From assembly GCA_947631545.1 (NCBI GenBank), contig CANRLS010000004.1, positions 1 to 64,000 on the forward strand: DNA of 64,000 bases, read 5' to 3'. The notes beneath the pieces are model-generated. The model did not search any database. It was not told the DNA's origin and saw only the letters and a list, made by a program, of their open reading frames with translations. Both the position numbers and the translations under genes were made by a program. Numbering within the stretch: the stretch's first letter is position 1; the number at the start of each line of letters is the position of its first letter. This document shows positions 1-64,000 of this stretch, in pieces. The stretch comes from an uncultured Atopobiaceae bacterium. Its GTDB lineage: Bacteria; Actinomycetota; Coriobacteriia; Coriobacteriales; Atopobiaceae.

Positions 1-206
1 AGGGCGAGGGCGCAGACGCGCCCATGGGCGAGGAGGGCGAGGAGGGCGGTAGCGGTGCGGATGGCGGCGCGCTCTTCAGCGCACCGTCCATTGCGGATGC
101 GCCCCACGGCATGGTTCGCGCCATCGGCGCGACGTCGGTTTCCGGTGGGATGACGTCGGCTCCCGTGCCGATCCCTTGGCCATACCCCGTCGAATCGATG
201 CTATAG
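1..206 (+). CDS. C-terminal fragment of an unknown protein (left edge)
   Basis: An open frame enters from the left edge (codons in phase with base 3) and stops with TAG at 204-206. Its third codon positions are almost all G or C, as in the real genes here, so it may be the 3' end of a plus-strand gene. The visible 67 residues are rich in Gly, Glu and Ala and end in a Pro-rich segment with a hydrophobic tail. The stop shares the palindrome CTATAG with the stop of the convergent DUF192 gene, so the two genes would overlap tail to tail by 6 bases. No family is recognised. It could still be a chance open frame. Confidence 0.4.
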   Translation, partial: GEGADAPMGEEGEEGGSGADGGALFSAPSIADAPHGMVRAIGATSVSGGMTSAPVPIPWPYPVESML

Positions 207-560
207 GGCATCATCTGCCTCCTCTTTCGCAAAGCTCACGGAGCTTCCGATCCCGATCCACGGGCCATCCCGCGCGGGACGCTCGATCGCCATTTCCGCC
301 CCCCGCTTCGAGACCACGCTCCCCGGCCCCACGCCCCGCCTCGACGCGACCGTCCGCCCCTCGCCGTCCACGAGGCACACATCGAGGTCGTAGGCCATGC
401 CGAAGGTATGGATGGACGAGCAGCGGCAGAGCACCGCCGCCGGGGCGCTCCGCGGGTCCCGCTCGCCGAGGAGCCCCCAGAGCCTGTCCCAGAATCCATC
501 CAGCAGCCGGGCCCTGAACGGCTCGCAATCGGCGCTCTCCACGCGCACGAACTCAGGCAT
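201..560 (-). CDS. DUF192 family protein
   Basis: A 119-residue protein with the DUF192 core: a cysteine and a Ser-Ile-His-Thr-Phe-Gly-Met stretch, followed about five residues later by an Asp-Val-Cys-Leu-Val-Asp strand and a Gly-x-Gly turn. The start at 560 (MPEFVRVES) is chosen because it overlaps the preceding tadE-like stop by 8 bases, implying translational coupling; longer in-frame extensions read as non-protein-like sequence. It is the last gene of the Tad pilus operon. DUF192 proteins have no settled function. No signal peptide is visible, so it should be cytoplasmic. Its conserved position downstream of pseudopilin genes suggests a role tied to pilus assembly, but that is inference. 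Confidence 0.8.
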   Translation of the reverse strand: MPEFVRVESADCEPFRARLLDGFWDRLWGLLGERDPRSAPAAVLCRCSSIHTFGMAYDLDVCLVDGEGRTVASRRGVGPGSVVSKRGAEMAIERPARDGPWIGIGSSVSFAKEEADDAL

Positions 561-1017
561 CGCCACCGCCTCCGAATCCCATCTGCCCCACATCCACGAC
601 CACGGAGCGGCTGTGATGGGCGATCGTGGGCATCTCCGTCTCGACGAAGCCGATGGAGAGGCGCTGGGGCCAGGGCCTGAACCCCATCGTGCACACGATG
701 CGCATCCGCGTGGGCGAGAGCGAGAGCGCATCGAAGCCGTTCCAGATGCCCACGTGCTCCATCCGCACGTCGACCTCCACCGAGCCGCCCATGGCCTCCT
801 CGATGGCCTCCTTGATGGCGATGGCCCCCGACGTCGCGTCCTGCTCCCCCGTCGGCGAGACGCCGTGGGCGATCGCCATATCCATCGCCACGCGGTCGAA
901 GCGCGAGCAGAGGTTCAGGTACCAGGCGACGTTTCCCACCACCACGGCCACCACGAGGACGACCGGCACCATCACCGCCATCTCGAGCGTCATCTGCCCC
1001 GACTCGCCCGCGCTCAC
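553..1017 (-). CDS. TadE/TadF-like pseudopilin
   Basis: A 154-residue protein with a short polar leader ending Gly-Gln-Met-Thr-Leu-Glu, then one hydrophobic helix (about residues 13-33). This matches the G|xxxxE prepilin processing pattern of TadE-type pseudopilins. The remainder is a soluble extracytoplasmic domain without recognised motifs. Its ATG overlaps the stop of the upstream large tadG-like gene by 4 bases (ATGA). In Tad systems TadE/TadF are processed by the prepilin peptidase and help assemble Flp pili. Family membership rests on the N-terminal signature and the context rather than on the C-terminal domain. Confidence 0.75.
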   Translation of the reverse strand: MSAGESGQMTLEMAVMVPVVLVVAVVVGNVAWYLNLCSRFDRVAMDMAIAHGVSPTGEQDATSGAIAIKEAIEEAMGGSVEVDVRMEHVGIWNGFDALSLSPTRMRIVCTMGFRPWPQRLSIGFVETEMPTIAHHSRSVVVDVGQMGFGGGGDA

Positions 1018-3182
1018 GTGGCCGCCTCCGGATCCTCGAGTCCGAGCATCTCGGCGATGTTGATCGTGAAGGGGATGGTGAAGAGGTTGAAGCCGAGGAT
1101 GTCGAGCCTGAACTCGGCGATCGTGATCTCCTCGTCGAGTCCTTCGTAGAGCGCCTTCTGACCCACCGCCTCGAGGATGTCGTCGAAGTCCCCGTCCGAT
1201 GGGATGACCTGCAGGTAGTGCAGGATCTTCGCCGTCGTCGAATTCCCGTCCTTGTCGAGGATGTCCTGGGTGTGGCAGAGCACGGGCTTCTTCAGCCTCA
1301 AGTCCGCCGGCTCCAAGTGGAGGTTGTCGATGATGTCGAGGAGCGAGTTCCGGATGGGCTCCGAGAGCCAGCCCGTGATCGGGTTGTCCAGGAAATCGAA
1401 GATGCCGTTGAAGGCGGCGCCGAATCCCTCGCTCGCCCCCTGGTAGGCCATGAGCAGGTCCCCCCAGAGCGAGAAGACCATCTGCAGGATGGGCTCGAAG
1501 AGACCGCCGTCCCCGGGTTCGATGCTGTCCCAGAAGTGCGAGAGCAGGTTGTTCTCATAGGTCGAGGTGTCGGGCGCGAGCGTGGCTCCGGCGATGGCGA
1601 CGCCGAAGGGAAGCTCCGCCTCGCCGGTGAAGGCCCGCACGATCCTGTCGTTCTCCACCTCGCCATGGCCCACGACCGAGATGCAGCCCCAGGCCCCGGG
1701 CGGCTGGAGCTTCGGGCGGGGCGCCTCGAACTTGCGCATGGCCGCATCGAAGAGATCGATCCCCTCATCGCCGATATCCTCCATCTCGCCCTTGGATTCG
1801 TCGAACTTCCTGCGGTTCTCCGCCCAGTCCCTCGAAGCGTCCACGACGATCTGCCAGTAGTGCTCGAAGCCCGCGTCGTTGTTCAGGGCGCCGGTGGCGG
1901 CCTTGGCCACCTGCCCGATGCTGAGGTCGCACTCGGCGCAGCGCTTGACCCGCCCCTCCTCCAGGTCCCTGAGCGTCGCCGTGCCGGCCGCGGGGCCCGT
2001 CGCCCCGCGGCAGCCGCTCCAGGCATGGATGACGGTGCGCGTTCCCTCCCGCGTGCAGGGCCAGGCCCTTCGGCTGTAGAGGTCCGTGCGCTTGAGCTCC
2101 TCGACGGAGTTGGCGAGCTCGGGGAGGTCCATGTCGATGCTGTCGCCCTGCGCGCTGTACGTGCCGCGCTGCAGCAGATCCTCGGCGTACTCGTAGTAGC
2201 TCTCGCGCACATAGGAGTCGGCGATCTCGTAGGTGTAGCTGAGCGAGGTCCGTTCGCTCCGCTCCCGCTCTAGCCGCTTCTGGTAGTAGTTCCGCGCCCT
2301 CGTGAGCGCCATGCCGAAGTTCCAGTTCTCGTAGTCGCCGACCCGCTGGTTCATCGAGCCGGTGAGGCCGGCGAGCGATTCGGCCCGCTCGTGCATGCTC
2401 CTCGCGCTCGCGGTGCTTCCGCAGTCGGCGCGCCAGCCCCGCTCGAGGGCATCGTCCATGCCGTCGGCGAACTCCTGGTTCTCCTCCGTCTTCTCCGCCA
2501 TCTCGTCGTTCGTGTCCGAGAGCTCGTCCGCCTCCTCGTCCGCGCCCTCGTCCAGCCCGAAGTCCGTCCCGCTCTCCTCCGGGAAGGGGAAGGCGACGCC
2601 CCAGTAGTCGATCCCGTCGGCGCTGTTGGCATGGGCCGTCATGAAGGAGTCCGCGTAGATGAGGGCGGGGATCGCCTTCTCGAAGCCCTCGAGGCCGCGG
2701 GCCGCGCTCGTGGAGAACTCCCGTCGCGCGTCGAAGATCTGATCCCCGGCCCTGGTGCATTCCATGCCGACGGGAATCGTCGGCGGGATGCACTCCAGCA
2801 CGAGCCCCGCTCCCTCGGCGAACATGCCCGCCATGCCGATCGTGACCACGCAGGCGTCGATCACCTGGGCCACGGTGCTGTAGGCGCGCACCACCTGGCA
2901 GCCGGCCATCGCCGTCGCATCGGCCACGGCCTGGGTATCGGCGCTCCGGCCGTTCAGCCACTGCACCTGGAGGAGCGCGAACACGAGGGTGAGCGAGACC
3001 AGGAGCGCCAGCGCAACGGCCACGGTGGTGAGGCCGCCCTCCTCGTCGATGAAGGCGCCGATGCCATAGCGCGACCAGCCCTCGCCAGCGTGCCGGGGCG
3101 CCGCACCTCCGCCGCGGCTCCTTGCGAACGCCCGCGAACGACCGCCGCGATGCGATCGCTCGCATGCGTGCCCGGACTCCAT
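1014..3182 (-). CDS. Large TadG-like pilus-associated protein
   Basis: A 722-residue protein with an N-terminal hydrophobic helix beginning at about residue 50, preceded by Glu-Glu-Gly-Gly, and then an Ala-Asp-Thr-Gln-Ala-Val-Ala-Asp-Ala motif typical of TadG/TadE-like proteins. The rest is a large, acidic, cysteine-containing external region with a Glu/Asp-rich stretch at about residues 190-240. ATG at 3182 is the only good start: the frame continues upstream but without plausible sequence, and no strong ribosome site is visible. A gap of 91 bases separates it from the upstream tadE. It is far longer than classic TadG; a surface or tip role is possible but not shown. Confidence 0.7.
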   Translation of the reverse strand: MESGHACERSHRGGRSRAFARSRGGGAAPRHAGEGWSRYGIGAFIDEEGGLTTVAVALALLVSLTLVFALLQVQWLNGRSADTQAVADATAMAGCQVVRAYSTVAQVIDACVVTIGMAGMFAEGAGLVLECIPPTIPVGMECTRAGDQIFDARREFSTSAARGLEGFEKAIPALIYADSFMTAHANSADGIDYWGVAFPFPEESGTDFGLDEGADEEADELSDTNDEMAEKTEENQEFADGMDDALERGWRADCGSTASARSMHERAESLAGLTGSMNQRVGDYENWNFGMALTRARNYYQKRLERERSERTSLSYTYEIADSYVRESYYEYAEDLLQRGTYSAQGDSIDMDLPELANSVEELKRTDLYSRRAWPCTREGTRTVIHAWSGCRGATGPAAGTATLRDLEEGRVKRCAECDLSIGQVAKAATGALNNDAGFEHYWQIVVDASRDWAENRRKFDESKGEMEDIGDEGIDLFDAAMRKFEAPRPKLQPPGAWGCISVVGHGEVENDRIVRAFTGEAELPFGVAIAGATLAPDTSTYENNLLSHFWDSIEPGDGGLFEPILQMVFSLWGDLLMAYQGASEGFGAAFNGIFDFLDNPITGWLSEPIRNSLLDIIDNLHLEPADLRLKKPVLCHTQDILDKDGNSTTAKILHYLQVIPSDGDFDDILEAVGQKALYEGLDEEITIAEFRLDILGFNLFTIPFTINIAEMLGLEDPEAAT

Positions 3183-3273
3183 AGATGGCCGGTCCGCGCC
3201 CGCACGCCGCGCCTCGGACGCCGAATGTCCGCACCGACCAGCGGATGCCCCGCTCGATGCGACGCCCAGATCG

Positions 3274-3924
3274 TCAGTGCTCCCACATCTGAATCCAGTC
3301 GGCATAGGAGCCCTCGAGCCATGACGGCCGCACCGTCTCGGCCACCTCCACCGAAATGAGAAGACCCTCGCCGTCCGCGACGCCGAAGAGCCGGGCCAGG
3401 GACCCGTAGATGGGGAACAGCGGCGCATGCCCGCTGATCTTGACGCTGACCGACGCATCGCCCTCCGCTCCTTCCAATTCGATGTCCCAGTCGTCCTCGC
3501 CGCCCGCGTGGAAGGGCGGCGCTTCCGGCACCGCCCGCAAGCGCCGCCGCGCATAGGCCTTGATCTCGCTTTCAGTGATGGCATCCCCGCGCGTGGCGAG
3601 CACCCGGCAGATCTCCGCGGCTGTGGATTCCATGACCGAGCGCGTGTAGAGCACGCAGATCGGCTCCAAGAGGAGCGCCAGGATGAGGAGGAGCGTGGGC
3701 AGGAGCACGGCGGCCTCCACCGTCGCTTGCCCAGCCTCGCCACCGGAGCTGGGAGGGCGCCGAGCTGGGACTGGGCACGCGTCATCCGCTTCGCTCGGAG
3801 CGCCCGGCGCCCCGGCGCCATCGCCGGCTCCACCCATGGCCGCCTCGACCCCGGTCGCCTGCGGCGCTGCACGCCTGCCATCGCAGGCCATCGGCGCTTC
3901 GGCCACTGCCCCGTTCTCGGTCAT
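3274..3924 (-). CDS. tadE: TadE-family pseudopilin
   Basis: A 216-residue protein with a long polar, Ala/Gly-rich leader (about 60 residues) ending in Gly-Gln-Ala-Thr-Val-Glu, followed by a hydrophobic helix. G|QATVE is the canonical prepilin-peptidase site of TadE proteins. The C-terminal part is soluble and acidic, with several Trp residues near the end. The start at 3924 (MTENGAV) is the first ATG after the preceding minor pilin stop; later ATGs (for example MACDGRR or MGGAGDG) would shorten the leader to a more usual size. It sits within the Tad operon between the minor pilin and the large tadG-like gene. Confidence 0.75.
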   Translation of the reverse strand: MTENGAVAEAPMACDGRRAAPQATGVEAAMGGAGDGAGAPGAPSEADDACPVPARRPPSSGGEAGQATVEAAVLLPTLLLILALLLEPICVLYTRSVMESTAAEICRVLATRGDAITESEIKAYARRRLRAVPEAPPFHAGGEDDWDIELEGAEGDASVSVKISGHAPLFPIYGSLARLFGVADGEGLLISVEVAETVRPSWLEGSYADWIQMWEH

Positions 3925-3937
3925 CCCCGAAGCGGCC

Positions 3938-4216
3938 TCAGAAGAGGAAGACGTCCTTGGTCGTGGAGAGGAACGTCCAGCCGGCACCGTGGGACGTCGC
4001 CTGCTCCGCGGCATCCACCAGGAGCCCGTCGCGCCCGGCGAACCAGACGGCACCGAGCGCTGCGAGCATCGCCAGGAAGCCGGCGAGCACGAGGGCGTAC
4101 TCCACCGTCGATTGGCCGCTCTCGGACGTAGCGCGCTCATGACGCCCCGCCGACGCTCGAGGCCCCGTCGCTTGTCGAAGGCTCCCCTTCGGCGATCCCT
4201 TCGCCCTGTCGGCCAT
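3938..4216 (-). CDS. Flp-like minor pilin, start uncertain
   Basis: The protein contains Ser-Gly-Gln-Ser-Thr-Val-Glu-Tyr-Ala-Leu, the Flp/TadE processing motif with Glu at +5 of the predicted mature protein, then one hydrophobic helix and a short tail of about 30 residues, so it is a small Flp-like or pseudopilin subunit. The start is a problem. The ATG that overlaps the upstream stop as ATGA (4138-4140) is in another frame. The nearest in-frame ATG is 4216, giving 92 residues and an 80-base overlap with the upstream gene. A 2-base deletion or a 1-base insertion near 4130 would put the coupled ATG in frame. The true start is unresolved. Confidence 0.6.
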   Translation of the reverse strand: MADRAKGSPKGSLRQATGPRASAGRHERATSESGQSTVEYALVLAGFLAMLAALGAVWFAGRDGLLVDAAEQATSHGAGWTFLSTTKDVFLF

Positions 4217-4883
4217 CGGCATCGGCCCCTTCCGGCTCCGGGCTCTCCGCCAGCGCCTCGCTGCCGGTCTGTCCGTCGTCGCCATCCGCTTCGGCCATCC
4301 CATTCGCAGACGAGATGTAGGGCTCCACGTGCCCCTCGGATTCGGCGAGCAGGCGCTCCCATCCATCGGCATCGAACCTCACCACCTCCACGCGACTGAC
4401 CGCCGCGCCCTCGGCCTCGCGCACGACGCACATCTCGACCCAGCGCTCCCCCTCCACCACGCAGCCCCAGACGTCGCCAAGGACGCCCAGGTAATCGGCG
4501 TAGTGGAGCGTGCAGCCCTGGTCGCGATAGCCCTCGAGGATCTCCGTCGCCGCGCCCGGCAGGTCCAGATCCTCCTCATGCGATTCGTAGCTCGCCGCAT
4601 CCCCCAGACCCTCAAGCGCGGCGAGCATGCGCTCATCCACGAGCTCGGAGCCCATGAACGTCGAAGGGTCGTCGATGAGCTCGCCGAGCGATCCCGCAGG
4701 GGCCTGTCCGGCGAGCGCGTCCGCGCCTTCGACGGCATCGCCGTCGTCCGGCGCGTCCTGGGCATCCGTTGCGCCGTGCGTCTCCTTGCCCGCAGTCGCC
4801 CCCTCAGACGGGGCCCAACCGTCCCATCCGGGCGGGAGGGCCCCGCTTCCGAGGAGGATCGCCGAGGCGAGGAGCATCAACAT
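4137..4883 (-). CDS. Secreted or membrane-anchored protein of unknown function (Tad locus)
   Basis: A 248-residue protein with a short hydrophobic N-terminus (MLMLLASAILLGSG) consistent with a signal peptide or anchor. An Asp/Glu- and Ala-rich linker follows, then a compact region at about residues 75-175 with two cysteines and aromatic residues, then a long acidic Gly/Ser/Glu tail. No family is recognised. Starts at 4883 or 4877 are both possible; 4883 lies 8 bases after the flp stop, so the gene is clearly co-transcribed. The position between major and minor pilin genes suggests an extracytoplasmic accessory protein of the pilus. Confidence 0.65.
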   Translation of the reverse strand: MLMLLASAILLGSGALPPGWDGWAPSEGATAGKETHGATDAQDAPDDGDAVEGADALAGQAPAGSLGELIDDPSTFMGSELVDERMLAALEGLGDAASYESHEEDLDLPGAATEILEGYRDQGCTLHYADYLGVLGDVWGCVVEGERWVEMCVVREAEGAAVSRVEVVRFDADGWERLLAESEGHVEPYISSANGMAEADGDDGQTGSEALAESPEPEGADADGRQGEGIAEGEPSTSDGASSVGGAS

Positions 4884-4891
4884 CGAAACGG

Positions 4892-5155
4892 CTACGCCAG
4901 CGACGAACCGCCGTTCGCGCCGTCGAGCTGCTCCATGTTGGTTTGGATGTCTCCCCAGAGATCGCTGATGATCGGGCTGATCGCGATGATCGCTCCGATG
5001 GCGATGACCACGAGCACGCCGACGAGGATCGCGTACTCGGCCGTCCCCTGGCCGGCCTCCTCGGCCGCCTCGTCCCGACGCCGCCTCGCCCAGGCCCTGG
5101 CCGCGCTCACCTTCCCGCGCGTGGCGATGTCCAGTCGGAGCATCGTGTTCGTCAT
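4892..5155 (-). CDS. flp: Flp-type major pilin
   Basis: An 87-residue prepilin with a charged leader ending Ala-Gly, then Gln-Gly-Thr-Ala-Glu-Tyr-Ala-Ile-Leu. This is the Flp signature: cleavage after Gly, Glu at +5 and Tyr at +6. A single hydrophobic helix rich in Val and Ile follows, then a short tail. The start at 5155 (MTNTMLRL) is preceded by a run of Gs that serves as ribosome site; an upstream ATG at 5206 lacks one. Flp subunits are cleaved by a TadV/CpaA-type peptidase and polymerised by TadA/TadB/TadC. No prepilin peptidase gene is visible in this part of the locus. Confidence 0.88.
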   Translation of the reverse strand: MTNTMLRLDIATRGKVSAARAWARRRRDEAAEEAGQGTAEYAILVGVLVVIAIGAIIAISPIISDLWGDIQTNMEQLDGANGGSSLA

Positions 5156-5212
5156 AGTCGATTCCCCCTTCGTATCGAGCGGGTGCGCCGAGGCGCCTTC
5201 CCGCATGTCCCC

Positions 5213-5851
5213 TCATGACGCGAGCCCCGTGAGTGCCGGGGCGAGGATGGGCCCGAGCACGGCCACGAGCATGGCCGGCAGCACGAGCGCCCCCATGGGC
5301 AGGAGCATCTTCACCGGCACCTTCTCGATGGCCTCCTCCACCTGGTGCTTCCGCTCGAGGCGGATGGCGTTCGCCTGATGTTCGAGCGTGCTCGCCAAGG
5401 GCGTGCCGAATTCGAGCGATTCCGAGACCGCCGAGGCGAAGCGCGAGAGCGCGGGCACGCCGGTCGTGCCCGCCAGGTCCTCGAGCGCCTCGGCTCGGGA
5501 CGAGAGCCCGAGGCCCCAGCCGAGCCGCGCGCGCTCCATGAGCGCCGAGAGCTCGCCATCGAAGCGATTGCAGTAGAGGTCGAGCGCGGCATCGAACGAG
5601 AGCCCGGCCGAGAGCCCGAGATTCAGGATGTCGAGCATCTCTGGAACGCCCTCGGCGCAGGCTGCGGCGAGGCGGGCGCATCTGCCCTGCTCCCTCATCC
5701 TCGCAACGGGCCCCCACCGGCCGATCCGCGCCAAGAGGTCCGAGAGCCCGTCGTCGGCGCCGAGGGCCGATGCGCCGCCGCGCCGGTCGCTCAGCGACCA
5801 GGCCGCGCAGAACGCCCCCGCCATGGCCATGAGAAGCCCCAGCGCGCTCAT
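5213..5851 (-). CDS. tadC: Tad pilus inner-membrane platform protein TadC
   Basis: A 212-residue membrane protein of the type II secretion F-domain family. It has an N-terminal hydrophobic segment, a cytoplasmic helical F-domain at about residues 55-175 (Gly-Leu-Ser-Ala-Gly-Leu-Ser-Phe-Asp-Ala-Ala-Leu is characteristic) and a C-terminal hydrophobic helix pair with Pro-Val-Lys-Met-Leu-Leu-Pro. Its start overlaps the tadB stop as ATGA. TadC pairs with TadB to form the assembly platform driven by the TadA ATPase. It is slightly shorter than many TadC proteins, missing part of the N-terminal membrane region. Confidence 0.85.
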   Translation of the reverse strand: MSALGLLMAMAGAFCAAWSLSDRRGGASALGADDGLSDLLARIGRWGPVARMREQGRCARLAAACAEGVPEMLDILNLGLSAGLSFDAALDLYCNRFDGELSALMERARLGWGLGLSSRAEALEDLAGTTGVPALSRFASAVSESLEFGTPLASTLEHQANAIRLERKHQVEEAIEKVPVKMLLPMGALVLPAMLVAVLGPILAPALTGLAS

Positions 5852-6777
5852 AGCTCGACCTCGGCGGTTATGCGCTTGATCACGAGGAAGGCGCAGACGT
5901 CGAGCGCAGCCGCGATGAGCAGGCAGACGATGCCCAGGGGCGACGCGAGCCCCGCGCGGTAGTCGGGCATGATGAGGCTGAGGAGCAGGATGAGGAAGAC
6001 CGGCAGTAGCATGACCACGCGCGACGACAGCCTCGCCTGGGCGGTCTTCGTCGAGAGGCTCTGCGCGAGTTCGGCCTGCTCCTCCACGAGGGCGGCCGAA
6101 CGGTTGAGGAGGCCGTCCAGCGGGGCGCCCGTGCGCTGCGACACCACGAGCGCGCAGGAGAGGAGCCCCATGCCCGGGGCGTCGAGCGACGATTCGAGCC
6201 CCTCGAGCGCCTCGGAGACCGACATCCCGCAGGCCACCTCGAGGCTCGCACGGCGAAAGGCCTGGCCGGCCTCCCCCTCGGTGCGTTCCCCCACATAGCC
6301 GATGGCCTTGGAAAGCGTCATCCCGGAGCCGAGGCTGAGGGCGAGCGAGCGCAGAAGATCGGGTATCGCATCGGTGATGGCGGCCTTCCTCCTATGGTCG
6401 AGCTCGCCCGCCATGAGCGGCACGGCGGCGAGCGCCACTGCGACCGTGAGCGGCGCGAGCAGAAGCGAGCCGAAGATCAGCGAGAGGCCGAGCGCTGCCG
6501 CAGCCATGGCCATGAGCAAGAGCCCGGTGGCCTCGAAGCGCCCCACGTAGGTGCCGCCCCTGCCCAGGCGCTCCCGAAGGAAGGCCACGCAGGCGCCCCA
6601 GGCGTCCCAGGAGATGAGGGCTCGGCCGAGGCCCGTCGCCCCCACCTGCGCCGCGAACGAGATCACCCGCCGTTTGACGAGGAGGTCGTCCGCCACCGAT
6701 GGCGAGCCGATGCTCCCCGCGAGCAGAAAGCCCGAGGCGAGCGCAGCGAGCACGCTCAAGAGAAGGCCCTGCGCCAT
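5848..6777 (-). CDS. tadB: Tad pilus inner-membrane platform protein TadB
   Basis: A 309-residue membrane protein with an N-terminal hydrophobic segment, a central pair of hydrophobic helices at about residues 85-125, an F-domain at about residues 130-255 (Ala-Leu-Ser-Leu-Gly-Ser-Gly-Met-Thr-Leu) and two C-terminal helices. This is the usual TadB topology. The start overlaps the end of tadA by 22 bases and the stop overlaps tadC by 4 bases, so tadA-tadB-tadC are tightly coupled. TadB anchors the TadA ATPase to the membrane during Flp pilus extension. Confidence 0.87.
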   Translation of the reverse strand: MAQGLLLSVLAALASGFLLAGSIGSPSVADDLLVKRRVISFAAQVGATGLGRALISWDAWGACVAFLRERLGRGGTYVGRFEATGLLLMAMAAAALGLSLIFGSLLLAPLTVAVALAAVPLMAGELDHRRKAAITDAIPDLLRSLALSLGSGMTLSKAIGYVGERTEGEAGQAFRRASLEVACGMSVSEALEGLESSLDAPGMGLLSCALVVSQRTGAPLDGLLNRSAALVEEQAELAQSLSTKTAQARLSSRVVMLLPVFLILLLSLIMPDYRAGLASPLGIVCLLIAAALDVCAFLVIKRITAEVEL

Positions 6778-8084
6778 CGCGCCACCTCCCCGGAGTCGAT
6801 GAGGCCCGTCTCAAGTGCCTCTTCGAGAAACGCCGGCTCCTTCACGAGCGTCCAGTGGTCCTCTCCCTCGTCGTAGGTCACGATGGGGTCGAGCGCCACG
6901 CCGCCATCGGCCGAGCGCGAGACGGCGGAGGCCGAGGTCACGCGCCGGGCGCCCCGCGGAAGCCGCCGGCCCATGACCACGAAGTCCAGAGCCGTGGCGA
7001 TCTGCTCCTCCACGATCTGGGCCGGGAGGTCCATCCCGAAGCGCGCCATGAGCACGAGACGCAGGACCGCCTCGTCCTCGGTGCCGGCATGCAGCGTCGT
7101 CATCGACCCGTCGTGGCCCGTGTTCATGGCCTGGAGCATGTCGATGCACTCCTCGCCGCGGACCTCGCCGACGATGATCCGGTCGGGCCGCATGCGGAGC
7201 GAGTTCGTCACCAGGTCGCGGATCGAGACCTGCCCTCGCCCCTCGAGCGAGGGGTCGCGGGTCTCGAGCCTCACCACGTGGGGATGCTCGTCGAACGAGA
7301 GCTCGGCGGAATCCTCGATGGTGATGATCCGCTCGGCGGGGTCGATCTCCCTCGAAAGCGCGTTCAGGAGGGTGGTCTTTCCCGAGCCGGTGCCACCGGC
7401 CACGGCGATGTCCTGCCTTGCCCTCACGGCCCAGGAGAGCAGCTGCGCGTACCAAGCGGGCAGGCTCCCCAGCTCAACCAGGTGCCGCAGGCTGTGCACC
7501 CGACCCGAGAACTTCCGAATGGTCACCACCGGCCCATCGATGGCGATCGGGGCGATCACCGCGTTCACGCGGTCGCCGTTGGCCAGGCGCGCGTTCACGA
7601 TGGGGCTCGTCTCGTCGAGGCGGCGGCCCAAGGGGGCGAGGATGCGGTCCACCACGAGCATGATCTGCTCGGCTGAGTCGAAGACCCGCTCCGCCTCCTC
7701 GAGCCTGCCGCCCCGTTCGAAGAAGAGGGACCCGCAGCCGTTGACCATGACCTCGGTCACGCTCGGATCGTCGAGGAGCGACTGGATGGGCCCCAGCCCC
7801 ACCACCTCGTCGAGGACGTCGGTGACGAGCCGCGAGCGCATGGCCTGGTCCATGCCCTCGTAGCCGCCGTCATTCAAGATCGCCTGCAGCGTCACGGCGA
7901 GCTCCGAGCGGGAGCGCTCCGCCGCCTCGCCGCCGACGACGCTCGCCACGGCGGCCAAGCCGAGCCTGTCCACCAGGTCGCGCTTCAGGCGCTTTCGCAT
8001 CGGCGCCAGGCTGAGGCCCTCCAGACCGTCCGCTGCGCCCGCATCCTGGACGTCGGCCGCGAGGACCCGCTCCAAGAGGCTCAT
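6756..8084 (-). CDS. tadA: Tad pilus assembly ATPase TadA (CpaF family)
   Basis: A 442-residue secretion ATPase of the VirB11/CpaF type. The N-terminal domain carries Asp-Pro-Ser-Val-Thr-Glu-Val-Met-Val-Asn-Gly at about 106-117. The Walker A motif GGTGSGKTT lies at about 230-238, the Asp box/Walker B region around Ile-Thr-Ile-Glu-Asp-Ser-Ala-Glu, and the His box includes Met-Thr-Thr-Leu-His-Ala-Gly. It hydrolyses ATP in the cytoplasm to power Flp pilus assembly. The start at 8084 overlaps the tadZ stop as ATGA; earlier in-frame sequence does not resemble the family. Confidence 0.95.
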   Translation of the reverse strand: MSLLERVLAADVQDAGAADGLEGLSLAPMRKRLKRDLVDRLGLAAVASVVGGEAAERSRSELAVTLQAILNDGGYEGMDQAMRSRLVTDVLDEVVGLGPIQSLLDDPSVTEVMVNGCGSLFFERGGRLEEAERVFDSAEQIMLVVDRILAPLGRRLDETSPIVNARLANGDRVNAVIAPIAIDGPVVTIRKFSGRVHSLRHLVELGSLPAWYAQLLSWAVRARQDIAVAGGTGSGKTTLLNALSREIDPAERIITIEDSAELSFDEHPHVVRLETRDPSLEGRGQVSIRDLVTNSLRMRPDRIIVGEVRGEECIDMLQAMNTGHDGSMTTLHAGTEDEAVLRLVLMARFGMDLPAQIVEEQIATALDFVVMGRRLPRGARRVTSASAVSRSADGGVALDPIVTYDEGEDHWTLVKEPAFLEEALETGLIDSGEVARWRRAFS

Positions 8085-9574
8085 GCCGCGCGCCTCCCCT
8101 GCTGCTCCGAGCCGTGCCGTCCATGGCGCCGGGCGCCGGCGGCCTTGAGGGCTCGGTCGTCGTCGGGGAGCATCCCCAGCTCCGTGAGGGTCGAGGCGAG
8201 GCACTCCGCCACGCTCTCGGAGAAGGCGTTCGCCACCCCCACCAGTTCGCCCGCGCGACCGACGCTCATCACTTCGCCGACCTCGATGCCGCCATCGAAG
8301 ATCTGGATGGACCTCGAGCCCTGGAAGCCCTCGGCGGTCTTGCGCAGGAACCCCTCGTCGTGGTGACGGCTGTCGCAGCGGTTGATGAGCATGCAGATGC
8401 GCGTCCTCGCCACGCCGAGCCTGACCGCGAGCGAGCACACGCGGGCGAGGGTCCCCACGGCCCCCGCACGCTCGTCCGAGCAGACGAAGAGCCGGTCGGC
8501 CGCTTGCACCGACTGGGCCACGCCGTCGCCCCACGAGGTGCCGCCGTCGACCACGACGAGGTCGTGGGCGGCGGAGAGCGCGTCGAGCATCTCGGTTATC
8601 TTGGGCGCCACCGTCTCGGCGTACTCCGGCTTGGCGCAGGGGCCGAAGAGCGTGACGCGCTCGAGCGCCCGCCTACCGCAGAGCGAGAGCTCCTCGACCC
8701 CGTCTCCCGTCCGCAAGCGCGTGAGGTCGGCGGGGCCGTCGAGACCGAAGTAGCCGAAGAGGTTCCCGAAGCCCAGGTCGAGGTCGACGAGGGCCACATC
8801 GAGCCCCCAGGAGGCGGCCGTCGCCGCCGTGAGCGCGCAGACCGCGGACTTGCCCACACCGCCCCGCCCCGAGACGAAGACGAGCTTCGGGCCGTTCTTG
8901 GGAGGCGCGCCGCCGGGCAGGCTGATGGCGCCGTTGGCGGAGGGGCCCATTGCCACGAACGACGAGCCCATGGGGTCTGGGAGCGCCGATGGCATCGCGG
9001 ATGCCATCGTCGGCGAGGGCGATGGACCCGCGAAGGGCTGCGCCGCCGGGGAGAAGGCTACGGGCGATGGCGACTGCGGCGCTCGCGCGGAAGGCGCTTC
9101 GCCGGGGATGGCCCGCGACGGCGCGCCCGCGCCCATCGCCATGCCCGCGCTCATGGGACCGCCTGCGCCCGCACCCACGCTGCCGAGCGCAGTCCGGCCA
9201 TCGAGCGGCCGCGCCACGCCGAAGCGCTCGAAGAGCCCGCTCGGATCGAGGACGCTCGCGATACCCGCCCGCATCGCCCGCTCCCTCAGCTCGTCCGACG
9301 GCTTGGAGCAGACGAGGATGACCGAGCGGGCTCGACCGTCGCGGACGATGGCCGCCGCGGCGTTCAGGGGATGCGGCATCGCCAGCTCCCCGATCACCAC
9401 CTGATGGATGCCGCGCGGCCCGGCGTTGAGCGCGCGCCTCAGGTCGAAGGCCGTCGGGAAGGCGTCGACGTGAACCTTCACCTGTTGGCGGAACGCCTCG
9501 GCCCAAAGGTCACCATCGCCATGGACGAGCGCGATGGGCGCCGAATCGGCGATGGGTGCGAATGCGGAGCTCAT
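8081..9574 (-). CDS. tadZ: TadZ/CpaE-like polar ATPase
   Basis: A 497-residue protein in three parts: an N-terminal receiver-like domain without clear phosphoacceptor residues (about 12-120), an Ala/Pro/Ser/Gly-rich linker (about 130-228) and a C-terminal MinD/ParA-type ATPase domain with the deviant Walker A SGRGGVGKS at about 235-243. Val-Asp-Leu-Asp-Leu-Gly-Phe-Gly-Asn-Leu is the switch I/A' region. TadZ proteins localise the Tad machine within the cell. Both ends overlap neighbours by 4 bases. The unusually long low-complexity linker is the only odd feature. Confidence 0.88.
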   Translation of the reverse strand: MSSAFAPIADSAPIALVHGDGDLWAEAFRQQVKVHVDAFPTAFDLRRALNAGPRGIHQVVIGELAMPHPLNAAAAIVRDGRARSVILVCSKPSDELRERAMRAGIASVLDPSGLFERFGVARPLDGRTALGSVGAGAGGPMSAGMAMGAGAPSRAIPGEAPSARAPQSPSPVAFSPAAQPFAGPSPSPTMASAMPSALPDPMGSSFVAMGPSANGAISLPGGAPPKNGPKLVFVSGRGGVGKSAVCALTAATAASWGLDVALVDLDLGFGNLFGYFGLDGPADLTRLRTGDGVEELSLCGRRALERVTLFGPCAKPEYAETVAPKITEMLDALSAAHDLVVVDGGTSWGDGVAQSVQAADRLFVCSDERAGAVGTLARVCSLAVRLGVARTRICMLINRCDSRHHDEGFLRKTAEGFQGSRSIQIFDGGIEVGEVMSVGRAGELVGVANAFSESVAECLASTLTELGMLPDDDRALKAAGARRHGRHGSEQQGRRAA

Positions 9575-10452
9575 AGGGCCTCGCCGTCCTCACCGGACTG
9601 AACCCCGTCCCAACCGTCCAAAGCCTCGGCACCGCCCTCGGCCGCTTCCCCCTCCGGCTCCGCGTAGAGATCATCCTCGCGATAGTCCTCCACGGCCGCA
9701 TCGCCCTCGGCCGGGGAATCGCCTCCAGCCGCCGCACCGTCTGCGATCACATCGCCCTCGGCGCCAGCCCCTTCATCGACGGCGCCCTCGGATGGCGGGA
9801 CCTCGTCCATGAGGGCCGTGACGTCGCCGAGCTCCCCCGCCTCGGACGACGGCTGCACGAGCCGAAGCGAGCGATCGGTCGCCGCCTGGATGAGCTCCGA
9901 GATGTCGTCGTAGGGCACGGCGACGGTGATGCGGCTCTGGCCCTCCGGGTCCTGTCCTATGACCATGACGTCGGTGGAGATGAGCGCCGTCTGCCCGTCC
10001 ACCACCCGGTAGGCGATGAGGTTCGTGCCAAGGGCCACGCTGGCCGGCACGCCCGTGCGCTCGTTCAGCGTGACCGTGTAGGCGGCCATCCCCGAGGGGA
10101 TGTCGAGCGTCTCGGTGGAGTCCCTGAGGGCCACCTCCGTGAGGGGCGTCCCGCGCGAGATGGGAGAGGTGAGCGTGCGGCCGACGATCGCGTCGAGCGA
10201 GGTCACGGCCCCTTCGGGGACGAGGCTCGCCACCCAGTCGCGCTCGACGCAGTTGCGCGAGCTCACGACCTCCCCCGCCTCGAGGTTGTCCGCTGCGACG
10301 ATGATGGTCGCCACCTCCCCGCCGTACTTCTCGAGGGCCTCCGCCCGATCAGCCTCCACCTCCGCTCGGACGGCGCCCCCGTAGGCAAGGCACCCCATGA
10401 GGGCGAGCACCGCGAAGGCTGCGGAGAGCACCAAACGGAAGCGCTTCGACAC
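9571..10452 (-). CDS. cpaB: CpaB/RcpC-like pilus assembly protein
   Basis: A 293-residue protein with an N-terminal membrane helix (about residues 6-26), a SAF/AFP-like domain (Ile-Ile-Val-Ala-Ala-Asp-Asn-Leu-Glu-Ala-Gly at about 50-60, with the Arg-Asp-Trp and Val-Gly-Arg-Thr-Leu strands typical of CpaB) and a long acidic Gly/Glu/Ala tail from about 215. The GTG start at 10452 has a strong GGGGAGGA ribosome site 4-5 bases upstream. It is the first gene of the Tad operon, and its stop overlaps tadZ (ATGA). In diderms RcpC/CpaB works with a secretin; none is seen here, as expected for a single-membrane cell. Confidence 0.82.
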   Translation of the reverse strand: MSKRFRLVLSAAFAVLALMGCLAYGGAVRAEVEADRAEALEKYGGEVATIIVAADNLEAGEVVSSRNCVERDWVASLVPEGAVTSLDAIVGRTLTSPISRGTPLTEVALRDSTETLDIPSGMAAYTVTLNERTGVPASVALGTNLIAYRVVDGQTALISTDVMVIGQDPEGQSRITVAVPYDDISELIQAATDRSLRLVQPSSEAGELGDVTALMDEVPPSEGAVDEGAGAEGDVIADGAAAGGDSPAEGDAAVEDYREDDLYAEPEGEAAEGGAEALDGWDGVQSGEDGEAL

Positions 10453-10905
10453 AGGTCCTCCCCGACGCGGATTGATCGCCTCAAAGCATGGGAGGAGGCG
10501 GCAGGGGCGCGGGGCGCGATGGGCGAGAAACCGCCACCGGCGTCGCACCGGGGACGAGAGACGTCCCAACAACGCGGATGCGCCAAGGTCAGAGGCGGTA
10601 TGGCGACCTTCAGGGACGTGGAGCCGCCGTGGCTTTGGGAACCGAATGGGCCCAGCGGCGAGGAGGATGCGCGCGGGCGATGGCGCGCGGGCGCAGTCGC
10701 CAAGGATCGCGCGACGGGGCGAGGAGCCCGAGAGGAACCGCATGGCCGGGACGCCCGGAAACGGCAGCGGAGCGGAATTGCCCGGGAGACGAGGTCTAAG
10801 CCATCTGGCAGGGGCGCCGAGACGAGGCGCCGGTAAGGACGGCGTGGCGATGCCGAGCCCTCAGGTGGCGGCGCACGGCCGTGTCCCGAGAGGCCGCCTC
10901 CCCAG
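10453..10905. other. 453-base intergenic region upstream of the Tad operon
   Basis: No convincing gene is seen on either strand; the open frames here lack family-like sequence and ribosome sites. Two short hairpins are present: GGGACG/CGTCCC arms at 10551-10567 with a 5-base loop, and GGCGCC/GGCGCC at 10813-10831 with a 7-base loop. The second lies about 75 bases past the rsgA stop and could weakly terminate rsgA transcription, though it lacks a T-run. The promoter of the Tad operon should lie here, but no clear -10 element was recognised. Confidence 0.5.
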
Positions 10906-12120
10906 CTAGAGCCTCACGTCGGGATCGAGGCTCCCGGCATGGCCCCGCATCTCGCGGGCAAGCGCCAGATAGGCGTCCGCACGGGCCCTCGACACCTCGC
11001 CATCGGCCACGGCGGCCTCGACCGCGCACCCGGGCTCGCCGGAATGGGTGCAATCTCTGAAGCGGCACCGACCGGCGAGCTCGACGATCTCCGGGAAGAC
11101 CTCGTCGAGGCCCCGCTCGTGCCCCATGAGGGGAAGGCTCCGGAGGCCCGGGCAGTCGATGGCCACGCCCGCGCCGGGGATCTTCACCATGCGACGGGCG
11201 ACCGTCGTGTGGCGCCCGGCGTCGTCGGCCGAGCGCACGGCGGAGATCTCGAGCACCGAATCGCCGAGGAGCGCGTTCAGGAGCGTCGACTTGCCGATGC
11301 CGGATTCGCCGAGGAGGAGCGCGAGCGTCCCGGGCGCCACCACCTCGCGCACGGCATCGACGCCCCAGAGGGCGCCGGCCCCCACGACCGCCTCCTCGAC
11401 GGGCGCGAGCGGTGCGCCCTCGTCGGCCCCGGCCGCGAGCGCGACCACGGGCACGTCCCGCCCCAGCACCTCCTTCACGGCGCCCACGTCATCGGCGAGC
11501 TCTAACGGGTCGTCGGCTCGGTCTGCCTTGGTGAGGATCACGCCCACGCGGCACCCGCAGTCGGCGGCCACCACGGCCGAGCGCACGATGCGATCGAGCG
11601 AGAACGTGCGCCGTCCCACGGGCTGGGCCACGAGCACGAGGTCCACGTTGGCGGCGAGCACCTGGAAGCGCCCCCGCGCGCTCCCCCGCCAGCGGGCGAG
11701 TTCGCTCTTCCTCGGCAGCGCCTCCTCGATGAGGCCCACGTCGTGGCCCGGCGCGTCGCGCACCACCACCCAGTCGCCCACAACGGGGCGGGCGAGGTCG
11801 TCGGTGAAGATCCGCTCGGCGTGCTCGGCACGGAAGAGCCCATGCTCGGTCCGCACGGCCGGGAAGTTGCGGTCGAAGCGGCAGACGAACCCCATCGAGA
11901 GCTCCGTGTCGCCACCGCGCCCCGCGCGATAGGCCTCGAAGGCTTCGGTCTGCGCCTCCGTGGGCGCCAGGTCGCCGTACTCCGGCACGTGCGCCAAGCC
12001 CTCGAGCGCCGGCAGCGCCTCGCGCTCGAGGGCGTCCTCGCGCTGGGCGCGCGGCGCCCTCGGCCCCTTCGCCCGCCGCCGGGCGATGGATGCCGTGGAT
12101 GCCTTCCTGCGCTTGGCCAT
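10906..12120 (-). CDS. rsgA: Ribosome biogenesis GTPase RsgA
   Basis: A 404-residue circularly permuted GTPase that helps mature the 30S subunit. The G motifs appear in the permuted order expected for the family: G4 Thr-Lys-Ala-Asp at about 197-200, G1 GESGIGKST at about 271-279, then G3 Asp-Cys-Pro-Gly at about 322. The C-terminal zinc site is Cys352, Cys357, His359 and Cys365. An OB-fold region precedes the GTPase domain. A basic N-terminal extension of about 25 residues is seen. The gene follows the Ca2+ ATPase by 15 bases and is probably co-transcribed with it. Confidence 0.93.
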   Translation of the reverse strand: MAKRRKASTASIARRRAKGPRAPRAQREDALEREALPALEGLAHVPEYGDLAPTEAQTEAFEAYRAGRGGDTELSMGFVCRFDRNFPAVRTEHGLFRAEHAERIFTDDLARPVVGDWVVVRDAPGHDVGLIEEALPRKSELARWRGSARGRFQVLAANVDLVLVAQPVGRRTFSLDRIVRSAVVAADCGCRVGVILTKADRADDPLELADDVGAVKEVLGRDVPVVALAAGADEGAPLAPVEEAVVGAGALWGVDAVREVVAPGTLALLLGESGIGKSTLLNALLGDSVLEISAVRSADDAGRHTTVARRMVKIPGAGVAIDCPGLRSLPLMGHERGLDEVFPEIVELAGRCRFRDCTHSGEPGCAVEAAVADGEVSRARADAYLALAREMRGHAGSLDPDVRL

Positions 12121-12135
12121 CGGTCGGAGCGCGGC

Positions 12136-14835
12136 CTAGTAGCTCTGGATGCCCTTGGCGCGGTCATGGGCGCGCCAACAGGCCTTGTAGATCTCCATGA
12201 TGGGGATGATCAGGAAGGCGATGCCCATGGCGATGAAGTAGGCGTGGGCGGGAAGCTCGGTGAAGTCGAAGAGGTCCACCAGGAAGGGCACCTCAACGAC
12301 GATGGTCGTGAGCACGAGCGAGAGCGCGAAGGAGCCCCAGAGCCACCAGTTGTGGGAGCCCAGCCTGAAGAGCGACTGGCGCCTCGAGCGCATGTTGAAG
12401 GAGTGGAACATCTCCACCATCGAGAGCGTGAGGAAGGCCATCGTCACGCCCTCGTTGCCGTGCACCGAGGAGCTGAGAGCGCTCTCCACGCCGAAGACGC
12501 CCGTCTGGAACCACTCGCCGATGAAGTACGAGACGAGCGTGAAGCAGGCGATGACCGCCCCCTGGAACGCCACGTCGACGCCCATGCCGCCGGCGAAGAT
12601 GCCGTCCTTGGAGGAGCGCGGCGCGCGCCGCATGATGCCGGGCTCGGCCTTCTCCATGCCGAGGGCGAGCGCCGGGAAGCAGTCGGTGATGAGGTTGATC
12701 CAGAGCAGATGCACCGGCTCCAGGATCACGAAGCCGATGAGCGTGGCCACGAAGACGGCGATGACCTCGGCGATGTTGGACGAGAGCAGGAACTGGATGG
12801 CCTTGCGGATGTTGTCGTAGATCCGCCGGCCCTCTTCCACCGCGCTCACGATGGTGGCGAAGTTGTCGTCGGCGAGCACCATGTCGGCCACGTTCTTGGT
12901 CACATCGGTGCCGGTGATGCCCATGCCGATGCCGATGTCGGCGCGCTTGATGGAAGGGGCGTCGTTCACGCCGTCGCCCGTCATGGCCACGATCTGGTCC
13001 TTGGCCTTCCAGGCCTCGACGATCCGCACCTTGTGCTCGGGCTGCACGCGGGCGTAGACGCCGTAGTCCTGGATCGTGGCGGCGAGCTCTTCGTCGGAGA
13101 TGCGGTCGAGTTGGGCGCCGGTGAGCGCCTGGGAGCGATCCTCGATGACGCCCAGCTGCTTGGCGATGGCCACAGCGGTGTCGATGTGGTCGCCGGTGAT
13201 CATGACCACGCGGATGCCGGCCTCGTGCGCCTCGGCCACGGCCGGCCCCACCTCGACGCGCACCGGGTCGATCATGCCGGAGAGGCCGATGAAGGTGAGG
13301 TCCCTCTCGAGGAAGGCGGCGTCGTCGGACTCCGGCCGCTCGGGCCACTCGCGCCTCGCCGAGGCGAGCACGCGCAGGGCCTCGTCGGCCATGCCCTTGT
13401 TCTGGGAGAGGATGTAGGCGCGCGCCTCGTCGTCCAGCGGCACGACGTCGCCCTCCTCGTTCAGCACGCTGGTGCAGCGCTTGAGCACCTCGTCGGGCGC
13501 GCCCTTGGTGTACTGGATGTAGGAGTCGTGGGGCGTCTCGCAGACGACGCTCATCATCTTGCGGCCGGAGTCGAAGGGCGCCTCGTCCACGCGGACGAAG
13601 GTGGTCTCGAGGTCGGTCTTGGGCATGCCCTCCTTGGCGGCGTCGGCCACGAGGGCGGCCTCGGTGGGCTCGCCCTTGGCGACGCCCTCCACGGCGTCCC
13701 ACTGGGCGTCGGAGCAGAGGGCCATGGCCCGCACGTGCTCCTCGACGTCCTCGCCGAAGTGGCGCACCACCGTCATGCGGTTCTGGGTGAGGGTGCCCGT
13801 CTTGTCGGAGCAGATGACCTGGGTGCAGCCGAGGGTCTCCACGGCGGTGAGGCGCCTCACGATGGCGGCCTCGTGGCTCATCTTGGTGACGCCGATGGAG
13901 AGCACGATGGTGACCACGGCCACGAGGCCCTCGGGGATGGCCGCCACGGCGAGCGAGACCGCCACCATGAAGGTGTCGAGGATCAACGTGGGCTGCGCGA
14001 AGAACTCGGAGCCGTGGCGGATGAAGTCGACGCCGAAGATCACGAGGCAGATGACGATGACGCCGATGGTGAGGATCTTGGAGAGCTCGTCCAGGCGCTG
14101 CTGGAGGGGCGTCCTCTCCTCCTCGGCCTCGTTGATCGACTCGGCGATCTTGCCCATCTCGGTGGCCATGCCGGTGTCGGTGATGACCGCCCGGCCGCGT
14201 CCGTAGACCACGGTGGAGCCCATGTAGACCATGTTCGTGCGGTCGCCGAGCCCCACGTCGTCGGACTCGGGCGGCACGGAGAGGGCGGCGATCTGCTTGT
14301 CAACGGGCACCGACTCGCCGGTGAGCGCCGACTCCTCCACCTTCATGGAGGCGCACTCGACGATGCGCCCGTCAGCCGGCACGGCGTCGCCCGCCTCGAG
14401 GAGCACCACGTCGCCCGGCACGAGCTCCTCGCTCTTGAGGTCCACGAGGGTGCCGTCTCGGATGACCTTGGAGGTGGCCGCCGCCATCTGCTGGAGCGCC
14501 TTCAAGGCCTCCTCGGCCTTGGATTCCTGCACGACGCCGAGGACGGCGTTCACGACGACCACGAAGAGGATGATCACCACGTCGGCGATGTCGTTCTCGC
14601 CCTGGATGGTGCCCGCCACGGCGCTGATGGCCGCCGCGACGATGAGAAGGATGATCATGGGGTCGGCGAGCTGGGCGAAGAAGCGCTTCCAGAGAGGATC
14701 CTTCTCGGCTTCCGCAAGCTTGTTCGGTCCCACCTCGGCGAGGCGAGCGCTGGCGTCGGATTGGCCGAGGCCCCGTTCGGGATCGGTCTTCAGCTCGGCG
14801 ACGACCTCATCGCCGGAGACGAGATAGCTCTTCAA
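12136..14835 (-). CDS. SERCA-type calcium-transporting P-type ATPase
   Basis: An 899-residue P2-type ATPase. Visible motifs are Leu-Thr-Gly-Glu-Ser (actuator domain), Ala-Ile-Pro-Glu-Gly-Leu in membrane helix 4, the phosphorylation site DKTGTLT, and the hinge motif TGDGVNDAP. The last helices contain Asn-Ile-Ala-Glu-Val and Asn-Leu-Ile-Thr-Asp, which match calcium-binding helices 5 and 6 of SERCA/PMR1 pumps, so Ca2+ (possibly Mn2+) export is likely. The TTG start at 14835 is chosen because GGAGG precedes it and a TATCAT element lies just upstream at 14869-14874, downstream of the longer ATG start. Confidence 0.9.
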   Translation of the reverse strand: MKSYLVSGDEVVAELKTDPERGLGQSDASARLAEVGPNKLAEAEKDPLWKRFFAQLADPMIILLIVAAAISAVAGTIQGENDIADVVIILFVVVVNAVLGVVQESKAEEALKALQQMAAATSKVIRDGTLVDLKSEELVPGDVVLLEAGDAVPADGRIVECASMKVEESALTGESVPVDKQIAALSVPPESDDVGLGDRTNMVYMGSTVVYGRGRAVITDTGMATEMGKIAESINEAEEERTPLQQRLDELSKILTIGVIVICLVIFGVDFIRHGSEFFAQPTLILDTFMVAVSLAVAAIPEGLVAVVTIVLSIGVTKMSHEAAIVRRLTAVETLGCTQVICSDKTGTLTQNRMTVVRHFGEDVEEHVRAMALCSDAQWDAVEGVAKGEPTEAALVADAAKEGMPKTDLETTFVRVDEAPFDSGRKMMSVVCETPHDSYIQYTKGAPDEVLKRCTSVLNEEGDVVPLDDEARAYILSQNKGMADEALRVLASARREWPERPESDDAAFLERDLTFIGLSGMIDPVRVEVGPAVAEAHEAGIRVVMITGDHIDTAVAIAKQLGVIEDRSQALTGAQLDRISDEELAATIQDYGVYARVQPEHKVRIVEAWKAKDQIVAMTGDGVNDAPSIKRADIGIGMGITGTDVTKNVADMVLADDNFATIVSAVEEGRRIYDNIRKAIQFLLSSNIAEVIAVFVATLIGFVILEPVHLLWINLITDCFPALALGMEKAEPGIMRRAPRSSKDGIFAGGMGVDVAFQGAVIACFTLVSYFIGEWFQTGVFGVESALSSSVHGNEGVTMAFLTLSMVEMFHSFNMRSRRQSLFRLGSHNWWLWGSFALSLVLTTIVVEVPFLVDLFDFTELPAHAYFIAMGIAFLIIPIMEIYKACWRAHDRAKGIQSY

Positions 14836-14868
14836 AGGTGCCTCCACTCCCCCTTGGGCAGACGATCC

Positions 14869-14874
14869 ATGATA
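14869..14874 (-). promoter_or_regulatory. Candidate -10 element for the Ca2+ ATPase gene
   Basis: TATCAT on the minus strand, 34 bases before the chosen TTG start. It supports the TTG start over an ATG at 14955 that would lie upstream of the promoter. No clear -35 element is seen. A CCCCAT-C-ATGGGG palindrome lies 30 bases further upstream (14905-14917) in the divergent region shared with the lactate dehydrogenase gene and could be an operator. Confidence 0.45.
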
Positions 14875-14968
14875 GGCGCGACGACCGCTTGCGGCGCAAT
14901 CGTTCCCCATCATGGGGTTTCGCAGACCAGCCGAACGGCTGAAGCCCGCCGCCACCCATCGACAAACC

Positions 14969-14974
14969 TAGAAT
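14969..14974 (+). promoter_or_regulatory. Candidate -10 element for D-lactate dehydrogenase
   Basis: TAGAAT, 60 bases before the ATG at 15035. The same hexamer precedes the leuC and aspartate aminotransferase genes in this window. No good -35 match is visible at the usual distance. Confidence 0.4.
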
Positions 14975-15034
14975 GGGGTCTCGTGAAGGCAACCGGCGAT
15001 GGGCCGGAACGAGGGCTTTGACTTGGGAGGCGCC

Positions 15035-16027
15035 ATGAAGATCCTGTTCTACGACACCCGCGACTACGACCAGGAGTCCTTCGAAGAGCAGCTGAAGGAC
15101 TATCCCGATATCTCGATCGACTTCATCGAGGCCGACATCAACCCCATGACCGCCACACTGGCCAACGGCTACGACGCGGTCTGCGGGTTCGTGAACTCGA
15201 CCATCAACGCCTTCGCGCTCGAGATCCTCAAGGGCTTCGACGTGAACCTCGTGCTCATGCGTTGCGCCGGCTTCGACGCCGTGAACGTCGACGTGGCCAA
15301 GAACCTCGGCATCAGCGTCATGCGCGTGCCGGGCTACTCGCCCGAGGCCATCGCCGAGCACGCCATGGGCCTCGCGCTCGCCTCCGACCGCCACATCGTC
15401 AAGGGCTTCAACCGCGTCCGCGAGAACGACTTCGAGCTCTCCGGCCTTCTCGGCCACACGCTCCACGGCAAGACGGCCGGCATCGTCGGCACCGGCAAGA
15501 TCGGCGCCGCCATGTGCGAGATCGTCAGGGGCTTCGGCATGGAGGTCCTGGGCTACGACGTCTACCAGAACCCCGACCTCAAGGACTACGTCACCTACGT
15601 CGAGCTCGACGAGCTCCTGGAGCGCTCAGACCTCATCTCGCTCCACTGCCCGCTCTTCGACTCCAACTACCACATGATCGACGCCGCCGCCATCGAGAAG
15701 ATGAAGGAGGGCGTGATCTTCGTGAACACCGCCCGCGGCGGGCTCGTCGACACCCAGGCCCTCATGGAGGGCATCCGCACCCAGAAGATCGGCGCCTGCG
15801 GCCTCGACGTCTACGAGGAGGAGGGCGCCAACGTCTTCCGCAACCGCTCGAGCGCGATCATGGAGAGCGTGACCTCGATCCTCTGCGCTTTCCCCAACGT
15901 CGTCGTGACGAGCCACCAGGCGTTCTTCACCAAGGAGGCCCTCGCCGCCATCGCCCGCACCACGCTGGACAACGCCACGGCCTACGCCGCCGGCGGAGAG
16001 CTGCCCAAGGCCAACGTCGTCTGCTAG
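15035..16027 (+). CDS. ldhA: Fermentative D-lactate dehydrogenase
   Basis: A 330-residue NAD-dependent D-2-hydroxyacid dehydrogenase of the LdhA type that reduces pyruvate to D-lactate in the cytoplasm. Visible features are the nucleotide loop GIVGTGKIG, the catalytic Arg in Asn-Thr-Ala-Arg-Gly-Gly, the catalytic Glu after Asp-Val-Tyr-Glu-Glu-Glu, and the catalytic His in Thr-Ser-His-Gln-Ala-Phe. The ATG at 15035 has GGGAGG 4-5 bases upstream; an in-frame ATG at 14999 lacks this. Pyruvate kinase follows by 46 bases, so the pair likely forms one operon making pyruvate and reducing it. Related 2-ketoacid substrates cannot be excluded. Confidence 0.88.
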   Translation: MKILFYDTRDYDQESFEEQLKDYPDISIDFIEADINPMTATLANGYDAVCGFVNSTINAFALEILKGFDVNLVLMRCAGFDAVNVDVAKNLGISVMRVPGYSPEAIAEHAMGLALASDRHIVKGFNRVRENDFELSGLLGHTLHGKTAGIVGTGKIGAAMCEIVRGFGMEVLGYDVYQNPDLKDYVTYVELDELLERSDLISLHCPLFDSNYHMIDAAAIEKMKEGVIFVNTARGGLVDTQALMEGIRTQKIGACGLDVYEEEGANVFRNRSSAIMESVTSILCAFPNVVVTSHQAFFTKEALAAIARTTLDNATAYAAGGELPKANVVC

Positions 16028-16073
16028 CTCCCCGGCACCGCACCAACCTCGGATATCGGAGGCAGCCCCGCTC

Positions 16074-17519
<1,446 letters not shown>

Positions 17520-17542
17520 GGCATCGTAGAAGCGGCTCTTCC

Positions 17543-17579
17543 GGCGGGGGCGGTTCGCGAGCGCGCGGCCGCCCCCGCC
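17543..17579 (+). terminator. GC-rich hairpin after pyk
   Basis: A perfect 11-base-pair stem (GGCGGGGGCGG at 17543-17553 with CCGCCCCCGCC at 17569-17579) around a 15-base loop, 24 bases after the pyk stop. No T-run follows, so it may be an RNA-stabilising 3' hairpin or a partial terminator. Confidence 0.6.
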
Positions 17580-17862
17580 TACGGCTCTCGCCGCGATGGG
17601 CCAGGTTCGCGTCCGAACGGCAGGCGCCGAGAGCCAACGGCACCGCTTCGGCGCTCAGTGGCAGCTAATCGTGGTGAGGTTGTGGACATCGTTCCCACGC
17701 GGTGTGTGAGGGCCCCAAAAGTGGGAATGTTAGAAGCGACCAAGAAGGGCACAGAACAGGCTCCGTTCCACCCTCCCGGAAGCCTCGCCCTTCCACAGCA
17801 AGCCCGGATGCCAGCGCATCTCTCTCGACTCTCTCCTCTCTCCGCTGGCCTCCGGGCTTTTT
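17580..17862 (+). ncRNA. Candidate small RNA or long pyk 3' untranslated region
   Basis: The stretch between the pyk hairpin and a strong intrinsic terminator contains no credible gene. It has a local stem CGTTCCCAC/GTGGGAATG (one G-T pair, arms separated by 22 bases) around 17690-17735, and ends in the terminator at 17801-17862. No promoter is certain. The region from 17863 to the convergent gene end at 18081 shows no further structure. The RNA could be an independent small RNA or the processed tail of the ldhA-pyk message. Confidence 0.3.
17801..17862 (+). terminator. Strong intrinsic terminator
   Basis: The left arm AGCCCGGA-T-GCCAGCG (17801-17816) pairs with the right arm CGCTGGC-C-TCCGGGCT (17843-17858): 15 base pairs with a single internal mismatch. 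A 26-base pyrimidine-rich loop separates them, and five Ts follow (17858-17862). The T-run is on the plus strand only, so it terminates plus-strand transcription about 280 bases beyond pyk. Confidence 0.85.
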
Positions 17863-18080
17863 CGTCTCGATAACGCCCGCTCTCCGGGCCTGGGAGGCTC
17901 TTGGCCCGACCTCCGCTCCGCAGCGCCCTTGCGCTCTGCTCCGCGATCGGGACGCGATCGCAACTCCGGTGGCCGCTGGGCGGGCTCCCCGAGCATTGCC
18001 CTCGGTCACGCGCCCCGATCGCTCACCCGATGCGGCTTCGGATTCACCGGGGAACCAGACCGGAGACTGGTTCGAGCAAC

Positions 18081-18956
18081 TCAGCGGGACCTGAACTCGC
18101 CGGAGGAGGCGGATTGCGTCGAGGCGGCTGCCTCCGGGTTCTTGGCCAGAAGGATCGACGGGGGCGGCCCCACGGGGAGCTCGCGGCGCTTCGGGACTCG
18201 ATGGGGAGCGGGCGCCGCAGGGTCGCCGCCAGCCGCCCGCACCTCGGCCGCGTAGCGGCGCAGGCCCTCGCGGATGGCGGCATCGGCCGCATCGAAGGTC
18301 TCTTCGAGGAAATCTCGCGTGAGGAGCAGGTAGCCGTCGGCGGCGGAGGGGGCGGGGCCCACGGAGGCCTCGACCGCCTCGGGCGCATTCGCCGAGATGC
18401 GGGCCGGCTCCGCAGGGTTCAGGAGCCGCTTCGCGGCCGCGATGGCGCGAACCACGTCCTCGGCGCCGATCTCGTAGGGGCCGAACGCCTCGGCCTCGCG
18501 AAGGAGCTCCGGCGTGACCTCGGGCACGAGGGCGGGCGCGAGCGCCTTGCCGAAGCGGTCGAAGTCCGACTGCTTGCGAATCCTCGTCTCGTTGCCTGCG
18601 GGGATGCCGTGCTCATCGTTGAAGGCTCGCACGAAGGTGTTGTAGCGGTTGTCGGCCATGAGGTGCGCCCAGACGCCGAGCGTGAGATCGTCCACGCCGT
18701 CTTCGGCCACGTTGGGCTCGATGAACTCGTCCCAGAACTCGTCGGCCCCGGGGATGGGGATGGCGTGGGGCTCCGTCACGTGGGTGTCGCAGTAGCGGAG
18801 CGTATGGTCGACGTCCGGCACGAGGTAGCCCACGTAGATGTCGGGCACGAAGTTCCCGAAGAGGAACGCGTTCGCGTCGCGGATCCCCAGCTCTCCGGGA
18901 TCCTCCTCGGCGAGGAGGCGCTCGACGTGAGCCGCGTGGATGTTCCAGCTGGGCAC
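18081..18956 (-). CDS. Zinc-dependent phospholipase C-like protein
   Basis: A 291-residue protein starting MPSWNIHAAHVERLL, which matches the N-terminus of the bacterial zinc-dependent phospholipase C/S1-P1 nuclease-like fold (PF00882-type). It keeps conserved His and Asp residues in Asn-Phe-Val-Pro-Asp-Ile, Pro-Asp-Val-Asp-His, and Trp-Ala-His-Leu-Met-Ala-Asp, likely zinc ligands. No signal peptide is seen, so it is probably cytoplasmic. The C-terminal 50 residues are low-complexity. It lies 15 bases after pheT and is likely co-transcribed. The substrate is unknown; phospholipase activity is not established for these short intracellular members. Confidence 0.7.
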   Translation of the reverse strand: MPSWNIHAAHVERLLAEEDPGELGIRDANAFLFGNFVPDIYVGYLVPDVDHTLRYCDTHVTEPHAIPIPGADEFWDEFIEPNVAEDGVDDLTLGVWAHLMADNRYNTFVRAFNDEHGIPAGNETRIRKQSDFDRFGKALAPALVPEVTPELLREAEAFGPYEIGAEDVVRAIAAAKRLLNPAEPARISANAPEAVEASVGPAPSAADGYLLLTRDFLEETFDAADAAIREGLRRYAAEVRAAGGDPAAPAPHRVPKRRELPVGPPPSILLAKNPEAAASTQSASSGEFRSR

Positions 18957-18971
18957 GGCGGCGAGCGCGCT

Positions 18972-21407
18972 CTAGCCGCGCACCTCGGCGCCGAGCGAGC
19001 CCTGGACCTTCCTCACGAGCTTGTCCATGACGGCATCCACCTCGTCCGCCGTGAGCGTGCGCTTGGGGTCTCGGAACGTGAGGTGGAAGGCCATGGACTT
19101 CTTGCCCTCCCCCACCCGCTCAGGGTCTCGGTAGACGTCGAAGAGCTCGATGCGGTCGAGGAGCCTGCCGCCGGCGCTCCCGAGGCGCTGGACGCAGGTC
19201 TCGTAGGTCACGTCCTCGGAGACCACGAGGGCGAGGTCCACCTCGACTCCCGGGAGTTGGGGGATGTCCTTGAAGGGGAGCTCCCTGTGGGCGAGCTCCA
19301 GGAGGGCCTCCTGATCGAGCTCGAAGGCCACGACGGGCTGGGCGATGCCGAAGCGCTCGAGGGCCTGCGGGTGCACGTCGCCCACCCAGCCGATCCGGCG
19401 CTTGCCGGCGCGCACCTCGGCCGAGCGGCCGGGAAGGAGCCAGCCGTAGCGATCGGGAGAGGCGGGCACGTAGTGCACGCGCTCGATGCGGAGCTCGTGG
19501 ACGAGCTCGTCCACGATGCCCTTGGCGTCGAAGAAGTCGAGCTCGCGCGCCTTGGCGTACCAGGTCTGATCGTGCCAGGCGCCCGAGAGCACGCCCGCCA
19601 CCCTCGCGGGCTCCTTTGGCTGGGCCGCCTCGGCCGAGCCCAAGAGCACGCGGCCCTGCTCGTAGAGGGTCACGTTCCTCACGCCATGGTCGAGGTTGTA
19701 GGCCACCGAGCGCAAGAGCCCGGGGATCATCGTGCGGCGCATCTCGGCCTGATCGGCGGTGAGGGGATTCAGGATGCGCACCGGGATGCCCAGCCCCACG
19801 TCCTCGCGGCCGAGCCGTTCGAGGTCGCCCCTCTCGGCGAAGTTGTAGTTGATGGTCTCGGATAGACCGCAGGCCCGAAGGATCCGCCCGATGGCCTCGG
19901 CGCGCCCCTGATCCTCGGTGAGGCCGCCGGTGTGGTCTTTGGCCGCGGGGATGGTGGCCTCGATGCGATCCATCCCCCAGAGGCGGCAGACCTCCTCGGC
20001 GAGGTCGGCCTCGCGGGTGAGGTCGGGGCGATTCGTGGGGCAGAGCACCTCGAGGGTGCCGTTCTCGCCCTCCGAGACCGTGCAGCCGAGGCGCGAGAGG
20101 CGCGTTGCCATGAAGTCGGTGGGGATGTCGGCGCCGATGAAGGCGCGCACGCGGTCGGGACGAAGGACGACCTTGGCCTCCTCCACCGGACGCGGGTAGA
20201 CGTCCACGGCGCCGGGGCACACGGTGGCGCCGCAGCACTCCTCGAAGAGCGCCGCCGCCATATCGGCCACGGCCGCGCAGCGCGAGGCGTCCACGCCGCG
20301 CTCGAAGCGCACGGAGGACTCGCTCATGAGGTCGAGGTCGCGGCTCGTGTGCGAGATGGAGCCCGGCGCGAAGCAGGCGCTCTCCAAAAGCACGTCCACC
20401 GTGCCCTCGTCGATCTCGGAATCGAGGCCGCCCATGACGCCCGCCAGGGCCACCGGCACATCGCCCCCATCGGTGATGACGGCCATGCCGGCCTCGAGCG
20501 TGCGCTCGGCGCCGTCGAGGGTCGTGATCGTCTCGCCCTCCCGGGCGGCGCGCACGACGATGGAGCGCTTGCCGTCGCGATCGCGGAGCTTGCCGAGGTC
20601 GAAGGCGTGCAGCGGCTGCCCCGTGAGGTACATCACGTAGTTGGTGACATCCACCACGTTGTTGATGGCGCGCGTGCCGGCCGCCTGCACCCGGCGGGCG
20701 AGCCAAGCGGGGCTGGGGCCGATCTTCACGCCGCGCACGACGCGGGCCACGTAGCGGCTGCAGAGCTCCGGGGCGTCGATGGCCACGTCCACCAGCTCGG
20801 CGGCGTTCGGCCCCTCCTCGCGCTTCACGCTCGGCAGCTCGATGTGGGTGCCCTCGTCGAAGTCGGCCGACACCTCGGTGGCGAAGCCCGTCATGGAAAG
20901 GCAATCCGGGCGGTTGGGGGTGATCTCGCAGTCGATGACGGTGTCGGCGATGCCCAGGTACTGGGCGGCCGGAACGCCGATGGGCGCGTCCTCGGGGAGC
21001 ACCATGATGCCGGCGTGGTCGTCGCCGAGGCCGAGCTCGCGCTCGGAGCAGTTCATGCCCTCGGAGACGACGCCCCTGAGCTTGGAGCGCTTGATCTTCA
21101 CGTCGCCCGGCAGGACGGCCCCCTCGAGGGCCACCACCACATGCTCTCCCGCCGCCACGTTGGGCGCGCCGCAGACGATCGAGAGCGGCTCGGCCGCCCC
21201 CACGTCCACCGTGCACACGTGGAGCTTGTCGGCGTTGGGATGCCGCTCGCAAGCCGTGATGTAGCCCGTGACCACGTGGTCGAGCGCCTGCCCGGCCGTT
21301 TCCACGGCCTCCACCTCGGTCCCCGTGCGCACGAGCTCGGCCACGAGCTCGTCGGGGTTCTCGGGCACATGCACCATGGTCTTCAGCCATTCGAGCGAGA
21401 CGCGCAT
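18972..21407 (-). CDS. pheT: Phenylalanyl-tRNA synthetase beta subunit
   Basis: An 811-residue beta subunit. Domains in order: N-terminal B1 region, a tRNA-binding OB domain (Cys-Glu-Arg-His-Pro-Asn-Ala-Asp-Lys-Leu at about 53-62), the B3/B4 editing region, B5, catalytic-like core domains and a C-terminal ferredoxin-fold anticodon-binding domain ending about residue 808. It pairs with PheS to charge tRNA-Phe. It follows pheS by 61 bases. Length and order are standard for bacterial PheT. Confidence 0.96.
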   Translation of the reverse strand: MRVSLEWLKTMVHVPENPDELVAELVRTGTEVEAVETAGQALDHVVTGYITACERHPNADKLHVCTVDVGAAEPLSIVCGAPNVAAGEHVVVALEGAVLPGDVKIKRSKLRGVVSEGMNCSERELGLGDDHAGIMVLPEDAPIGVPAAQYLGIADTVIDCEITPNRPDCLSMTGFATEVSADFDEGTHIELPSVKREEGPNAAELVDVAIDAPELCSRYVARVVRGVKIGPSPAWLARRVQAAGTRAINNVVDVTNYVMYLTGQPLHAFDLGKLRDRDGKRSIVVRAAREGETITTLDGAERTLEAGMAVITDGGDVPVALAGVMGGLDSEIDEGTVDVLLESACFAPGSISHTSRDLDLMSESSVRFERGVDASRCAAVADMAAALFEECCGATVCPGAVDVYPRPVEEAKVVLRPDRVRAFIGADIPTDFMATRLSRLGCTVSEGENGTLEVLCPTNRPDLTREADLAEEVCRLWGMDRIEATIPAAKDHTGGLTEDQGRAEAIGRILRACGLSETINYNFAERGDLERLGREDVGLGIPVRILNPLTADQAEMRRTMIPGLLRSVAYNLDHGVRNVTLYEQGRVLLGSAEAAQPKEPARVAGVLSGAWHDQTWYAKARELDFFDAKGIVDELVHELRIERVHYVPASPDRYGWLLPGRSAEVRAGKRRIGWVGDVHPQALERFGIAQPVVAFELDQEALLELAHRELPFKDIPQLPGVEVDLALVVSEDVTYETCVQRLGSAGGRLLDRIELFDVYRDPERVGEGKKSMAFHLTFRDPKRTLTADEVDAVMDKLVRKVQGSLGAEVRG

Positions 21408-21468
21408 GGTCTGGTTCCTTTCGGTCGTGCGAAGGTCGGCCCCGCAGGCGCGGGCAGGTGCGAGCGGA

Positions 21469-22536
21469 TCAGAACTGGGCGAGGAAGCGCATGTCGCCGG
21501 CCATGAGCATGCGGAGGTCGGGCAGGTCGTAGCGGAGCGCCGCCACGCGCTCGGCGCCGATGCCGAAGGCGAAGCCGCTGTAGCGCTCCGGGTCGATGCC
21601 GCTCATCTCGAGGACGTTCGGATCCACCATGCCGCAGCCGAGGATCTCGAGCCAGCCGGTCCCCTTGCAGAAGCGGCAGCCCTCTCCCCCGCAGACCCCG
21701 CACGACACGTCCACCTCGGCTGACGGCTCGGTGAAGGGGAAGAAGTGCGGACGGTAGCGGGTGGCGCGATCTTTGCCGAAGATCGCGCGGGTGAAGTGGT
21801 CGAGCGTGCCCTTGAGGTCGCCGAAGGTGAGTCCCTCGTCGATGGCGAGGCCCTCGATCTGGGTGAATTGGGGCAGGTGGTTGGCATCGGCCGTGTCGGG
21901 CCTGAAGACGCGCCCCGGGCTGATCATGTAGATGGGGGGCTTCCCGGCCTCCATGGCGTGCACCTGCACCGGCGAGGTCTGGGTGCGGAGCAAGAGGTCC
22001 GAGACGGCGCGATCCTCGCGCTCGGGATCGGGATGCGTGGGATCGGCCACGTAGAAGGTGTCGCGCGGCGAGCGGCTCGGGTGGTCGGCCGGGGCGTTCA
22101 GCGCATCGAAGTTGTAGTAGGTGGTCTCCACGTAGGGGCCGTCGATGACGTCGTAGCCCATGCCGCAGAAGACCTGCTCCATCTCCTCGACGATCTGGGA
22201 GATGAGGTGCTGGGTGCCCACGTGGGGGGCGCGGCCGGGCATGGTCACATCCACCGCGTCGGCGCTGATGCGCCGCTGGAGCTCCGCGTCGGCGAGTTGG
22301 GTCTTGCGCCCATCGATGGCGGCCTCCACGGCCGAGCGGACCTCGTTCGCACGCTTGCCCACGAGCGGGCGCTCCTCGGGCGAGAGCGAGCCCATGGAGC
22401 GCAGGATCCTCGTGAGCGACCCCTTCTTGCCGAGCACGGCCACGCGAACGGCGTCCAAGGCGGCGAGGGAATCGGCCGTCGCCACCTTCGACTGGGCTTC
22501 CTCGGAAATGGCCTTGAGGTCCTCCATGACGCCCAT
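21469..22536 (-). CDS. pheS: Phenylalanyl-tRNA synthetase alpha subunit
   Basis: A 355-residue class II synthetase alpha subunit. It has an N-terminal coiled coil (about residues 1-85), then the catalytic core with motif 2 (Arg-Val-Phe-Arg-Pro-Asp-Thr), the Phe-Phe-Pro-Phe-Thr-Glu-Pro-Ser-Ala-Glu substrate loop and motif 3 (Phe-Gly-Ile-Gly-Ala-Glu-Arg). A four-cysteine insert (Cys-Gly-Val-Cys, then Cys-Arg-Phe-Cys) is seen, as in many bacterial PheS. The ATG at 22536 follows GGGGAAG; MEDL at 22527 is a possible alternative. Transcription probably starts from TAGACT at 22616-22621. Confidence 0.96.
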   Translation of the reverse strand: MGVMEDLKAISEEAQSKVATADSLAALDAVRVAVLGKKGSLTRILRSMGSLSPEERPLVGKRANEVRSAVEAAIDGRKTQLADAELQRRISADAVDVTMPGRAPHVGTQHLISQIVEEMEQVFCGMGYDVIDGPYVETTYYNFDALNAPADHPSRSPRDTFYVADPTHPDPEREDRAVSDLLLRTQTSPVQVHAMEAGKPPIYMISPGRVFRPDTADANHLPQFTQIEGLAIDEGLTFGDLKGTLDHFTRAIFGKDRATRYRPHFFPFTEPSAEVDVSCGVCGGEGCRFCKGTGWLEILGCGMVDPNVLEMSGIDPERYSGFAFGIGAERVAALRYDLPDLRMLMAGDMRFLAQF

Positions 22537-22615
22537 GGCTTCCCCTTCCAAGAGCAACGTCCGCCCTCGAAGCCTCAAGGACGGACGGATCCGCTGCACC
22601 ACGTAGGTCTTCCGA

Positions 22616-22667
22616 AGTCTAGCCCAAAGCTCCATAACCTGCAGCTTCGAGCGGTGCGGGCTAGACT
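22616..22667. promoter_or_regulatory. Symmetrical divergent promoter pair for pheS and the DeoR regulator
   Basis: TAGACT occurs on the minus strand at 22616-22621 and on the plus strand at 22662-22667. Exactly 17 bases from each lies the palindrome CTGCAG (22639-22644), so one hexamer sits at the -35 distance for both directions. The 52-base block is therefore inverted-symmetric in its promoter elements. CTGCAG is a poor match to TTGACA, so its role as a -35 element is inference from position. Confidence 0.55.
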
Positions 22668-22720
22668 GGGGCCGAGCGGGGTCAGGCTGGGAGGCTTTCG
22701 GACTCCAGAGGAGGTACGCC

Positions 22721-23479
22721 GTGGGCAAGCGCGACGCGCGCATCTTGGAGATCCTCACCGATCGCAAGCGGGTCGAGGTGGCCGAGCTCGCCCGCGAGCT
22801 GGGCGTGTCGTCGGTGACGATGCGCAAGGACCTCGACGAGCTCGAGTCCAGGGACGTCATCCAGAGGCGCCATGGCTACGCCGTGCTGGGCAACCCCAAC
22901 GACATCAACGGGCGCCTCGCCTTCCACTACGAGTCCAAGCGCGCCATCGCGGAGCGCGCCATGGAGCTCGTGCGCGACGGCGAGACCGTGATGGTCGAAT
23001 CGGGCTCGTGCTGCGCGCTTCTGGCGCTCGCCCTCGTCGAGGCGGAGCGGGCGAGCGCCATCGTCACCAACTCCGCCTTCATCGCGAGCTACGTGCGCAA
23101 GAACCGGAGCGCCAACACCATCCTTCTGGGCGGCGCCTTCCAGAACGACGCCCAGGTGACGGTGGGGCCCCTCGTGGCCCAGTCGGCCCAGAGCTTCAAC
23201 GTGGACCATCTCTTCATCGGCATCGACGGCTACTCGCTCGAGACCGGCTTCGCCAACGCCGACCACCTCAGGGCCCAGGCCGTGCGCGACATGGCCGAGC
23301 GGGCCAAGGCCGTGGTGGCCCTCACCGAATCGGAGAAGTTCGGCCGCACGGGCGTGGTGCCGCTCGGGCTCGAGGGCAAGATCAAGGCCGTGATCACCGA
23401 CGACGGCATCCCCGACGGCGCACGGCTCGCGCTCGCCACGGGCGGCGTCGAGGTCATCGAGGTGCCGCGCAGGGGCTAG
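22721..23479 (+). CDS. DeoR-family transcriptional regulator
   Basis: A 252-residue regulator starting at GTG 22721 after AGAGGAGG. The N-terminal winged helix-turn-helix spans about residues 5-58 (Arg-Val-Glu-Val-Ala-Glu-Leu-Ala, then Val-Thr-Met-Arg-Lys-Asp-Leu). The C-terminal DeoR sensor domain has Glu-Ser-Gly-Ser-Cys-Cys in the loop that binds phosphorylated sugars in this family. It ends 6 bases before the convergent glycyl-radical enzyme gene ends. The neighbourhood suggests it senses a sugar phosphate and controls the radical enzyme/aldolase genes, which is inference. Confidence 0.88.
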   Translation: MGKRDARILEILTDRKRVEVAELARELGVSSVTMRKDLDELESRDVIQRRHGYAVLGNPNDINGRLAFHYESKRAIAERAMELVRDGETVMVESGSCCALLALALVEAERASAIVTNSAFIASYVRKNRSANTILLGGAFQNDAQVTVGPLVAQSAQSFNVDHLFIGIDGYSLETGFANADHLRAQAVRDMAERAKAVVALTESEKFGRTGVVPLGLEGKIKAVITDDGIPDGARLALATGGVEVIEVPRRG

Positions 23480-23485
23480 GGCTCC

Positions 23486-25912
23486 CTAGAGCGTCTGCTC
23501 GGTTCGCTCGATGATGTCGTCCTGGGTCTTCTTGGAGAGCACGTTGAAGAACGCGCTGTAGCCGGCCACGCGCACGATGAGGTCCCTATGGCGCTCGGGA
23601 TGGGCCTGGGCGTCGAGGAGCGTCTCGCGATCCACCACGTTGAACTGCACATGGTAGCCGTGGAGGCGATCGAAGAAGGTCCTCACGAGCATCTCGAGCT
23701 TCTTCTTGTTCTGGGCGCGGTCGAGCATGGCGGGCGTGACCTTCTGGTTGAGGAGCACGCCGCCGGTGATCTTCTCGGTGGGGAGCTTGGCCACGCTCTT
23801 GAACACGGCCGTGGGCCCGTGGGTGTCGGCGCCGTGGGAGGGACTGCAGCCCTCGGCCAGCGGCTCTCCGGCGTGGCGGCCATCGGGGGTGGCGAGGGTG
23901 CCCGCGCCCTGGGGGACGTTCGCCGAGATGGATGAGGTGCCGGCGTAGTAGACGCCGCCGATGGGGCCGCGCCCGTAGCGGGTGTTGTGGTACTTCCCCA
24001 GCTCGTCGATGTAGACGTCGTAGGCGTCCCTCACGAGGAGGTCCACGTAGTCGTCGTCGTTGCCGTACTTGGGGGCGGCGGCGAGGAGCCTTCGGATCTC
24101 CTCACCGCGTTCGCCGGCGAAGTCGCTCTCCAGGGCGTCCCAAAGCTCGGCCGGCGTCACGAGTCCCTGCTCGAAGACCACCTGCCTCATGGCGGCGAGC
24201 GAGTCGGCGAGGTTCGCGATCCCCACCTGCAGGTCCGAGATGAAGTCGTAGACCGCGCCGCCCTCCTTGAGGTTCAGGCCGCGCTCGATGCAGTCGTCGG
24301 TGAGCGCCGAGAGGAGCACGTCCATCGTGTCCTCTTCGAGCACCATGTCGCAGGTGGCGTCGATGATCACGCACTGGCGGCACATCTCGCGGATGACCTT
24401 GTCCCACGAGCGCTTCACGTCGTCGAAGGAGTCGAAGTCCCGGAGGTGCCCGGCGCCGTCCACGAGCTTCGTCCCGCTCGCGGGATCCACGCCGTCGTTC
24501 AGCGCGATGAGGAGGGCCTTGGGGAAGTTGAGGAAGCTCATGCCCGTCACCCGGTAGCCCCAGCGCCCGGGCACCGCAGTCTCAACGCAGCCGATGGCCG
24601 AGTAGTTGTAGGCGTCGGCGCGGGCCACGCCCTTCTCGATGAAGCTCGGGATGATGACCTCGTCGTCGTTGAAGGCGGGCATGCCGAAGCCGCAGCGCAC
24701 GACGTCGATGCACTCCTCCATGAAGTCCACGGGAAGCCCCGCGTGGTAGCGCACGGTGAGGTTGGGCTGGGTGAGGTGGCACTGGGCCACGGTCTTCAAG
24801 ATCATCCAGCTCATGGGGTTCGTGGCGTCCTTTGGCTCGCCGTCCACGAGCCTCTGGCCGCCCACGGTCACGTTCTGGTAGAGGGGCGAGCCGGCGCTGA
24901 ACTGCGTGTGGCTCCAGGAGCGGATCTTGTTGATGGTGTAGGTCTTGAGCCAGAGGTTGGCCATGAGCTCCTCGGCCTCGGCCTCGGTGATGCGACCGCG
25001 CTCGAGGTCGCGCCGGTAGTAGGGCCAGAGGTACTGGTCCATGCGCCCATAGGAGAGCGAGTGGCCGTTCGATTCGATCTGGAGCACCAGGTGCACGAGC
25101 CAGGTGGCCTGGACGGCCTCGTAGAGGGTGCGGGCCGGCTCGTAGGGCACGCGCTCCAGGGTCTCGGCCATGCGGATGAGCTCGGCGGCGCGCTCAGGGG
25201 AGACGGTCCTGTCCGCCGCCTTCTCGCGGGCGAGGTCGGCGTAGCGCCGGGCGAAGGCCCTAACGGCGTCGATGACGATGAGGATGCCCCGGTAGAAGTA
25301 GCTCTTCTGGATGTTGCGGTAGTCCGTGAGGTCGAGGGAGTTCAGCTTCTCCCGGGCCCTGCGGCGGTAGTCGCGGAGCCCCACCTGGAGCATGCGGCCG
25401 TAGTCGATGGCGCAGTGGGCGTCGCCCGAGGTGATGTTGCCCTCGCTCTTGATGATGCCGAGGTCGTAGAAGAGCTTGGAGTGGGGCGGGAAGGCGGCGA
25501 GCCCGCGATCGAGGAGCGTGTTGTGCTTCCAGAAGGGCGCGATGGAGCGCAGGTCCTCCTTGGTCTGCTCCGAGATGAGGAAGCGGTCGCCGTCGCGCTG
25601 CTCGAACTCGTCCAGCTCGGCGATCACCCAGTCCATGGCGTACTCGGGAAAGATCGGCGCCGCGCGGTTCTCGGAGGCCTGGTTGCCGGCGATGAGGGTC
25701 TCGTCCTCGATGAAGATCGTCATCTCCTCCAGCACGCGCTTGAGCATGATGGCGCGCTTGAGGGCGAGCGGCTGGTCCTGGTTCTCGCGGTAGACCTCGG
25801 TGGTGATGAGCGCGCGCTCGGCGTCCACCTTGGGCTCGGCGTCCACGAGCGCGGTGCGGAAGGCCCGCATGCGAGGGGTGAGGGATCCGAAGCGCTCTTC
25901 GGTGTAGGACAT
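23486..25912 (-). CDS. Glycyl-radical enzyme of the PFL/glycerol dehydratase family (YbiW/PflD-like)
   Basis: An 808-residue glycyl-radical enzyme. The catalytic loop Ile-Gly-Cys-Val-Glu-Thr (Cys442, Glu444) has one Cys and a Glu two residues on, as in dehydratase or lyase members, not the Cys-Cys of true pyruvate formate-lyase. The radical Gly784 lies in Arg-Val-Ala-Gly-Tyr-Ser. GCVET resembles E. coli YbiW/PflD. The start at 25912 follows AAAGGA. The activase is divergent (26144) and an FSA-type aldolase follows it. I recall E. coli YbiW-type enzymes being assigned ring-opening of 1,5-anhydroglucitol-6-phosphate, with FSA cleaving the product; this gene set would fit, but the substrate is not proven. 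Confidence 0.85.
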   Translation of the reverse strand: MSYTEERFGSLTPRMRAFRTALVDAEPKVDAERALITTEVYRENQDQPLALKRAIMLKRVLEEMTIFIEDETLIAGNQASENRAAPIFPEYAMDWVIAELDEFEQRDGDRFLISEQTKEDLRSIAPFWKHNTLLDRGLAAFPPHSKLFYDLGIIKSEGNITSGDAHCAIDYGRMLQVGLRDYRRRAREKLNSLDLTDYRNIQKSYFYRGILIVIDAVRAFARRYADLAREKAADRTVSPERAAELIRMAETLERVPYEPARTLYEAVQATWLVHLVLQIESNGHSLSYGRMDQYLWPYYRRDLERGRITEAEAEELMANLWLKTYTINKIRSWSHTQFSAGSPLYQNVTVGGQRLVDGEPKDATNPMSWMILKTVAQCHLTQPNLTVRYHAGLPVDFMEECIDVVRCGFGMPAFNDDEVIIPSFIEKGVARADAYNYSAIGCVETAVPGRWGYRVTGMSFLNFPKALLIALNDGVDPASGTKLVDGAGHLRDFDSFDDVKRSWDKVIREMCRQCVIIDATCDMVLEEDTMDVLLSALTDDCIERGLNLKEGGAVYDFISDLQVGIANLADSLAAMRQVVFEQGLVTPAELWDALESDFAGERGEEIRRLLAAAPKYGNDDDYVDLLVRDAYDVYIDELGKYHNTRYGRGPIGGVYYAGTSSISANVPQGAGTLATPDGRHAGEPLAEGCSPSHGADTHGPTAVFKSVAKLPTEKITGGVLLNQKVTPAMLDRAQNKKKLEMLVRTFFDRLHGYHVQFNVVDRETLLDAQAHPERHRDLIVRVAGYSAFFNVLSKKTQDDIIERTEQTL

Positions 25913-26143
25913 GGCCAGATCCTTTCTCGAGCACGGTGGGAGCCAGATCCGTCCCATCTCGTCCTTACTATACCGTTCAAAGCACATAATAGTTTCGTAC
26001 GTAAGTCTACATGGTTTTGTTTCTTTCCCCTATGGTAGGATTCACGGCGCGAACGGCATCGTCAACCGATGTCGTGCGCCTCCCGTCGCATGCGTCTTCG
26101 GCGACGGGAATCGAATGGGCGAGCGCCACGGCAGGGGAAGGGC
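25913..26143. promoter_or_regulatory. AT-rich divergent control region between radical enzyme and activase
   Basis: This 231-base region has a stretch (about 25965-26040) far richer in A and T than anything around it. A TATAGT candidate -10 for the radical enzyme gene is on the minus strand at 25968-25973, 55 bases before its ATG. Overlapping self-complementary hexamers CGTACG and TACGTA lie about 30 bases upstream of it and may be part of an operator. No convincing plus-strand promoter was fixed. The region is the natural target for the DeoR-family regulator encoded at 22721. Confidence 0.5.
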
Positions 26144-27037
26144 ATGGAGGCAACCGTCTTCAACATCCAGAAGTTCAGCCTAGACGACGGCCCGGGCATC
26201 CGCACCACCGTCTTCCTCAAGGGCTGCCCGCTTCGCTGCGCCTGGTGCGCCAACCCCGAGTCGCAGCTGGCGAAGCCCCAGCTCGAGTGGGATCCGGGCC
26301 TGTGCGTCCGCTGCGGCGCCTGTGCCCGGGCGAGCCGGTTCGTGGAGCTCTGCGACGGACGGGTGCGGGTGGATCACGACGGGCTCGAAGATCCGGAGTC
26401 CGTCGCCGCCGTCTGCCCGGTCGGCGCCCTCTCGGTGGCGGGCGAGGCCAAGGACGCGGACGAGGTCGTGCGCGTCTGCCTCCAGGATCGGCCCTTCTAC
26501 GAGGAGAGCGGAGGCGGCGTCACGTTCAGCGGGGGCGAGCCCTGCCTCTGGCCGGAGTTCATCGTCGCGTGCGCCCGGCGCCTCCACGAAGAGGGCGTGC
26601 CCGTGGCCGTCGAGACCTGCGGCCAGGTGGCGCCGGAGCGCTTCGCGCAGGTGCTCGATGCCGTGGACCTCGTGCTCTTCGACATGAAGCATTGGGATGG
26701 GGAGCGCCATCGCGAGGGCACGGGCGCGGACTTCGGGCGCATCCGCGAGAACCTCAGGGCGGCAGCGGCGGCCCCCGGCGTGGACGTGCTCGTGCGCGTT
26801 CCCGTCATCCCGGGCTTCAACGACGGCCCCGATGCCCCGGACGGCTTCGCGGGCCGACTTCGCGAGGCGGGGCTCTGTCGCGTGCAGCTCTTGCCCTTCC
26901 ACCAGTTGGGCGAGGGCAAGTACGAGCGGCTCGGCCGCGGCTACCGGATGCGGGACGTGAGGCCGCTCCATCCGGAGGACCTGAGCTGGCTCATGGAGGC
27001 GCTCCGGGAGCGCGGCATCGACGCCTTCGTGGCGTGA
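26144..27037 (+). CDS. Glycyl-radical enzyme activase (radical SAM)
   Basis: A 297-residue radical-SAM protein that installs the glycyl radical. The SAM cluster motif is Cys-Pro-Leu-Arg-Cys-Ala-Trp-Cys (CxxxCxxC, about residues 30-37). A ferredoxin-like insert with Cys-Val-Arg-Cys-Gly-Ala-Cys and a later Val-Cys-Pro-Val-Gly-Ala-Leu follows, typical of activases outside the PFL subclass. Thr-Phe-Ser-Gly-Gly-Glu-Pro binds SAM. The insert's first cluster-like set is partly degenerate (Cys-Ala-Arg-Ala-Ser-Arg follows). The ATG at 26144 follows GGGGAAGGG. It is divergent from its presumed partner enzyme. Confidence 0.92.
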   Translation: MEATVFNIQKFSLDDGPGIRTTVFLKGCPLRCAWCANPESQLAKPQLEWDPGLCVRCGACARASRFVELCDGRVRVDHDGLEDPESVAAVCPVGALSVAGEAKDADEVVRVCLQDRPFYEESGGGVTFSGGEPCLWPEFIVACARRLHEEGVPVAVETCGQVAPERFAQVLDAVDLVLFDMKHWDGERHREGTGADFGRIRENLRAAAAAPGVDVLVRVPVIPGFNDGPDAPDGFAGRLREAGLCRVQLLPFHQLGEGKYERLGRGYRMRDVRPLHPEDLSWLMEALRERGIDAFVA

Positions 27038-27115
27038 GACGGCGACAATCGGGCGCGGCGATGCGATCCGCGCCCATGAGGCGATGGGGCGAAGGCCCCG
27101 GAAAGGCAGCTTCAG

Positions 27116-27784
27116 ATGGAGTTCATGCTCGACACGGCCGACGTCCAGGCGATCGCCGACCTCAGCGCCATGCTCGATGTGGCCGGAGTCACCACCAACC
27201 CCACCATCGTCACCTCCACGGGGAGGGACTTCGTCGAGGTGCGGGACGCCATCTTGGACGTCCTCGCGCCGGAGCAGAAGTTCTTCTGCCAGGTGGTCTC
27301 CCATGACGAGGCCGGCATCGTCGCCGAGGCGCGCGAGATCGCGAGCTGGCGGAGTGGCGAGAACGTCTACGCCAAGATCCCGGTGACCCCCGAGGGGCTC
27401 CGCGCCATCAAGGCCGTGAAAGCCGAGGGCATAGGCGTCCTCGCGACGGCCATCTACTCCAGCGCCCAAGGGTTCCTCGCCGCCAAGAACGGTGCCGACT
27501 ACCTCGCGCCCTACGTGAACCGCATGGACAACCTCGGGGACGGCGTGGGGCAGGTGCTTGAGCTCCAGGCCATGCTCGAGGCCGACGGCTCCGAGACGAA
27601 GATCGTGGCGGCCTCCTTCAAGAACGTCCGCCAGGTGACCGACCTCATCGCCGGAGGCATCGCCGCCGTGACCGTGCCGCCCGACGTGGTCCGGGCCATG
27701 GTGGCCCATCCGGGCACCGCCCCTGCGGTCGCGGCCTTCGAGGACGCCTGGGAGCGGGCCTACGGAAGGCGCACCCTCCTCTAG
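27116..27784 (+). CDS. fsa: Fructose-6-phosphate aldolase/transaldolase-like protein
   Basis: A 222-residue small class I aldolase of the FSA/TalC family. It starts MEFMLDTADV and has the Val-Thr-Thr-Asn-Pro-Thr-Ile motif at about 25-31, the Schiff-base lysine in Tyr-Ala-Lys-Ile-Pro-Val-Thr, and Ala-Ala-Ser-Phe-Lys-Asn near residue 165. Family members cleave fructose 6-phosphate or 1-deoxy analogues to a C3 ketone and glyceraldehyde 3-phosphate. It follows the activase by 78 bases, an arrangement like fsaA next to ybiW/ybiY in E. coli. That link suggests it cleaves the product of the radical enzyme. Confidence 0.9.
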   Translation: MEFMLDTADVQAIADLSAMLDVAGVTTNPTIVTSTGRDFVEVRDAILDVLAPEQKFFCQVVSHDEAGIVAEAREIASWRSGENVYAKIPVTPEGLRAIKAVKAEGIGVLATAIYSSAQGFLAAKNGADYLAPYVNRMDNLGDGVGQVLELQAMLEADGSETKIVAASFKNVRQVTDLIAGGIAAVTVPPDVVRAMVAHPGTAPAVAAFEDAWERAYGRRTLL

Positions 27785-27873
27785 GCGAGGGGGGCGCTCT
27801 GGAGGGCTTCCCGCAGTCGCTGACGATGCTGGCCGGCCATCTGGAACCCGGCATCAGATGGCGTTGCGTCACC

Positions 27874-27879
27874 TATCAT
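27874..27879 (+). promoter_or_regulatory. Candidate -10 element for the flavodoxin gene
   Basis: TATCAT, 36 bases upstream of the flavodoxin ATG at 27916. No clear -35 element. Confidence 0.4.
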
Positions 27880-27915
27880 GGCCACGCATGCGGGATCACA
27901 GCGAAAGGAGCGCTC

Positions 27916-28401
27916 ATGGATTCGAAGGCGCTGGTGGCGTATTTCTCGGCAAGCGGGCAGACGGCGAAGCTGGCGAAGACCATCGCCGAGGTCGCGGGGG
28001 CCGATCTCCACGAGATCCAGCCGGAGCGGCCCTACACCGAGGCCGACCTCAACTGGCACGACAGGCAGAGCCGGAGCTCGCTCGAGATGGGCGATCCCAC
28101 GAGCCGGCCGGAGCTGGCGGACGACGCCATGGACCTCTCGGGCTATGGTGTCATCTACCTGGGGTTCCCCATCTGGTGGTACACGGCGCCGCACATCGTG
28201 CTCACGTTCCTCGAGGACCATGACCTCACCGGCAAGACCGTCGTGCCCTTCTGCACATCGGGCTCGACCGGCTTCGGCGATACGCTCTCGGCGCTCCAGG
28301 CGAGCGCCGCGCCGGGCACCCTCTGGAAGGCGGGCACGCGCCTCACGCCCAACGAGAGCCCGGAGAAGGTGCGATCCTGGCTAGCCGCGCTCGGCCTCTA
28401 G
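27916..28401 (+). CDS. Flavodoxin-like protein
   Basis: A 161-residue FMN-binding flavodoxin-fold protein. The N-terminal phosphate-binding loop is Tyr-Phe-Ser-Ala-Ser-Gly-Gln-Thr-Ala, followed by Gly-Phe-Pro-Ile-Trp-Trp-Tyr near residue 84 (isoalloxazine contact) and Pro-Phe-Cys-Thr-Ser-Gly-Ser near 111. The GAAAGGAG ribosome site precedes the ATG. Such proteins shuttle electrons or reduce substrates in anaerobes. It may support the radical SAM activase nearby by supplying electrons, though it has its own apparent promoter. Confidence 0.88.
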   Translation: MDSKALVAYFSASGQTAKLAKTIAEVAGADLHEIQPERPYTEADLNWHDRQSRSSLEMGDPTSRPELADDAMDLSGYGVIYLGFPIWWYTAPHIVLTFLEDHDLTGKTVVPFCTSGSTGFGDTLSALQASAAPGTLWKAGTRLTPNESPEKVRSWLAALGL

Positions 28402-28425
28402 GCCCATCGATCGCGACGGCTGAGT

Positions 28426-28457
28426 GAGTCGGTCGGTCCTTAAGGACCGACCGACTC
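28426..28457. terminator. 32-base perfect palindrome, likely bidirectional terminator
   Basis: GAGTCGGTCGGTCC-TT is followed by its exact reverse complement, giving 14 GC-rich base pairs capped by TTAA. It lies between the convergent flavodoxin and ROK kinase genes, 24 and 33 bases from their stops. No T-run follows on either side. Confidence 0.7.
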
Positions 28458-28490
28458 CCGTGCCAAGAGGGTGCGCGCCTTCGATCGCCC

Positions 28491-29441
28491 TCAGGGCAGA
28501 TCCACGGAGCCCTTGGTGAGCGCCTGGTAGGCGGCGCCGAGGGCGCCGGCATCGTTTCCGAGGGTCGCGGGCACGATGGGGGTTCCCCGGCCCGCCGGCA
28601 TGACGCGGGCGACGAACTCCTCCCGAAGGAGCGGCCCGAAGAGGTCGAAGGCGCCGCTCATGCCGCCGCCGATCACGAAGGCGCCCGGGTTCACGGTCAC
28701 GGCCACGCCGGCCAGTGCGCGGGCGAGGTAGGTGGCCATGTCGGCCACGGCGGCGTTCGCAGGGGCGTCTCCCTTGCGCGCCGCCTCGAAGATCGGCAGC
28801 GCATGGGCCTCGTGCTCGAGCGGCACCGGCTCCACGCCCTGCTCCTCGCAGTGCTTCTTGTAGAGGTAGACGAGGCCGCGGCTGCTGGCGTACATCTCGA
28901 GGCAGCCCTTGAGCCCGCAGTTGCACTGGCGACCGTCGGGCTCCACGTTGAAGTGCCCGAGCTCGCCGGCCATGCCGTCAATGCCCACGACGATCTTGCC
29001 ATCGACCACGACGCCGGCGCCCACGCCGGTGCCGAGCGTCACGAAGACGAGGCTCGAGGTGCCGGTGCCGGCGCCCTTCCAGAGCTCGCCCAGCGCCGCC
29101 GCATTGGCGTCGTTGATGGGCCAGACGCCCGCCCCGGGGAACACGTTCTTCAGCTCCTCCATGAGGCCCGGCAGGTCGAGGGCGATGTTGGGCGCTTGGA
29201 TGAGGCGATCGTCCGGCGAGACGACGCCGGGGATGGCGAGGCCCACGTCGCGGACGCGGTCGATGTCGTCGCCGGCCACCGATCCGATGGCGTGGGCGAC
29301 CTTCGCGATCTCCTCCTCGGTGGTCATGTGCTCGGTGCGCACGGCCGTCTGCGAGAGGATCTCGCCCTGCAGGGAGATGAGCGCCGCCTTGACGGTGGTC
29401 CCTCCGATATCGATGCCGACGAGCAGATCCTTACCGGGCAT
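28491..29441 (-). CDS. ROK-family sugar kinase (glucokinase-like)
   Basis: A 316-residue cytoplasmic ROK kinase. It has the phosphate loop Gly-Ile-Asp-Ile-Gly-Gly-Thr-Thr at about 9-16, catalytic Asp in Ile-Asn-Asp-Ala-Asn-Ala-Ala (about 107-113), Thr-Leu-Gly-Thr-Gly-Val-Gly, and the ROK zinc motif Gly-His ... Cys-Asn-Cys-Gly-Leu-Lys-Gly-Cys at about 165-182. Glucose is the commonest substrate, but N-acetyl sugars are possible. The start at 29441 overlaps the ddl-like stop as TGATG, so the two genes are coupled. Confidence 0.9.
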   Translation of the reverse strand: MPGKDLLVGIDIGGTTVKAALISLQGEILSQTAVRTEHMTTEEEIAKVAHAIGSVAGDDIDRVRDVGLAIPGVVSPDDRLIQAPNIALDLPGLMEELKNVFPGAGVWPINDANAAALGELWKGAGTGTSSLVFVTLGTGVGAGVVVDGKIVVGIDGMAGELGHFNVEPDGRQCNCGLKGCLEMYASSRGLVYLYKKHCEEQGVEPVPLEHEAHALPIFEAARKGDAPANAAVADMATYLARALAGVAVTVNPGAFVIGGGMSGAFDLFGPLLREEFVARVMPAGRGTPIVPATLGNDAGALGAAYQALTKGSVDLP

Positions 29442-30439
29442 CAGGCACCCCTTTCCGCGGCTTGCCTCACGAGCCGCTCGATGAAATCGCCGAACGCTAT
29501 CCGGGCCCCCTCGAGGGCCATCGGGACGAGGGAGGTATCGGTGAGGCCGGGGAAGACCTTGAGGTCGAGCACGAGCGGGGCGACGCCGTCCCAAACCATG
29601 TCGACCCTGGCGATGTCCCGGCAGCCGAAGGCGCGGAAGACCTCGCAGGCCGCCTGCTGGCAGACGCCGACGATGCGGGCCGCCTCGGCCTCGTCGTCCG
29701 CGAGCGAGGAGGGCCTCGGCGGGCAGAAGTAGTCGACCGCGTCGGCATCCTGGCGCGCCTGGGTGTCGAAGACGCCGGAATCGGGATGGATCTCGACCGG
29801 CGGCAGCGCCTCTTCGACGCCGTCCCCGCCGAGCACGGTCACGGAGAGCTCGACGCCCTCCACCCAGTCCTGGATGAGCACGGCGTCGTCGAAGGCGAGC
29901 GCGGCCATGATGGCCTCGCCGAGGAACCCGGGGCCCTCCACCTTGGTGAGGCCGAGGGCGCTTCCGCCCCGAGCGGGCTTCACCGCGAGCGGGTAGTCGA
30001 CCCCGAGCCGCTCGGGCACGTAGTCGAGCGCCTTGGCGGCGCCCAGGTCCTTGAAGGCGTCGAGCGGGAGCGCCACCTGCACGGGCCAGCGGGCCACGGT
30101 GCCGCCCTCCTGCTCGAGCCGGCGCATGACGAAGGGGAGCTCGGGCTTGGACCAGGTGGTGCGGCAGACGGGCGGCGCGCTCCCCACATAGGGGATGCGC
30201 AGGAACTCAAGGAGCGAGGGCACCGCGCCGTCCTCGCCGCCCTGGCCGTGGAGCGCCACGAAGGCCACGTCGGGCGCCTCGGAGCGCAGGGTGTCGACGA
30301 GATGCTCGTCCGCATCGAGGGGGATCACCTCGTAGCCCCTCGCCTCGAGGGCGCGACAGACGTTCCGACCGCTCTTGAGCGAGAAGGCGCGCTCGAAAGA
30401 GGCGCCTCCCATGATGACGGCGACCTTGGTCGTGGCCAC
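29441..30439 (-). CDS. D-alanine--D-alanine ligase-like ATP-grasp protein, altered metal site
   Basis: A 332-residue ATP-grasp ligase with family signatures His-Gly-Gln-Gly-Gly-Glu-Asp-Gly (about 61-68), Lys-Pro-Ala-Arg-Gly-Gly-Ser, and Glu-Gly-Val-Glu-Leu-Ser. It should join D-Ala to D-Ala for peptidoglycan. Two family signatures deviate. The first loop reads Gly-Gly-Ala-Ser-Phe-Glu-Arg, with Arg replacing the usual His or Glu. The C-terminal metal motif reads Leu-Asp-Leu-Lys-Val-Phe-Pro-Gly where Asn-Glu-(Ile/Val)-Asn-x-x-Pro-Gly is usual: Glu is replaced by Asp and Asn by Lys. The GTG start at 30439 follows GGAGG. Activity as a true Ddl is therefore uncertain. Confidence 0.75.
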   Translation of the reverse strand: MATTKVAVIMGGASFERAFSLKSGRNVCRALEARGYEVIPLDADEHLVDTLRSEAPDVAFVALHGQGGEDGAVPSLLEFLRIPYVGSAPPVCRTTWSKPELPFVMRRLEQEGGTVARWPVQVALPLDAFKDLGAAKALDYVPERLGVDYPLAVKPARGGSALGLTKVEGPGFLGEAIMAALAFDDAVLIQDWVEGVELSVTVLGGDGVEEALPPVEIHPDSGVFDTQARQDADAVDYFCPPRPSSLADDEAEAARIVGVCQQAACEVFRAFGCRDIARVDMVWDGVAPLVLDLKVFPGLTDTSLVPMALEGARIAFGDFIERLVRQAAERGA

Positions 30440-30490
30440 GCTGCCTCCAATCCCCCGGCATGGCCGGGTGTGCATCCAGCCGCTCCGGGC

Positions 30491-31759
30491 CTAGGGTTCG
30501 CTCGGATCCGGAGCCAGGGCGCCGGCCGCCAAGAAGGCCCGGTAGAGGTCCATGCGGTCGGAGATGGCCTCGGAGAGCCTCCGGATGGCCTCGCGGATGT
30601 GCTCCGGCGTCTCGTAGGAGAAGTTCACGCGCATGGCGCTCCTGCCGCGCCCGTCCGGGTAGCAGTTGGAGCCCGGCACGTACGCCACGCCGGCCTCGAG
30701 CGCCGTGGCGAGCAGCTGCTCGGTGTCGAAGTAGGGCGGGAGCTCGATCCAGAGGAAGAACCCGCCCTCCGGGTGCGTCCAACGGGCCTCCGGCGGGAAG
30801 AACTCCTCGAGGGCGGCGAGCATCGCGTCGCGGCGCTCGCGGTACTTCGCCACGGTGGCGTCGAGGACGTCCCGCCAATCCACCTCGTGGAAGTAGTGCT
30901 CGCAGAAGACCTGATCGAAGGCCGAGACGCAGAGCCCCGCGCCCTGGAGGCAGAGATTGAACTTGGCCAGGAGCGGCCGAGGGCACACGATCCAGGCGAT
31001 GCGGAGCCCCGGCGCGAAGGTCTTCGAGACGGTCCCGAGGTAGATGACGTCGGGATCCATCGAGCGGAGGCAGGGCACCGGCTCGCCCTCGTAGCGAAGG
31101 CGCCCGTAGGGATCGTCCTCCACCACCGGCACCCCGTACGCGTGGCCGAGCTCGAGGAGGCGCTTCCTGCGCTCGAGGCTCATGGTCACGCCGGCGGGGT
31201 TCTGGAAGTTGGGGATCGTGTAGATGAACTTGGCGCCCATGGGGCCGAGCTCCTCGAGCTTGGCCTCGAGGAGGTCCATCCGCATGCCCTCGTCGTCCAT
31301 GTCGATGACGTCGCAGACCGGCTCGTAGGCGCTGAACGCCTGGAGGGCGCCGAGGTAGCTCGGCCCCTCGACGATGATGTGGTCGCCGGGGTTCACGAAC
31401 GCCCGGCCCAGGAAGTCGAGCGCCTGCTGCGATCCCGCGGTGAGGATCACATCCTCCGGCTCGATGTCGATGCCGAAGTCCTCGACGAGCTCGCAGACGG
31501 TCCGGCGCATCTCCACGCGCCCGTCGGACCCGCCGTACTGGAGCGCCTTCACGCCCTCCACGAGCACCGATCGGGCCGCGCACTCGGCCACCTCGTCCAA
31601 GGGAAGCGACGAGATGTCGGGCATGCCGCCGGAGAGGCTGATGATGCCGGGGCGCGAGATGGCGCCGAAGAGGTCGCGGACGGCGCTTCTCCTGAGGTTC
31701 TCGACTCGAGCGGCATAGCCCTCCTCGAATTCGTCGAACGCCAGCCTCGATGTGGCCAC
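30491..31759 (-). CDS. PLP-dependent class I/II aminotransferase (LysN/MocR-domain type)
   Basis: A 422-residue fold-type I aminotransferase resembling 2-aminoadipate/aromatic aminotransferases. Visible are Ser-Leu-Ser-Gly-Gly-Met-Pro-Asp near residue 41, Thr-Ala-Gly-Ser-Gln-Gln-Ala-Leu-Asp, Asn-Phe-Gln-Asn-Pro-Ala-Gly, Glu-Asp-Asp-Pro-Tyr, and the PLP lysine in Val-Ser-Lys-Thr-Phe-Ala-Pro-Gly. No helix-turn-helix domain precedes it, so it is an enzyme and not a MocR regulator. The GTG start at 31759 has GGGAGG upstream. The donor substrate cannot be named. It precedes the ddl-like gene by 51 bases. Confidence 0.87.
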   Translation of the reverse strand: MATSRLAFDEFEEGYAARVENLRRSAVRDLFGAISRPGIISLSGGMPDISSLPLDEVAECAARSVLVEGVKALQYGGSDGRVEMRRTVCELVEDFGIDIEPEDVILTAGSQQALDFLGRAFVNPGDHIIVEGPSYLGALQAFSAYEPVCDVIDMDDEGMRMDLLEAKLEELGPMGAKFIYTIPNFQNPAGVTMSLERRKRLLELGHAYGVPVVEDDPYGRLRYEGEPVPCLRSMDPDVIYLGTVSKTFAPGLRIAWIVCPRPLLAKFNLCLQGAGLCVSAFDQVFCEHYFHEVDWRDVLDATVAKYRERRDAMLAALEEFFPPEARWTHPEGGFFLWIELPPYFDTEQLLATALEAGVAYVPGSNCYPDGRGRSAMRVNFSYETPEHIREAIRRLSEAISDRMDLYRAFLAAGALAPDPSEP

Positions 31760-31802
31760 GGCCGCCTCCCTTCGCCTGCCCCGCGCTCCCATGGGCCCGG
31801 AC

Positions 31803-31822
31803 CGGCCGCTTGGAAGCGGCCG
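31803..31822. promoter_or_regulatory. Inverted repeat in a divergent promoter region
   Basis: CGGCCGCTT-GG-AAGCGGCCG forms a perfect 9-base-pair palindrome between the aminotransferase (minus) and carboxypeptidase (plus) genes. It lies 44 bases from the GTG of the former and 25 bases upstream of a TATCAT -10 candidate (31848-31853) for the latter. It could be an operator. Confidence 0.4.
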
Positions 31823-31847
31823 TCGGCGAGCTGGGAAGCGCCTCCCC

Positions 31848-31853
31848 TATCAT
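31848..31853 (+). promoter_or_regulatory. Candidate -10 element for the M32 carboxypeptidase
   Basis: TATCAT, 38 bases before the ATG at 31892. A CCAGCGCTGG palindrome follows directly at 31856-31865, over the expected transcription start. Confidence 0.4.
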
Positions 31854-31891
31854 AGCCAGCGCTGGACGAGCCACTGGAGCGGAGGTCGCCG

Positions 31892-33442
31892 ATGGTCTGG
31901 AACACGGAGGGTGCGGAGCCTGCGGCGAAGCGCCCGGAACCGAGCGCCGAGGCGGCTCGCGCCTGGGAGGCCTTCGGCGCCCTGGAGCTCAAGCGCTACG
32001 CCCTGAGGAGCGCCCAGGCCTACGTGGAGTTCGCCGAGGTCACGACCGATCCGCCGGAGGCGTCCGAGGGCCGCGCCGCGACGCTCGGCGAGATCGAGGC
32101 CTGGGACCACGACCTTCTCTGCGGCGATGGGGCGGGCGAGCTCCTCGCCGCCCTCGAGGGCGAGCCCGCTCCGACGTCCGAGCCCTGGCGAGAGGACGAG
32201 CTCCGGGTCTTCGCCAGGGATCGCGCCCAGCGCCTCGGCGTTCCCGCGGAACTCGAGCGCGAGCTCACGCGTCGACAGTCGGAGTCGTCGCTCGCCTGGC
32301 GGCGCGCCCGCGAGGCCGGGGACTGGGGGCTCTTCGCGCCCTCCCTGCAATCGCTCGTGGACCTGATGATCGAGGTGGCCCGGGCGCAAGATCTTGGCAA
32401 GGATCCCTACGACGTCTGGCTCGACCGCTTCGAGCCCGGCACCGACCAGGCCATGCTCGACCCCTTCTTCTCCCAGGTCGGCGAGGCCGTGGCCAGCCTC
32501 CTTCCGCGCCTTCGCGACGACTTCGCCCATCCCGCGGCCGCACCCGAGGGCCCCTTCGACGCGGCGCTCCAGCGAGAGCTCTTCTACGACATCGCCCGCC
32601 TGGAGGGGCTCGACCTCGATCGCCTCACCCTTGGCGAGACCATCCACCCCGTCACCTGCTCGGTGGACTCCCACCACGTGATGATCGCCAACCACACCGA
32701 CCCCCATGACGCGGTGAGCGGCGTCTACTCCATGCTCCACGAGGGCGGCCATGGGCTCTACGACAGCCACGTGGACGGTCGCTTCGACCGCACCTGCCTC
32801 GCCCAGGGAACCTCCGCCGGCATCCATGAGTCGCAGTCGCGCTTCTTCGAGAACTACGTGGGCAGGAACCGCGCGTTCATGCCCGCCCTGCTGGGGCTCC
32901 TCATGCGGCACTTCCCCGAGGCCTGGGACGGCTGGGATGCCGAGGCGCTCTACGCGCTCGTGAACGCGGTCAGACCCTCGCCTCGGCGCATGGATGCCGA
33001 CGAGCTCACCTATCCCCTCCACATCCTCGTCCGCTACGAGGTGGAGCGCTCGCTCTTCTCGGGCGAGGCCGAGGCGCTGGACGTGCCGGCGCTCTGGGAC
33101 GGCCTCTACGAGCGCTACCTGGGCGTGAGGCCCGCGGGTATCGTGGAGGGGGCGCTCCAGGACGTGCACTGGTCCATGGGGCTCTTCGGCTACTTCCCCA
33201 GCTACGCCCTCGGCGGTGCGTACGGGGCGCAGTTCCTGGATGCGATGCTCGACGAGGGCGTCGATGTCGAGGGCGCGCTCGCCGAAGGCGACCTCTCCCC
33301 CATCGCCGGCTGGCTCGAGGAGCGCATCTGGCGCCACGGTCGCTCGCGCGAGCCGAGCCAGATCCTCGTCGAAGCCACCGGGAGCGAACTCGATCCCTCC
33401 CACTACCTCGCCTACCTCGAGCGCAAGTTCGCCCAGCGCTAG
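31892..33442 (+). CDS. M32-family metallocarboxypeptidase
   Basis: A 516-residue zinc carboxypeptidase of the thermostable carboxypeptidase 1 family, removing C-terminal residues from peptides in the cytoplasm. The zinc site His-Glu-Gly-Gly-His is at about 283-287, and the third ligand and partner motif His-Glu-Ser-Gln at about 311. The family motif Gly-x-x-Gln-Asp-x-His-Trp appears as Gly-Ala-Leu-Gln-Asp-Val-His-Trp. Two other M32 motifs are altered: HPF reads HPV, and DxRxT reads Asp-Ser-His-His-Val. Length matches the family. The GGAGG ribosome site precedes the ATG. Confidence 0.88.
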   Translation: MVWNTEGAEPAAKRPEPSAEAARAWEAFGALELKRYALRSAQAYVEFAEVTTDPPEASEGRAATLGEIEAWDHDLLCGDGAGELLAALEGEPAPTSEPWREDELRVFARDRAQRLGVPAELERELTRRQSESSLAWRRAREAGDWGLFAPSLQSLVDLMIEVARAQDLGKDPYDVWLDRFEPGTDQAMLDPFFSQVGEAVASLLPRLRDDFAHPAAAPEGPFDAALQRELFYDIARLEGLDLDRLTLGETIHPVTCSVDSHHVMIANHTDPHDAVSGVYSMLHEGGHGLYDSHVDGRFDRTCLAQGTSAGIHESQSRFFENYVGRNRAFMPALLGLLMRHFPEAWDGWDAEALYALVNAVRPSPRRMDADELTYPLHILVRYEVERSLFSGEAEALDVPALWDGLYERYLGVRPAGIVEGALQDVHWSMGLFGYFPSYALGGAYGAQFLDAMLDEGVDVEGALAEGDLSPIAGWLEERIWRHGRSREPSQILVEATGSELDPSHYLAYLERKFAQR

Positions 33443-33521
33443 AGCGCGGGGGATTCGGCGGCGCGATGGGATCGGCGCGAACCGCGCGGGCCGAGCGCGC
33501 TGGGGACGACCCGAGCCGCCC

Positions 33522-34967
33522 CTAGGAGCTCTGGCCGGCCGACCCGCCGCCCCCGCCGCCGTGGCGGCGGCGCCTGCGGGTCCTGCCGGGCCTTCGATCC
33601 TGGTTCTGCGGCTTCGCCTGCTGGCCGCCCTGGGCCTTGGCCTCGGGCGCCTGCGTTCCCTTGGCCTCGGGCGCGCCGCGCTTGCCTTGCTTTCCACTGA
33701 GGTCGGTGCGCTGGCGCGGGCGCTTGACCTCCTTGGAGCGGTCGAGCTCCGCATGGTGGCGGCGACGGGAGCGCGTGCGCGTGGGCTGCGACTTCGCGCT
33801 CGGGGCCTCGGCCCTCTTCTCGCCGGTCGGCTCCTGCCCGGCCCTCTTCGCGCCCTCGGCGCCGCTCCCGCGGCTCCGCCGGCGATGGCGCACGCGCGCC
33901 TTGCCCTTCGCCGAGCGCTTCTTCTGGGACTGCCCGTTCTCCTTCGAGCCCTTGCCGGGCTTCTCGGCCTTGGCCTCGTCCATATCGAGGAGGTCCTCCT
34001 TGGGCATCCACTGGTCTTCGGCGAGGTCGCGCTCCGCGTGGAGCTGGGCCAGGGCGAGCTTCACCTGGGACGATTCCAGTGCCTCCAGCGCGCGCAGGGT
34101 CACGCAGTCGGGGCGGCAGGGGATGCCGTTGCGCTCGGCGCGCTCCTTGGCCTCGTCGCTCGCCTCCATGGACGCGAGCGGCACGTGGATCATGCGGTTG
34201 TCCTCGAGGCGGAGCCCCACGGCCTCGCGCGGGGTGTCGAACTCGGCCACCCTCGCCTCGCCGAGCGGGGTCTCCACCACGGCGTTCTTCTTGGGGGCCC
34301 GGCGCTTGAAGTCCCTGTAGGCGTCGTTCTCGTAGCGCAGGCAGCACATGAGCCTGCCGCAGGCGCCGCTTATCTTGGGCGAGTTCAGCGGCAGGTCCTG
34401 GTCCTTGGCCATGCGGATGGTCACGGGGCCGAAGCCCTGGCCCAGTCGGCTGCAGCAGTACTCCTGGCCGCAATGGGCGAGGCCGCCCATGATCGACGCC
34501 TGCTCGCGGACGCCGATCTGGCGGAGGTCCACCCGCGCGTGGTAGCTCCGGGAGAGGTTTCGGGCCAGCTGGCGGAAGTCCACCCGGTTCTCGGCCACGA
34601 AGTAGCAGACGACCTTGTCGCCGCCGAAGAGGTACTCCACGCCCACGGGCTTCATGTCGAGCCCGAGCTCGCTCACCTGGCTGGCGAACTCCTCGAGGGA
34701 ATCGCGACCGAGGTCGGCGAGCTCCGCCGCATGGGCGTCGTCCTCGTCGGTGGCGATGCGGACGAGGGGCTTCAGCTCGGCGCCGCCGGTCGTGGCCTCG
34801 AGCGTGGCGTCGTCGATGTCGCGCGCCTCGCCGGCCACGCGACCGTATTCGAGGCCGCGCTCGGTCTCGCAGATCACGGCGTCGCCGCGGGCGACTTCGA
34901 GCCCATTGGCATCGAACCAGAGGTCGCGGGACGCGTAGGGGAACTTCACTGAGCAGACGAGGGGCAT
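33522..34967 (-). CDS. ricT: PSP1/RicT family protein with long basic C-terminal tail
   Basis: A 481-residue protein. The first 290 residues are a PSP1/RicT domain with conserved cysteines in His-Cys-Gly-Gln-Glu-Tyr-Cys-Cys and Ala-Cys-Gly-Arg-Leu-Met-Cys-Cys. In Bacillus, RicT (YaaT) with RicA and RicF carries Fe-S clusters and affects RNase Y and RNA processing. From about residue 305 on is a Lys/Arg/Gln/Gly-rich, probably disordered tail ending in an Arg run and a Gly run. Such a tail could bind RNA. Its start overlaps holB by 22 bases, in the conserved tmk-holB-ricT order. Confidence 0.88.
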   Translation of the reverse strand: MPLVCSVKFPYASRDLWFDANGLEVARGDAVICETERGLEYGRVAGEARDIDDATLEATTGGAELKPLVRIATDEDDAHAAELADLGRDSLEEFASQVSELGLDMKPVGVEYLFGGDKVVCYFVAENRVDFRQLARNLSRSYHARVDLRQIGVREQASIMGGLAHCGQEYCCSRLGQGFGPVTIRMAKDQDLPLNSPKISGACGRLMCCLRYENDAYRDFKRRAPKKNAVVETPLGEARVAEFDTPREAVGLRLEDNRMIHVPLASMEASDEAKERAERNGIPCRPDCVTLRALEALESSQVKLALAQLHAERDLAEDQWMPKEDLLDMDEAKAEKPGKGSKENGQSQKKRSAKGKARVRHRRRSRGSGAEGAKRAGQEPTGEKRAEAPSAKSQPTRTRSRRRHHAELDRSKEVKRPRQRTDLSGKQGKRGAPEAKGTQAPEAKAQGGQQAKPQNQDRRPGRTRRRRRHGGGGGGSAGQSS

Positions 34968-36079
34968 AGCGCCTCCTTGAGGCGAAGGAACATCACCTGC
35001 AGCACGAGCGCAGGCGTCGCGGGTCGGTAGAGGTCGGCGGAGGCCCGCTCGGCCGCATCGAGGGCGCAGAGCACCGTCTCGGTGCCCCTGGCAGCGAGGG
35101 CGCGGGCGAGGGCCGCATGGGTCTCGTCGAGAAGCGGCAGGTCGGGGCCGATCGTCAGCGCGAGGGCATCTTCGAGGGCCACCTCCACCACGCGGACGGC
35201 TTCGGCGAGCGCCTGGCGGCTCTTGGCCGCCTCGGCGCGCTTGCGCCTGGACTCGGCGTCCTTGAGCGCCGCCCGCGAGAGGAAGTCGGCATCGATCTCC
35301 GCTGCGCGGGCCTCCTCCTCGGAGGTCGCGTCGGCGGAAGCGTCGCCCGCCGAGGCGACGAGCGCATCGGCGAGAGCGATGAGCTCCCGATCGCTCGCGG
35401 TGTCGATGGATCCCAGCATGGAGAGGATCCGCTCGCGGAGCTGGAGGCGCGCATCATCGGCCAGGAGCGCCCGAGCGCCGTCGGCCGTGCCGGCCACCGC
35501 GATGAGCGCGCGGGCGGTGGGCTCATCGGCGCCGGTGGCCGCCGCCACGCGGGCCGCCTCCGCCGAAGCGTCGGCGGTGGCGAACGGCACCACCGAGCAG
35601 CGACTCCTCACCGTGGTGAGCACCACGTCGGCCGATGGGGCCAAGAGCAGGAAGACCACGTCGTCGGCAGGCTCCTCGAGGGTCTTCAGGAGGGCGTTCG
35701 CCGCCTGGGCGCCGAGCCTCTCGGCGCTCCGGATCACGTACACCTTGCGGCGGGCCCTCACCGGCGTGAGCGCCGAGTCCTCGATGAGGCCGCGCACCTG
35801 CTCGACGAGGTAGCCCTTCTGGGCGCTCTCGGGCTCGAGCCACCGCACGTCGGGATGGGTGCCATGGACCACCCGCTGGCATTCGCCGCAGCTCCCGCAT
35901 CCCCCGTCGGGGCATACGAGCGCCTGGGCGAAGGCCCGGGCCGTGGCCTCGATATCGCCCGCGGAGGAGCCGCAGAAGAGGTAGGCGTGGGACACCTGAC
36001 CCGAGCCGAGCGAGCGGAGGAGGAAGGTCCTCACCCGTTCCTGGCGCTCGGAGCCTCGCTCGAGGACCGCGCTCGTCAT
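34946..36079 (-). CDS. holB: DNA polymerase III delta' subunit
   Basis: A 377-residue clamp-loader subunit of the AAA+ family. It has His-Ala-Tyr-Leu-Phe-Cys-Gly near residue 31, but the following Ser-Ser-Ala-Gly-Asp-Ile lacks the Walker A lysine, as expected of a delta' subunit that does not bind ATP. A zinc-binding run of cysteines (Cys-Pro-x3-Cys-x2-Cys-x2-Cys) is at about 55-66. Leu-Leu-Lys-Thr-Leu-Glu-Glu-Pro and Thr-x-x-Ser-Arg-Cys sensor sequences are present. It overlaps tmk as ATGA upstream and ricT downstream. Confidence 0.9.
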   Translation of the reverse strand: MTSAVLERGSERQERVRTFLLRSLGSGQVSHAYLFCGSSAGDIEATARAFAQALVCPDGGCGSCGECQRVVHGTHPDVRWLEPESAQKGYLVEQVRGLIEDSALTPVRARRKVYVIRSAERLGAQAANALLKTLEEPADDVVFLLLAPSADVVLTTVRSRCSVVPFATADASAEAARVAAATGADEPTARALIAVAGTADGARALLADDARLQLRERILSMLGSIDTASDRELIALADALVASAGDASADATSEEEARAAEIDADFLSRAALKDAESRRKRAEAAKSRQALAEAVRVVEVALEDALALTIGPDLPLLDETHAALARALAARGTETVLCALDAAERASADLYRPATPALVLQVMFLRLKEALCPSSAQ

Positions 36080-36714
36080 GGGCGCGCCCCCTCGAGGTCG
36101 AGCCCGAGGCCGTCGAGGGCCGCGAGCACCCGGGCCGAGACCTCCGCCTCGGGGAGCGTCGCGTCGATGACGCGTACCCGGTCGAGATCGCGTCTCGCCA
36201 GCTCGAAGTAGCCGTCGCGCACGGCCGAGCGGAAGCGGCGCCCCTCGAGCTCCATGCGGTCGGGGACGTCGTCAACGCGCCCGCTCGCCTCCTCCACGTC
36301 CACGTCGAGGAGGATCGTGCGGTCGGGGGCGAGCCCGAGCGATCCGAGACCGTTCGCCGCCGCCACGAACGAGGGATCCAGCTCGCGGCCGGCCCCCTGG
36401 TAGGCCGTCGTGGAGTCGAAGAAACGGTCGGAGATGACGATGGCGCCGCGCGCGAGGGCGGGCCGGATGACCTCATCAGCGAGCTGGGCGCGGGCGGCCT
36501 CGTAGAGAAGGGTCTCGCAGGCGGGCGCCATGGCGCCGTTCGCGGGATCCAGGAGGATCAGACGGATCTTCTCGGCGATGGGAACGGTGCCGGGATCCCT
36601 CACCAGCACCACCTCATGGCCCCGGGATTCCAGCTGCTCGGCGAGGATGCGCGCATGGGTGGACTTGCCGCACCCGTCGATGCCCTCGAAGGTTATGAAC
36701 AGGCCCCGCTCCAT
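36076..36714 (-). CDS. tmk: Thymidylate kinase
   Basis: A 212-residue enzyme phosphorylating dTMP to dTDP. The P-loop is Gly-Ile-Asp-Gly-Cys-Gly-Lys-Ser-Thr at about 11-19, and the DRx signature is Asp-Arg-Phe-Phe-Asp-Ser-Thr-Thr-Ala-Tyr-Gln-Gly near 96. Length is standard. It is the first gene of a tmk-holB-ricT operon. A TAGAGT -10 candidate is at 36765-36770 on the minus strand, flanked by long inverted-repeat arms. Confidence 0.95.
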   Translation of the reverse strand: MERGLFITFEGIDGCGKSTHARILAEQLESRGHEVVLVRDPGTVPIAEKIRLILLDPANGAMAPACETLLYEAARAQLADEVIRPALARGAIVISDRFFDSTTAYQGAGRELDPSFVAAANGLGSLGLAPDRTILLDVDVEEASGRVDDVPDRMELEGRRFRSAVRDGYFELARRDLDRVRVIDATLPEAEVSARVLAALDGLGLDLEGARP

Positions 36715-36727
36715 CGCTCACCCCCTC

Positions 36728-36787
36728 AACGTCGGACGCCCCGAAGCCAAGGCGCCAATCCCAAACTCTAGCGTGGCGTTCGACGTT
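36728..36787. promoter_or_regulatory. Inverted repeat around the tmk promoter
   Basis: AACGTCGGACGCC (36728-36740) and GGCGTTCGACGTT (36775-36787) are reverse complements with one mismatch in 13. They flank a 34-base interval holding a minus-strand TAGAGT (36765-36770). The near arm ends 13 bases before the tmk ATG. It could be an operator pair or a 5' hairpin. No T-run makes a terminator for the upstream topA less likely. Confidence 0.45.
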
Positions 36788-36889
36788 TGGCACGGAGTCG
36801 GGCGAGCTGTGGGGAAGCTGTGGGCGGCCGTGGACCTTGCGGAGGCCCGGGAGCCCTGGAGCCCGGGATCCCTCGAGGCCCCGCGCCCG

Positions 36890-39394
36890 TCAGCCCCTCT
36901 TGCGAGCGGCCCTTCCGCCGGTGCGGGACCTCCCCCGTTTCTGGCGGCGCTCGCGACGGCGCTCCTGGGCGGGGCACTCGGGATTGGGGCAGAGCTTCCA
37001 GGGCCCGCGATCGGTCTGGACCTCCACCAGGGGCGCCCCGCATTCAGGGCAGGTCTCGCCAGTGGCGCGGAGCTGGCCGCGAGCCGGGAGCGGATAGGAC
37101 GTCCCGCAGTCCTCGTAGTTCTCGCAGCGGATGAAGCGCTTGCCGCTCGTCTCGCTCTTATGGGCCACGAGGTGGGCGTGGGCGCCCTTCTCGGCGCAGA
37201 CGGGGCACTCCCCCACAACGAGGTCGGGCTCGAGGTTGGTGGCGCAGCGCGGGTTCACGCAGACCTCGTAGGGCTTTCCCCTGAAGGGCCGTACCTTGAG
37301 GATGGGCGCGCCGCACTCGGGGCAGGTCCGATCGGTGGCCTCCAGGCGCCCGTTGGGCACCGGGTAGGTGACGTCGCAATCGGGCCAGCCGGTGCAGCCG
37401 ATGAATCGGCTCCGGTTCTTGGGCGAGTTCTTCACCACGAGGTCCTTGCCGCACTTGGGGCAGGCGCCCACCCGTGCGTCGGCCGTCACCGCATCGGCGA
37501 TGGCCTCGCCGAGGTCGCCCTGGTGCTCGATGAGCGCGTCGAGCTGGTTCGCGAGGAGCTGGCGGCTCTTGTCGACGACGAACGCCTCGGTCTCGTGCCC
37601 CTCCGAGACCCGATCCATGGACTCCTCGAGGTCGCTCGTCATCGTGGGCGTGGTGATGCGGGGCGCATAGGCGTCGAGGGCGTCGATGATGGCGATGCCC
37701 AGCTGGCTCGGCACGAGCGGGTCGTCCTTGAGGTAGTTCACCTCGATGAGGCGGTCGATGATGGAGGCGCGCGTCGACTTGGTGCCGAGCCCGCGCTTCT
37801 CCATCTCCTGGATGAGCCGGCCCTGGCTGTAGCGGGCCGGGGGCTCGGTCTGCTTGGCCTGGAGCCCCATGGCCGAGACGTCCAGCATCTCGCCCTCCAC
37901 GAGCGGGGGAAGCTGCTCGTCGCGCTTGAGCCCGAAGGGATAGGCGGCGCGATAGCCCGGCACCTTGAGCACGTCGCCCCGGGCGCGGAAGGGCTCGCCC
38001 GCGACGTCGATCTCAACAGTCGTGCCCTCGATGGTCGCAGGCCCCATGAGCGTCGCCAGGAAGCGCCGGGCGACGAGGTCGTAGAGGCGCCATTCCTGGC
38101 CGCTCAGCCGATCCTTGCTCGCCGCCGCCGTGGGGTAGATGGGCGGGTGGTCGGTGGACTGCTGCTTGCCGCGGGTGGGCTTCAGGTGCGGCTCCGAGAG
38201 GATCTCGGCGCAGGCGGGGACGTAGGCCGGCACCTTCTGGAGCATCTTCACCGTGCCCCTGAGGTCGAGCGACGAGGGGTAGACGGTGTTGTCCACGCGC
38301 GGATACGAGATGAGGCCGTCCATGTAGAGCGACTCGGCGATGCGCATGGCGCGGCCGGGCGCGATGCCGATGGAGGCCGCGGCCGCCTGGAGGGACGTCG
38401 TGTTGAAGGGGGCGGGCGGGCGCTGGCTCCGGCTCCTGCGCTCGATGCCGGTCACGGTGCCCTCGGTGGCGCCCTCCACCTTGGCGAACGCCGCCCGTGC
38501 CGCCGCCTCGTCCTTGAAGCGCCCCTTGGCGTGCGAGATGGCGAAGGCGTCGGCTTCGCCGGCGCCCCGCTTGGCCGCCTTGCCATCGATCACCCAGTAG
38601 TCCTCGGGCACGAAGGCCATGCGCTCCCGCTCGCGCTCCACCACGAGGGCGAGCGTGGGAGTCTGCACGCGGCCGGCCGAACGGACGTTGCCGAAGCCGC
38701 CCCGCCTCGCCACCGTGAGGTAGCGGGTGAGGACGGCGCCCCAGATGAGGTCGATGTGCTGGCGGCTCTCGCCGGCGGCGGCCAAGTCCTCGTCCACCTC
38801 GACGAGGTTCTCGAAGGCATGTTCGATCTCGGCGCGGGTGTAGGCCGAATAGCGCGCCCGGCTCGCCGGGATGTCGGGGGCCACCTCGCGCACCTGGGCG
38901 AGGGCGTCGGAGCCGATGAGCTCTCCCTCGCGGTCGTAGTCGGTGGCCACGATGACGTCGTCGGCCTTGGCGGCGAGGTTCTTGAGCGCGCGGATGATCT
39001 GCTTCTCGGCGGGCCTCTTCTCCACCGGCGACCATACGAGGTAGGGCAGCGAATCCATCTTCCAGCCCTTGAGCGAGACGCCGTCCTCGAGGAAGGGCTT
39101 GCGCTTGGTGGCGTAGGGCGGCCGGGCGAGGCCGTCGGGAAGGTCGGCGGGGAGCACCTCGCCCTCGTCGTCCACGGCGAACCAGCCCTCGTCGCTGTCG
39201 AAGCGGAGCTCCTCGGGGAAGTCGGGCTCGAGGATGTGGCCCTTGAGGCCGATGGTCACCCAGTCGTCGCCGTCTCGGCGGAATCGCCAGACGGGGACGT
39301 TGTAGACCTTGTCCTGCTTGGGGGCGCCGCTATCCGAGAGCAGCCGCGATATCTGCCGCGAGGCGTCGTTCTTCTCGGTGATGACGAGACGCAT
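36890..39394 (-). CDS. topA: DNA topoisomerase I, archaeal-type (type IA)
   Basis: An 834-residue type IA topoisomerase. The N-terminal Toprim domain begins LVITEKNDASRQI and continues with Gly-Leu-Lys-Gly-His-Ile, the archaeal pattern; bacterial TopA has Val-Glu-Ser-Pro-Ala-Lys-Ala. The active-site tyrosine lies in Leu-Ile-Ser-Tyr-Pro-Arg-Val-Asp-Asn-Thr-Val-Tyr-Pro, again archaeal-like (bacterial: Tyr-Met-Arg-Thr-Asp-Ser), with Val in place of the usual Thr. Four Cys4 zinc ribbons fill about residues 655-815, followed by an Arg/Lys/Gly tail. It relaxes negative supercoils. It precedes tmk by 175 bases. Confidence 0.9.
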   Translation of the reverse strand: MRLVITEKNDASRQISRLLSDSGAPKQDKVYNVPVWRFRRDGDDWVTIGLKGHILEPDFPEELRFDSDEGWFAVDDEGEVLPADLPDGLARPPYATKRKPFLEDGVSLKGWKMDSLPYLVWSPVEKRPAEKQIIRALKNLAAKADDVIVATDYDREGELIGSDALAQVREVAPDIPASRARYSAYTRAEIEHAFENLVEVDEDLAAAGESRQHIDLIWGAVLTRYLTVARRGGFGNVRSAGRVQTPTLALVVERERERMAFVPEDYWVIDGKAAKRGAGEADAFAISHAKGRFKDEAAARAAFAKVEGATEGTVTGIERRSRSQRPPAPFNTTSLQAAAASIGIAPGRAMRIAESLYMDGLISYPRVDNTVYPSSLDLRGTVKMLQKVPAYVPACAEILSEPHLKPTRGKQQSTDHPPIYPTAAASKDRLSGQEWRLYDLVARRFLATLMGPATIEGTTVEIDVAGEPFRARGDVLKVPGYRAAYPFGLKRDEQLPPLVEGEMLDVSAMGLQAKQTEPPARYSQGRLIQEMEKRGLGTKSTRASIIDRLIEVNYLKDDPLVPSQLGIAIIDALDAYAPRITTPTMTSDLEESMDRVSEGHETEAFVVDKSRQLLANQLDALIEHQGDLGEAIADAVTADARVGACPKCGKDLVVKNSPKNRSRFIGCTGWPDCDVTYPVPNGRLEATDRTCPECGAPILKVRPFRGKPYEVCVNPRCATNLEPDLVVGECPVCAEKGAHAHLVAHKSETSGKRFIRCENYEDCGTSYPLPARGQLRATGETCPECGAPLVEVQTDRGPWKLCPNPECPAQERRRERRQKRGRSRTGGRAARKRG

Positions 39395-39441
39395 GGGGCT
39401 CCTTGGGTTCCTGGCATCGGGATGTGCTTTCCAAGCGCCCT

Positions 39442-39447
39442 ACTATA
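39442..39447 (-). promoter_or_regulatory. Candidate -10 element for topA
   Basis: TATAGT followed by AGGG on the minus strand, 47 bases before the topA ATG. A TTGACA lies only 6 bases upstream of it, too close to act as the matching -35 element. The same TATAGTA-purine-GG sequence marks the glycyl-radical enzyme promoter. Confidence 0.45.
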
Positions 39448-39576
39448 CCCATGTGTCAAACGGGGCATACCAAGCGGCGCCCCGCGAACGGCGGCTCCGC
39501 CACCGGTTGGAATCCGGCGCCGGGAGACGCTGGCCGCTCCCGTCCCTCCCGGCGAGCGGCACTGCCGCCGCGGGCC

Positions 39577-40368
39577 CTAGAGCTCGGCCAGCTCGTGCTC
39601 CTCGTAGTCCTCGCGACTCCATTTGAGCGATTCCGGGCCGTCGCGCGCGACGAGGATCTGGCGCGCGACCGCGAGCGAGATCTCGTAGAGCATGACGAGC
39701 GCCGCGAACATGAAGAACATGGTCACCGGCGAGGCGTCGGGCGTGGTGAAGGCCGAGAGCACGAGGAGCGCCACGTAGACGTAGCGCCAGTTCTCGCGGA
39801 AGACCTTGTAGGGCACCACGTGGAGGATCGAGAGGTAGAAGATCACGAGCGGCAGCTCGAAGCCCAGCCCGAAGCCCAGCTCCAGGAGCATCATGATGTC
39901 GAGGAAGTCCTCGGCGTTGGGCACGCTCGTGGCGAAGGCCGAGGTCTGATCCATCATCCAGCCGAAGGCCGCGGGCTGGATCACGAAGTAGCAGAAGACC
40001 ATGCCGATGAAGAAGAGCACCACGAGCGCCGCCACCGTGGGCACCACCCAGCGCCGCTCGCTGGGCTTCAGCGCCGGCAGGAAGAACGCCATGATCTCCC
40101 AGATGATGATGGGGCTGCAGATGATCACCGCGCAGAAGACCGCCACCTTGAAGCGGATGGTGAAGCCGCCGAGGGCGCTCATGATGGCGAGCTGGCCATC
40201 GCCCGGCAGGAACCGGCGGATGGGATCGGTGAAGATCTCGATGATCGTGGGCGTGGCCAGATAGACCGTGACGGCGCAGACGAGGATGGCCACCACCATG
40301 ATGGTGACGCGGCGTCTGAGCTCCCCCAGGTGATCCATGAGGGGCATGCGCGCTGGACCGATGGGCAT
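39577..40368 (-). CDS. tatC: Sec-independent translocase subunit TatC
   Basis: A 263-residue membrane protein with six predicted helices. The N-terminal Asp-His-Leu-Gly-Glu-Leu-Arg-Arg-Arg is the conserved TatC signature that binds twin-arginine signal peptides. A conserved Glu-Leu-Gly-Phe-Gly-Leu-Gly-Phe-Glu-Leu-Pro region follows in the middle. The C-terminal tail is charged. Starts at 40368 and 40347 (MPLMDHL) are both possible. It follows tatA by 24 bases. Confidence 0.93.
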   Translation of the reverse strand: MPIGPARMPLMDHLGELRRRVTIMVVAILVCAVTVYLATPTIIEIFTDPIRRFLPGDGQLAIMSALGGFTIRFKVAVFCAVIICSPIIIWEIMAFFLPALKPSERRWVVPTVAALVVLFFIGMVFCYFVIQPAAFGWMMDQTSAFATSVPNAEDFLDIMMLLELGFGLGFELPLVIFYLSILHVVPYKVFRENWRYVYVALLVLSAFTTPDASPVTMFFMFAALVMLYEISLAVARQILVARDGPESLKWSREDYEEHELAEL

Positions 40369-40392
40369 GGCGTGGGCGACCCGAACCTGGCG

Positions 40393-40965
40393 CTAGGCCA
40401 GGGGGACGGTCGCGTCCTCCTCCCCGGTCTCGACGACGGAATCCTCGAGGCCCCACATGGAGGCCACGGAGGCGGTACGGGGCGCCGGAACCTCGGGCAC
40501 GGCGCCGGCCTCGGCGTCCGCAACGGCGGGCGAGGCATCGTCGGCGGCGAGCACGGCGGCCTCAGCGTTGTCGGCGGCCTCCAGCTCGGCTTCGGAGGGC
40601 TCGGCGGTAGGGGAGGCGGCGGAGGCGGCCGATGCCGCGGCCTCGGCCGCCTCGCGCTCTTCGCGCTCTTTGGCGAGGCGCGCCCGGCGCTCGGCGAAGG
40701 TCTCCTGGGAGCGCTCCTTGACGGGCGCGGCCGTCATCGCGGCGTCATCCGCGCCCTTCCCTGGCCCCGCCTCGGTCTTGGCCGCATCGGCGAGGGGGTT
40801 CAGCACCTCCTGCTTCACGACCTTGGTCACCGAGTCGGATGCCTGACGGAACTGCTTGATGCCGCGACCGATGGTCCTTCCCATGCTGGGAAGCTTGTCC
40901 GGCCCGAAGAGCAGGAACGCGAAAAGGAGGATGAGCAGGAGCTCTGTGTCGCCTAGTCCGAACAC
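40393..40965 (-). CDS. tatA: TatA/TatB-type translocase subunit
   Basis: A 190-residue protein starting at GTG 40965. It has a short N-terminal membrane helix (about residues 3-20), the Phe-Gly-Pro-Asp-Lys-Leu-Pro hinge, an amphipathic helix, then a long Ala/Glu/Ser-rich tail. The hinge is TatA/B-like. Its acidic Glu near residue 8 in the helix recalls TatB, so it may serve both roles in a minimal two-gene Tat system. It lies between the STAS gene (68-base gap) and tatC. Confidence 0.85.
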   Translation of the reverse strand: MFGLGDTELLLILLFAFLLFGPDKLPSMGRTIGRGIKQFRQASDSVTKVVKQEVLNPLADAAKTEAGPGKGADDAAMTAAPVKERSQETFAERRARLAKEREEREAAEAAASAASAASPTAEPSEAELEAADNAEAAVLAADDASPAVADAEAGAVPEVPAPRTASVASMWGLEDSVVETGEEDATVPLA

Positions 40966-41033
40966 CTGGTGAGGGCTCCCCGTCTTCTCGGATGGCCCGC
41001 CGGCGATGCGCCCGCGGGGCTGACCGAGACATT

Positions 41034-41360
41034 CTACTCGGAGTCCTCGTCTCCCTGCACATGGAACTCGGTTCCCACGCCGAGCAGCGTGAGAACGCGG
41101 AGAACGTTGGGCTGGGGCTTGGAGAGCATCATCTCCCCGCCCGCGCCCGACATCTTGTGCGCGGCGCCCACGAGGACGCCGATGCCCGTGGAGTCGATGT
41201 AGGGAACATGGGCCATATCCACGTCGATCGCCTTCGTGCCCGCGCTCATGAGCCCATCGAGCACCTCTGCGAGCTCGCTGGCATTGGAGACGTCCACTTC
41301 ACCGGTCACCACGACGCTTGTGACGCCCTGCGATTCCACGGTTTCAATGGTAAGGCTCAT
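41034..41360 (-). CDS. STAS-domain anti-sigma factor antagonist
   Basis: A 108-residue SpoIIAA/RsbV-like protein. The phosphorylatable serine is in Tyr-Ile-Asp-Ser-Thr-Gly-Ile-Gly-Val-Leu near residue 55. Gly-Glu-Val-Asp-Val-Ser-Asn-Ala is the conserved second strand. Such proteins bind anti-sigma kinases when unphosphorylated. No anti-sigma factor or sigma factor lies in the window. The ATG at 41360 follows GGAGGG. Its linkage to Tat genes may be only operon neighbourhood. Confidence 0.9.
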   Translation of the reverse strand: MSLTIETVESQGVTSVVVTGEVDVSNASELAEVLDGLMSAGTKAIDVDMAHVPYIDSTGIGVLVGAAHKMSGAGGEMMLSKPQPNVLRVLTLLGVGTEFHVQGDEDSE

Positions 41361-41469
41361 CTCTGCGGTCCCTCCTGGCGGGGTCCACCCACCCCGTTGT
41401 CCCGAGGATATTGGTGCTACAGGTATACACCGTTTTAAGGTTTGTGAGAAAGAGCTACTCCGCGAAGGG

Positions 41470-42288
41470 TCAGCTGGCGTCGCCAGTGGTCGAAGTCGCG
41501 TCGGCATCGGACGAATCCGAGTCGTCGGCGGTGGACCCATCGTCGGCGGCCGCCTCCTGACTCTGCTTCAGCGACTCGATCTGCTGCTCGCAGTAGGATT
41601 TGGTGCCGTTGGCGTCGTCGGGGTCGGCCTCGATGCCCTTCTGGTAGGCCTCGATGGCCGCATCGTCGTTGCCCATGCTTGCGTAGACCATGCCGAGGTT
41701 CGCCCAGGCGGGAGCGTAGTTCTGCTTCTCCGCCAGCTCCGTGAGCTGATCGACGGCCCCCGCGCTGTTGCCGAGGTAGAACTGGCAGAGGGCCTGGCTC
41801 GCGGAGGCGGACTGGGTGCTGGCGTCCTCGAGGTCGCCCTGCATCTCGATGTACTTGCCGTAGGCGTCGTAGGCCTTGGTGAAGACGTCGGTCACCTGGT
41901 CCTTGAGCTCGTCGTCGCCGGCGAACATGCGGGCGTAGCTCCCCCACTCGAAGTACGTGTTGGCGAGGTTGAGCTCGGCCTCGGCATCCTCCGGGTCGGC
42001 GTTGAGGTCGGCCTGGTACTGGTCGACGAGGGGCTGGTAGCGCTCGACGTAGTCCTCGGCCGTGGTGGGGATCGTCTGGCTCTGGGGCTGCGCGAAGATC
42101 TGGGCGAGCGAGGGCAGCATGAGGCTGCAGGCGACGATGACGGAGATGATGATGACGGCGATCTCCTTGGCGTCGCGCTTCCGCTTGCCGGACTTCGCCT
42201 GCTGGCGCTCGAACTCCTCGCGCTCGTGGCGCGCCCTTTGGGCAGCGACGGTCTGCTTGTTGGTCTTCTTGCCGGCCTTCTGCGACAT
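41470..42288 (-). CDS. TPR-repeat membrane protein
   Basis: A 272-residue protein with a basic cytoplasmic N-terminus (about 50 residues, rich in Lys/Arg/Gln), one membrane helix (about 52-72) and tetratricopeptide repeats at about 90-230 (Ala-Glu-Leu-Asn-Leu-Ala-Asn-Thr-Tyr; Pro-Ala-Trp-Ala-Asn-Leu-Gly; Ala-Ile-Glu-Ala-Tyr-Gln-Lys-Gly). The tail is Asp/Ser/Ala-rich. The repeats are probably outside the membrane and act in protein contacts. The start at 42288 has TAGGCT 46 bases upstream (42335-42340). No specific partner is known. Confidence 0.8.
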   Translation of the reverse strand: MSQKAGKKTNKQTVAAQRARHEREEFERQQAKSGKRKRDAKEIAVIIISVIVACSLMLPSLAQIFAQPQSQTIPTTAEDYVERYQPLVDQYQADLNADPEDAEAELNLANTYFEWGSYARMFAGDDELKDQVTDVFTKAYDAYGKYIEMQGDLEDASTQSASASQALCQFYLGNSAGAVDQLTELAEKQNYAPAWANLGMVYASMGNDDAAIEAYQKGIEADPDDANGTKSYCEQQIESLKQSQEAAADDGSTADDSDSSDADATSTTGDAS

Positions 42289-42473
42289 GCTCTCGAAGCC
42301 CCTTCGCTTTGCTCTGGTTTTTCTCCAACGCGCTAGCCTACACGACTGGCTCGGGCGCTGCATGCCCCCGATCGCCGAAGTCGCTCGCTCCACGAGGGCT
42401 GCATCTTCGCCCGGCGCCCGGATGGCGGCCGCCTCCGCCGCTCCCTCCGGGCGAAGCGGCGAGCGCCGCGCCG

Positions 42474-43760
42474 TCAGCTCGCCCGGCCGTCCCTCGCCAG
42501 GCGCGCGCAGACGAGCCGCGCGCAGGCGCAGAAGACGTCGAGCGCCCGTCCGAGCTCCTCCAGGGTGGGATAGGAGGGGGCGATGCGGATGTCGGAATCA
42601 CTCGGATCGTCGCCATAGGGCCAGGTGGCGCCCGCTCCCGTGAGGGTGACGCCCGTCTCGCGGCAGAGCCGGACGATGGCCTTGGCCGACCCCTCGGGCC
42701 CGAAGAACGTGACGAAGTAACCGCCCCTCGGCTTGGTCCAGCTGCAGCAGCCGAGCTCGCCGAGGCCCTCCCGCAGGCGCTCGTCCACCAGCTCGAACTT
42801 GGGCCGCATGATCGTGGCGAGCCTCCTCATGTGCGCCTTCACGGCCGCGAGGTCGGGGAGATAGCGCGCGTGGCGGAGCATGTTCAGCTTGTCGGGGCAC
42901 ACGCGCTCGATGGCGAAGGTCGCCTCGAGGTCGGCGATGTCGGCCGGCGAGGCGGCGATGCAGGCGATGCCGGAGCCCGGGAAGGTGACCTTGGAGGTGG
43001 AGGCGAACTCGTAGACGAGGTCGCCGCCGCCGGCCTCCTCGATGGCGCCGAAGATCTCGAGCAGCTCGTCGTCCTCGTCGTAGAGCCCGTGCACCACGTA
43101 GGCGTTGTCCCACCAGATCCTGAAATCCGGAGCCGCCGGACTCAGGGCCGCGATGCGCCGCACCACCTCGTCGGAATAGGTGATGCCCATCGGGTTCTCG
43201 TACTTGGGCACGCACCACATGCCCTTGACCTCGGGGTTCTTCACCAGCTCCTCGACCACGTCCATGTCGGGGCCCTCGGCCGTCATGGGGACGGCGACGT
43301 TCTCCACGCCGAAGTGCTCCGTCATGGCGAAGTGGCGGTCGTAGCCGGGCGCGGGGCAGAGGAAGACGACGCGCTCGAGCCTCCCCCAGGGCGTCCCGCC
43401 CCGAACGCCCCTCACCCAAGCGTGGACGAGCGCCTCGAACTCGAGGTCCAGGCTGGAGGATCCGCCCACCACCACGTTCTTTGCATCGACGCCGATGAGC
43501 TCGGCCATGAGGCGCCTCGCCGAGGGGATGCCCCAGGGCGCGCCGTAGTTGGCGGCGTCGACGCCCTCGTCCGTGAGGTCCGACGTCGCGCTCACCGCGT
43601 CGAGCATGGGGCGCGAGAGGTCCGTCTGGGCCCGGCTCGGCTTGCCCCGGGCCATGTCGAGCTCGATGCCCTGGGCCTTGAGCTCGGCGACTTCGGCCTC
43701 ATAGCGCTCGATGGCGCCTTCCAGCTCCTCGGCGGAGAGCGATTCGAAGAGGGATGCCAT
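42474..43760 (-). CDS. Aspartate aminotransferase, type Ic (AspT-like)
   Basis: A 428-residue PLP enzyme of the PF12897-type aspartate aminotransferase family known from Corynebacterium. Visible are Leu-Asp-Met-Ala-Arg-Gly-Lys-Pro, Val-Gly-Gly-Ser-Ser-Ser-Leu (phosphate cup), Lys-Tyr-Glu-Asn-Pro-Met-Gly, Trp-Asp-Asn-Ala-Tyr and the PLP lysine in Ser-Thr-Ser-Lys-Val-Thr. It should interconvert aspartate/2-oxoglutarate and oxaloacetate/glutamate. The ATG at 43760 follows AAAGGAG, with TAGAAT at 43783-43788 on the same strand. Confidence 0.88.
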   Translation of the reverse strand: MASLFESLSAEELEGAIERYEAEVAELKAQGIELDMARGKPSRAQTDLSRPMLDAVSATSDLTDEGVDAANYGAPWGIPSARRLMAELIGVDAKNVVVGGSSSLDLEFEALVHAWVRGVRGGTPWGRLERVVFLCPAPGYDRHFAMTEHFGVENVAVPMTAEGPDMDVVEELVKNPEVKGMWCVPKYENPMGITYSDEVVRRIAALSPAAPDFRIWWDNAYVVHGLYDEDDELLEIFGAIEEAGGGDLVYEFASTSKVTFPGSGIACIAASPADIADLEATFAIERVCPDKLNMLRHARYLPDLAAVKAHMRRLATIMRPKFELVDERLREGLGELGCCSWTKPRGGYFVTFFGPEGSAKAIVRLCRETGVTLTGAGATWPYGDDPSDSDIRIAPSYPTLEELGRALDVFCACARLVCARLARDGRAS

Positions 43761-43834
43761 GACGTCTCCTTTCGCCACCCCGATTCTAGCGGCCGGAGGG
43801 GGCCGGGCGGCGGGCGCGCCCCGCGCGCCGAGGC

Positions 43835-43840
43835 TAGACT
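43835..43840 (+). promoter_or_regulatory. Candidate -10 element 7 bases from a start codon
   Basis: TAGACT ends 7 bases before the ATG at 43848, which would place the transcript start at or next to the A of ATG. This is the geometry of leaderless mRNAs, common in Actinobacteria. Confidence 0.4.
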
Positions 43841-43847
43841 TGCGGGC

Positions 43848-44075
43848 ATGGAAAACGACCTCCAGATGATCGTCGATGCCCTCTTTCGGGATGCCGCGCG
43901 CGTCTCGCGCCTCGACTGCGTGACCATGGCCGACGCCTTCGACGCCGGCGAGCGGGAGCGCGAGGTCATCGAGGGGCTGCCGCCGGGCACCTACAACCGG
44001 GCCGCCCTCGTCGACCAGCTGAACTCCACCATCGCCGCCCATGGCTGGCGCCTCGAGACGGGGTCGGTGGAGTAG
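43848..44075 (+). CDS. Small conserved-looking protein of unknown function
   Basis: A 75-residue acidic protein. Residues 1-30 look helical (MENDLQMIVDALFRDAARV), then Ala-Gly-Glu-Arg-Glu-Arg-Glu-Val-Ile-Glu-Gly, then Leu-Pro-Pro-Gly-Thr-Tyr-Asn-Arg and a second short helix ending Trp-Arg-Leu-Glu-Thr-Gly. No membrane segment or cysteine cluster is seen. Third codon positions are strongly GC-rich, so it is probably real. It lacks a good ribosome site but has TAGACT just before the ATG, suggesting a leaderless message. Convergent with nhaA; the 134 bases between show no clear terminator. Confidence 0.65.
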   Translation: MENDLQMIVDALFRDAARVSRLDCVTMADAFDAGEREREVIEGLPPGTYNRAALVDQLNSTIAAHGWRLETGSVE

Positions 44076-44209
44076 GCGAGGCCCCGCGCCGCCGGCCCTG
44101 GATGCCCTGCCGCGGTTGGGAGGGCGCCGGCCGCGAATGCCCAGGGCGCATCGCGGGGCAGCCGGCTCGCGAGGCCCCGACGAGACCGCCTCGATCCTTA
44201 GGCGGGCCC

Positions 44210-45685
44210 CTATCGTGCCCGCGGCGATCGCCCGGCGGATCTTCCGGGGGCCGAATTCGCGAAGGATTCCTCCAAGAGCTCCTCGTCCACGGCCTCCTCC
44301 TCGAGCTCGCGCCCGTCATCCCCATCGCCTTCCCGTGGCCGGCAGAAGCAGAAGATGAAGAGCGAGCCGATGATGGCCGCCGTGATGGATCCCGTGAGCA
44401 CGGCGCACTTGATGGCCAGGACCTCGCCGGCGTCGCTGAAGGCGAGCCCGGCGATGAGGATCGACATGGTGAAGCCGATCCCTCCCAAGAGCCCGACGCC
44501 GACGATCTGCAGCCAATCGACCCTCTTCGGCAGCGCGGCGAAGCCGATGGCCACGAGGAGGACCGTCACCCCGATGATGCCGATGGGCTTGCCGAGAACG
44601 GCCCCCGCGTAGGCGCCGATGGCCACCGGATCGGCGACGATCGCCCCCACGTCGACGCCGACGAGCCGCACCTGCGCGTTCAGGAACGCGAAGAGGGGCA
44701 GGATCGCGAAGTTCACGGGCAAGCTGATGGCCCGCTCCACCCGCTCGAGCGGCGGCGTCACGTGGTGCATGATGGCCTCCACCTCGCCGGCGATGCGGGT
44801 GAAGCGGTGCTGGCCCAGGACGTGCACGTCATCGTCGTAGGTCTCGTCGAGCTCGGCGGCCTTGGACGAGAGCCAGGGCTCGAGGGCCGAGAGGCGCACG
44901 TCGGACTTGGCCGGCAGGAAGAACGCGAGGATGACGCCCGCGAGCGTGGCGTGGATGCCGGAGTCGTAGACGCACACCCAGAGCACGATGCCCACGATCA
45001 CGTAGTGGCGCACCTGGAAGGCCTTGCGCTTGTTCATGACCGCGAGCACGACGACGCACATGCCCGAGGCGGCGAGCCAGGCGAGGTTGGGCGCCTTCCC
45101 GTAGAAGAGGGCGATCACGATGATGGCGAGGATGTCGTCGGCGATGGCGAGCGTGGAGAAGAAGACCTTGGTGGCCGGGGCCACGCGATCGCCCAGAAGC
45201 GACATGATGCCGAGGGCGAAGGCGATGTCCGTGGCGATGGGAACCGCCCAGCCCTCGCCGGCGCCGCCGGTGTTGACGACGAGGTAGATGATCGCCGGGA
45301 CGGTCACGCCGCCCACCGCCGCAAGGATGGGGAGGGCCGCCTGGCGCGGATGCCTGAGCTCCCCCACCGTCACCTCGTACTTGAGCTCGATCCCCACCAG
45401 CAGGAAGAAGATCGCCATGAGGAAGTCGTTCACGAAGCCCTCGAGGGAGATGGAGACCGAGAACTCCCCGAAGCCGAGCGAGAGCTGGCGCTCCACGAAC
45501 TCGCGGAGCGGCTCGTAGGCATCGGTGTTGGCCACGAGCACGGCCAAGAGCGCCGCGAAGACCATGACGGCGGCCGCCACGGTGCCGTCGCCGAAGACGC
45601 GGCCGAAGCGCCTCCTCAGCTCCTGGCGGTGGGAGACCTCGGGGATCGCGATGATCTCGGGCGGATTCTCGGTGAAGCTGGCCAT
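44210..45685 (-). CDS. nhaA: Na+/H+ antiporter NhaA
   Basis: A 491-residue membrane antiporter exporting Na+ or Li+ for protons. Signature sequences include Gly-Ile-Glu-Leu-Lys-Tyr-Glu, the paired-aspartate region Ala-Ile-Ala-Asp-Asp-Ile that binds the cation, and Ala-Thr-Asp-Ile-Ala-Phe-Ala. A cytosolic insert of about 60 acidic residues with Met-His-His (around 280-310) and an acidic C-terminal tail extend it beyond E. coli NhaA (388 residues). TAGGCT at 45692-45697 ends 6 bases before the ATG, suggesting a leaderless message. Confidence 0.93.
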   Translation of the reverse strand: MASFTENPPEIIAIPEVSHRQELRRRFGRVFGDGTVAAAVMVFAALLAVLVANTDAYEPLREFVERQLSLGFGEFSVSISLEGFVNDFLMAIFFLLVGIELKYEVTVGELRHPRQAALPILAAVGGVTVPAIIYLVVNTGGAGEGWAVPIATDIAFALGIMSLLGDRVAPATKVFFSTLAIADDILAIIVIALFYGKAPNLAWLAASGMCVVVLAVMNKRKAFQVRHYVIVGIVLWVCVYDSGIHATLAGVILAFFLPAKSDVRLSALEPWLSSKAAELDETYDDDVHVLGQHRFTRIAGEVEAIMHHVTPPLERVERAISLPVNFAILPLFAFLNAQVRLVGVDVGAIVADPVAIGAYAGAVLGKPIGIIGVTVLLVAIGFAALPKRVDWLQIVGVGLLGGIGFTMSILIAGLAFSDAGEVLAIKCAVLTGSITAAIIGSLFIFCFCRPREGDGDDGRELEEEAVDEELLEESFANSAPGRSAGRSPRAR

Positions 45686-45691
45686 GGCCCT

Positions 45692-45697
45692 AGCCTA
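45692..45697 (-). promoter_or_regulatory. Candidate -10 element for leaderless nhaA
   Basis: TAGGCT on the minus strand, ending 6 bases upstream of the nhaA ATG. Confidence 0.35.
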
Positions 45698-45752
45698 CAG
45701 GCTCTCGCACGTTCGCGCCCCTGACCGTAGCCGGGACGTCCGCGCTCGCGGC

Positions 45753-46697
45753 CTAGCCCTGGGCGGCTGCGAGGATGGGCGCCGCGATCTGCTTCTTCCT
45801 CGAGAGCACGCCGGGAAGCCACACGCCGCCGGGCTCGTCGGTGATGCCCAGGCCCCGCTCGGGCAGCGTCTTGTCGCCGCACATGAGGATCTGGGAGCCC
45901 TCCTCCATGATGTCGGTCACGGCGAGGATCAGCGTGTCGGCGTTCTTCTCCTTGCGGAAGTCCTCCATGGCCTGGCGAAGCTCCGGCAGGCGGTTGAGCG
46001 CGATGGACTTGTCCACGGTCTCGTACTGGCCGATGAAGACGCGCTTGCCGTTGATGACGAAGCCCTTGATGTCGTGGGCCACCATCTCGGCGGGCGTGTA
46101 CTTGTCGGTGGCGCGGTTCGTGAAGATGTTCATGCCGAAGTCGAGCGGGTCGAGGCCCAGGATCTCGCCGACGTTCTCCACGAACTGGCGATCGATGTCG
46201 GTGGTGGTGGGGCTCTTCATCATGACCATGTCGGTCATCATCGCCGAGAGCAGGCACGAGAGCTGGGCCACCGTGGGCGTGATCTCGTAGGCGTGGAAGA
46301 GGTAGAGGATGATCGTGGCCGTCGAACCCCAGGGCAGCGTGATGAAGAAGATCGGCTTGTGGGTGGAGAAGTCGGCGATGCGGTGGTGGTCCACCACGCC
46401 CACGATCTCGGCGTTGGAGAGGCCGTGAACCGACTGCACCTCCTCGTTGTGATCGACGAGGATGACCTTCTGGCGCTCCTCGCCCGGGGCCGGCGCGGGG
46501 ATCTCGTCCAGGTACTCCGGCTCGGCGAACTCCCAGCTCTTGAGGATCGCCGCGCTCTCGAGCGGCATCTCGCCCAGGCGCTTGGGCACGTAGGTGTTGC
46601 CGTCCTGGAGGGTGTTCATGAGCTGCGAGAGCATCACCGATGCGAGGATGGAGTCGTTGTCGGGGTGCTTGTGCCCGAAGATGTAGACGGTGCTCAT
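45753..46697 (-). CDS. ppaC: Manganese-dependent inorganic pyrophosphatase
   Basis: A 314-residue family II pyrophosphatase of the DHH superfamily that hydrolyses PPi to phosphate. Metal motifs are Phe-Gly-His-Lys-His-Pro-Asp-Asn-Asp near residues 7-15, Val-Asp-His-Asn near 79, and the Asp-His-His motif near 103. The C-terminal DHHA2 domain has Ser-Arg-Lys-Lys-Gln near its end. The start at 46697 follows GGAGG; TACAAT at 46749-46754 on the minus strand is a likely -10 element. Confidence 0.94.
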   Translation of the reverse strand: MSTVYIFGHKHPDNDSILASVMLSQLMNTLQDGNTYVPKRLGEMPLESAAILKSWEFAEPEYLDEIPAPAPGEERQKVILVDHNEEVQSVHGLSNAEIVGVVDHHRIADFSTHKPIFFITLPWGSTATIILYLFHAYEITPTVAQLSCLLSAMMTDMVMMKSPTTTDIDRQFVENVGEILGLDPLDFGMNIFTNRATDKYTPAEMVAHDIKGFVINGKRVFIGQYETVDKSIALNRLPELRQAMEDFRKEKNADTLILAVTDIMEEGSQILMCGDKTLPERGLGITDEPGGVWLPGVLSRKKQIAAPILAAAQG

Positions 46698-46899
46698 GGG
46701 GCCTCCAAAGGGACACGGCCTGATCGCTTCGCTGGTTGGGATGGATCGATTGTACCGTGCAACCGCCCGCCGCCGGATGGCGCATCGGCCAGCTGCCACA
46801 GGTCCGGCGCGGGCCCTCCGGCCGCCGCTCCCGTCAGGGCGGGCATTGGGTAAGAACATCGGATGAAGCATGCCCGACCGTCACGGAGCCCCTCGAGCC

Positions 46900-47793
46900 A
46901 TGAACGCACAGAGGATCGCCATCATCACCGACTCCGGCACCAACACGCCGCCGGAGTTCGCCGAGGCCCACGACGTGAAGATCGTGCCGCTCGTCATCAA
47001 CTTCTCAGACGGCACCTACCACACCGACGTCGACATCACCACCCAGGACGTCATCGAGCGGCTCCCCGTGGAGGTGCCCACCACCTCGCTCCCCTCCCCC
47101 TCCACCCTGCTGAAGGTCCTCGAGGATTGCCGCGACGAGGGCTACGAGAGGGCCGTCTTCGTGACGATCAGCTCCGGGCTCTCGGCCACCAACCAGACGG
47201 TGCACCTGGTGGCGAGCCAGATGGAGGACTTCCCCGTCTGCGTCATCGACACCAAGTCCATCGGCGTGGCGGCCGGGCTCGTGGTGATGAACGCCGCCCT
47301 CATGGTGGAGGCGGGCGTGCCCTTCGAGGAGCTCGATCGGCGACTCTCGGAGCTCTCCACGCAGACGCTCGTGCTCTTCTGCGTGAACGAGCTGGGCTAC
47401 CTTCGCCACGGCGGGCGCATCTCCGAGGCCACCTACCGGCTGGGGAGCGCGCTCAACATCAAGCCCGTCTTCGACTGCGACAGCGAGGGCCACTACCGAA
47501 CCGTCAAGAAGTGCCGGGGGCTCCCCAAGGCGGTGAGGGCCATCGAGGACCTCATCGCCGCCCGCAGCCGCCTCTACGACAAGGTGGTGCTCGCCATCTG
47601 CATCGCCGCCAAGGACGCGCCCTTCGAGCGCTACGAGGCCGACCTCAGGGAGAGGGTCTCGAACTGCGTGGGCATCATCCGCTCGGGCATCACGGCCGAC
47701 CTCGTGGTCCATACCGGCCCCACGCTCCTCGGCATGGCCGTGCAGCCCGCCACCCCCGAGATGTGCGCCTGGCTGGCGGTCCGGACCGCCTGA
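46900..47793 (+). CDS. DegV-family fatty-acid-binding protein
   Basis: A 297-residue DegV protein. It starts Ile-Ile-Thr-Asp-Ser-Gly and carries Thr-Ser-Leu-Pro-Ser-Pro-Ser near 62-68, Ile-Ser-Ser-Gly-Leu-Ser-Ala-Thr, and Gly-Arg-Ile-Ser in the C-terminal domain. The family binds a fatty acid; FakB-type members present it to a FakA kinase, but no fakA lies nearby. The ATG at 46900 is preferred over MPDRHG at 46870 because the conserved strand starts at once. Divergent from ppaC. Confidence 0.9.
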   Translation: MNAQRIAIITDSGTNTPPEFAEAHDVKIVPLVINFSDGTYHTDVDITTQDVIERLPVEVPTTSLPSPSTLLKVLEDCRDEGYERAVFVTISSGLSATNQTVHLVASQMEDFPVCVIDTKSIGVAAGLVVMNAALMVEAGVPFEELDRRLSELSTQTLVLFCVNELGYLRHGGRISEATYRLGSALNIKPVFDCDSEGHYRTVKKCRGLPKAVRAIEDLIAARSRLYDKVVLAICIAAKDAPFERYEADLRERVSNCVGIIRSGITADLVVHTGPTLLGMAVQPATPEMCAWLAVRTA

Positions 47794-47856
47794 GAGCCGG
47801 GACGGCTCCCCGGGGGAAGCGTCGCTGTTCGGCGAATCGTCGTCGCCCTCCCTCCG

Positions 47857-47862
47857 TACAAT
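47857..47862 (+). promoter_or_regulatory. Candidate -10 element for pcrA
   Basis: TACAAT, 31 bases before the ATG at 47894. It argues against an upstream in-frame ATG at 47861 that would overlap the promoter. Confidence 0.5.
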
Positions 47863-47893
47863 GGCCCCGACCGAAACGATGCCTGGAGGCGCG

Positions 47894-50248
47894 ATGCCCG
47901 AGAGCCCGCTCGACCTTGATTCGCTGAACCCCGCCCAGAGGGAGGCCGTCCTTTGCACCGAGGGACCGCTCCTCGTGCTCGCCGGCGCCGGCTCGGGCAA
48001 GACCCGAGTCCTCACGTACCGCATCGCGCATCTGGTGGCCGACCTCGACGTGAGGCCCTGGCAGGTGCTCGCCATCACCTTCACCAACAAGGCGGCGAAC
48101 GAGATGCGCGAGAGGCTCCAGCGCGTGGTGCCCGGGGGCATCCGGGGCATGTGGGTCTCGACCTTCCACGCCATGTGCGTGCGCATGCTCCGGGATGATG
48201 CCGAGCTCGTGGGCTACCGCCCCAACTTCTCCATCTACGACGATGACGACGCCAAGCGCCTCGTGCGCCGCATCTCCCAGGAGATGGGGCTCGATCCCAA
48301 GCAGCATCCAGACGCCCGGATCCGCTCGATCGTCTCCCGGGCCAAGGAGCGCCTCATGGATCCGGACGAGCTGGAGGCGGAGGCCGCATCGCCCGCCGAT
48401 CGCGCTGCGGCACGGGTCTACGAGCGCTACCAGCGCGAGCTCCTCACCGCGAACGCCATGGACTTCGACGACCTCCTCGTGAACGCCTATCGCCTCCTCA
48501 AGGGCGACTCGACCGTCCTCGGGCGCTACCAGGACCGCTTCCGCTACCTCTCGGTGGACGAGTACCAGGACACCAACCACGTGCAGTACCTCATCACGAA
48601 CCTCCTGGCCAGCCGCTCCAGGAACCTCATGGTGGTGGGCGACGACGACCAGTCCATCTATTCCTGGCGCGGCGCCGACGTGACGAACATCCTGGAGTTC
48701 GAGCGCGACTACCCGGATGCCCACGTGGTCAAGCTGGAGCGAAACTACCGCTCGACGGGCCACATCCTCGGGGCCGCCAACGCGGTCGTCGCCCATAACG
48801 CGAGGCGCAAGGCCAAGCGGCTCTACACGGAAAGCGGCGACGGCGAACCCGTGCGCCTCTACCAGGCCTTCGACGAGAGCGACGAGGGAAGGTGGATCGC
48901 CTCGGAGATCGAGCGGCTCCATCGCCGGGGCGCCTCCTACGACGACATGGCGGTCTTCTACCGCACGAACGCCCAGAGCCGCATGATCGAGGACATGTTC
49001 CTGCGCGCCGGCGTGCCCTACAAGATCGTCGGGGGCACGCGCTTCTTCGACCGCGCCGAGGTGCGCGACCTGGTGGCCTACCTGAAGCTCGTGGTGAACC
49101 CCGCCGACGACGTGGCGGCCCGGCGCATCGTGAACGTGCCCGCCCGGGGCATCGGAAAGACCTCGGTGGACATCATCCAGGCCAAGGCCGACGAGTACGG
49201 CATTCCCTTCTTCGAGGCGGCCCAGCTCTGCGTGGCCGAGAGCGACCTCACCAAGCGCGCGAGGAACTCGCTCGCCGCTTGGACCTCGATCATCGAGGAG
49301 GCGCGCCACTACGCTGGCGAGCTCGCCGAGGTGGTGAAGATGATCGCCGACAAGGCGGGCCTCGTGACGGCGCTCGAGAGGGAGGGGAGCGTCAAGGGCG
49401 ACTCCCGCGCGGAGAACGTCCGCGAGTTCTTCCTCATCGCCCAGGAATTCGACGAGGGCCACGACGCCTCGCCCGCGACGCTGGAGAGCCTGGAGGAGCT
49501 CGGCCTCGAAGCCCCGGCGGGGACGGGTCCCTTGGAGGGATCTCGGGGCGCCGTCGCCTCCAAGCTCCCGGAGTTCCTCGAGTGGCTCGCGCTCCGCACC
49601 GACCTCGACGCCCTCTCGGGCCAGACGAGCGCCGTCACCCTCATGACCATCCACTCGGCCAAGGGCCTCGAGTTCCCCGTCGTCTTCGTGGCGGGCATGG
49701 AGGAGGGGCTCTTCCCGCATCGCGGCCCCAAGACCGAGGGGGACCGGCTCGAGGAGGAGCGCCGGCTCGCCTACGTGGCCATCACCCGGGCGAGGGAGCG
49801 GCTCTACCTCACGAACGCCCAGACGCGCCGCACCTACGGCTCCACCTCGGCGGCGCCCCGGAGCCGCTTCGTGAACGAGATCCCCGAGGAGCACGTGAAG
49901 GCCGTCGGCGTGGGGTCGTCGGGCTTCGGCGGCACCGGCTGGGAGAAGCGCGGCGACCGCCACGGCACCTTCGGATCCGGCGTGGGGAGCGCCGCCTACG
50001 GCGGGCGCGTCATCGGCACGCGCACCCGCTCCACGCCGGGCGCGCTCTCCTCGCCCGTGCCGCCGCGCCAGACGGTCAAGAGGGCCCGCGTGAGCTTCGC
50101 CGAGGGAGACCGCGTCTCCCACAAGACCTTCGGCACCGGCACCGTCATCTCGACCCAGACCGACATCATCGAGGTCCAGTTCGACGCCATCGACAAGCCG
50201 AAACGGCTCATGCTCGGCTTCGCGCCGATCGTGAAGCTCGAAACCTAG
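47894..50248 (+). CDS. pcrA: ATP-dependent DNA helicase PcrA/UvrD
   Basis: A 784-residue superfamily 1 helicase. Motif I is Ala-Gly-Ala-Gly-Ser-Gly-Lys-Thr near residue 33; motif II Val-Asp-Glu-Tyr-Gln-Asp-Thr; motif III Val-Gly-Asp-Asp-Asp-Gln-Ser-Ile-Tyr-Ser-Trp-Arg; motif V/VI Thr-Ile-His-Ser-Ala-Lys-Gly-Leu-Glu and Val-Ala-Ile-Thr-Arg-Ala. The C-terminal Tudor-like domain (Gly-Asp-Arg-Val-Ser-His-Lys-Thr-Phe-Gly) contacts RNA polymerase in this family. It acts in repair and replication restart. The ATG at 47894 follows CTGGAGG. Confidence 0.96.
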   Translation: MPESPLDLDSLNPAQREAVLCTEGPLLVLAGAGSGKTRVLTYRIAHLVADLDVRPWQVLAITFTNKAANEMRERLQRVVPGGIRGMWVSTFHAMCVRMLRDDAELVGYRPNFSIYDDDDAKRLVRRISQEMGLDPKQHPDARIRSIVSRAKERLMDPDELEAEAASPADRAAARVYERYQRELLTANAMDFDDLLVNAYRLLKGDSTVLGRYQDRFRYLSVDEYQDTNHVQYLITNLLASRSRNLMVVGDDDQSIYSWRGADVTNILEFERDYPDAHVVKLERNYRSTGHILGAANAVVAHNARRKAKRLYTESGDGEPVRLYQAFDESDEGRWIASEIERLHRRGASYDDMAVFYRTNAQSRMIEDMFLRAGVPYKIVGGTRFFDRAEVRDLVAYLKLVVNPADDVAARRIVNVPARGIGKTSVDIIQAKADEYGIPFFEAAQLCVAESDLTKRARNSLAAWTSIIEEARHYAGELAEVVKMIADKAGLVTALEREGSVKGDSRAENVREFFLIAQEFDEGHDASPATLESLEELGLEAPAGTGPLEGSRGAVASKLPEFLEWLALRTDLDALSGQTSAVTLMTIHSAKGLEFPVVFVAGMEEGLFPHRGPKTEGDRLEEERRLAYVAITRARERLYLTNAQTRRTYGSTSAAPRSRFVNEIPEEHVKAVGVGSSGFGGTGWEKRGDRHGTFGSGVGSAAYGGRVIGTRTRSTPGALSSPVPPRQTVKRARVSFAEGDRVSHKTFGTGTVISTQTDIIEVQFDAIDKPKRLMLGFAPIVKLET

Positions 50249-50255
50249 GCTGCGG

Positions 50256-50351
50256 CGTCCCCTGGCGCCCCAGATGCACGGGAACGAAGGGCCGTGGCGT
50301 GCTTGGCACGCGAGGACCTGCGTTCGCGCGCAGATGGGGCACCAGGGAACG
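50256..50351. other. Nested inverted repeats between convergent genes
   Basis: Outer arms of 22 bases (50256-50277 and 50330-50351) are reverse complements at 18 of 22 positions. Inside them is a perfect hairpin GCGTGC-TTG-GCACGC (50297-50311). The structure follows the pcrA stop by 7 bases and faces the end of the D-2-hydroxyacid dehydrogenase gene. It may be a bidirectional terminator or a structured RNA; no T-run is present. The rest of the gap to 50470 shows nothing recognisable. Confidence 0.5.
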
Positions 50352-50470
50352 TCTCGCCGAACCTGTTCGCGAATCCGATTGCTCGAAAGGTTCGCGCCGC
50401 CGAGATCGTCGCGATCCAAGGCGCCCAAGGGCTCCTCGCCCGACCCGTCAGCTGGATCGATCGCCGCCCG

Positions 50471-51454
50471 TCAGTCGACGACGTGGGCGGGCCGCTTGCC
50501 CCTCACGGCCAGGTCGACGCAGTCGGCGAGCGTCATCTCGATGAGCCGCTCCTGGCTCTCCACCGAGTTGTAGGCGCAATGGGGCGTCACGATGACGCGG
50601 GGATGGCGCACGAGCGCCTCGTTGCGGTGCGAGGTCTCGGCGTGGAGCGTGTCGAGCCCCGCGCCCCGGATGTGGCCGGAATCGAGCGCCGCCAGGAGCG
50701 CCTCCTCGTCCACGACGTCGCCCCGGGCGGTGTTCACGAGGAAGGCCCCCTCCTTCATGGTGGCGAGCGCCTTGGCGTCGATGAGATGCTCCGTCATGGG
50801 GATGAGCGGGCAGTGGAGGCTCACCACGTCCGACGAGGCGAGGAGCTCGTCTAGCGTCTCGGCCTTGCTCGCGCCCGCGGCCTCGATCTCGGCCGCCGTC
50901 TTGGTGGGCGCCCAGACGAGCACCTTCATGCCGAGTCCCCGGGCCATGGGCACGACCGCCTTGGAGATGTGGCCGAAGAAGACGAGCCCCAACGTCTGGC
51001 CGTGGGTGCGGTGCATGGGGTAGCCGTCCTTGGGCTCCCAGACGCCGTCCATGACCTCGCGATTGAGGAAGGTCACCTGGCGCTCGAGATCGAGCATGAG
51101 CGCCACGGCGTGCAGGGCCACGTCCTCGGCGCAGTAGCCAGGGCAGTTGGTGACGAGGATGCCGGCCCTCTTCAGCGCATCGAGGTCCATGTGGTTGAGG
51201 CCGATGGACATGGAGGCGATGAGCCTCACGCCGGCCGTGACGAAGAGCTCCACGACCTCGGGGCTCCTCACCGGCATGAACTCGCCGCAGACCGCCTCGA
51301 CGCCTTCGAGCGTCTCGGGCGCGGGCGGCACGAAGGGCTCGTGGGTCTGGCTCGAGAGCTCCACCTGGTTGGCGACGCCCCATTCGTCGAGCAGCCGCTC
51401 CGCTTGGGAGGTCTCCCCCGAGAGGGTGTAGAGAAGGATCCTGTGCTTGGCCAC
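50471..51454 (-). CDS. D-2-hydroxyacid dehydrogenase with degenerate nucleotide loop
   Basis: A 327-residue member of the D-isomer 2-hydroxyacid dehydrogenases. Catalytic residues look intact: Arg in Asn-Thr-Ala-Arg-Gly-Asp, Glu in Asp-Thr-Leu-His-Ala-Glu, and His in Thr-Pro-His-Cys-Ala. The dinucleotide loop, normally Gly-x-Gly-x-x-Gly, reads Phe-Phe-Gly-His-Ile-Ser, keeping only the middle Gly. Substrate is unknown. The GTG start at 51454 follows AAGGAG, and TATAAG lies upstream at 51485-51490. It differs clearly from the LdhA at 15035. Confidence 0.85.
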   Translation of the reverse strand: MAKHRILLYTLSGETSQAERLLDEWGVANQVELSSQTHEPFVPPAPETLEGVEAVCGEFMPVRSPEVVELFVTAGVRLIASMSIGLNHMDLDALKRAGILVTNCPGYCAEDVALHAVALMLDLERQVTFLNREVMDGVWEPKDGYPMHRTHGQTLGLVFFGHISKAVVPMARGLGMKVLVWAPTKTAAEIEAAGASKAETLDELLASSDVVSLHCPLIPMTEHLIDAKALATMKEGAFLVNTARGDVVDEEALLAALDSGHIRGAGLDTLHAETSHRNEALVRHPRVIVTPHCAYNSVESQERLIEMTLADCVDLAVRGKRPAHVVD

Positions 51455-51620
51455 GATGCGCTCCTTGCCTCGGCGTTCAGGGCGCTTATACCCGAGCCCG
51501 AGGGCGTCCGGAGCGGGCCGTGCGGAGCGCCGCGAGGCGCGCTTGCCGAAGCGCCCGGGCCGCCGAAGGCGCTGGCCGGGCCATGGATCCGCAGGGTGCG
51601 GAGCGCTCAAGACCCAAGGA

Positions 51621-51648
51621 GCCGCGCCCCGGGAGGGTGCGGCGCGGC
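51621..51648 (-). terminator. Hairpin directly after uppP
   Basis: GCCGCGCC (51621-51628) and GGCGCGGC (51641-51648) form a perfect 8-base-pair stem with a 12-base loop, adjacent to the uppP stop codon (51649-51651). No T-run follows, so it may be a weak terminator or a 3' stabilising hairpin. Confidence 0.5.
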
Positions 51649-52596
51649 CTAGACGGCCAGCGCGAAGTAGAGGATCACCGCGATGCCGAGCGCGATGCGA
51701 TACCACCCGAAGGGCTTGAAGTCGTGGCGGCGGACGAACGCCATGAGGAAGCGCACGGCCAGCACCGAGATGACGAAGGCCACGCCGGCGCCCACGCCGA
51801 GGATGCCGAGCTCCATGGCCGTGGGCTCCATGCCCTCGAGGAAGAACTTCACCGTGCGCAGCAGGCTCGCGCCGAACATCACGGGGATGGCGAGGTAGAA
51901 GGTGAATTCGGCCGCCACGGTGCGGGTGCAGCCGAGGATGAGGCCGCCGATGATGGTGGAGCCCGAGCGCGAGGTGCCGGGCACGAGCGAGAGCACCTGG
52001 AAGCAACCGATCCCGAAGGCCCTCCCCCAACCGAGCTCGGCGATGCTCTGGCAGGGGGCGTCGGCGTCGGCGAGCATGGCGACGTTCGCGCCTGCCTCGC
52101 CAGCGGGCGGGGCGGCCATGTGCCTCGGCCGGCGCCGTGCCGCGCCCTCCCGGGCGAGACGGCGCGCGTGGGCCTCGCGCACCGACTCGATGACGATGAA
52201 GGCGATGCCGTAGGCGATGAGCGCGGCCGCGATGACGAAGGGGCTCGAGAGGTTCTCCTCCATCCAGTCGTCGAGCGGGATGCCCACGAGGGCGGCCGGG
52301 ATGCAGGCGAGGACGATCTTTCCCCAGAGCGCCCAGGTGCCACGCCTGCCCTCGGCGCCCTTGGACGGGGCGAAGGGGTTCAGCGGGCGGAAGAACATCA
52401 CGCAGACGGCGAGGATCGCCCCCAGCTGCACCACGACGAGGAAGAGGTTCCAGAACTCGGGACTCACGTCGAGGGTCACGAATTGGTCCAGGAGCAGGAG
52501 ATGGCCCGTCGAGGAGACGGGCAGCCACTCGGTGAGGCCCTCGACGAGGCCGAAGAGCGCCGCCTTCAAGAGCTCAAGGAACTCGAACCCCTCCAC
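51649..52596 (-). CDS. uppP: Undecaprenyl-diphosphatase UppP (BacA)
   Basis: A 315-residue membrane phosphatase that recycles undecaprenyl pyrophosphate for cell-wall synthesis. Conserved motifs are Gly-Leu-Val-Glu-Gly-Leu-Thr-Glu-Trp-Leu-Pro-Val-Ser-Ser-Thr-Gly-His near residues 16-32 and Pro-Gly-Thr-Ser-Arg-Ser-Gly-Ser-Thr in the second half. Compared with the usual 265-280 residues, an insert of about 40 charged residues (about 135-180) sits between the halves. Confidence 0.95.
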   Translation of the reverse strand: MEGFEFLELLKAALFGLVEGLTEWLPVSSTGHLLLLDQFVTLDVSPEFWNLFLVVVQLGAILAVCVMFFRPLNPFAPSKGAEGRRGTWALWGKIVLACIPAALVGIPLDDWMEENLSSPFVIAAALIAYGIAFIVIESVREAHARRLAREGAARRRPRHMAAPPAGEAGANVAMLADADAPCQSIAELGWGRAFGIGCFQVLSLVPGTSRSGSTIIGGLILGCTRTVAAEFTFYLAIPVMFGASLLRTVKFFLEGMEPTAMELGILGVGAGVAFVISVLAVRFLMAFVRRHDFKPFGWYRIALGIAVILYFALAV

Positions 52597-52684
52597 TGGC
52601 GCCTCCCCTCGACTCCCGCTCGCCCATTGTGACAGGCGGAGCGCCCCCAGATCCCGGGAAACGGGCGCGGGGGATGCGGCACGA

Positions 52685-52704
52685 TGATAGCGCGGGCGCT
52701 ATCA
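52685..52704. promoter_or_regulatory. 20-base palindrome upstream of the universal stress protein gene
   Basis: TGATAGCGC-GG-GCGCTATCA is a perfect interrupted palindrome. Its right edge is 4 bases upstream of a TAAACT -10 candidate (52709-52714) for the uspA-like gene, so it covers the -35 region. This is the layout of a repressor operator. The same site lies about 90 bases upstream of uppP on the other strand. Confidence 0.5.
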
Positions 52705-52748
52705 GCGGTAAACTACGACTATCTGGATGCAGATACGAAGGGACGTTC

Positions 52749-53204
52749 ATGGTTACCACCTACAAGGATCTCGGCTACAAGAAGATCTTCGTCTCGCTCG
52801 ACGGGAGCGACCAGCAGTACGAGGTGCTCGACCGCGCCATCACCGTCGCCGACAACAACGGCGCCGAGCTCGTCATCGGCCACGTCATCGACACCTCCGC
52901 CCTCGAGGCGGCGGGCAACAAGGTGCCCGAGGGGGCCGTCGAATCCATGAAGGAGGGCTTCCTCGAGTCCATCGCGGAGCCGCTCGCCCAGGTCAAGGCC
53001 ATGGACTCCATCCCCTCGGTGGAGGTCATCCAGGAGGAGGGCCGCGTCCGCGAGACCCTCAAGGAGAAGATGCTCGACGTCGTGAAGCCCGACCTGGTGC
53101 TCTGCGGCGCGAGGGGCCTCTCCTCCATCAAGTACGCGCTCTTGGGCTCCATCTCGACGTTCCTTCTGCGCAACTGCGAGTGCGACATCCTCGTCGTCAA
53201 GTAG
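52749..53204 (+). CDS. Universal stress protein (UspA family)
   Basis: A 151-residue Usp-fold protein. The first strand reads Lys-Ile-Phe-Val-Ser-Leu-Asp-Gly-Ser; a Gly-Ala-Arg-Gly-Leu-Ser-Ser near 130 corresponds to the ATP loop Gly-x-Arg/Gly-x9-Gly-Ser/Thr (here Gly-Ser-Ile-Ser-Thr follows). It ends Cys-Asp-Ile-Leu-Val-Val-Lys, typical of the family. It may bind ATP. A clear intrinsic terminator follows. Confidence 0.92.
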   Translation: MVTTYKDLGYKKIFVSLDGSDQQYEVLDRAITVADNNGAELVIGHVIDTSALEAAGNKVPEGAVESMKEGFLESIAEPLAQVKAMDSIPSVEVIQEEGRVRETLKEKMLDVVKPDLVLCGARGLSSIKYALLGSISTFLLRNCECDILVVK

Positions 53205-53225
53205 CCGGCGAAAGGGCGACGCCAG

Positions 53226-53258
53226 CCTCCCCGGGCCCCGGTCCGGGGAGGTTTCTGT
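53226..53258 (+). terminator. Intrinsic terminator after uspA
   Basis: CCTCCCCGG (53226-53234) pairs with CCGGGGAGG (53243-53251) with an 8-base loop, followed by TTTCTGTT. Confidence 0.85.
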
Positions 53259-53352
53259 TCATTTCATAGACAGCTAGGGCTTTGACCTCGCGTTTTGCCC
53301 TTCAGGTTGAGGCCATCGGGCGAACGGCGCCTGTCCGTTCCCGCCGAAAGGC

Positions 53353-53358
53353 TATGAT
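53353..53358 (+). promoter_or_regulatory. Candidate -10 element for the secreted coiled-coil protein
   Basis: TATGAT, 52 bases before the GTG at 53411. It overlaps an in-frame ATG at 53354, which argues that the ATG is part of the promoter and the GTG is the real start. Confidence 0.45.
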
Positions 53359-53410
53359 TCTCAATCCCGCGCTTTTCGCGACCCATCGACCGAAAGGACC
53401 TCGCCGGCCC

Positions 53411-54529
53411 GTGCGACGCGCTCCGAAACACATCCTGGCCTGCCTCTTCGGGGCCTTCGCCTTGACGTGCTCCATGCTGCTCGCCGCCCCCGTGAGCGCC
53501 CGAGCCGACACCCTCGAGGAGCTCGAGGCCAAGGCCGATGAGCTCGGCGGCAAGGTGAACGAGGCCGCCGAGGCCTACGCCAAGGCCATCGCCAACGTCG
53601 AGGTCCTCGACGGCTCCATCGCCGAGAACGAGGCCAGGATCGCCGAGGTCGAGGCCGAGATCCCCGAGCAGCGGGCCCGGAGCGCGAGCGCCATCCGGGC
53701 CCTCTACAAGATGAGCCAGAACGGAAACGGGCTCCTGGAGCTCATCGTCTCGTCAGACGACTTCAATTCCTTCATCTCGACGATCACCTACCTGAACGCC
53801 ATCGAGCAGAAGAACACCGAGGAGGCCCGGAAGCTCGTGGACCTCCAGAACGACCTCACCTACGCGCGCGCCCAGCTCCAGGATCAGAGGGAGGAGGCCG
53901 AAGAGCAGCGGGCGGCCGCCGACGACGCCTTGAAGCAGGCCGAGGCGCTCCGCCAGGAGGCCGTGAAGCTCGCCGCCAGGAAGGCCGCCGAGGAGGCCGC
54001 GCGCGAGCAGGCGAGGGCGCTCGCCGGCTCCGCCGATACGCAGGCCCTCGCCGACGCCGTGCGCAACTCGGCGCCCCAGAACCAGCCCAAGGCCCAGCAG
54101 CCCCAAGAGGAGCAGCCGTCCGCCCCCTCGACCGCGCCCGACCCCAATGCCCCCGAGCAGGGCGGCGACCGCGCCGAGTTCGTGGAGGAGTGGACGCAGC
54201 GCATCGACGAGTACCTGGCCGGATCGCCCCTCGAGGGCTACGGCTACGCCTTCGCCGAGGCGGCCTACGACTACGGCGTGGATCCGCGCTGGTCCCCGGC
54301 CATCTCCAACACCGAGAGCTCCAAGGGGCGCCACTGCTTCCTGCCCTATAACGCCTGGGGCTGGAGCCAGACCTCCTGGCCCGATTGGGACACCGCCATC
54401 CGCGCCCACATCGCGGGCCTCTCCGCCGGTTACGGCTACACCATCTCGGAGGCCAACGCCCAGAAGTACTGCCCGCCCACCTGGCAGGACTGGTACGCCG
54501 CCACCCTTTCGGAGATGGCCAAGATCTAG
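53411..54529 (+). CDS. Secreted coiled-coil protein with lysozyme-like C-terminal domain
   Basis: A 372-residue protein from GTG 53411: Arg/Lys N-terminus, hydrophobic core and Ala-Arg-Ala cut site form a signal peptide (about residues 1-31). A long coiled coil (about 33-205) follows, like PcsB/CwlO-type proteins that regulate wall hydrolases. Then a Gln/Pro-rich linker and a C-terminal domain with Tyr-Gly-Val-Asp-Pro-Arg-Trp, Asn-Thr-Glu-Ser-Ser-Lys-Gly and Asn-Ala-Trp-Gly-Trp, resembling lysozyme/glucosaminidase-fold domains with a Glu as likely catalyst. A start at ATG 53354 (19 residues longer) is less likely, see the promoter. Confidence 0.82.
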   Translation: MRRAPKHILACLFGAFALTCSMLLAAPVSARADTLEELEAKADELGGKVNEAAEAYAKAIANVEVLDGSIAENEARIAEVEAEIPEQRARSASAIRALYKMSQNGNGLLELIVSSDDFNSFISTITYLNAIEQKNTEEARKLVDLQNDLTYARAQLQDQREEAEEQRAAADDALKQAEALRQEAVKLAARKAAEEAAREQARALAGSADTQALADAVRNSAPQNQPKAQQPQEEQPSAPSTAPDPNAPEQGGDRAEFVEEWTQRIDEYLAGSPLEGYGYAFAEAAYDYGVDPRWSPAISNTESSKGRHCFLPYNAWGWSQTSWPDWDTAIRAHIAGLSAGYGYTISEANAQKYCPPTWQDWYAATLSEMAKI

Positions 54530-54546
54530 CCGTATCGCGCCGGCCC

Positions 54547-54552
54547 TATAAT
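54547..54552 (+). promoter_or_regulatory. Consensus -10 element for the M16C peptidase operon
   Basis: TATAAT, 41 bases before the ATG at 54594 and 17 bases after the upstream stop. No -35 match. Confidence 0.5.
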
Positions 54553-54593
54553 CGCCCTCTGTTGCGTTCGAAACCGACGAGGGCTGGTGTGCG

Positions 54594-57500
54594 ATGGAAT
54601 CCAATCTCAACGTGGGCGATGCGCTCCACGGATTCAAGCTCGATACCGCGGAAGACGTGCGCGAGATCCGGGGCAGGGCCTACGTGTTCACCCACGAGGC
54701 GACGGGGGCGCGCCTGCTCTGGCTCGCCAACGACGACACGGAGCGCGCCTTCTCCATCGCCTTCAAGACGCCTCCCGCCGATGACACCGGCGTCTTCCAC
54801 ATCCTCGAGCACTCGGTTCTCGACGGGTCGCTCAAGTACCCGGTGAAGGAGCCCTTCGTCGAGCTCCTGAAGACCTCCATGGCCACCTTCATCAACGCGC
54901 TCACCTTCCCCGACAAGACGATGTATCCCGTCTCGTCCACCAACGTGGACGACCTCGAGAACCTCATGGACGTGTACCTTGACGCCGTCTTCCATCCGGC
55001 GCTCCACGAGCGCGAGGACATCTTCCGGCAGGAGGGCTGGCATCTCGAGCTCGAGAGCCCGGAGGCGCCGCTCGCGCTGAACGGCGTTGTCTTGAACGAG
55101 ATGAAGGGCGCCCTCGCCGATCCCGACGATGTGCTCTTCCTCGAGGTGGAGCGGGCGCTCTTCCCCGACACCTGCTACCGCTGGGAGAGCGGCGGCGATC
55201 CCAAGGCGATCCCCACCCTCACCTACGAGTCCTACTGCGACACCCATCGCCGCCACTACCAGCCGGCGAACGCCCACGTGGTGCTCTACGGCGACCTCGA
55301 CATCGACCGTGAGCTGGCATTCCTCGACGAGCGGCTCTCCCTGGCCCCGATGCCCGACGAGGGCGGCCCGAACCCGCTCGACCTCCAGGCCCCCACGGGC
55401 ATCGTCGAGCGCCACGAGACGATGCCCATGGCGCCCGAGCACGCGGCGGCGGCCCTCGGGTTCGTCTTCGCCGAGGCCAAGGACCACGAGCGGGTGCTCG
55501 CCGCCGATATCCTCGTCCAGGCCCTCTGCGGCTCCAACGAGGCGCCGCTCAAGCGAGCGATCCTCGACGCCAACCTCGGCGACGACTTCGTCGCCTATCT
55601 CGTCGACTCCACGGCCCAGCCCTTCGTGATCTTCGAGCTCAAGGGAGCCAAGCGCTGGACCACCGAGGCCTTCCGCGCGGCCCTCCACGAGGTGGCGACC
55701 AAGCTCGCCACGGAGGGCATCGGCCGCGATCGCCTGGAGGCGGCGATCTCGCGGGCGGAGTTCATGCTGCGAGAGGGCAGCTTCGGCTACCCCGACGGCA
55801 TCCACCTCGCCATGGCATCCCTCTCGAGCTGGCTCTACGACGAGGACGACCCCCTCTCCTACGTGCGCTACGAGGAGGACTTCAAGCGCCTGCGCGAGGG
55901 CCTCGACACCGGGCTCTTCGAGGAGCTCCTCACCCAGATCGTCAACTCCAACCACGCCTGCCTCGTCGACATCCGCCCTTCGGAGACCACGGCCGCGGAC
56001 GAGGAGGCCGCCAAGCTCGCCGAGTACAAGGCCACGCTCACGAAGGAGGAGCTCGAGGCGCTCTGCGCCGAGACCGCGCGCCTCCACGCCGAGCAGGCCA
56101 AGCCCGACGACCCCGAGGCCATCCGGACGCTCCCGCGCCTCGAGGTGGCGGAGATCGGCGACGCTGCGGCCGATCCCGACCAGGCGACCATGGACGCCCC
56201 GGTGCCCACGACCGTCTACGACATCGAGACCCACGGCATCGATTACGTGAACTGCTACTTCGACCTCTGCGGCTTCGAGGCCGAGGACCTCCCCTACCTC
56301 TCGCTCATGGCATCGCTTCTTGGCAAGCTCGGCACCTCGCGGCACTCCGCGGCCGAGCTCGACACCCTCATCGAGTCGAAGCTCGGGAGCTTCTCGTGCT
56401 CCTTAGAGTCGCTGTACGCGCAGGGGACAGACGATGCGGCCCGCACCCACCTCACCTGCTCCGCAGCGGCGCTCTCGAGCAACAAGCGCTGGCTCGCCGA
56501 GCTGCCCCGCGAGCTCTGGCTCGAGACCGACTTCTCGGACATCGAGCGCATCCGGGCCCTCCTGGTGCAGGCGAAGATCGCGCTCGAGCAATCGTTCATC
56601 ACGTCCGGGCACGTGGTGGCGCTCTCGCGCGTGGCGGCCCAGAGGAACGCCTCCGCCAAGATCTCGCAGCTCATCGGCGGCATCGACTACTATCGCTTCG
56701 TCGTCGATATCCTGGAGCGCTTCGACGAGCGCGCGGTGGGGCTCTCGGAGCGACTCGCCAGCGTGGCGGAGCGGGCCTTCTCGACGGGCAACCTCACCAT
56801 GAGCTTCGCCGGAGAAGATCCCGAGGCCTACCTCGCAGAGGATCCCCTGAAGGGGCTGCCCTCCACGGAGACGGCGCCCGAGCGCCTCGTGGTGGGGCTC
56901 TCCGGTCCGGCGAGGGAGTTCTACGCCGTTCCCGCCGGCGTGGATTTCGTGGGCGAGGGGGCGCTCCTCTCCGACGCCGACGAGGCCTATGACGGCCGCT
57001 GGCTCGTGCTCGGCCGGGCGCTCACCTACAGCTACCTCTGGAACGAGGTGCGGGTGCTCGGCGGCGCCTACGGCGCGGGGCTCCAGGTGAGCGATGCCGG
57101 CACGCTCGGCTTCTACTCGTTCCGCGACCCGGCCGTGGATCCCACGCTCGAGCGCTTCGACCGGGCGGCGGACTGGCTCGCGGAGGCGTCCCTCTCCAAG
57201 CGCGACGTCGATGGCTACATCGTGGCCTGCGTGGGCGCCCTCGACCGTCCCCAGAAGCCGAGGGGCCTCATGCGGCGCCTCGACACGAACCGCATCATCG
57301 GGCGCCCCGACGGCTGGCGCGACCGCATCCGCTCCGAGGTGCTCGAAGCGACCCCGGACGCGTTGCGCGCCCTTTCCGAACCTTTAAGAAAGCTGATGCT
57401 CGAGAGGGGTATCTGTGTCCTAGGCCAGCGGGAGCTCCTGGATGCGTCGAAGGAAGGCGCCGAGGTCCAGACGCTCGTGGCCGACGGATCGGGAGGTGGG

Positions 57501-57602
57501 CCGGATGCCAGCGCAAACCAAATCCGATGGGGACAAGGTCTCGGTCAGGCTGCTCGACTACTGCATGAACGCGCTCGACTACTGCATTCCCACGCGTCCT
57601 GA
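54594..57602 (+). CDS. M16C zinc metallopeptidase (presequence-protease type)
   Basis: A 1002-residue inverzincin of the M16C subfamily. The inverted zinc motif His-Ile-Leu-Glu-His is at about residues 71-75, with the downstream Glu in Asn-Glu-Met-Lys-Gly-Ala near 167-171. The four-domain layout and about 970-residue core match PreP/Cym1 relatives that degrade unstructured peptides. No signal peptide is seen. After the usual C-terminal Cys-Val-Leu-Gly-x-x-Glu-Leu the frame runs on about 50 residues with low-complexity sequence and overlaps the next gene by 98 bases, suggesting a lost stop codon. Confidence 0.88.
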   Translation: MESNLNVGDALHGFKLDTAEDVREIRGRAYVFTHEATGARLLWLANDDTERAFSIAFKTPPADDTGVFHILEHSVLDGSLKYPVKEPFVELLKTSMATFINALTFPDKTMYPVSSTNVDDLENLMDVYLDAVFHPALHEREDIFRQEGWHLELESPEAPLALNGVVLNEMKGALADPDDVLFLEVERALFPDTCYRWESGGDPKAIPTLTYESYCDTHRRHYQPANAHVVLYGDLDIDRELAFLDERLSLAPMPDEGGPNPLDLQAPTGIVERHETMPMAPEHAAAALGFVFAEAKDHERVLAADILVQALCGSNEAPLKRAILDANLGDDFVAYLVDSTAQPFVIFELKGAKRWTTEAFRAALHEVATKLATEGIGRDRLEAAISRAEFMLREGSFGYPDGIHLAMASLSSWLYDEDDPLSYVRYEEDFKRLREGLDTGLFEELLTQIVNSNHACLVDIRPSETTAADEEAAKLAEYKATLTKEELEALCAETARLHAEQAKPDDPEAIRTLPRLEVAEIGDAAADPDQATMDAPVPTTVYDIETHGIDYVNCYFDLCGFEAEDLPYLSLMASLLGKLGTSRHSAAELDTLIESKLGSFSCSLESLYAQGTDDAARTHLTCSAAALSSNKRWLAELPRELWLETDFSDIERIRALLVQAKIALEQSFITSGHVVALSRVAAQRNASAKISQLIGGIDYYRFVVDILERFDERAVGLSERLASVAERAFSTGNLTMSFAGEDPEAYLAEDPLKGLPSTETAPERLVVGLSGPAREFYAVPAGVDFVGEGALLSDADEAYDGRWLVLGRALTYSYLWNEVRVLGGAYGAGLQVSDAGTLGFYSFRDPAVDPTLERFDRAADWLAEASLSKRDVDGYIVACVGALDRPQKPRGLMRRLDTNRIIGRPDGWRDRIRSEVLEATPDALRALSEPLRKLMLERGICVLGQRELLDASKEGAEVQTLVADGSGGGPDASANQIRWGQGLGQAARLLHERARLLHSHAS

Positions 57603-58908
57603 CATCACGCACTACTGGCTCATCAAGGCCTTTCAGGTGAAGCGCGCCTGGACGCGCGCCTTCCCAGACAAGTGGATGCATCCGAGCGCGCTCCTGGCGC
57701 AGAACCTCGCGCTCGACACCGTGACGAGCGCCCTCGAAGACCCTGAGAACAGCGTCTTCACGAGCATCTTCATGCCCAACGAGATCTTCCACTCGCTGGG
57801 CCTCAAGCCCCTCATCGCCGAGGCCGTGGCCGACTTCATCGCCGGGGCCCACGCGGAGCTTGGCTTCACCATCTACGCCGAGGACCAGGGCGTGCCCCAG
57901 ACCTACTGCTCCTTCCACAAGGTGCTCCTCGGCGCCACCATGGCCGAGGTCTTCGGCGTCTCGCCCCTCATCGCCAACTGCTCGGTGGCCTGCGACGCCA
58001 ACAACATCACCTTCCGGATGCTCGCGAACCGCTTCGGCGTGGAGCACGTCTACATCGACGTGCCCGGCGAGTACGACGAGGAGGGCTGCTTCTATGTGGC
58101 GGAGCAGCTGCGCGAGATGGCCGAGGCGGCGCAGGACATCTACCACCGCCCTCTCGACGAGAAGGTCCTCAAGGAGAAGGTCGCCCGCTCCCAGCGCACG
58201 CTCGACAACCTCACGCGCTCGCTCAGGCTCCGCGTCGGCCGCTACATCAAGAACAACATGGGCCTCGAGATGCAGCATGGGCTCTGCTTCCACACGCTCC
58301 TCGGCGAGCCCGAGTGCGAGCGGCTCTCGCGCCTCATGATCCGCGACTACCTGAACGCCGAGCCCTTCGACGGCGTGAACGTCGTCTGGAGCTCCACCAC
58401 CCCCTTCTTCTGCATCCCCCTGCAGCGGCTCCTCGACGTGAACACCGACCAGCAGCTCATCGCGAGCGACATGTGCTTCGACCAGGTGAGCTTCACCGGC
58501 TGGAACCACACCGCCGACGAGCCCTACCTCGCCATGGCCGAGCGCCTCATCAGGGACTCCTACAACGGCCCCGGCATCCGCCGCGTCGATCGCATGGCCG
58601 AGATCTGCGAGCGCGCGCAGGCCGATGGCGCCGTCTGCTTCTGCCACTGGGGCTGCAAGGAGACGATGGGCGTCTCGCAGCTCATGGTGCGGGAGCTCGA
58701 GTCGGCCGGCTATCCCACCATCGTCATCGACGGCGACGGCTGCGACCGCGGGAACTTCCCCGGCGGTCAGGCGGCCACGCGCCTCGGCGCCTTCCTCGAG
58801 ATGCTCCACGCCAAGAAGGACGCCCGCGATGCCGAGGCCTTCGAGCAGGAGCTCGAGGAGGCCCTGGAAGGCGTCGCCGACGAGATGGGCACGGGCGATG
58901 TCCGCTGA
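57505..58908 (+). CDS. 2-hydroxyacyl-CoA dehydratase subunit-like Fe-S protein
   Basis: A 467-residue HgdB/FldBC-type protein. Conserved cysteines appear in Tyr-Cys-Ile-Pro-Thr-Arg-Pro, Gln-Thr-Tyr-Cys-Ser-Phe-His, Asn-Cys-Ser-Val-Ala-Cys-Asp and Cys-His-Trp-Gly-Cys-Lys, consistent with [4Fe-4S] ligands. The start at 57505 follows GGGAGG; it lies inside the end of the M16C gene. Its stop overlaps the following gene by 11 bases. Such subunits dehydrate (R)-2-hydroxyacyl-CoAs in amino-acid fermentation, or belong to double-cubane cluster proteins reducing other substrates. No CoA transferase or acyl-CoA dehydrogenase is nearby to name the substrate. Confidence 0.82.
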   Translation: MPAQTKSDGDKVSVRLLDYCMNALDYCIPTRPDITHYWLIKAFQVKRAWTRAFPDKWMHPSALLAQNLALDTVTSALEDPENSVFTSIFMPNEIFHSLGLKPLIAEAVADFIAGAHAELGFTIYAEDQGVPQTYCSFHKVLLGATMAEVFGVSPLIANCSVACDANNITFRMLANRFGVEHVYIDVPGEYDEEGCFYVAEQLREMAEAAQDIYHRPLDEKVLKEKVARSQRTLDNLTRSLRLRVGRYIKNNMGLEMQHGLCFHTLLGEPECERLSRLMIRDYLNAEPFDGVNVVWSSTTPFFCIPLQRLLDVNTDQQLIASDMCFDQVSFTGWNHTADEPYLAMAERLIRDSYNGPGIRRVDRMAEICERAQADGAVCFCHWGCKETMGVSQLMVRELESAGYPTIVIDGDGCDRGNFPGGQAATRLGAFLEMLHAKKDARDAEAFEQELEEALEGVADEMGTGDVR

Positions 58909-60679
58909 CGTCGGGGCCGAGGCCGCCTGGCCCCCGAAAAGCCCGCAGAGCGGCCAGGGCGAGCCCATCGTCTGGTACCCCTGCAAGTACGCGCCCGTCG
59001 AGCTCCTGGCGGGCTTCGGCGCCGAGTGCCGTCCCGTCGACTTCGAGGCCGACACCTTCGAGGACGCCGACCGCCTCGCCCATCCCAACCTCTGCGGGTT
59101 CGGCAAGTCGCTCATCGCCTTCGCGCTCAAGCCGGAGGTGCGGGCCCTCGTGCTCACCAGCTGCTGCGACGTGATGCGCCGCGTCTACGACGTGCTCTCC
59201 GCCGAGGGCTGCCTCGACTTCCTTTGGATCGTCGACCTCCCCCACCTCACGGGGCCTCGCGAGCGGCTCCGGATGAGGAGGGAGCTCGAGCGGCTCGCCA
59301 AAGGCTGGAGGGCCTATTCCGGGCGGGAGTTCGACGTGGGCCGCGCCATCGCCTCGTTCGCGCCGCCCCTCGAGCGCCAGGACGAGCGCGTGACGCTCCT
59401 CGGCGCCCATGGGCCGGCCTCCCTCTACGAGCTCACCGAAGCGGCCATCAGCCTCCCCGTCGAGAACCTCACCTGCACGGGCGGGCGTCGCATCGCCGCG
59501 CCGCCCGTGCATCTGGCCCAGGACGCCCGGAACAAGGCCTGCCCCGAGCATTGCGAGACGGACCTCCCGGAGTCCCCCGAGCCCCTCGAGGCCTTCATCG
59601 ACTGGTACGCCGACGCGCTCCTCGACCAGACCCCCTGCATGCGCATGGCCGACATCGGCGGGCGCGAGGGCCAGGTGGGCGCCCCCGGGCAGCGGGGCGT
59701 CGTCTACCACACGATGAAGTTCTGCGACTACTACGGATTCGAGTACCTCACCACCCACGGCGACGCCCCGGTGCCGATGCTCAAGGTCGAGACCGACGGC
59801 ACGCGCCAGAGCGTGGGCCAGCTCCGCACACGATTGGAAGCCTTCGACGAAACGCTGGTTGGCATGAATAGCGCGCGAAACGTCCCCAAGGGCGATGGGC
59901 CCGTCTACGTGATGGGCGTCGATTCCGGATCCACCTCCACCGACGCCGTCATCGTCGACGGCGAGGGCAACGTGGTGGCCTCGCAGATCCTACCCACGGG
60001 CGCCAAGGCCACGCGGAGCGCCCGCATGGTCATGGACATGGTGATGAAGAAGGCGGGCCTCGCGGCCGATGACCTCACCCTCACCGTGGCGACCGGCTAC
60101 GGGCGCGATTCCATCCCCGACGCCGACACCCAGATCACCGAGATCACCTGCCATGCGCGCGGCGCGCGCGTGCTCGCCCCCGACGTGCGCACGATCATCG
60201 ACATCGGGGGCCAGGACTCAAAGGTGATCAAGCTCGACGAGGACGGCGCCGTGGAGAACTTCGTCATGAACGACAAGTGCGCCGCCGGCACCGGGCGCTT
60301 CCTCGAGATGATGGCCAACACGATGGAGATGGACCTCGACCGCTTCTGCACCGAGGGCCTCAAGTGGAAGCACGAGGTGAAGATCAGCTCCATGTGCACG
60401 GTCTTCGCCGAGAGCGAGGTGGTCTCGCTCGTGGCCGACGACACCCCCGTGCCCGATATCATCCACGGCCTCGACCGATCGGTGGGCATCAAGGTCTCGA
60501 GCCTCTCGAAGCGCGTGAAGGGCGAGCCTCCCTACCTCATGACGGGCGGCGTGGCCAAGAACGCCGGCGTCGTCGCCGCCATCGAGGAGGTCTTCGAAGA
60601 GCCCATCCAGACCTCCGACGAGTCGCAGCTCTGCGGCGCCCTCGGCGCGGCGCTCCTCGGCTTGGAGAGCCTGGGCTAG
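58898..60679 (+). CDS. Fusion of dehydratase subunit and ATP-dependent activase
   Basis: A 593-residue two-domain protein. Residues about 20-320 resemble a second 2-hydroxyacyl-CoA dehydratase subunit (Thr-Ser-Cys-Cys-Asp-Val-Met-Arg-Arg-Val-Tyr-Asp near 87-98; Met-Lys-Phe-Cys-Asp-Tyr-Tyr-Gly near 273-280). Residues about 336-593 are a HgdC/BadF-type ASKHA activase: Gly-Val-Asp-Ser-Gly-Ser-Thr-Ser-Thr-Asp at 340-349, Asp-Ile-Gly-Gly-Gln-Asp-Ser-Lys near 435-442, and cluster cysteines Cys461 (Asn-Asp-Lys-Cys-Ala-Ala-Gly) and Cys500. The activase uses ATP to push an electron into the dehydratase. Normally separate, the two are joined here. It starts at 58898 inside the previous stop. Confidence 0.85.
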   Translation: MSADVGAEAAWPPKSPQSGQGEPIVWYPCKYAPVELLAGFGAECRPVDFEADTFEDADRLAHPNLCGFGKSLIAFALKPEVRALVLTSCCDVMRRVYDVLSAEGCLDFLWIVDLPHLTGPRERLRMRRELERLAKGWRAYSGREFDVGRAIASFAPPLERQDERVTLLGAHGPASLYELTEAAISLPVENLTCTGGRRIAAPPVHLAQDARNKACPEHCETDLPESPEPLEAFIDWYADALLDQTPCMRMADIGGREGQVGAPGQRGVVYHTMKFCDYYGFEYLTTHGDAPVPMLKVETDGTRQSVGQLRTRLEAFDETLVGMNSARNVPKGDGPVYVMGVDSGSTSTDAVIVDGEGNVVASQILPTGAKATRSARMVMDMVMKKAGLAADDLTLTVATGYGRDSIPDADTQITEITCHARGARVLAPDVRTIIDIGGQDSKVIKLDEDGAVENFVMNDKCAAGTGRFLEMMANTMEMDLDRFCTEGLKWKHEVKISSMCTVFAESEVVSLVADDTPVPDIIHGLDRSVGIKVSSLSKRVKGEPPYLMTGGVAKNAGVVAAIEEVFEEPIQTSDESQLCGALGAALLGLESLG

Positions 60680-60739
60680 GGATCGCAGAGGCCAGAGGAC
60701 TCCTTCAAAGCCCAGAGGATGCCGGGAAGCCCCCGTCCC

Positions 60740-61864
60740 TCAGAGGCGTTCGAGAACGGCATCGCCCATGGCCCTCGTGGAGAGGATCTGCGAGGCGGGC
60801 GTGGCCTCGTCGGCGATGTCGGCCGTGCGCCAGCCGTCGGCGAGGGCCCGCTCCACCGCCAGCTCCACGCGATCGGCCGCCCCGGCCTCCAGAAGGCCAT
60901 GGCGAAGGAGCAGCCCCACCGAGAGGATCTGGGCGAGCGGGTTCGCGATGCCCCGGCCCGCGATGTCGGGCGCCGACCCGTGGCTCGGCTCGAAGAGCGG
61001 CGTCCCCGACCCGAGCGAGGCCGAGGCCAGCATGCCGAGCGATCCCGTGAGCTGGGCCGCCTCGTCGGAGAGGATGTCGCCGAAGGTGTTCTCGGTCACC
61101 ACCACGTCGAAGCGCGTCGGCTCGCTCACCAGCTGCATGGCCGCGTTGTCGACGTACAGGTCCTCGTAGGCCACCTCGGGCCATTCCTCGCGCAGGCGAT
61201 GGGCCACCTCGCGCCAGAGCCGGCTCGTGCCGAGGACGTTGGCCTTGTCCACGCTCGTGAGGCGCCGGCGCTCCCTGCGGCTCGCGCACTCGAAGGCCCA
61301 GCGGAGCACGCGCTCGACCTCCCATTCGCCGTACTCCAGGGCGTCCGAGCACCAGATGCCCGGCTCGCCGTCGCGGCCGGCGCCGGGGGCGTCCTCGATG
61401 CGCTCGCGGGTGCCGAAGTAGAGTCCGCCCGTGAGCTCGCGCACGATGAGCAGGTCCACACCGTGGAGGAACTCCGGCTTGAGGCTCGAGGCGCCGATGA
61501 GGGCGTCGTAGACCTTGACCGGCCGGAGGTTGAGGTAGAGGCCGAGCCCCTTGCGTATGGCGAGGAGCCCCTGCTCGGGGCGCGGGGCGCGGGGATCGGT
61601 GCTGTCCCACTTGGGACCGCCCACGCTCGCCAAAAGGACGGCGTCCGCCTCCTTGGCGGCCTCGAGCGTCTCTTCGGGAAGGGCGGTCGCGCCCTCGGGA
61701 GCGGAGGCCGTGGCGTCGATGGCGGCGCCGCCGATGAGATGGTCCTCGAGCTCAACGTCGAAGCCCTCGAGCTCGGCGACGCGCTCGAGCACCCGCTTGC
61801 CCTCGGCGAGTATCTCGGGCCCGATGCCGTCTCCGGGAAGGCAGCAGATGCGATAGCTTGCCAT
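60740..61864 (-). CDS. leuB: 3-isopropylmalate dehydrogenase
   Basis: A 374-residue NAD-dependent oxidative decarboxylase in leucine synthesis. Visible are Leu-Pro-Gly-Asp-Gly-Ile-Gly-Pro-Glu near residue 9-17, Leu-Arg-Pro-Val-Lys-Val, Arg-Glu-Leu-Thr-Gly-Gly-Leu-Tyr-Phe-Gly, Val-Asp-Lys-Ala-Asn-Val, Asn-Thr-Phe-Gly-Asp-Ile-Leu-Ser-Asp-Glu-Ala and His-Gly-Ser-Ala-Pro-Asp-Ile. It lies 7 bases after leuD and ends the leuC-leuD-leuB operon. Confidence 0.96.
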   Translation of the reverse strand: MASYRICCLPGDGIGPEILAEGKRVLERVAELEGFDVELEDHLIGGAAIDATASAPEGATALPEETLEAAKEADAVLLASVGGPKWDSTDPRAPRPEQGLLAIRKGLGLYLNLRPVKVYDALIGASSLKPEFLHGVDLLIVRELTGGLYFGTRERIEDAPGAGRDGEPGIWCSDALEYGEWEVERVLRWAFECASRRERRRLTSVDKANVLGTSRLWREVAHRLREEWPEVAYEDLYVDNAAMQLVSEPTRFDVVVTENTFGDILSDEAAQLTGSLGMLASASLGSGTPLFEPSHGSAPDIAGRGIANPLAQILSVGLLLRHGLLEAGAADRVELAVERALADGWRTADIADEATPASQILSTRAMGDAVLERL

Positions 61865-61871
61865 GGGGACC

Positions 61872-62378
61872 TTACGCCTCCCTCTGGGCGGCGAGCTGGC
61901 GCCTCGTGCGCTCCACGAGGCCGCCGGCCTCGATGATCTCGGTGATGAAGGGCGGGAACGGCTCGGCGTGGAAGGTCTCTCCCGTCGTCTCGTCCACGAT
62001 CTCGCCCGTCGAGGTGTCGACGGAGACGATGTCGCCCGCGCGGATGCCATCCACGGCCTCGGGCGCCTCCAGGATGGCGAGGCCCATGTCGATGGCGTTC
62101 CGATAGAAGATGCGCGCGTAGCTCTTGGCGATGACGGCGCCCACACCGGCCGCCTTGAGCGCCACCGGGGCGTGCTCGCGACTGGAACCGCAGCCGAAGT
62201 TCTCCTCGGCCACCACGACGTCGCCGGGCTCCACGGCCGCGACGAAGCCGGGGTCGAGGTCCTCCATGGCGTGGGCGGCGAGCTCCTTGGCGTCGGAGGT
62301 GTTGAGGTAGCGAGCCGGGATGATGACGTCGGTGTTGACGTCCCGGCCGTAGCGGAAGGCCTTGCCGTGGATGTTCAT
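61872..62378 (-). CDS. leuD: 3-isopropylmalate dehydratase small subunit
   Basis: A 168-residue swivel-domain protein that works with LeuC to isomerise 2- to 3-isopropylmalate. Characteristic sequences are [13 protein letters not shown] near the start and [11 protein letters not shown]. It is of the short prokaryotic type. Its ATG overlaps the leuC stop by 4 bases (ATGA). Confidence 0.96.
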
Positions 62379-63691
62379 GCCAGCTCCTTCGCGGTGGCGG
62401 GGTCGGTCTTCGGGGAAGCGGCGGGGGCGAGGTCCTTCGGCAGGGCCAGATGGCCGGCGACGGCGCTCGCCGCGCAGACGGCGGGGCTCGCGAGGTAGAC
62501 CTCGGAGGCGGGGCTCCCCATGCGCCCGACGAAGTTCCGGTTGGTGGAGGAGACCGCCCGCTCGCCCTCGGCGAGGATGCCCATGTAGCCTCCGAGGCAG
62601 GGGCCGCAGGTGGGGGTCGAGACGGCGCAGCCAGCCTCGACGAAGACGTCCATGAGCCCCTCGTCCACGCACTGGCGCCAGACGGCCTGGGTGGCCGGGA
62701 TCACGATGCAGCGCACGCCCGGAGCCACCTGGCGGCCCTTGAGCACCTCGGCCGCGGCCCGCATGTCGCTCATGCGGCCGTTGGTGCACGATCCGATGAC
62801 CGCCTGGTCGATGGCCACCTCGCGCGACTCCGCCACGGGCTTGGTGTTGGAGGGCAGGTGCGGCCAGGCCACCGTGGGCTCGATCTTGGAGATGTCGATC
62901 TCGTAAGTGGCGGCATAGACGGCGTCTCGGTCGGGATGGAACTCGGTCCATGGCCTCTCGGCGCGGCCCTCGAGGTAGGCGCGCGTGACATCGTCGACCT
63001 CGAAGATGCCGGCCTTGGCACCGGCCTCGATGGCCATGTTGGAGATGGTGAGGCGGTCGTCCATGGAGAGCTCCGCCACGGCCGGGCCGCTGAACTCCAT
63101 GGACTGGTAGAGGGCGCCGTCCACGCCGATCGTCCCGATGATGGAGAGGATGACGTCCTTGCCCGAGACGCCCTCGGGAAGGCTTCCCGTGAGGTGGAAG
63201 CGCGAGGTCTCGGGCACGCGGAACCACGCCCGCCCGGTGGCCATGGCCACGCCGGCGTCGGTGGAGCCCACGCCCGTGGAGAAGGCGCCGAGCGCGCCGT
63301 AGGTGCAGGTGTGGCTGTCGGCCCCGATGACGAGGTCGCCGGGGACGACGACGCCCTGCTCGGGCAGGAGCGCGTGCTCTATGCCGGCCCTCCCCTGCTC
63401 CCAGTAGTGTGCGACATGGCACGCATGGGCGAAGTCGCGCATGCGCTTGGTCTGCTCGGCGCTCTTGATGTCCTTGTTGGGGGCGTAGTGGTCCGGCACG
63501 AGGACGACCTTGCCCTCGTCGAAGACGCCCTCGGCGCCGAGGTCCTCCACCACCTGGATGGCGATGGGGGCGGTGATGTCGTTGGCGAGCACGATGTCCA
63601 CGTCGCACTCGACGAGCTGGCCGGGATGCGTCTCGGCGAGGTCCGCGTGGGCGGCGAGGATCTTCTCGGCCATGGTCATGGGTCTGGGCAT
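62375..63691 (-). CDS. leuC: 3-isopropylmalate dehydratase large subunit
   Basis: A 438-residue aconitase-family protein holding a [4Fe-4S] cluster through Cys in Gly-Ser-Cys-Thr-Asn-Gly-Arg and the pair in Cys-Gly-Pro-Cys-Leu-Gly-Gly. Ala-Asp-Ser-His-Thr-Cys-Thr-Tyr-Gly is also conserved. The ATG at 63691 follows GAGGAG; MTMAEK at 63679 is an alternative. Transcription probably begins from TAGAAT at 63730-63735. Confidence 0.96.
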
Positions 63692-63729
63692 GGGACTCCT
63701 CAGTTCCTCTCTCCTTGCGGCTGGAGAGG

Positions 63730-63735
63730 ATTCTA
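63730..63735 (-). promoter_or_regulatory. Candidate -10 element for leuCDB
   Basis: TAGAAT on the minus strand, 38 bases before the leuC ATG. The expected 5' leader can form a short hairpin (CTCTCC at 63709-63714 with GGAGAG at 63723-63728). Confidence 0.45.
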
Positions 63736-63844
63736 ATGGGTTCGCGTTTCCCCGTCGTTGCCGAGGGCGCGAGGGCGATGCGGCGGAACGTGACAAGTCG
63801 GCGAACCGGCGCCGCCCCTTGGAGGCCCGGGCCCGCCGCCCTCG

Positions 63845-63850
63845 TATACT
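63845..63850 (+). promoter_or_regulatory. Candidate -10 element for the branched-chain aminotransferase
   Basis: TATACT, 83 bases before the ATG at 63934. TTGGAG lies 20 bases upstream, slightly far for a -35. The 83-base leader shows no leader peptide of leucine or valine codons. Confidence 0.5.
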
Positions 63851-63933
63851 GTGGACTCGCCGACAACGACATCGAGGGCCGCCCTTCCGGGAAGCCGGCG
63901 GGGCGGCGCAAGGACCTTTGGGAGGGACGCCCC

Positions 63934-64000
63934 ATGCAGAAGAAGGACATCGACTGGGCAGCGCTCGACTTCGGCTACCACCAGACCGACTACAGCTACG
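63934..64000 (+). CDS. ilvE: Branched-chain amino acid aminotransferase, N-terminal fragment
   Basis: The first 22 codons of a gene leaving the window. The residues [19 protein letters not shown] match the start of bacterial branched-chain aminotransferases of the IlvE type. GGGAGG precedes the ATG. Its place divergent from leuCDB fits a role in the last step of leucine, isoleucine and valine synthesis. The call rests on a short segment. Confidence 0.65.

Follow-up and report, generated by a model that had tools for sequence, protein, structure and literature searches.

A predicted double-cubane subunit fused to an ASKHA activase in a two-gene family of gut bacteria

Gene layout at the locus

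The window analyzed here, a stretch of 64,000 nucleotides from an uncultured Atopobiaceae bacterium, carries two adjacent genes on the forward strand, referred to as A and B. Gene A (57505..58908; ATG at 57505, TGA at 58906-58908) encodes an HGD-D subunit of 467 amino acids, and gene B (58898..60679; ATG at 58898, TAG at 60677-60679) encodes a fused protein of 593 amino acids, the start of B overlapping the end of A by 11 bases. The Shine-Dalgarno sequence of gene A, GGGAGG (57491..57496, forward strand), is located within the upstream gene of an M16C (PreP-like) peptidase (54594..57602, forward strand). The peptidase reading frame overlaps gene A by 98 bases, its final ~36 codons running beyond the usual M16C end, into gene A; the peptidase is, nonetheless, not judged to be part of the enzyme. 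These overlaps agree with the initial annotation, insofar as it described the three genes as coupled.

Both proteins are members of the BCR/HAD superfamily, based on Pfam matches that all exceed the curated cut-offs. These are PF06050 (HGD-D) for A (6e-45) and, for B, PF06050 at residues 29-147 with a second stretch (2.9e-25), together with PF01869 (BcrAD_BadFG) at residues 340-588 (2.5e-60). The N-terminal domain of B (residues 21-325, 58958..59872, forward strand) is a putative double-cubane subunit of the BzdN/DCCP-like type, with cysteines at six ligand positions. It is connected to the activase domain, an ASKHA ATPase (residues 336-593, 59903..60676, forward strand), by a linker of ~15 residues (about residues 322-335, 59861..59902, forward strand), which is predicted with low pLDDT.

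Distribution of the fusion and copy numbers

B is fused in one frame in the window and in each of the 24 Atopobiaceae genomes that were inspected, in one of which the contig stops inside the activase. Among the best 80 relatives in named genomes, A lies directly upstream and B is fused in 80/80 loci. The fusion is, thus, not a sequencing error, and a frame or assembly artefact was likewise rejected, the identical fusion being found at all of these loci. The apparent internal stops in gene A of four loci (L071, L109, L137, and L223) also proved spurious, as tblastn had run past the true stop (L084 was left out of this check). A single distant locus, L249, from the phylum of Desulfosporosinus, has three separate genes.

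The pair is present in common gut bacteria, such as Blautia, Roseburia, Gemmiger, Flavonifractor, and Olsenella, and no paper on it was found in the literature collection searched. The fusion is fixed in a large family, and is neither unique nor an artefact. The initial annotation had proposed two dehydratase-like subunits and an ASKHA activase encoded by two genes, with the second subunit and the activase in one polypeptide; this is confirmed by the Pfam matches, the single frame, and the conserved arrangement. Its view of the fusion as exceptional is not supported, because of the size of the family and because PlsA/Ger proteins are activase-reductase fusions of assigned function in the same superfamily (PMC12838417, PMC13274423).

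Each genome with the pair contains one copy of B, and A is missing from all 14 Atopobiaceae genomes tested that do not have B. Several genomes carry a second A, either in tandem or, in four genera, unlinked, the unlinked copies forming a single clade; the copies of both kinds that were checked keep the motifs, as judged by motif match only. These gene counts suggest that one B may serve several catalytic subunits.

Cysteine patterns of the two proteins

In A, C135, C163, C384, and E106 are invariant in an alignment of 46 sequences. When aligned to BzdO, C135, C384, and E106 correspond to C95, C380, and Glu65, respectively, with C163 lying no more than one residue away from C128. BzdO and HadB hold their catalytic [4Fe-4S] cluster by three cysteines, all of which are kept in A. 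If the one-residue ambiguity of the alignment is settled on the cysteine, BzdO His131 corresponds to an invariant asparagine in A (N166), which suggests a chemistry differing from that of benzoyl-CoA reductase. The predicted model of A (pLDDT 94) gives HadB and BzdO/MbdO as its best structural matches (TM up to 0.80), HadB being the closest, and the active-site motifs H138, N166, and HWGC are unlike those of BzdO and HadB. A is, on this basis, predicted to be the catalytic (BzdO/HadB-like) subunit, with one [4Fe-4S] cluster.

In the N-terminal domain of B, C29, C66, C90, C193, C247, and C276 line up with the full set of six cysteines at the ligand positions of a bona fide DCCP (hhalign 99.9%, E 2e-33; this reference scores 491 bits on NF040772), C193 and C247 being assigned to DCCP ligand positions through alignment alone. 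C36, C73, C100, and C327 of BzdN (ligand list from PMC11971306) likewise align with cysteines of this domain. The six residues are invariant in 53 sequences; C89 is also invariant. Searched against the PDB, the domain profile matches DCCP (3e-22), HadC (1e-11), and BzdN (4e-7), so that residues 1-320 are indeed related to dehydratase subunits, a point that the initial annotation had singled out for checking. We infer a double-cubane domain of the BzdN/DCCP-like type, with a predicted [8Fe-9S] cluster; this cluster could differ from those of BzdN and DCCP, as the domain does not have their middle helical bundle.

In the activase domain, C461 and C500 correspond to Cys127 and Cys166 of HgdC. This pair is invariant, and the domain should, therefore, dimerize around one [4Fe-4S] cluster. 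The predicted model of B (pLDDT 90) matches the HgdC/HadI activases first, then DCCP and BzdN.

Functional reading and proposed assembly

The two proteins reach none of the equivalog cut-offs of characterized families. The HadB and HadC models (NF052455, NF052456) give 35 and 24.5 bits (cut-offs of 750 and 700), the benzoyl-CoA reductase models (TIGR02260, TIGR03191, TIGR03190, and TIGR03192) 10.6-187 bits (cut-offs of 380-487), and the DCCP model NF040772 gives 51.6 bits for B and 35.2 for A (cut-off of 350). The cysteine pattern of class I benzoyl-CoA reductases, a three-cysteine catalytic subunit with a six-cysteine double-cubane subunit, is present in A and B. In 2-hydroxyacyl-CoA dehydratases, the second subunit is devoid of the double-cubane ligands, whereas B keeps all six positions. 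Taken together, the cysteines of both subunits and the low equivalog scores are best read as those of a reductase. A and B probably form an anaerobic, ATP-driven, radical-type [4Fe-4S]/[8Fe-9S] reductase of the BCR/HAD family, rather than a 2-hydroxyacyl-CoA dehydratase. Such an iron-sulfur enzyme would be oxygen-sensitive and ATP-powered, and the pattern of its metal ligands favors a strong reductase over an ordinary dehydratase. The label 'dehydratase' is, thus, not retained, but the earlier suggestion that the substrate may not be a standard amino-acid-derived acyl-CoA gains support, a 2-hydroxyacyl-CoA of this kind being an improbable substrate.

Comparison with known systems shows both kinship and divergence. 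The Bzd type of class I benzoyl-CoA reductase (BzdNO with BzdPQ) shares the [4Fe-4S] catalytic/[8Fe-9S] heterodimer predicted for A-B, its powering by an ASKHA activase, the arrangement of cysteines in each subunit, and Glu65. It differs in that the A-B activase is fused to the double-cubane subunit, and is homodimeric by necessity; A-B also has a probable asparagine in place of BzdO His131, a shorter B domain, and no benzoyl-CoA pathway genes. DCCP with its reductase DCCP-R shares the six double-cubane cysteine positions and the activase partner, but DCCP forms homodimers served by a separate activase, whereas in A-B the activase is fused and the catalytic partner is a distinct protein. (R)-2-hydroxyisocaproyl-CoA dehydratase (HadBC/HadI) and HgdABC share the fold of A, and Foldseek aligns their activase with that of B at 44-47% identity; the double cubane is gone from their beta subunit and, unlike in A-B, their activase is a separate homodimer. 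The three-gene L249 locus has an A carrying CSFH and HWGC motifs, a short six-cysteine B domain, and a related activase (50%), but its genes are all separate and in the order B-A-activase.

An ordinary 2-hydroxyacyl-CoA dehydratase with a tethered activase, needing only occasional ATP-driven priming, would account for the closeness of A to HadB and for the shared Pfam families. It is, nevertheless, unlikely, as B keeps all six double-cubane cysteines while the double cubane is lost from heterodimeric HADs, the HadB and HadC scores are far under their cut-offs, and there is little reason for a permanent tether if a single electron can prime hundreds of dehydratase turnovers (PMC6739815). The surroundings give it no clear support: no HAD pathway gene (CoA-transferase, 2-hydroxyacid dehydrogenase, or acyl-CoA dehydrogenase) was found at the locus, where neighbors are only partly HMM-annotated, and no conserved neighbor hints at a substrate in Bacillota, where only scattered DegV-like and MATE-transporter-like genes occur.

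Still less probable is a reading in which A-B reduces lipids or esters, with a substrate not bound to CoA, as do the plasmalogen synthase PlsA(-PlsR) and the glycerol ester reductase Ger. These enzymes, known in separate and fused versions, also join an activase to a reductase within a single chain, and the departure of the A motifs from BzdO and HadB would suit such a function. Yet their chain is much longer, contains DUF2229 besides one or two activase domains, and has no such HGD-D pair. The Pfam search found no DUF2229 in A or B, the genome already encodes a PlsA/Ger-like protein of 1570 amino acids with DUF2229 and activase domain(s) elsewhere, and no lipid gene is linked to A-B. It is very improbable that the peptidase works together with A-B as a single module, for example, in the quality control of cofactors or proteins. 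In all Atopobiaceae carrying A-B, M16C lies immediately upstream, with overlapping genes, but it is also present in 20/20 Atopobiaceae genomes tested without A-B, is unlinked to A-B in five other Coriobacteriia (of other families), and adjoins A-B at no Bacillota locus. The functional link was, therefore, rejected; M16C is a syntenic neighbor.

For the preferred reductase, two B chains would dimerize through their activase domains, around a shared [4Fe-4S] cluster, and these domains would receive an electron from ferredoxin or flavodoxin. ATP hydrolysis would drive this electron, at very low potential, into the [8Fe-9S] double cubane of the B N-terminal domain, from which it would move on to the one [4Fe-4S] cluster of A, which has an open site and would reduce the substrate. 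As the activase is attached to the subunit that stores electrons rather than to the catalytic subunit, B would be a self-contained power unit and A an exchangeable specificity part, which is consistent with the genomes that have two A genes but a single B. Because A is duplicated and B is not, the idea of 'one power unit, several substrates' lends itself to a direct test. What free-standing double-cubane reductases do physiologically is an open question (PMC11971306), and the A-B family combines, in just two genes of common gut bacteria, a predicted double-cubane subunit, its ATP-driven activase, and a catalytic subunit of its own. As the covalent tether stops the electron gun from diffusing away, the fusion also offers a convenient construct for testing the coupling between docking, ATP hydrolysis, and electron delivery.

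As to assembly, a two-headed or asymmetric machine can be proposed tentatively. In a Bacillota clade, one gene would yield both the fusion and a free activase through an internal ribosome-binding site, with a possible fused/free activase heterodimer and a 1:1:1 ratio of A, B, and activase. The Atopobiaceae of the window would have lost, or never had, this internal start. The fused form alone is predicted there, so that one activase dimer must serve two tethered A/B heads, possibly with two different catalytic A subunits. No internal start with a Shine-Dalgarno sequence was found at the junction of the window's own B gene, nor at the 12 loci readable there among the extra loci of a broader phylum scan (L229-L246), which suggests that the junction start is limited to one clade. 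In this clade (Lachnospiraceae, Oscillospiraceae, and Desulfosporosinus), a start codon with a Shine-Dalgarno sequence lies at the B junction in 31/36 cases, versus 15% of random windows. This is a new observation, predicting an additional free activase. Shuffling synonymous codons of the Bacillota junction gave only a modest excess (14/51 at p<=0.1; mean of -7.6 versus -6.1), as the amino acids of the linker already call for purine-rich codons; the stronger evidence for the putative junction start comes from comparing it with other in-frame starts.

Domains and predicted cluster ligands of the A-B pair

Gene A (57505 to 58908, forward strand) opens with an ATG, preceded by GGGAGG eight bases ahead, and gene B (58898 to 60679, forward strand) starts within the last codons of A. 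Domain searches describe A as one HGD-D protein of a single domain type. B, from the search and its model, consists of an HGD-D domain, about 15 flexible residues and a complete activase, which bears out the initial annotation, where a second subunit and its activase were placed in one polypeptide. Both AlphaFold models are confident (mean pLDDT of 94.4 for A and 90.0 for B). The Foldseek neighbours of A are the catalytic subunits HadB and BzdO/MbdO; for B, HAD and BCR activases come first, with DCCP, BzdN, and HadC next, as matches to the N-domain.

In the BzdNO structure, the [8Fe-9S] double cubane of BzdN is bound by Cys36/73/100/263/293/327 and the [4Fe-4S] cluster of BzdO by Cys95/128/380 (PMC11971306). 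A profile of the B N-domain pairs C29, C66, C90, and C276 with C36, C73, C100, and C327 of BzdN, and profile-profile alignment, with a protein passing the DCCP equivalog cut-off as reference, brings in C193 and C247 and so covers the full set of six DCCP cysteine positions. These six cysteines and C89 are invariant in 53 B proteins, as are C135, C163, and C384 in 46 A proteins. C135 and C384 align with C95 and C380 of BzdO, C163 falls within one residue of C128, and E106 aligns with the catalytic Glu65. An invariant Asn of A takes the position of BzdO His131 if the one-residue ambiguity of the alignment is settled on the cysteine, and alignment found no counterpart of A H138, or of the HW of the HWGC motif, in either BzdO or HadB. 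A-B thus resembles BzdNO in the predicted cluster layout of the pair, whereas the active site differs.

Distribution and origin of the fusion

A survey of 250 Coriobacteriia genomes found B-like N-domains across much of the window's family, the Atopobiaceae, and in a few others. Searching 84,980 species genomes yielded 393 relatives, the best 80 of which belong to Atopobiaceae and near relatives, and to Bacillota (including Flavonifractor, Gemmiger, Blautia, Roseburia, and Desulfosporosinus); in all of these 80, A lies directly upstream and B is fused. In 300 genomes of the Desulfosporosinus phylum, each of the 18 full-length matches belonging to the same subfamily sits in a frame of 539-640 codons, which would accommodate the fusion. 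A distant locus (L249:4431-7498) carries three separate genes with the same motifs, in the order B-A-activase; the fusion of the B N-domain to the activase is therefore probably derived, and the three-gene arrangement is likely close to the ancestral layout. The A-B system is occasionally lost: B is broken by a 312-aa ORF resembling a transposase at L250:4230-7016, and is frame-shifted at another locus (L251).

Subunit copies and the junction start

The activase is necessarily dimeric around its [4Fe-4S] cluster, so that a B with its activase in the same chain would place two A/B heads on each activase dimer. Within 50 genomes surveyed for copy number, none of the 14 Atopobiaceae genomes without B holds any A, and several genomes hold two A genes beside a single B. 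The second A is in tandem in genera g9, g20, and g113 (a fragment in g113), and unlinked in g1 (the window's genus), g2, g7, and g16; the copy in the window's own genome, on contig C71 (L187:2512-3849, minus strand), has neither a B nor an activase of its own. In a tree, the unlinked copies of these four genera form one fully supported clade adjoining a linked A of another family, and motif matching finds the motif cysteines kept in both tandem and unlinked copies. These copy numbers are most simply read as B powering more than one catalytic subunit. In 4/7 genomes, a gene for a TM1586-type nitroreductase is located near the unlinked A.

In the Bacillota loci nearest to the window's family (L131-L182), the junction of B carries an in-frame ATG, rarely GTG, 7-12 codons ahead of the activase motif GIDSGS, and preceded by a purine-rich Shine-Dalgarno (SD) sequence, e.g., AAAGGAGG (examples at L150 and L152). 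Start and SD are found in 31/36 non-redundant genes versus 14.7% of random 12-codon windows of the same genes, the excess being only modest against a synonymous-codon control. SD energies of <= -5.5 are found at 31/32 junction starts versus 151/650 other ATGs (p 5e-18), and the element is constant although linker residues vary. B of these Bacillota loci is thus predicted to yield free activase beside the fusion. The internal start is absent from the window's B, shows no conservation in Atopobiaceae, and is absent from 12/12 readable junctions of more distant loci.

Functional readings and gene neighbours

A-B is probably a reductase. Ferredoxin or flavodoxin would reduce the activase dimer, which would hydrolyse ATP; the electron would pass to the double cubane of B, then to the [4Fe-4S] cluster of A, which would reduce the substrate. 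The Had proteins among the structural neighbours suit an ordinary dehydratase with a tethered activase, a considerably less probable reading; double cubanes, for which B keeps its cysteines, are lost in HADs according to the BzdNO structure paper (PMC11971306). PlsA-PlsR, two genes in C. perfringens, is one continuous ORF in Enterococcaceae and Streptococcaceae (PMC12838417), and either one or two activase domains are present in homologues of Ger/PlsA (PMC13274423). With these activase-reductase fusions of assigned function, a covalent fusion as such is already known; the two-gene layout of A and fused B appears undescribed in the literature searched. That A-B itself is a PlsA/Ger-like ester reductase is unlikely. 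The window's genome also encodes a candidate plasmalogen or glycerol-ether synthase, a PlsA/Ger-like protein of 1570 aa (contig C7, L096:6416-11128, forward strand) that combines two PF01869 activase domains with DUF2229. At about 28833-29420 (reverse strand) of the window, a ROK-family sugar kinase, unrelated to A-B, weakly matches the activase model.

A single module of A-B and the upstream M16C peptidase is the least probable reading. The coupling initially proposed holds as adjacency, the order M16C-A-B being found at every Atopobiaceae locus in two overlapping locus sets, but M16C is kept in 20/20 Atopobiaceae genomes tested without A-B, and is located elsewhere in the genome in five A-B-bearing Coriobacteriia of another family. 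The tie is one of synteny, perhaps with co-transcription. In the window (57480-57602, forward strand), the M16C frame continues about 36 codons beyond its usual end, with a 98-base overlap with A that is also present in two congeners.
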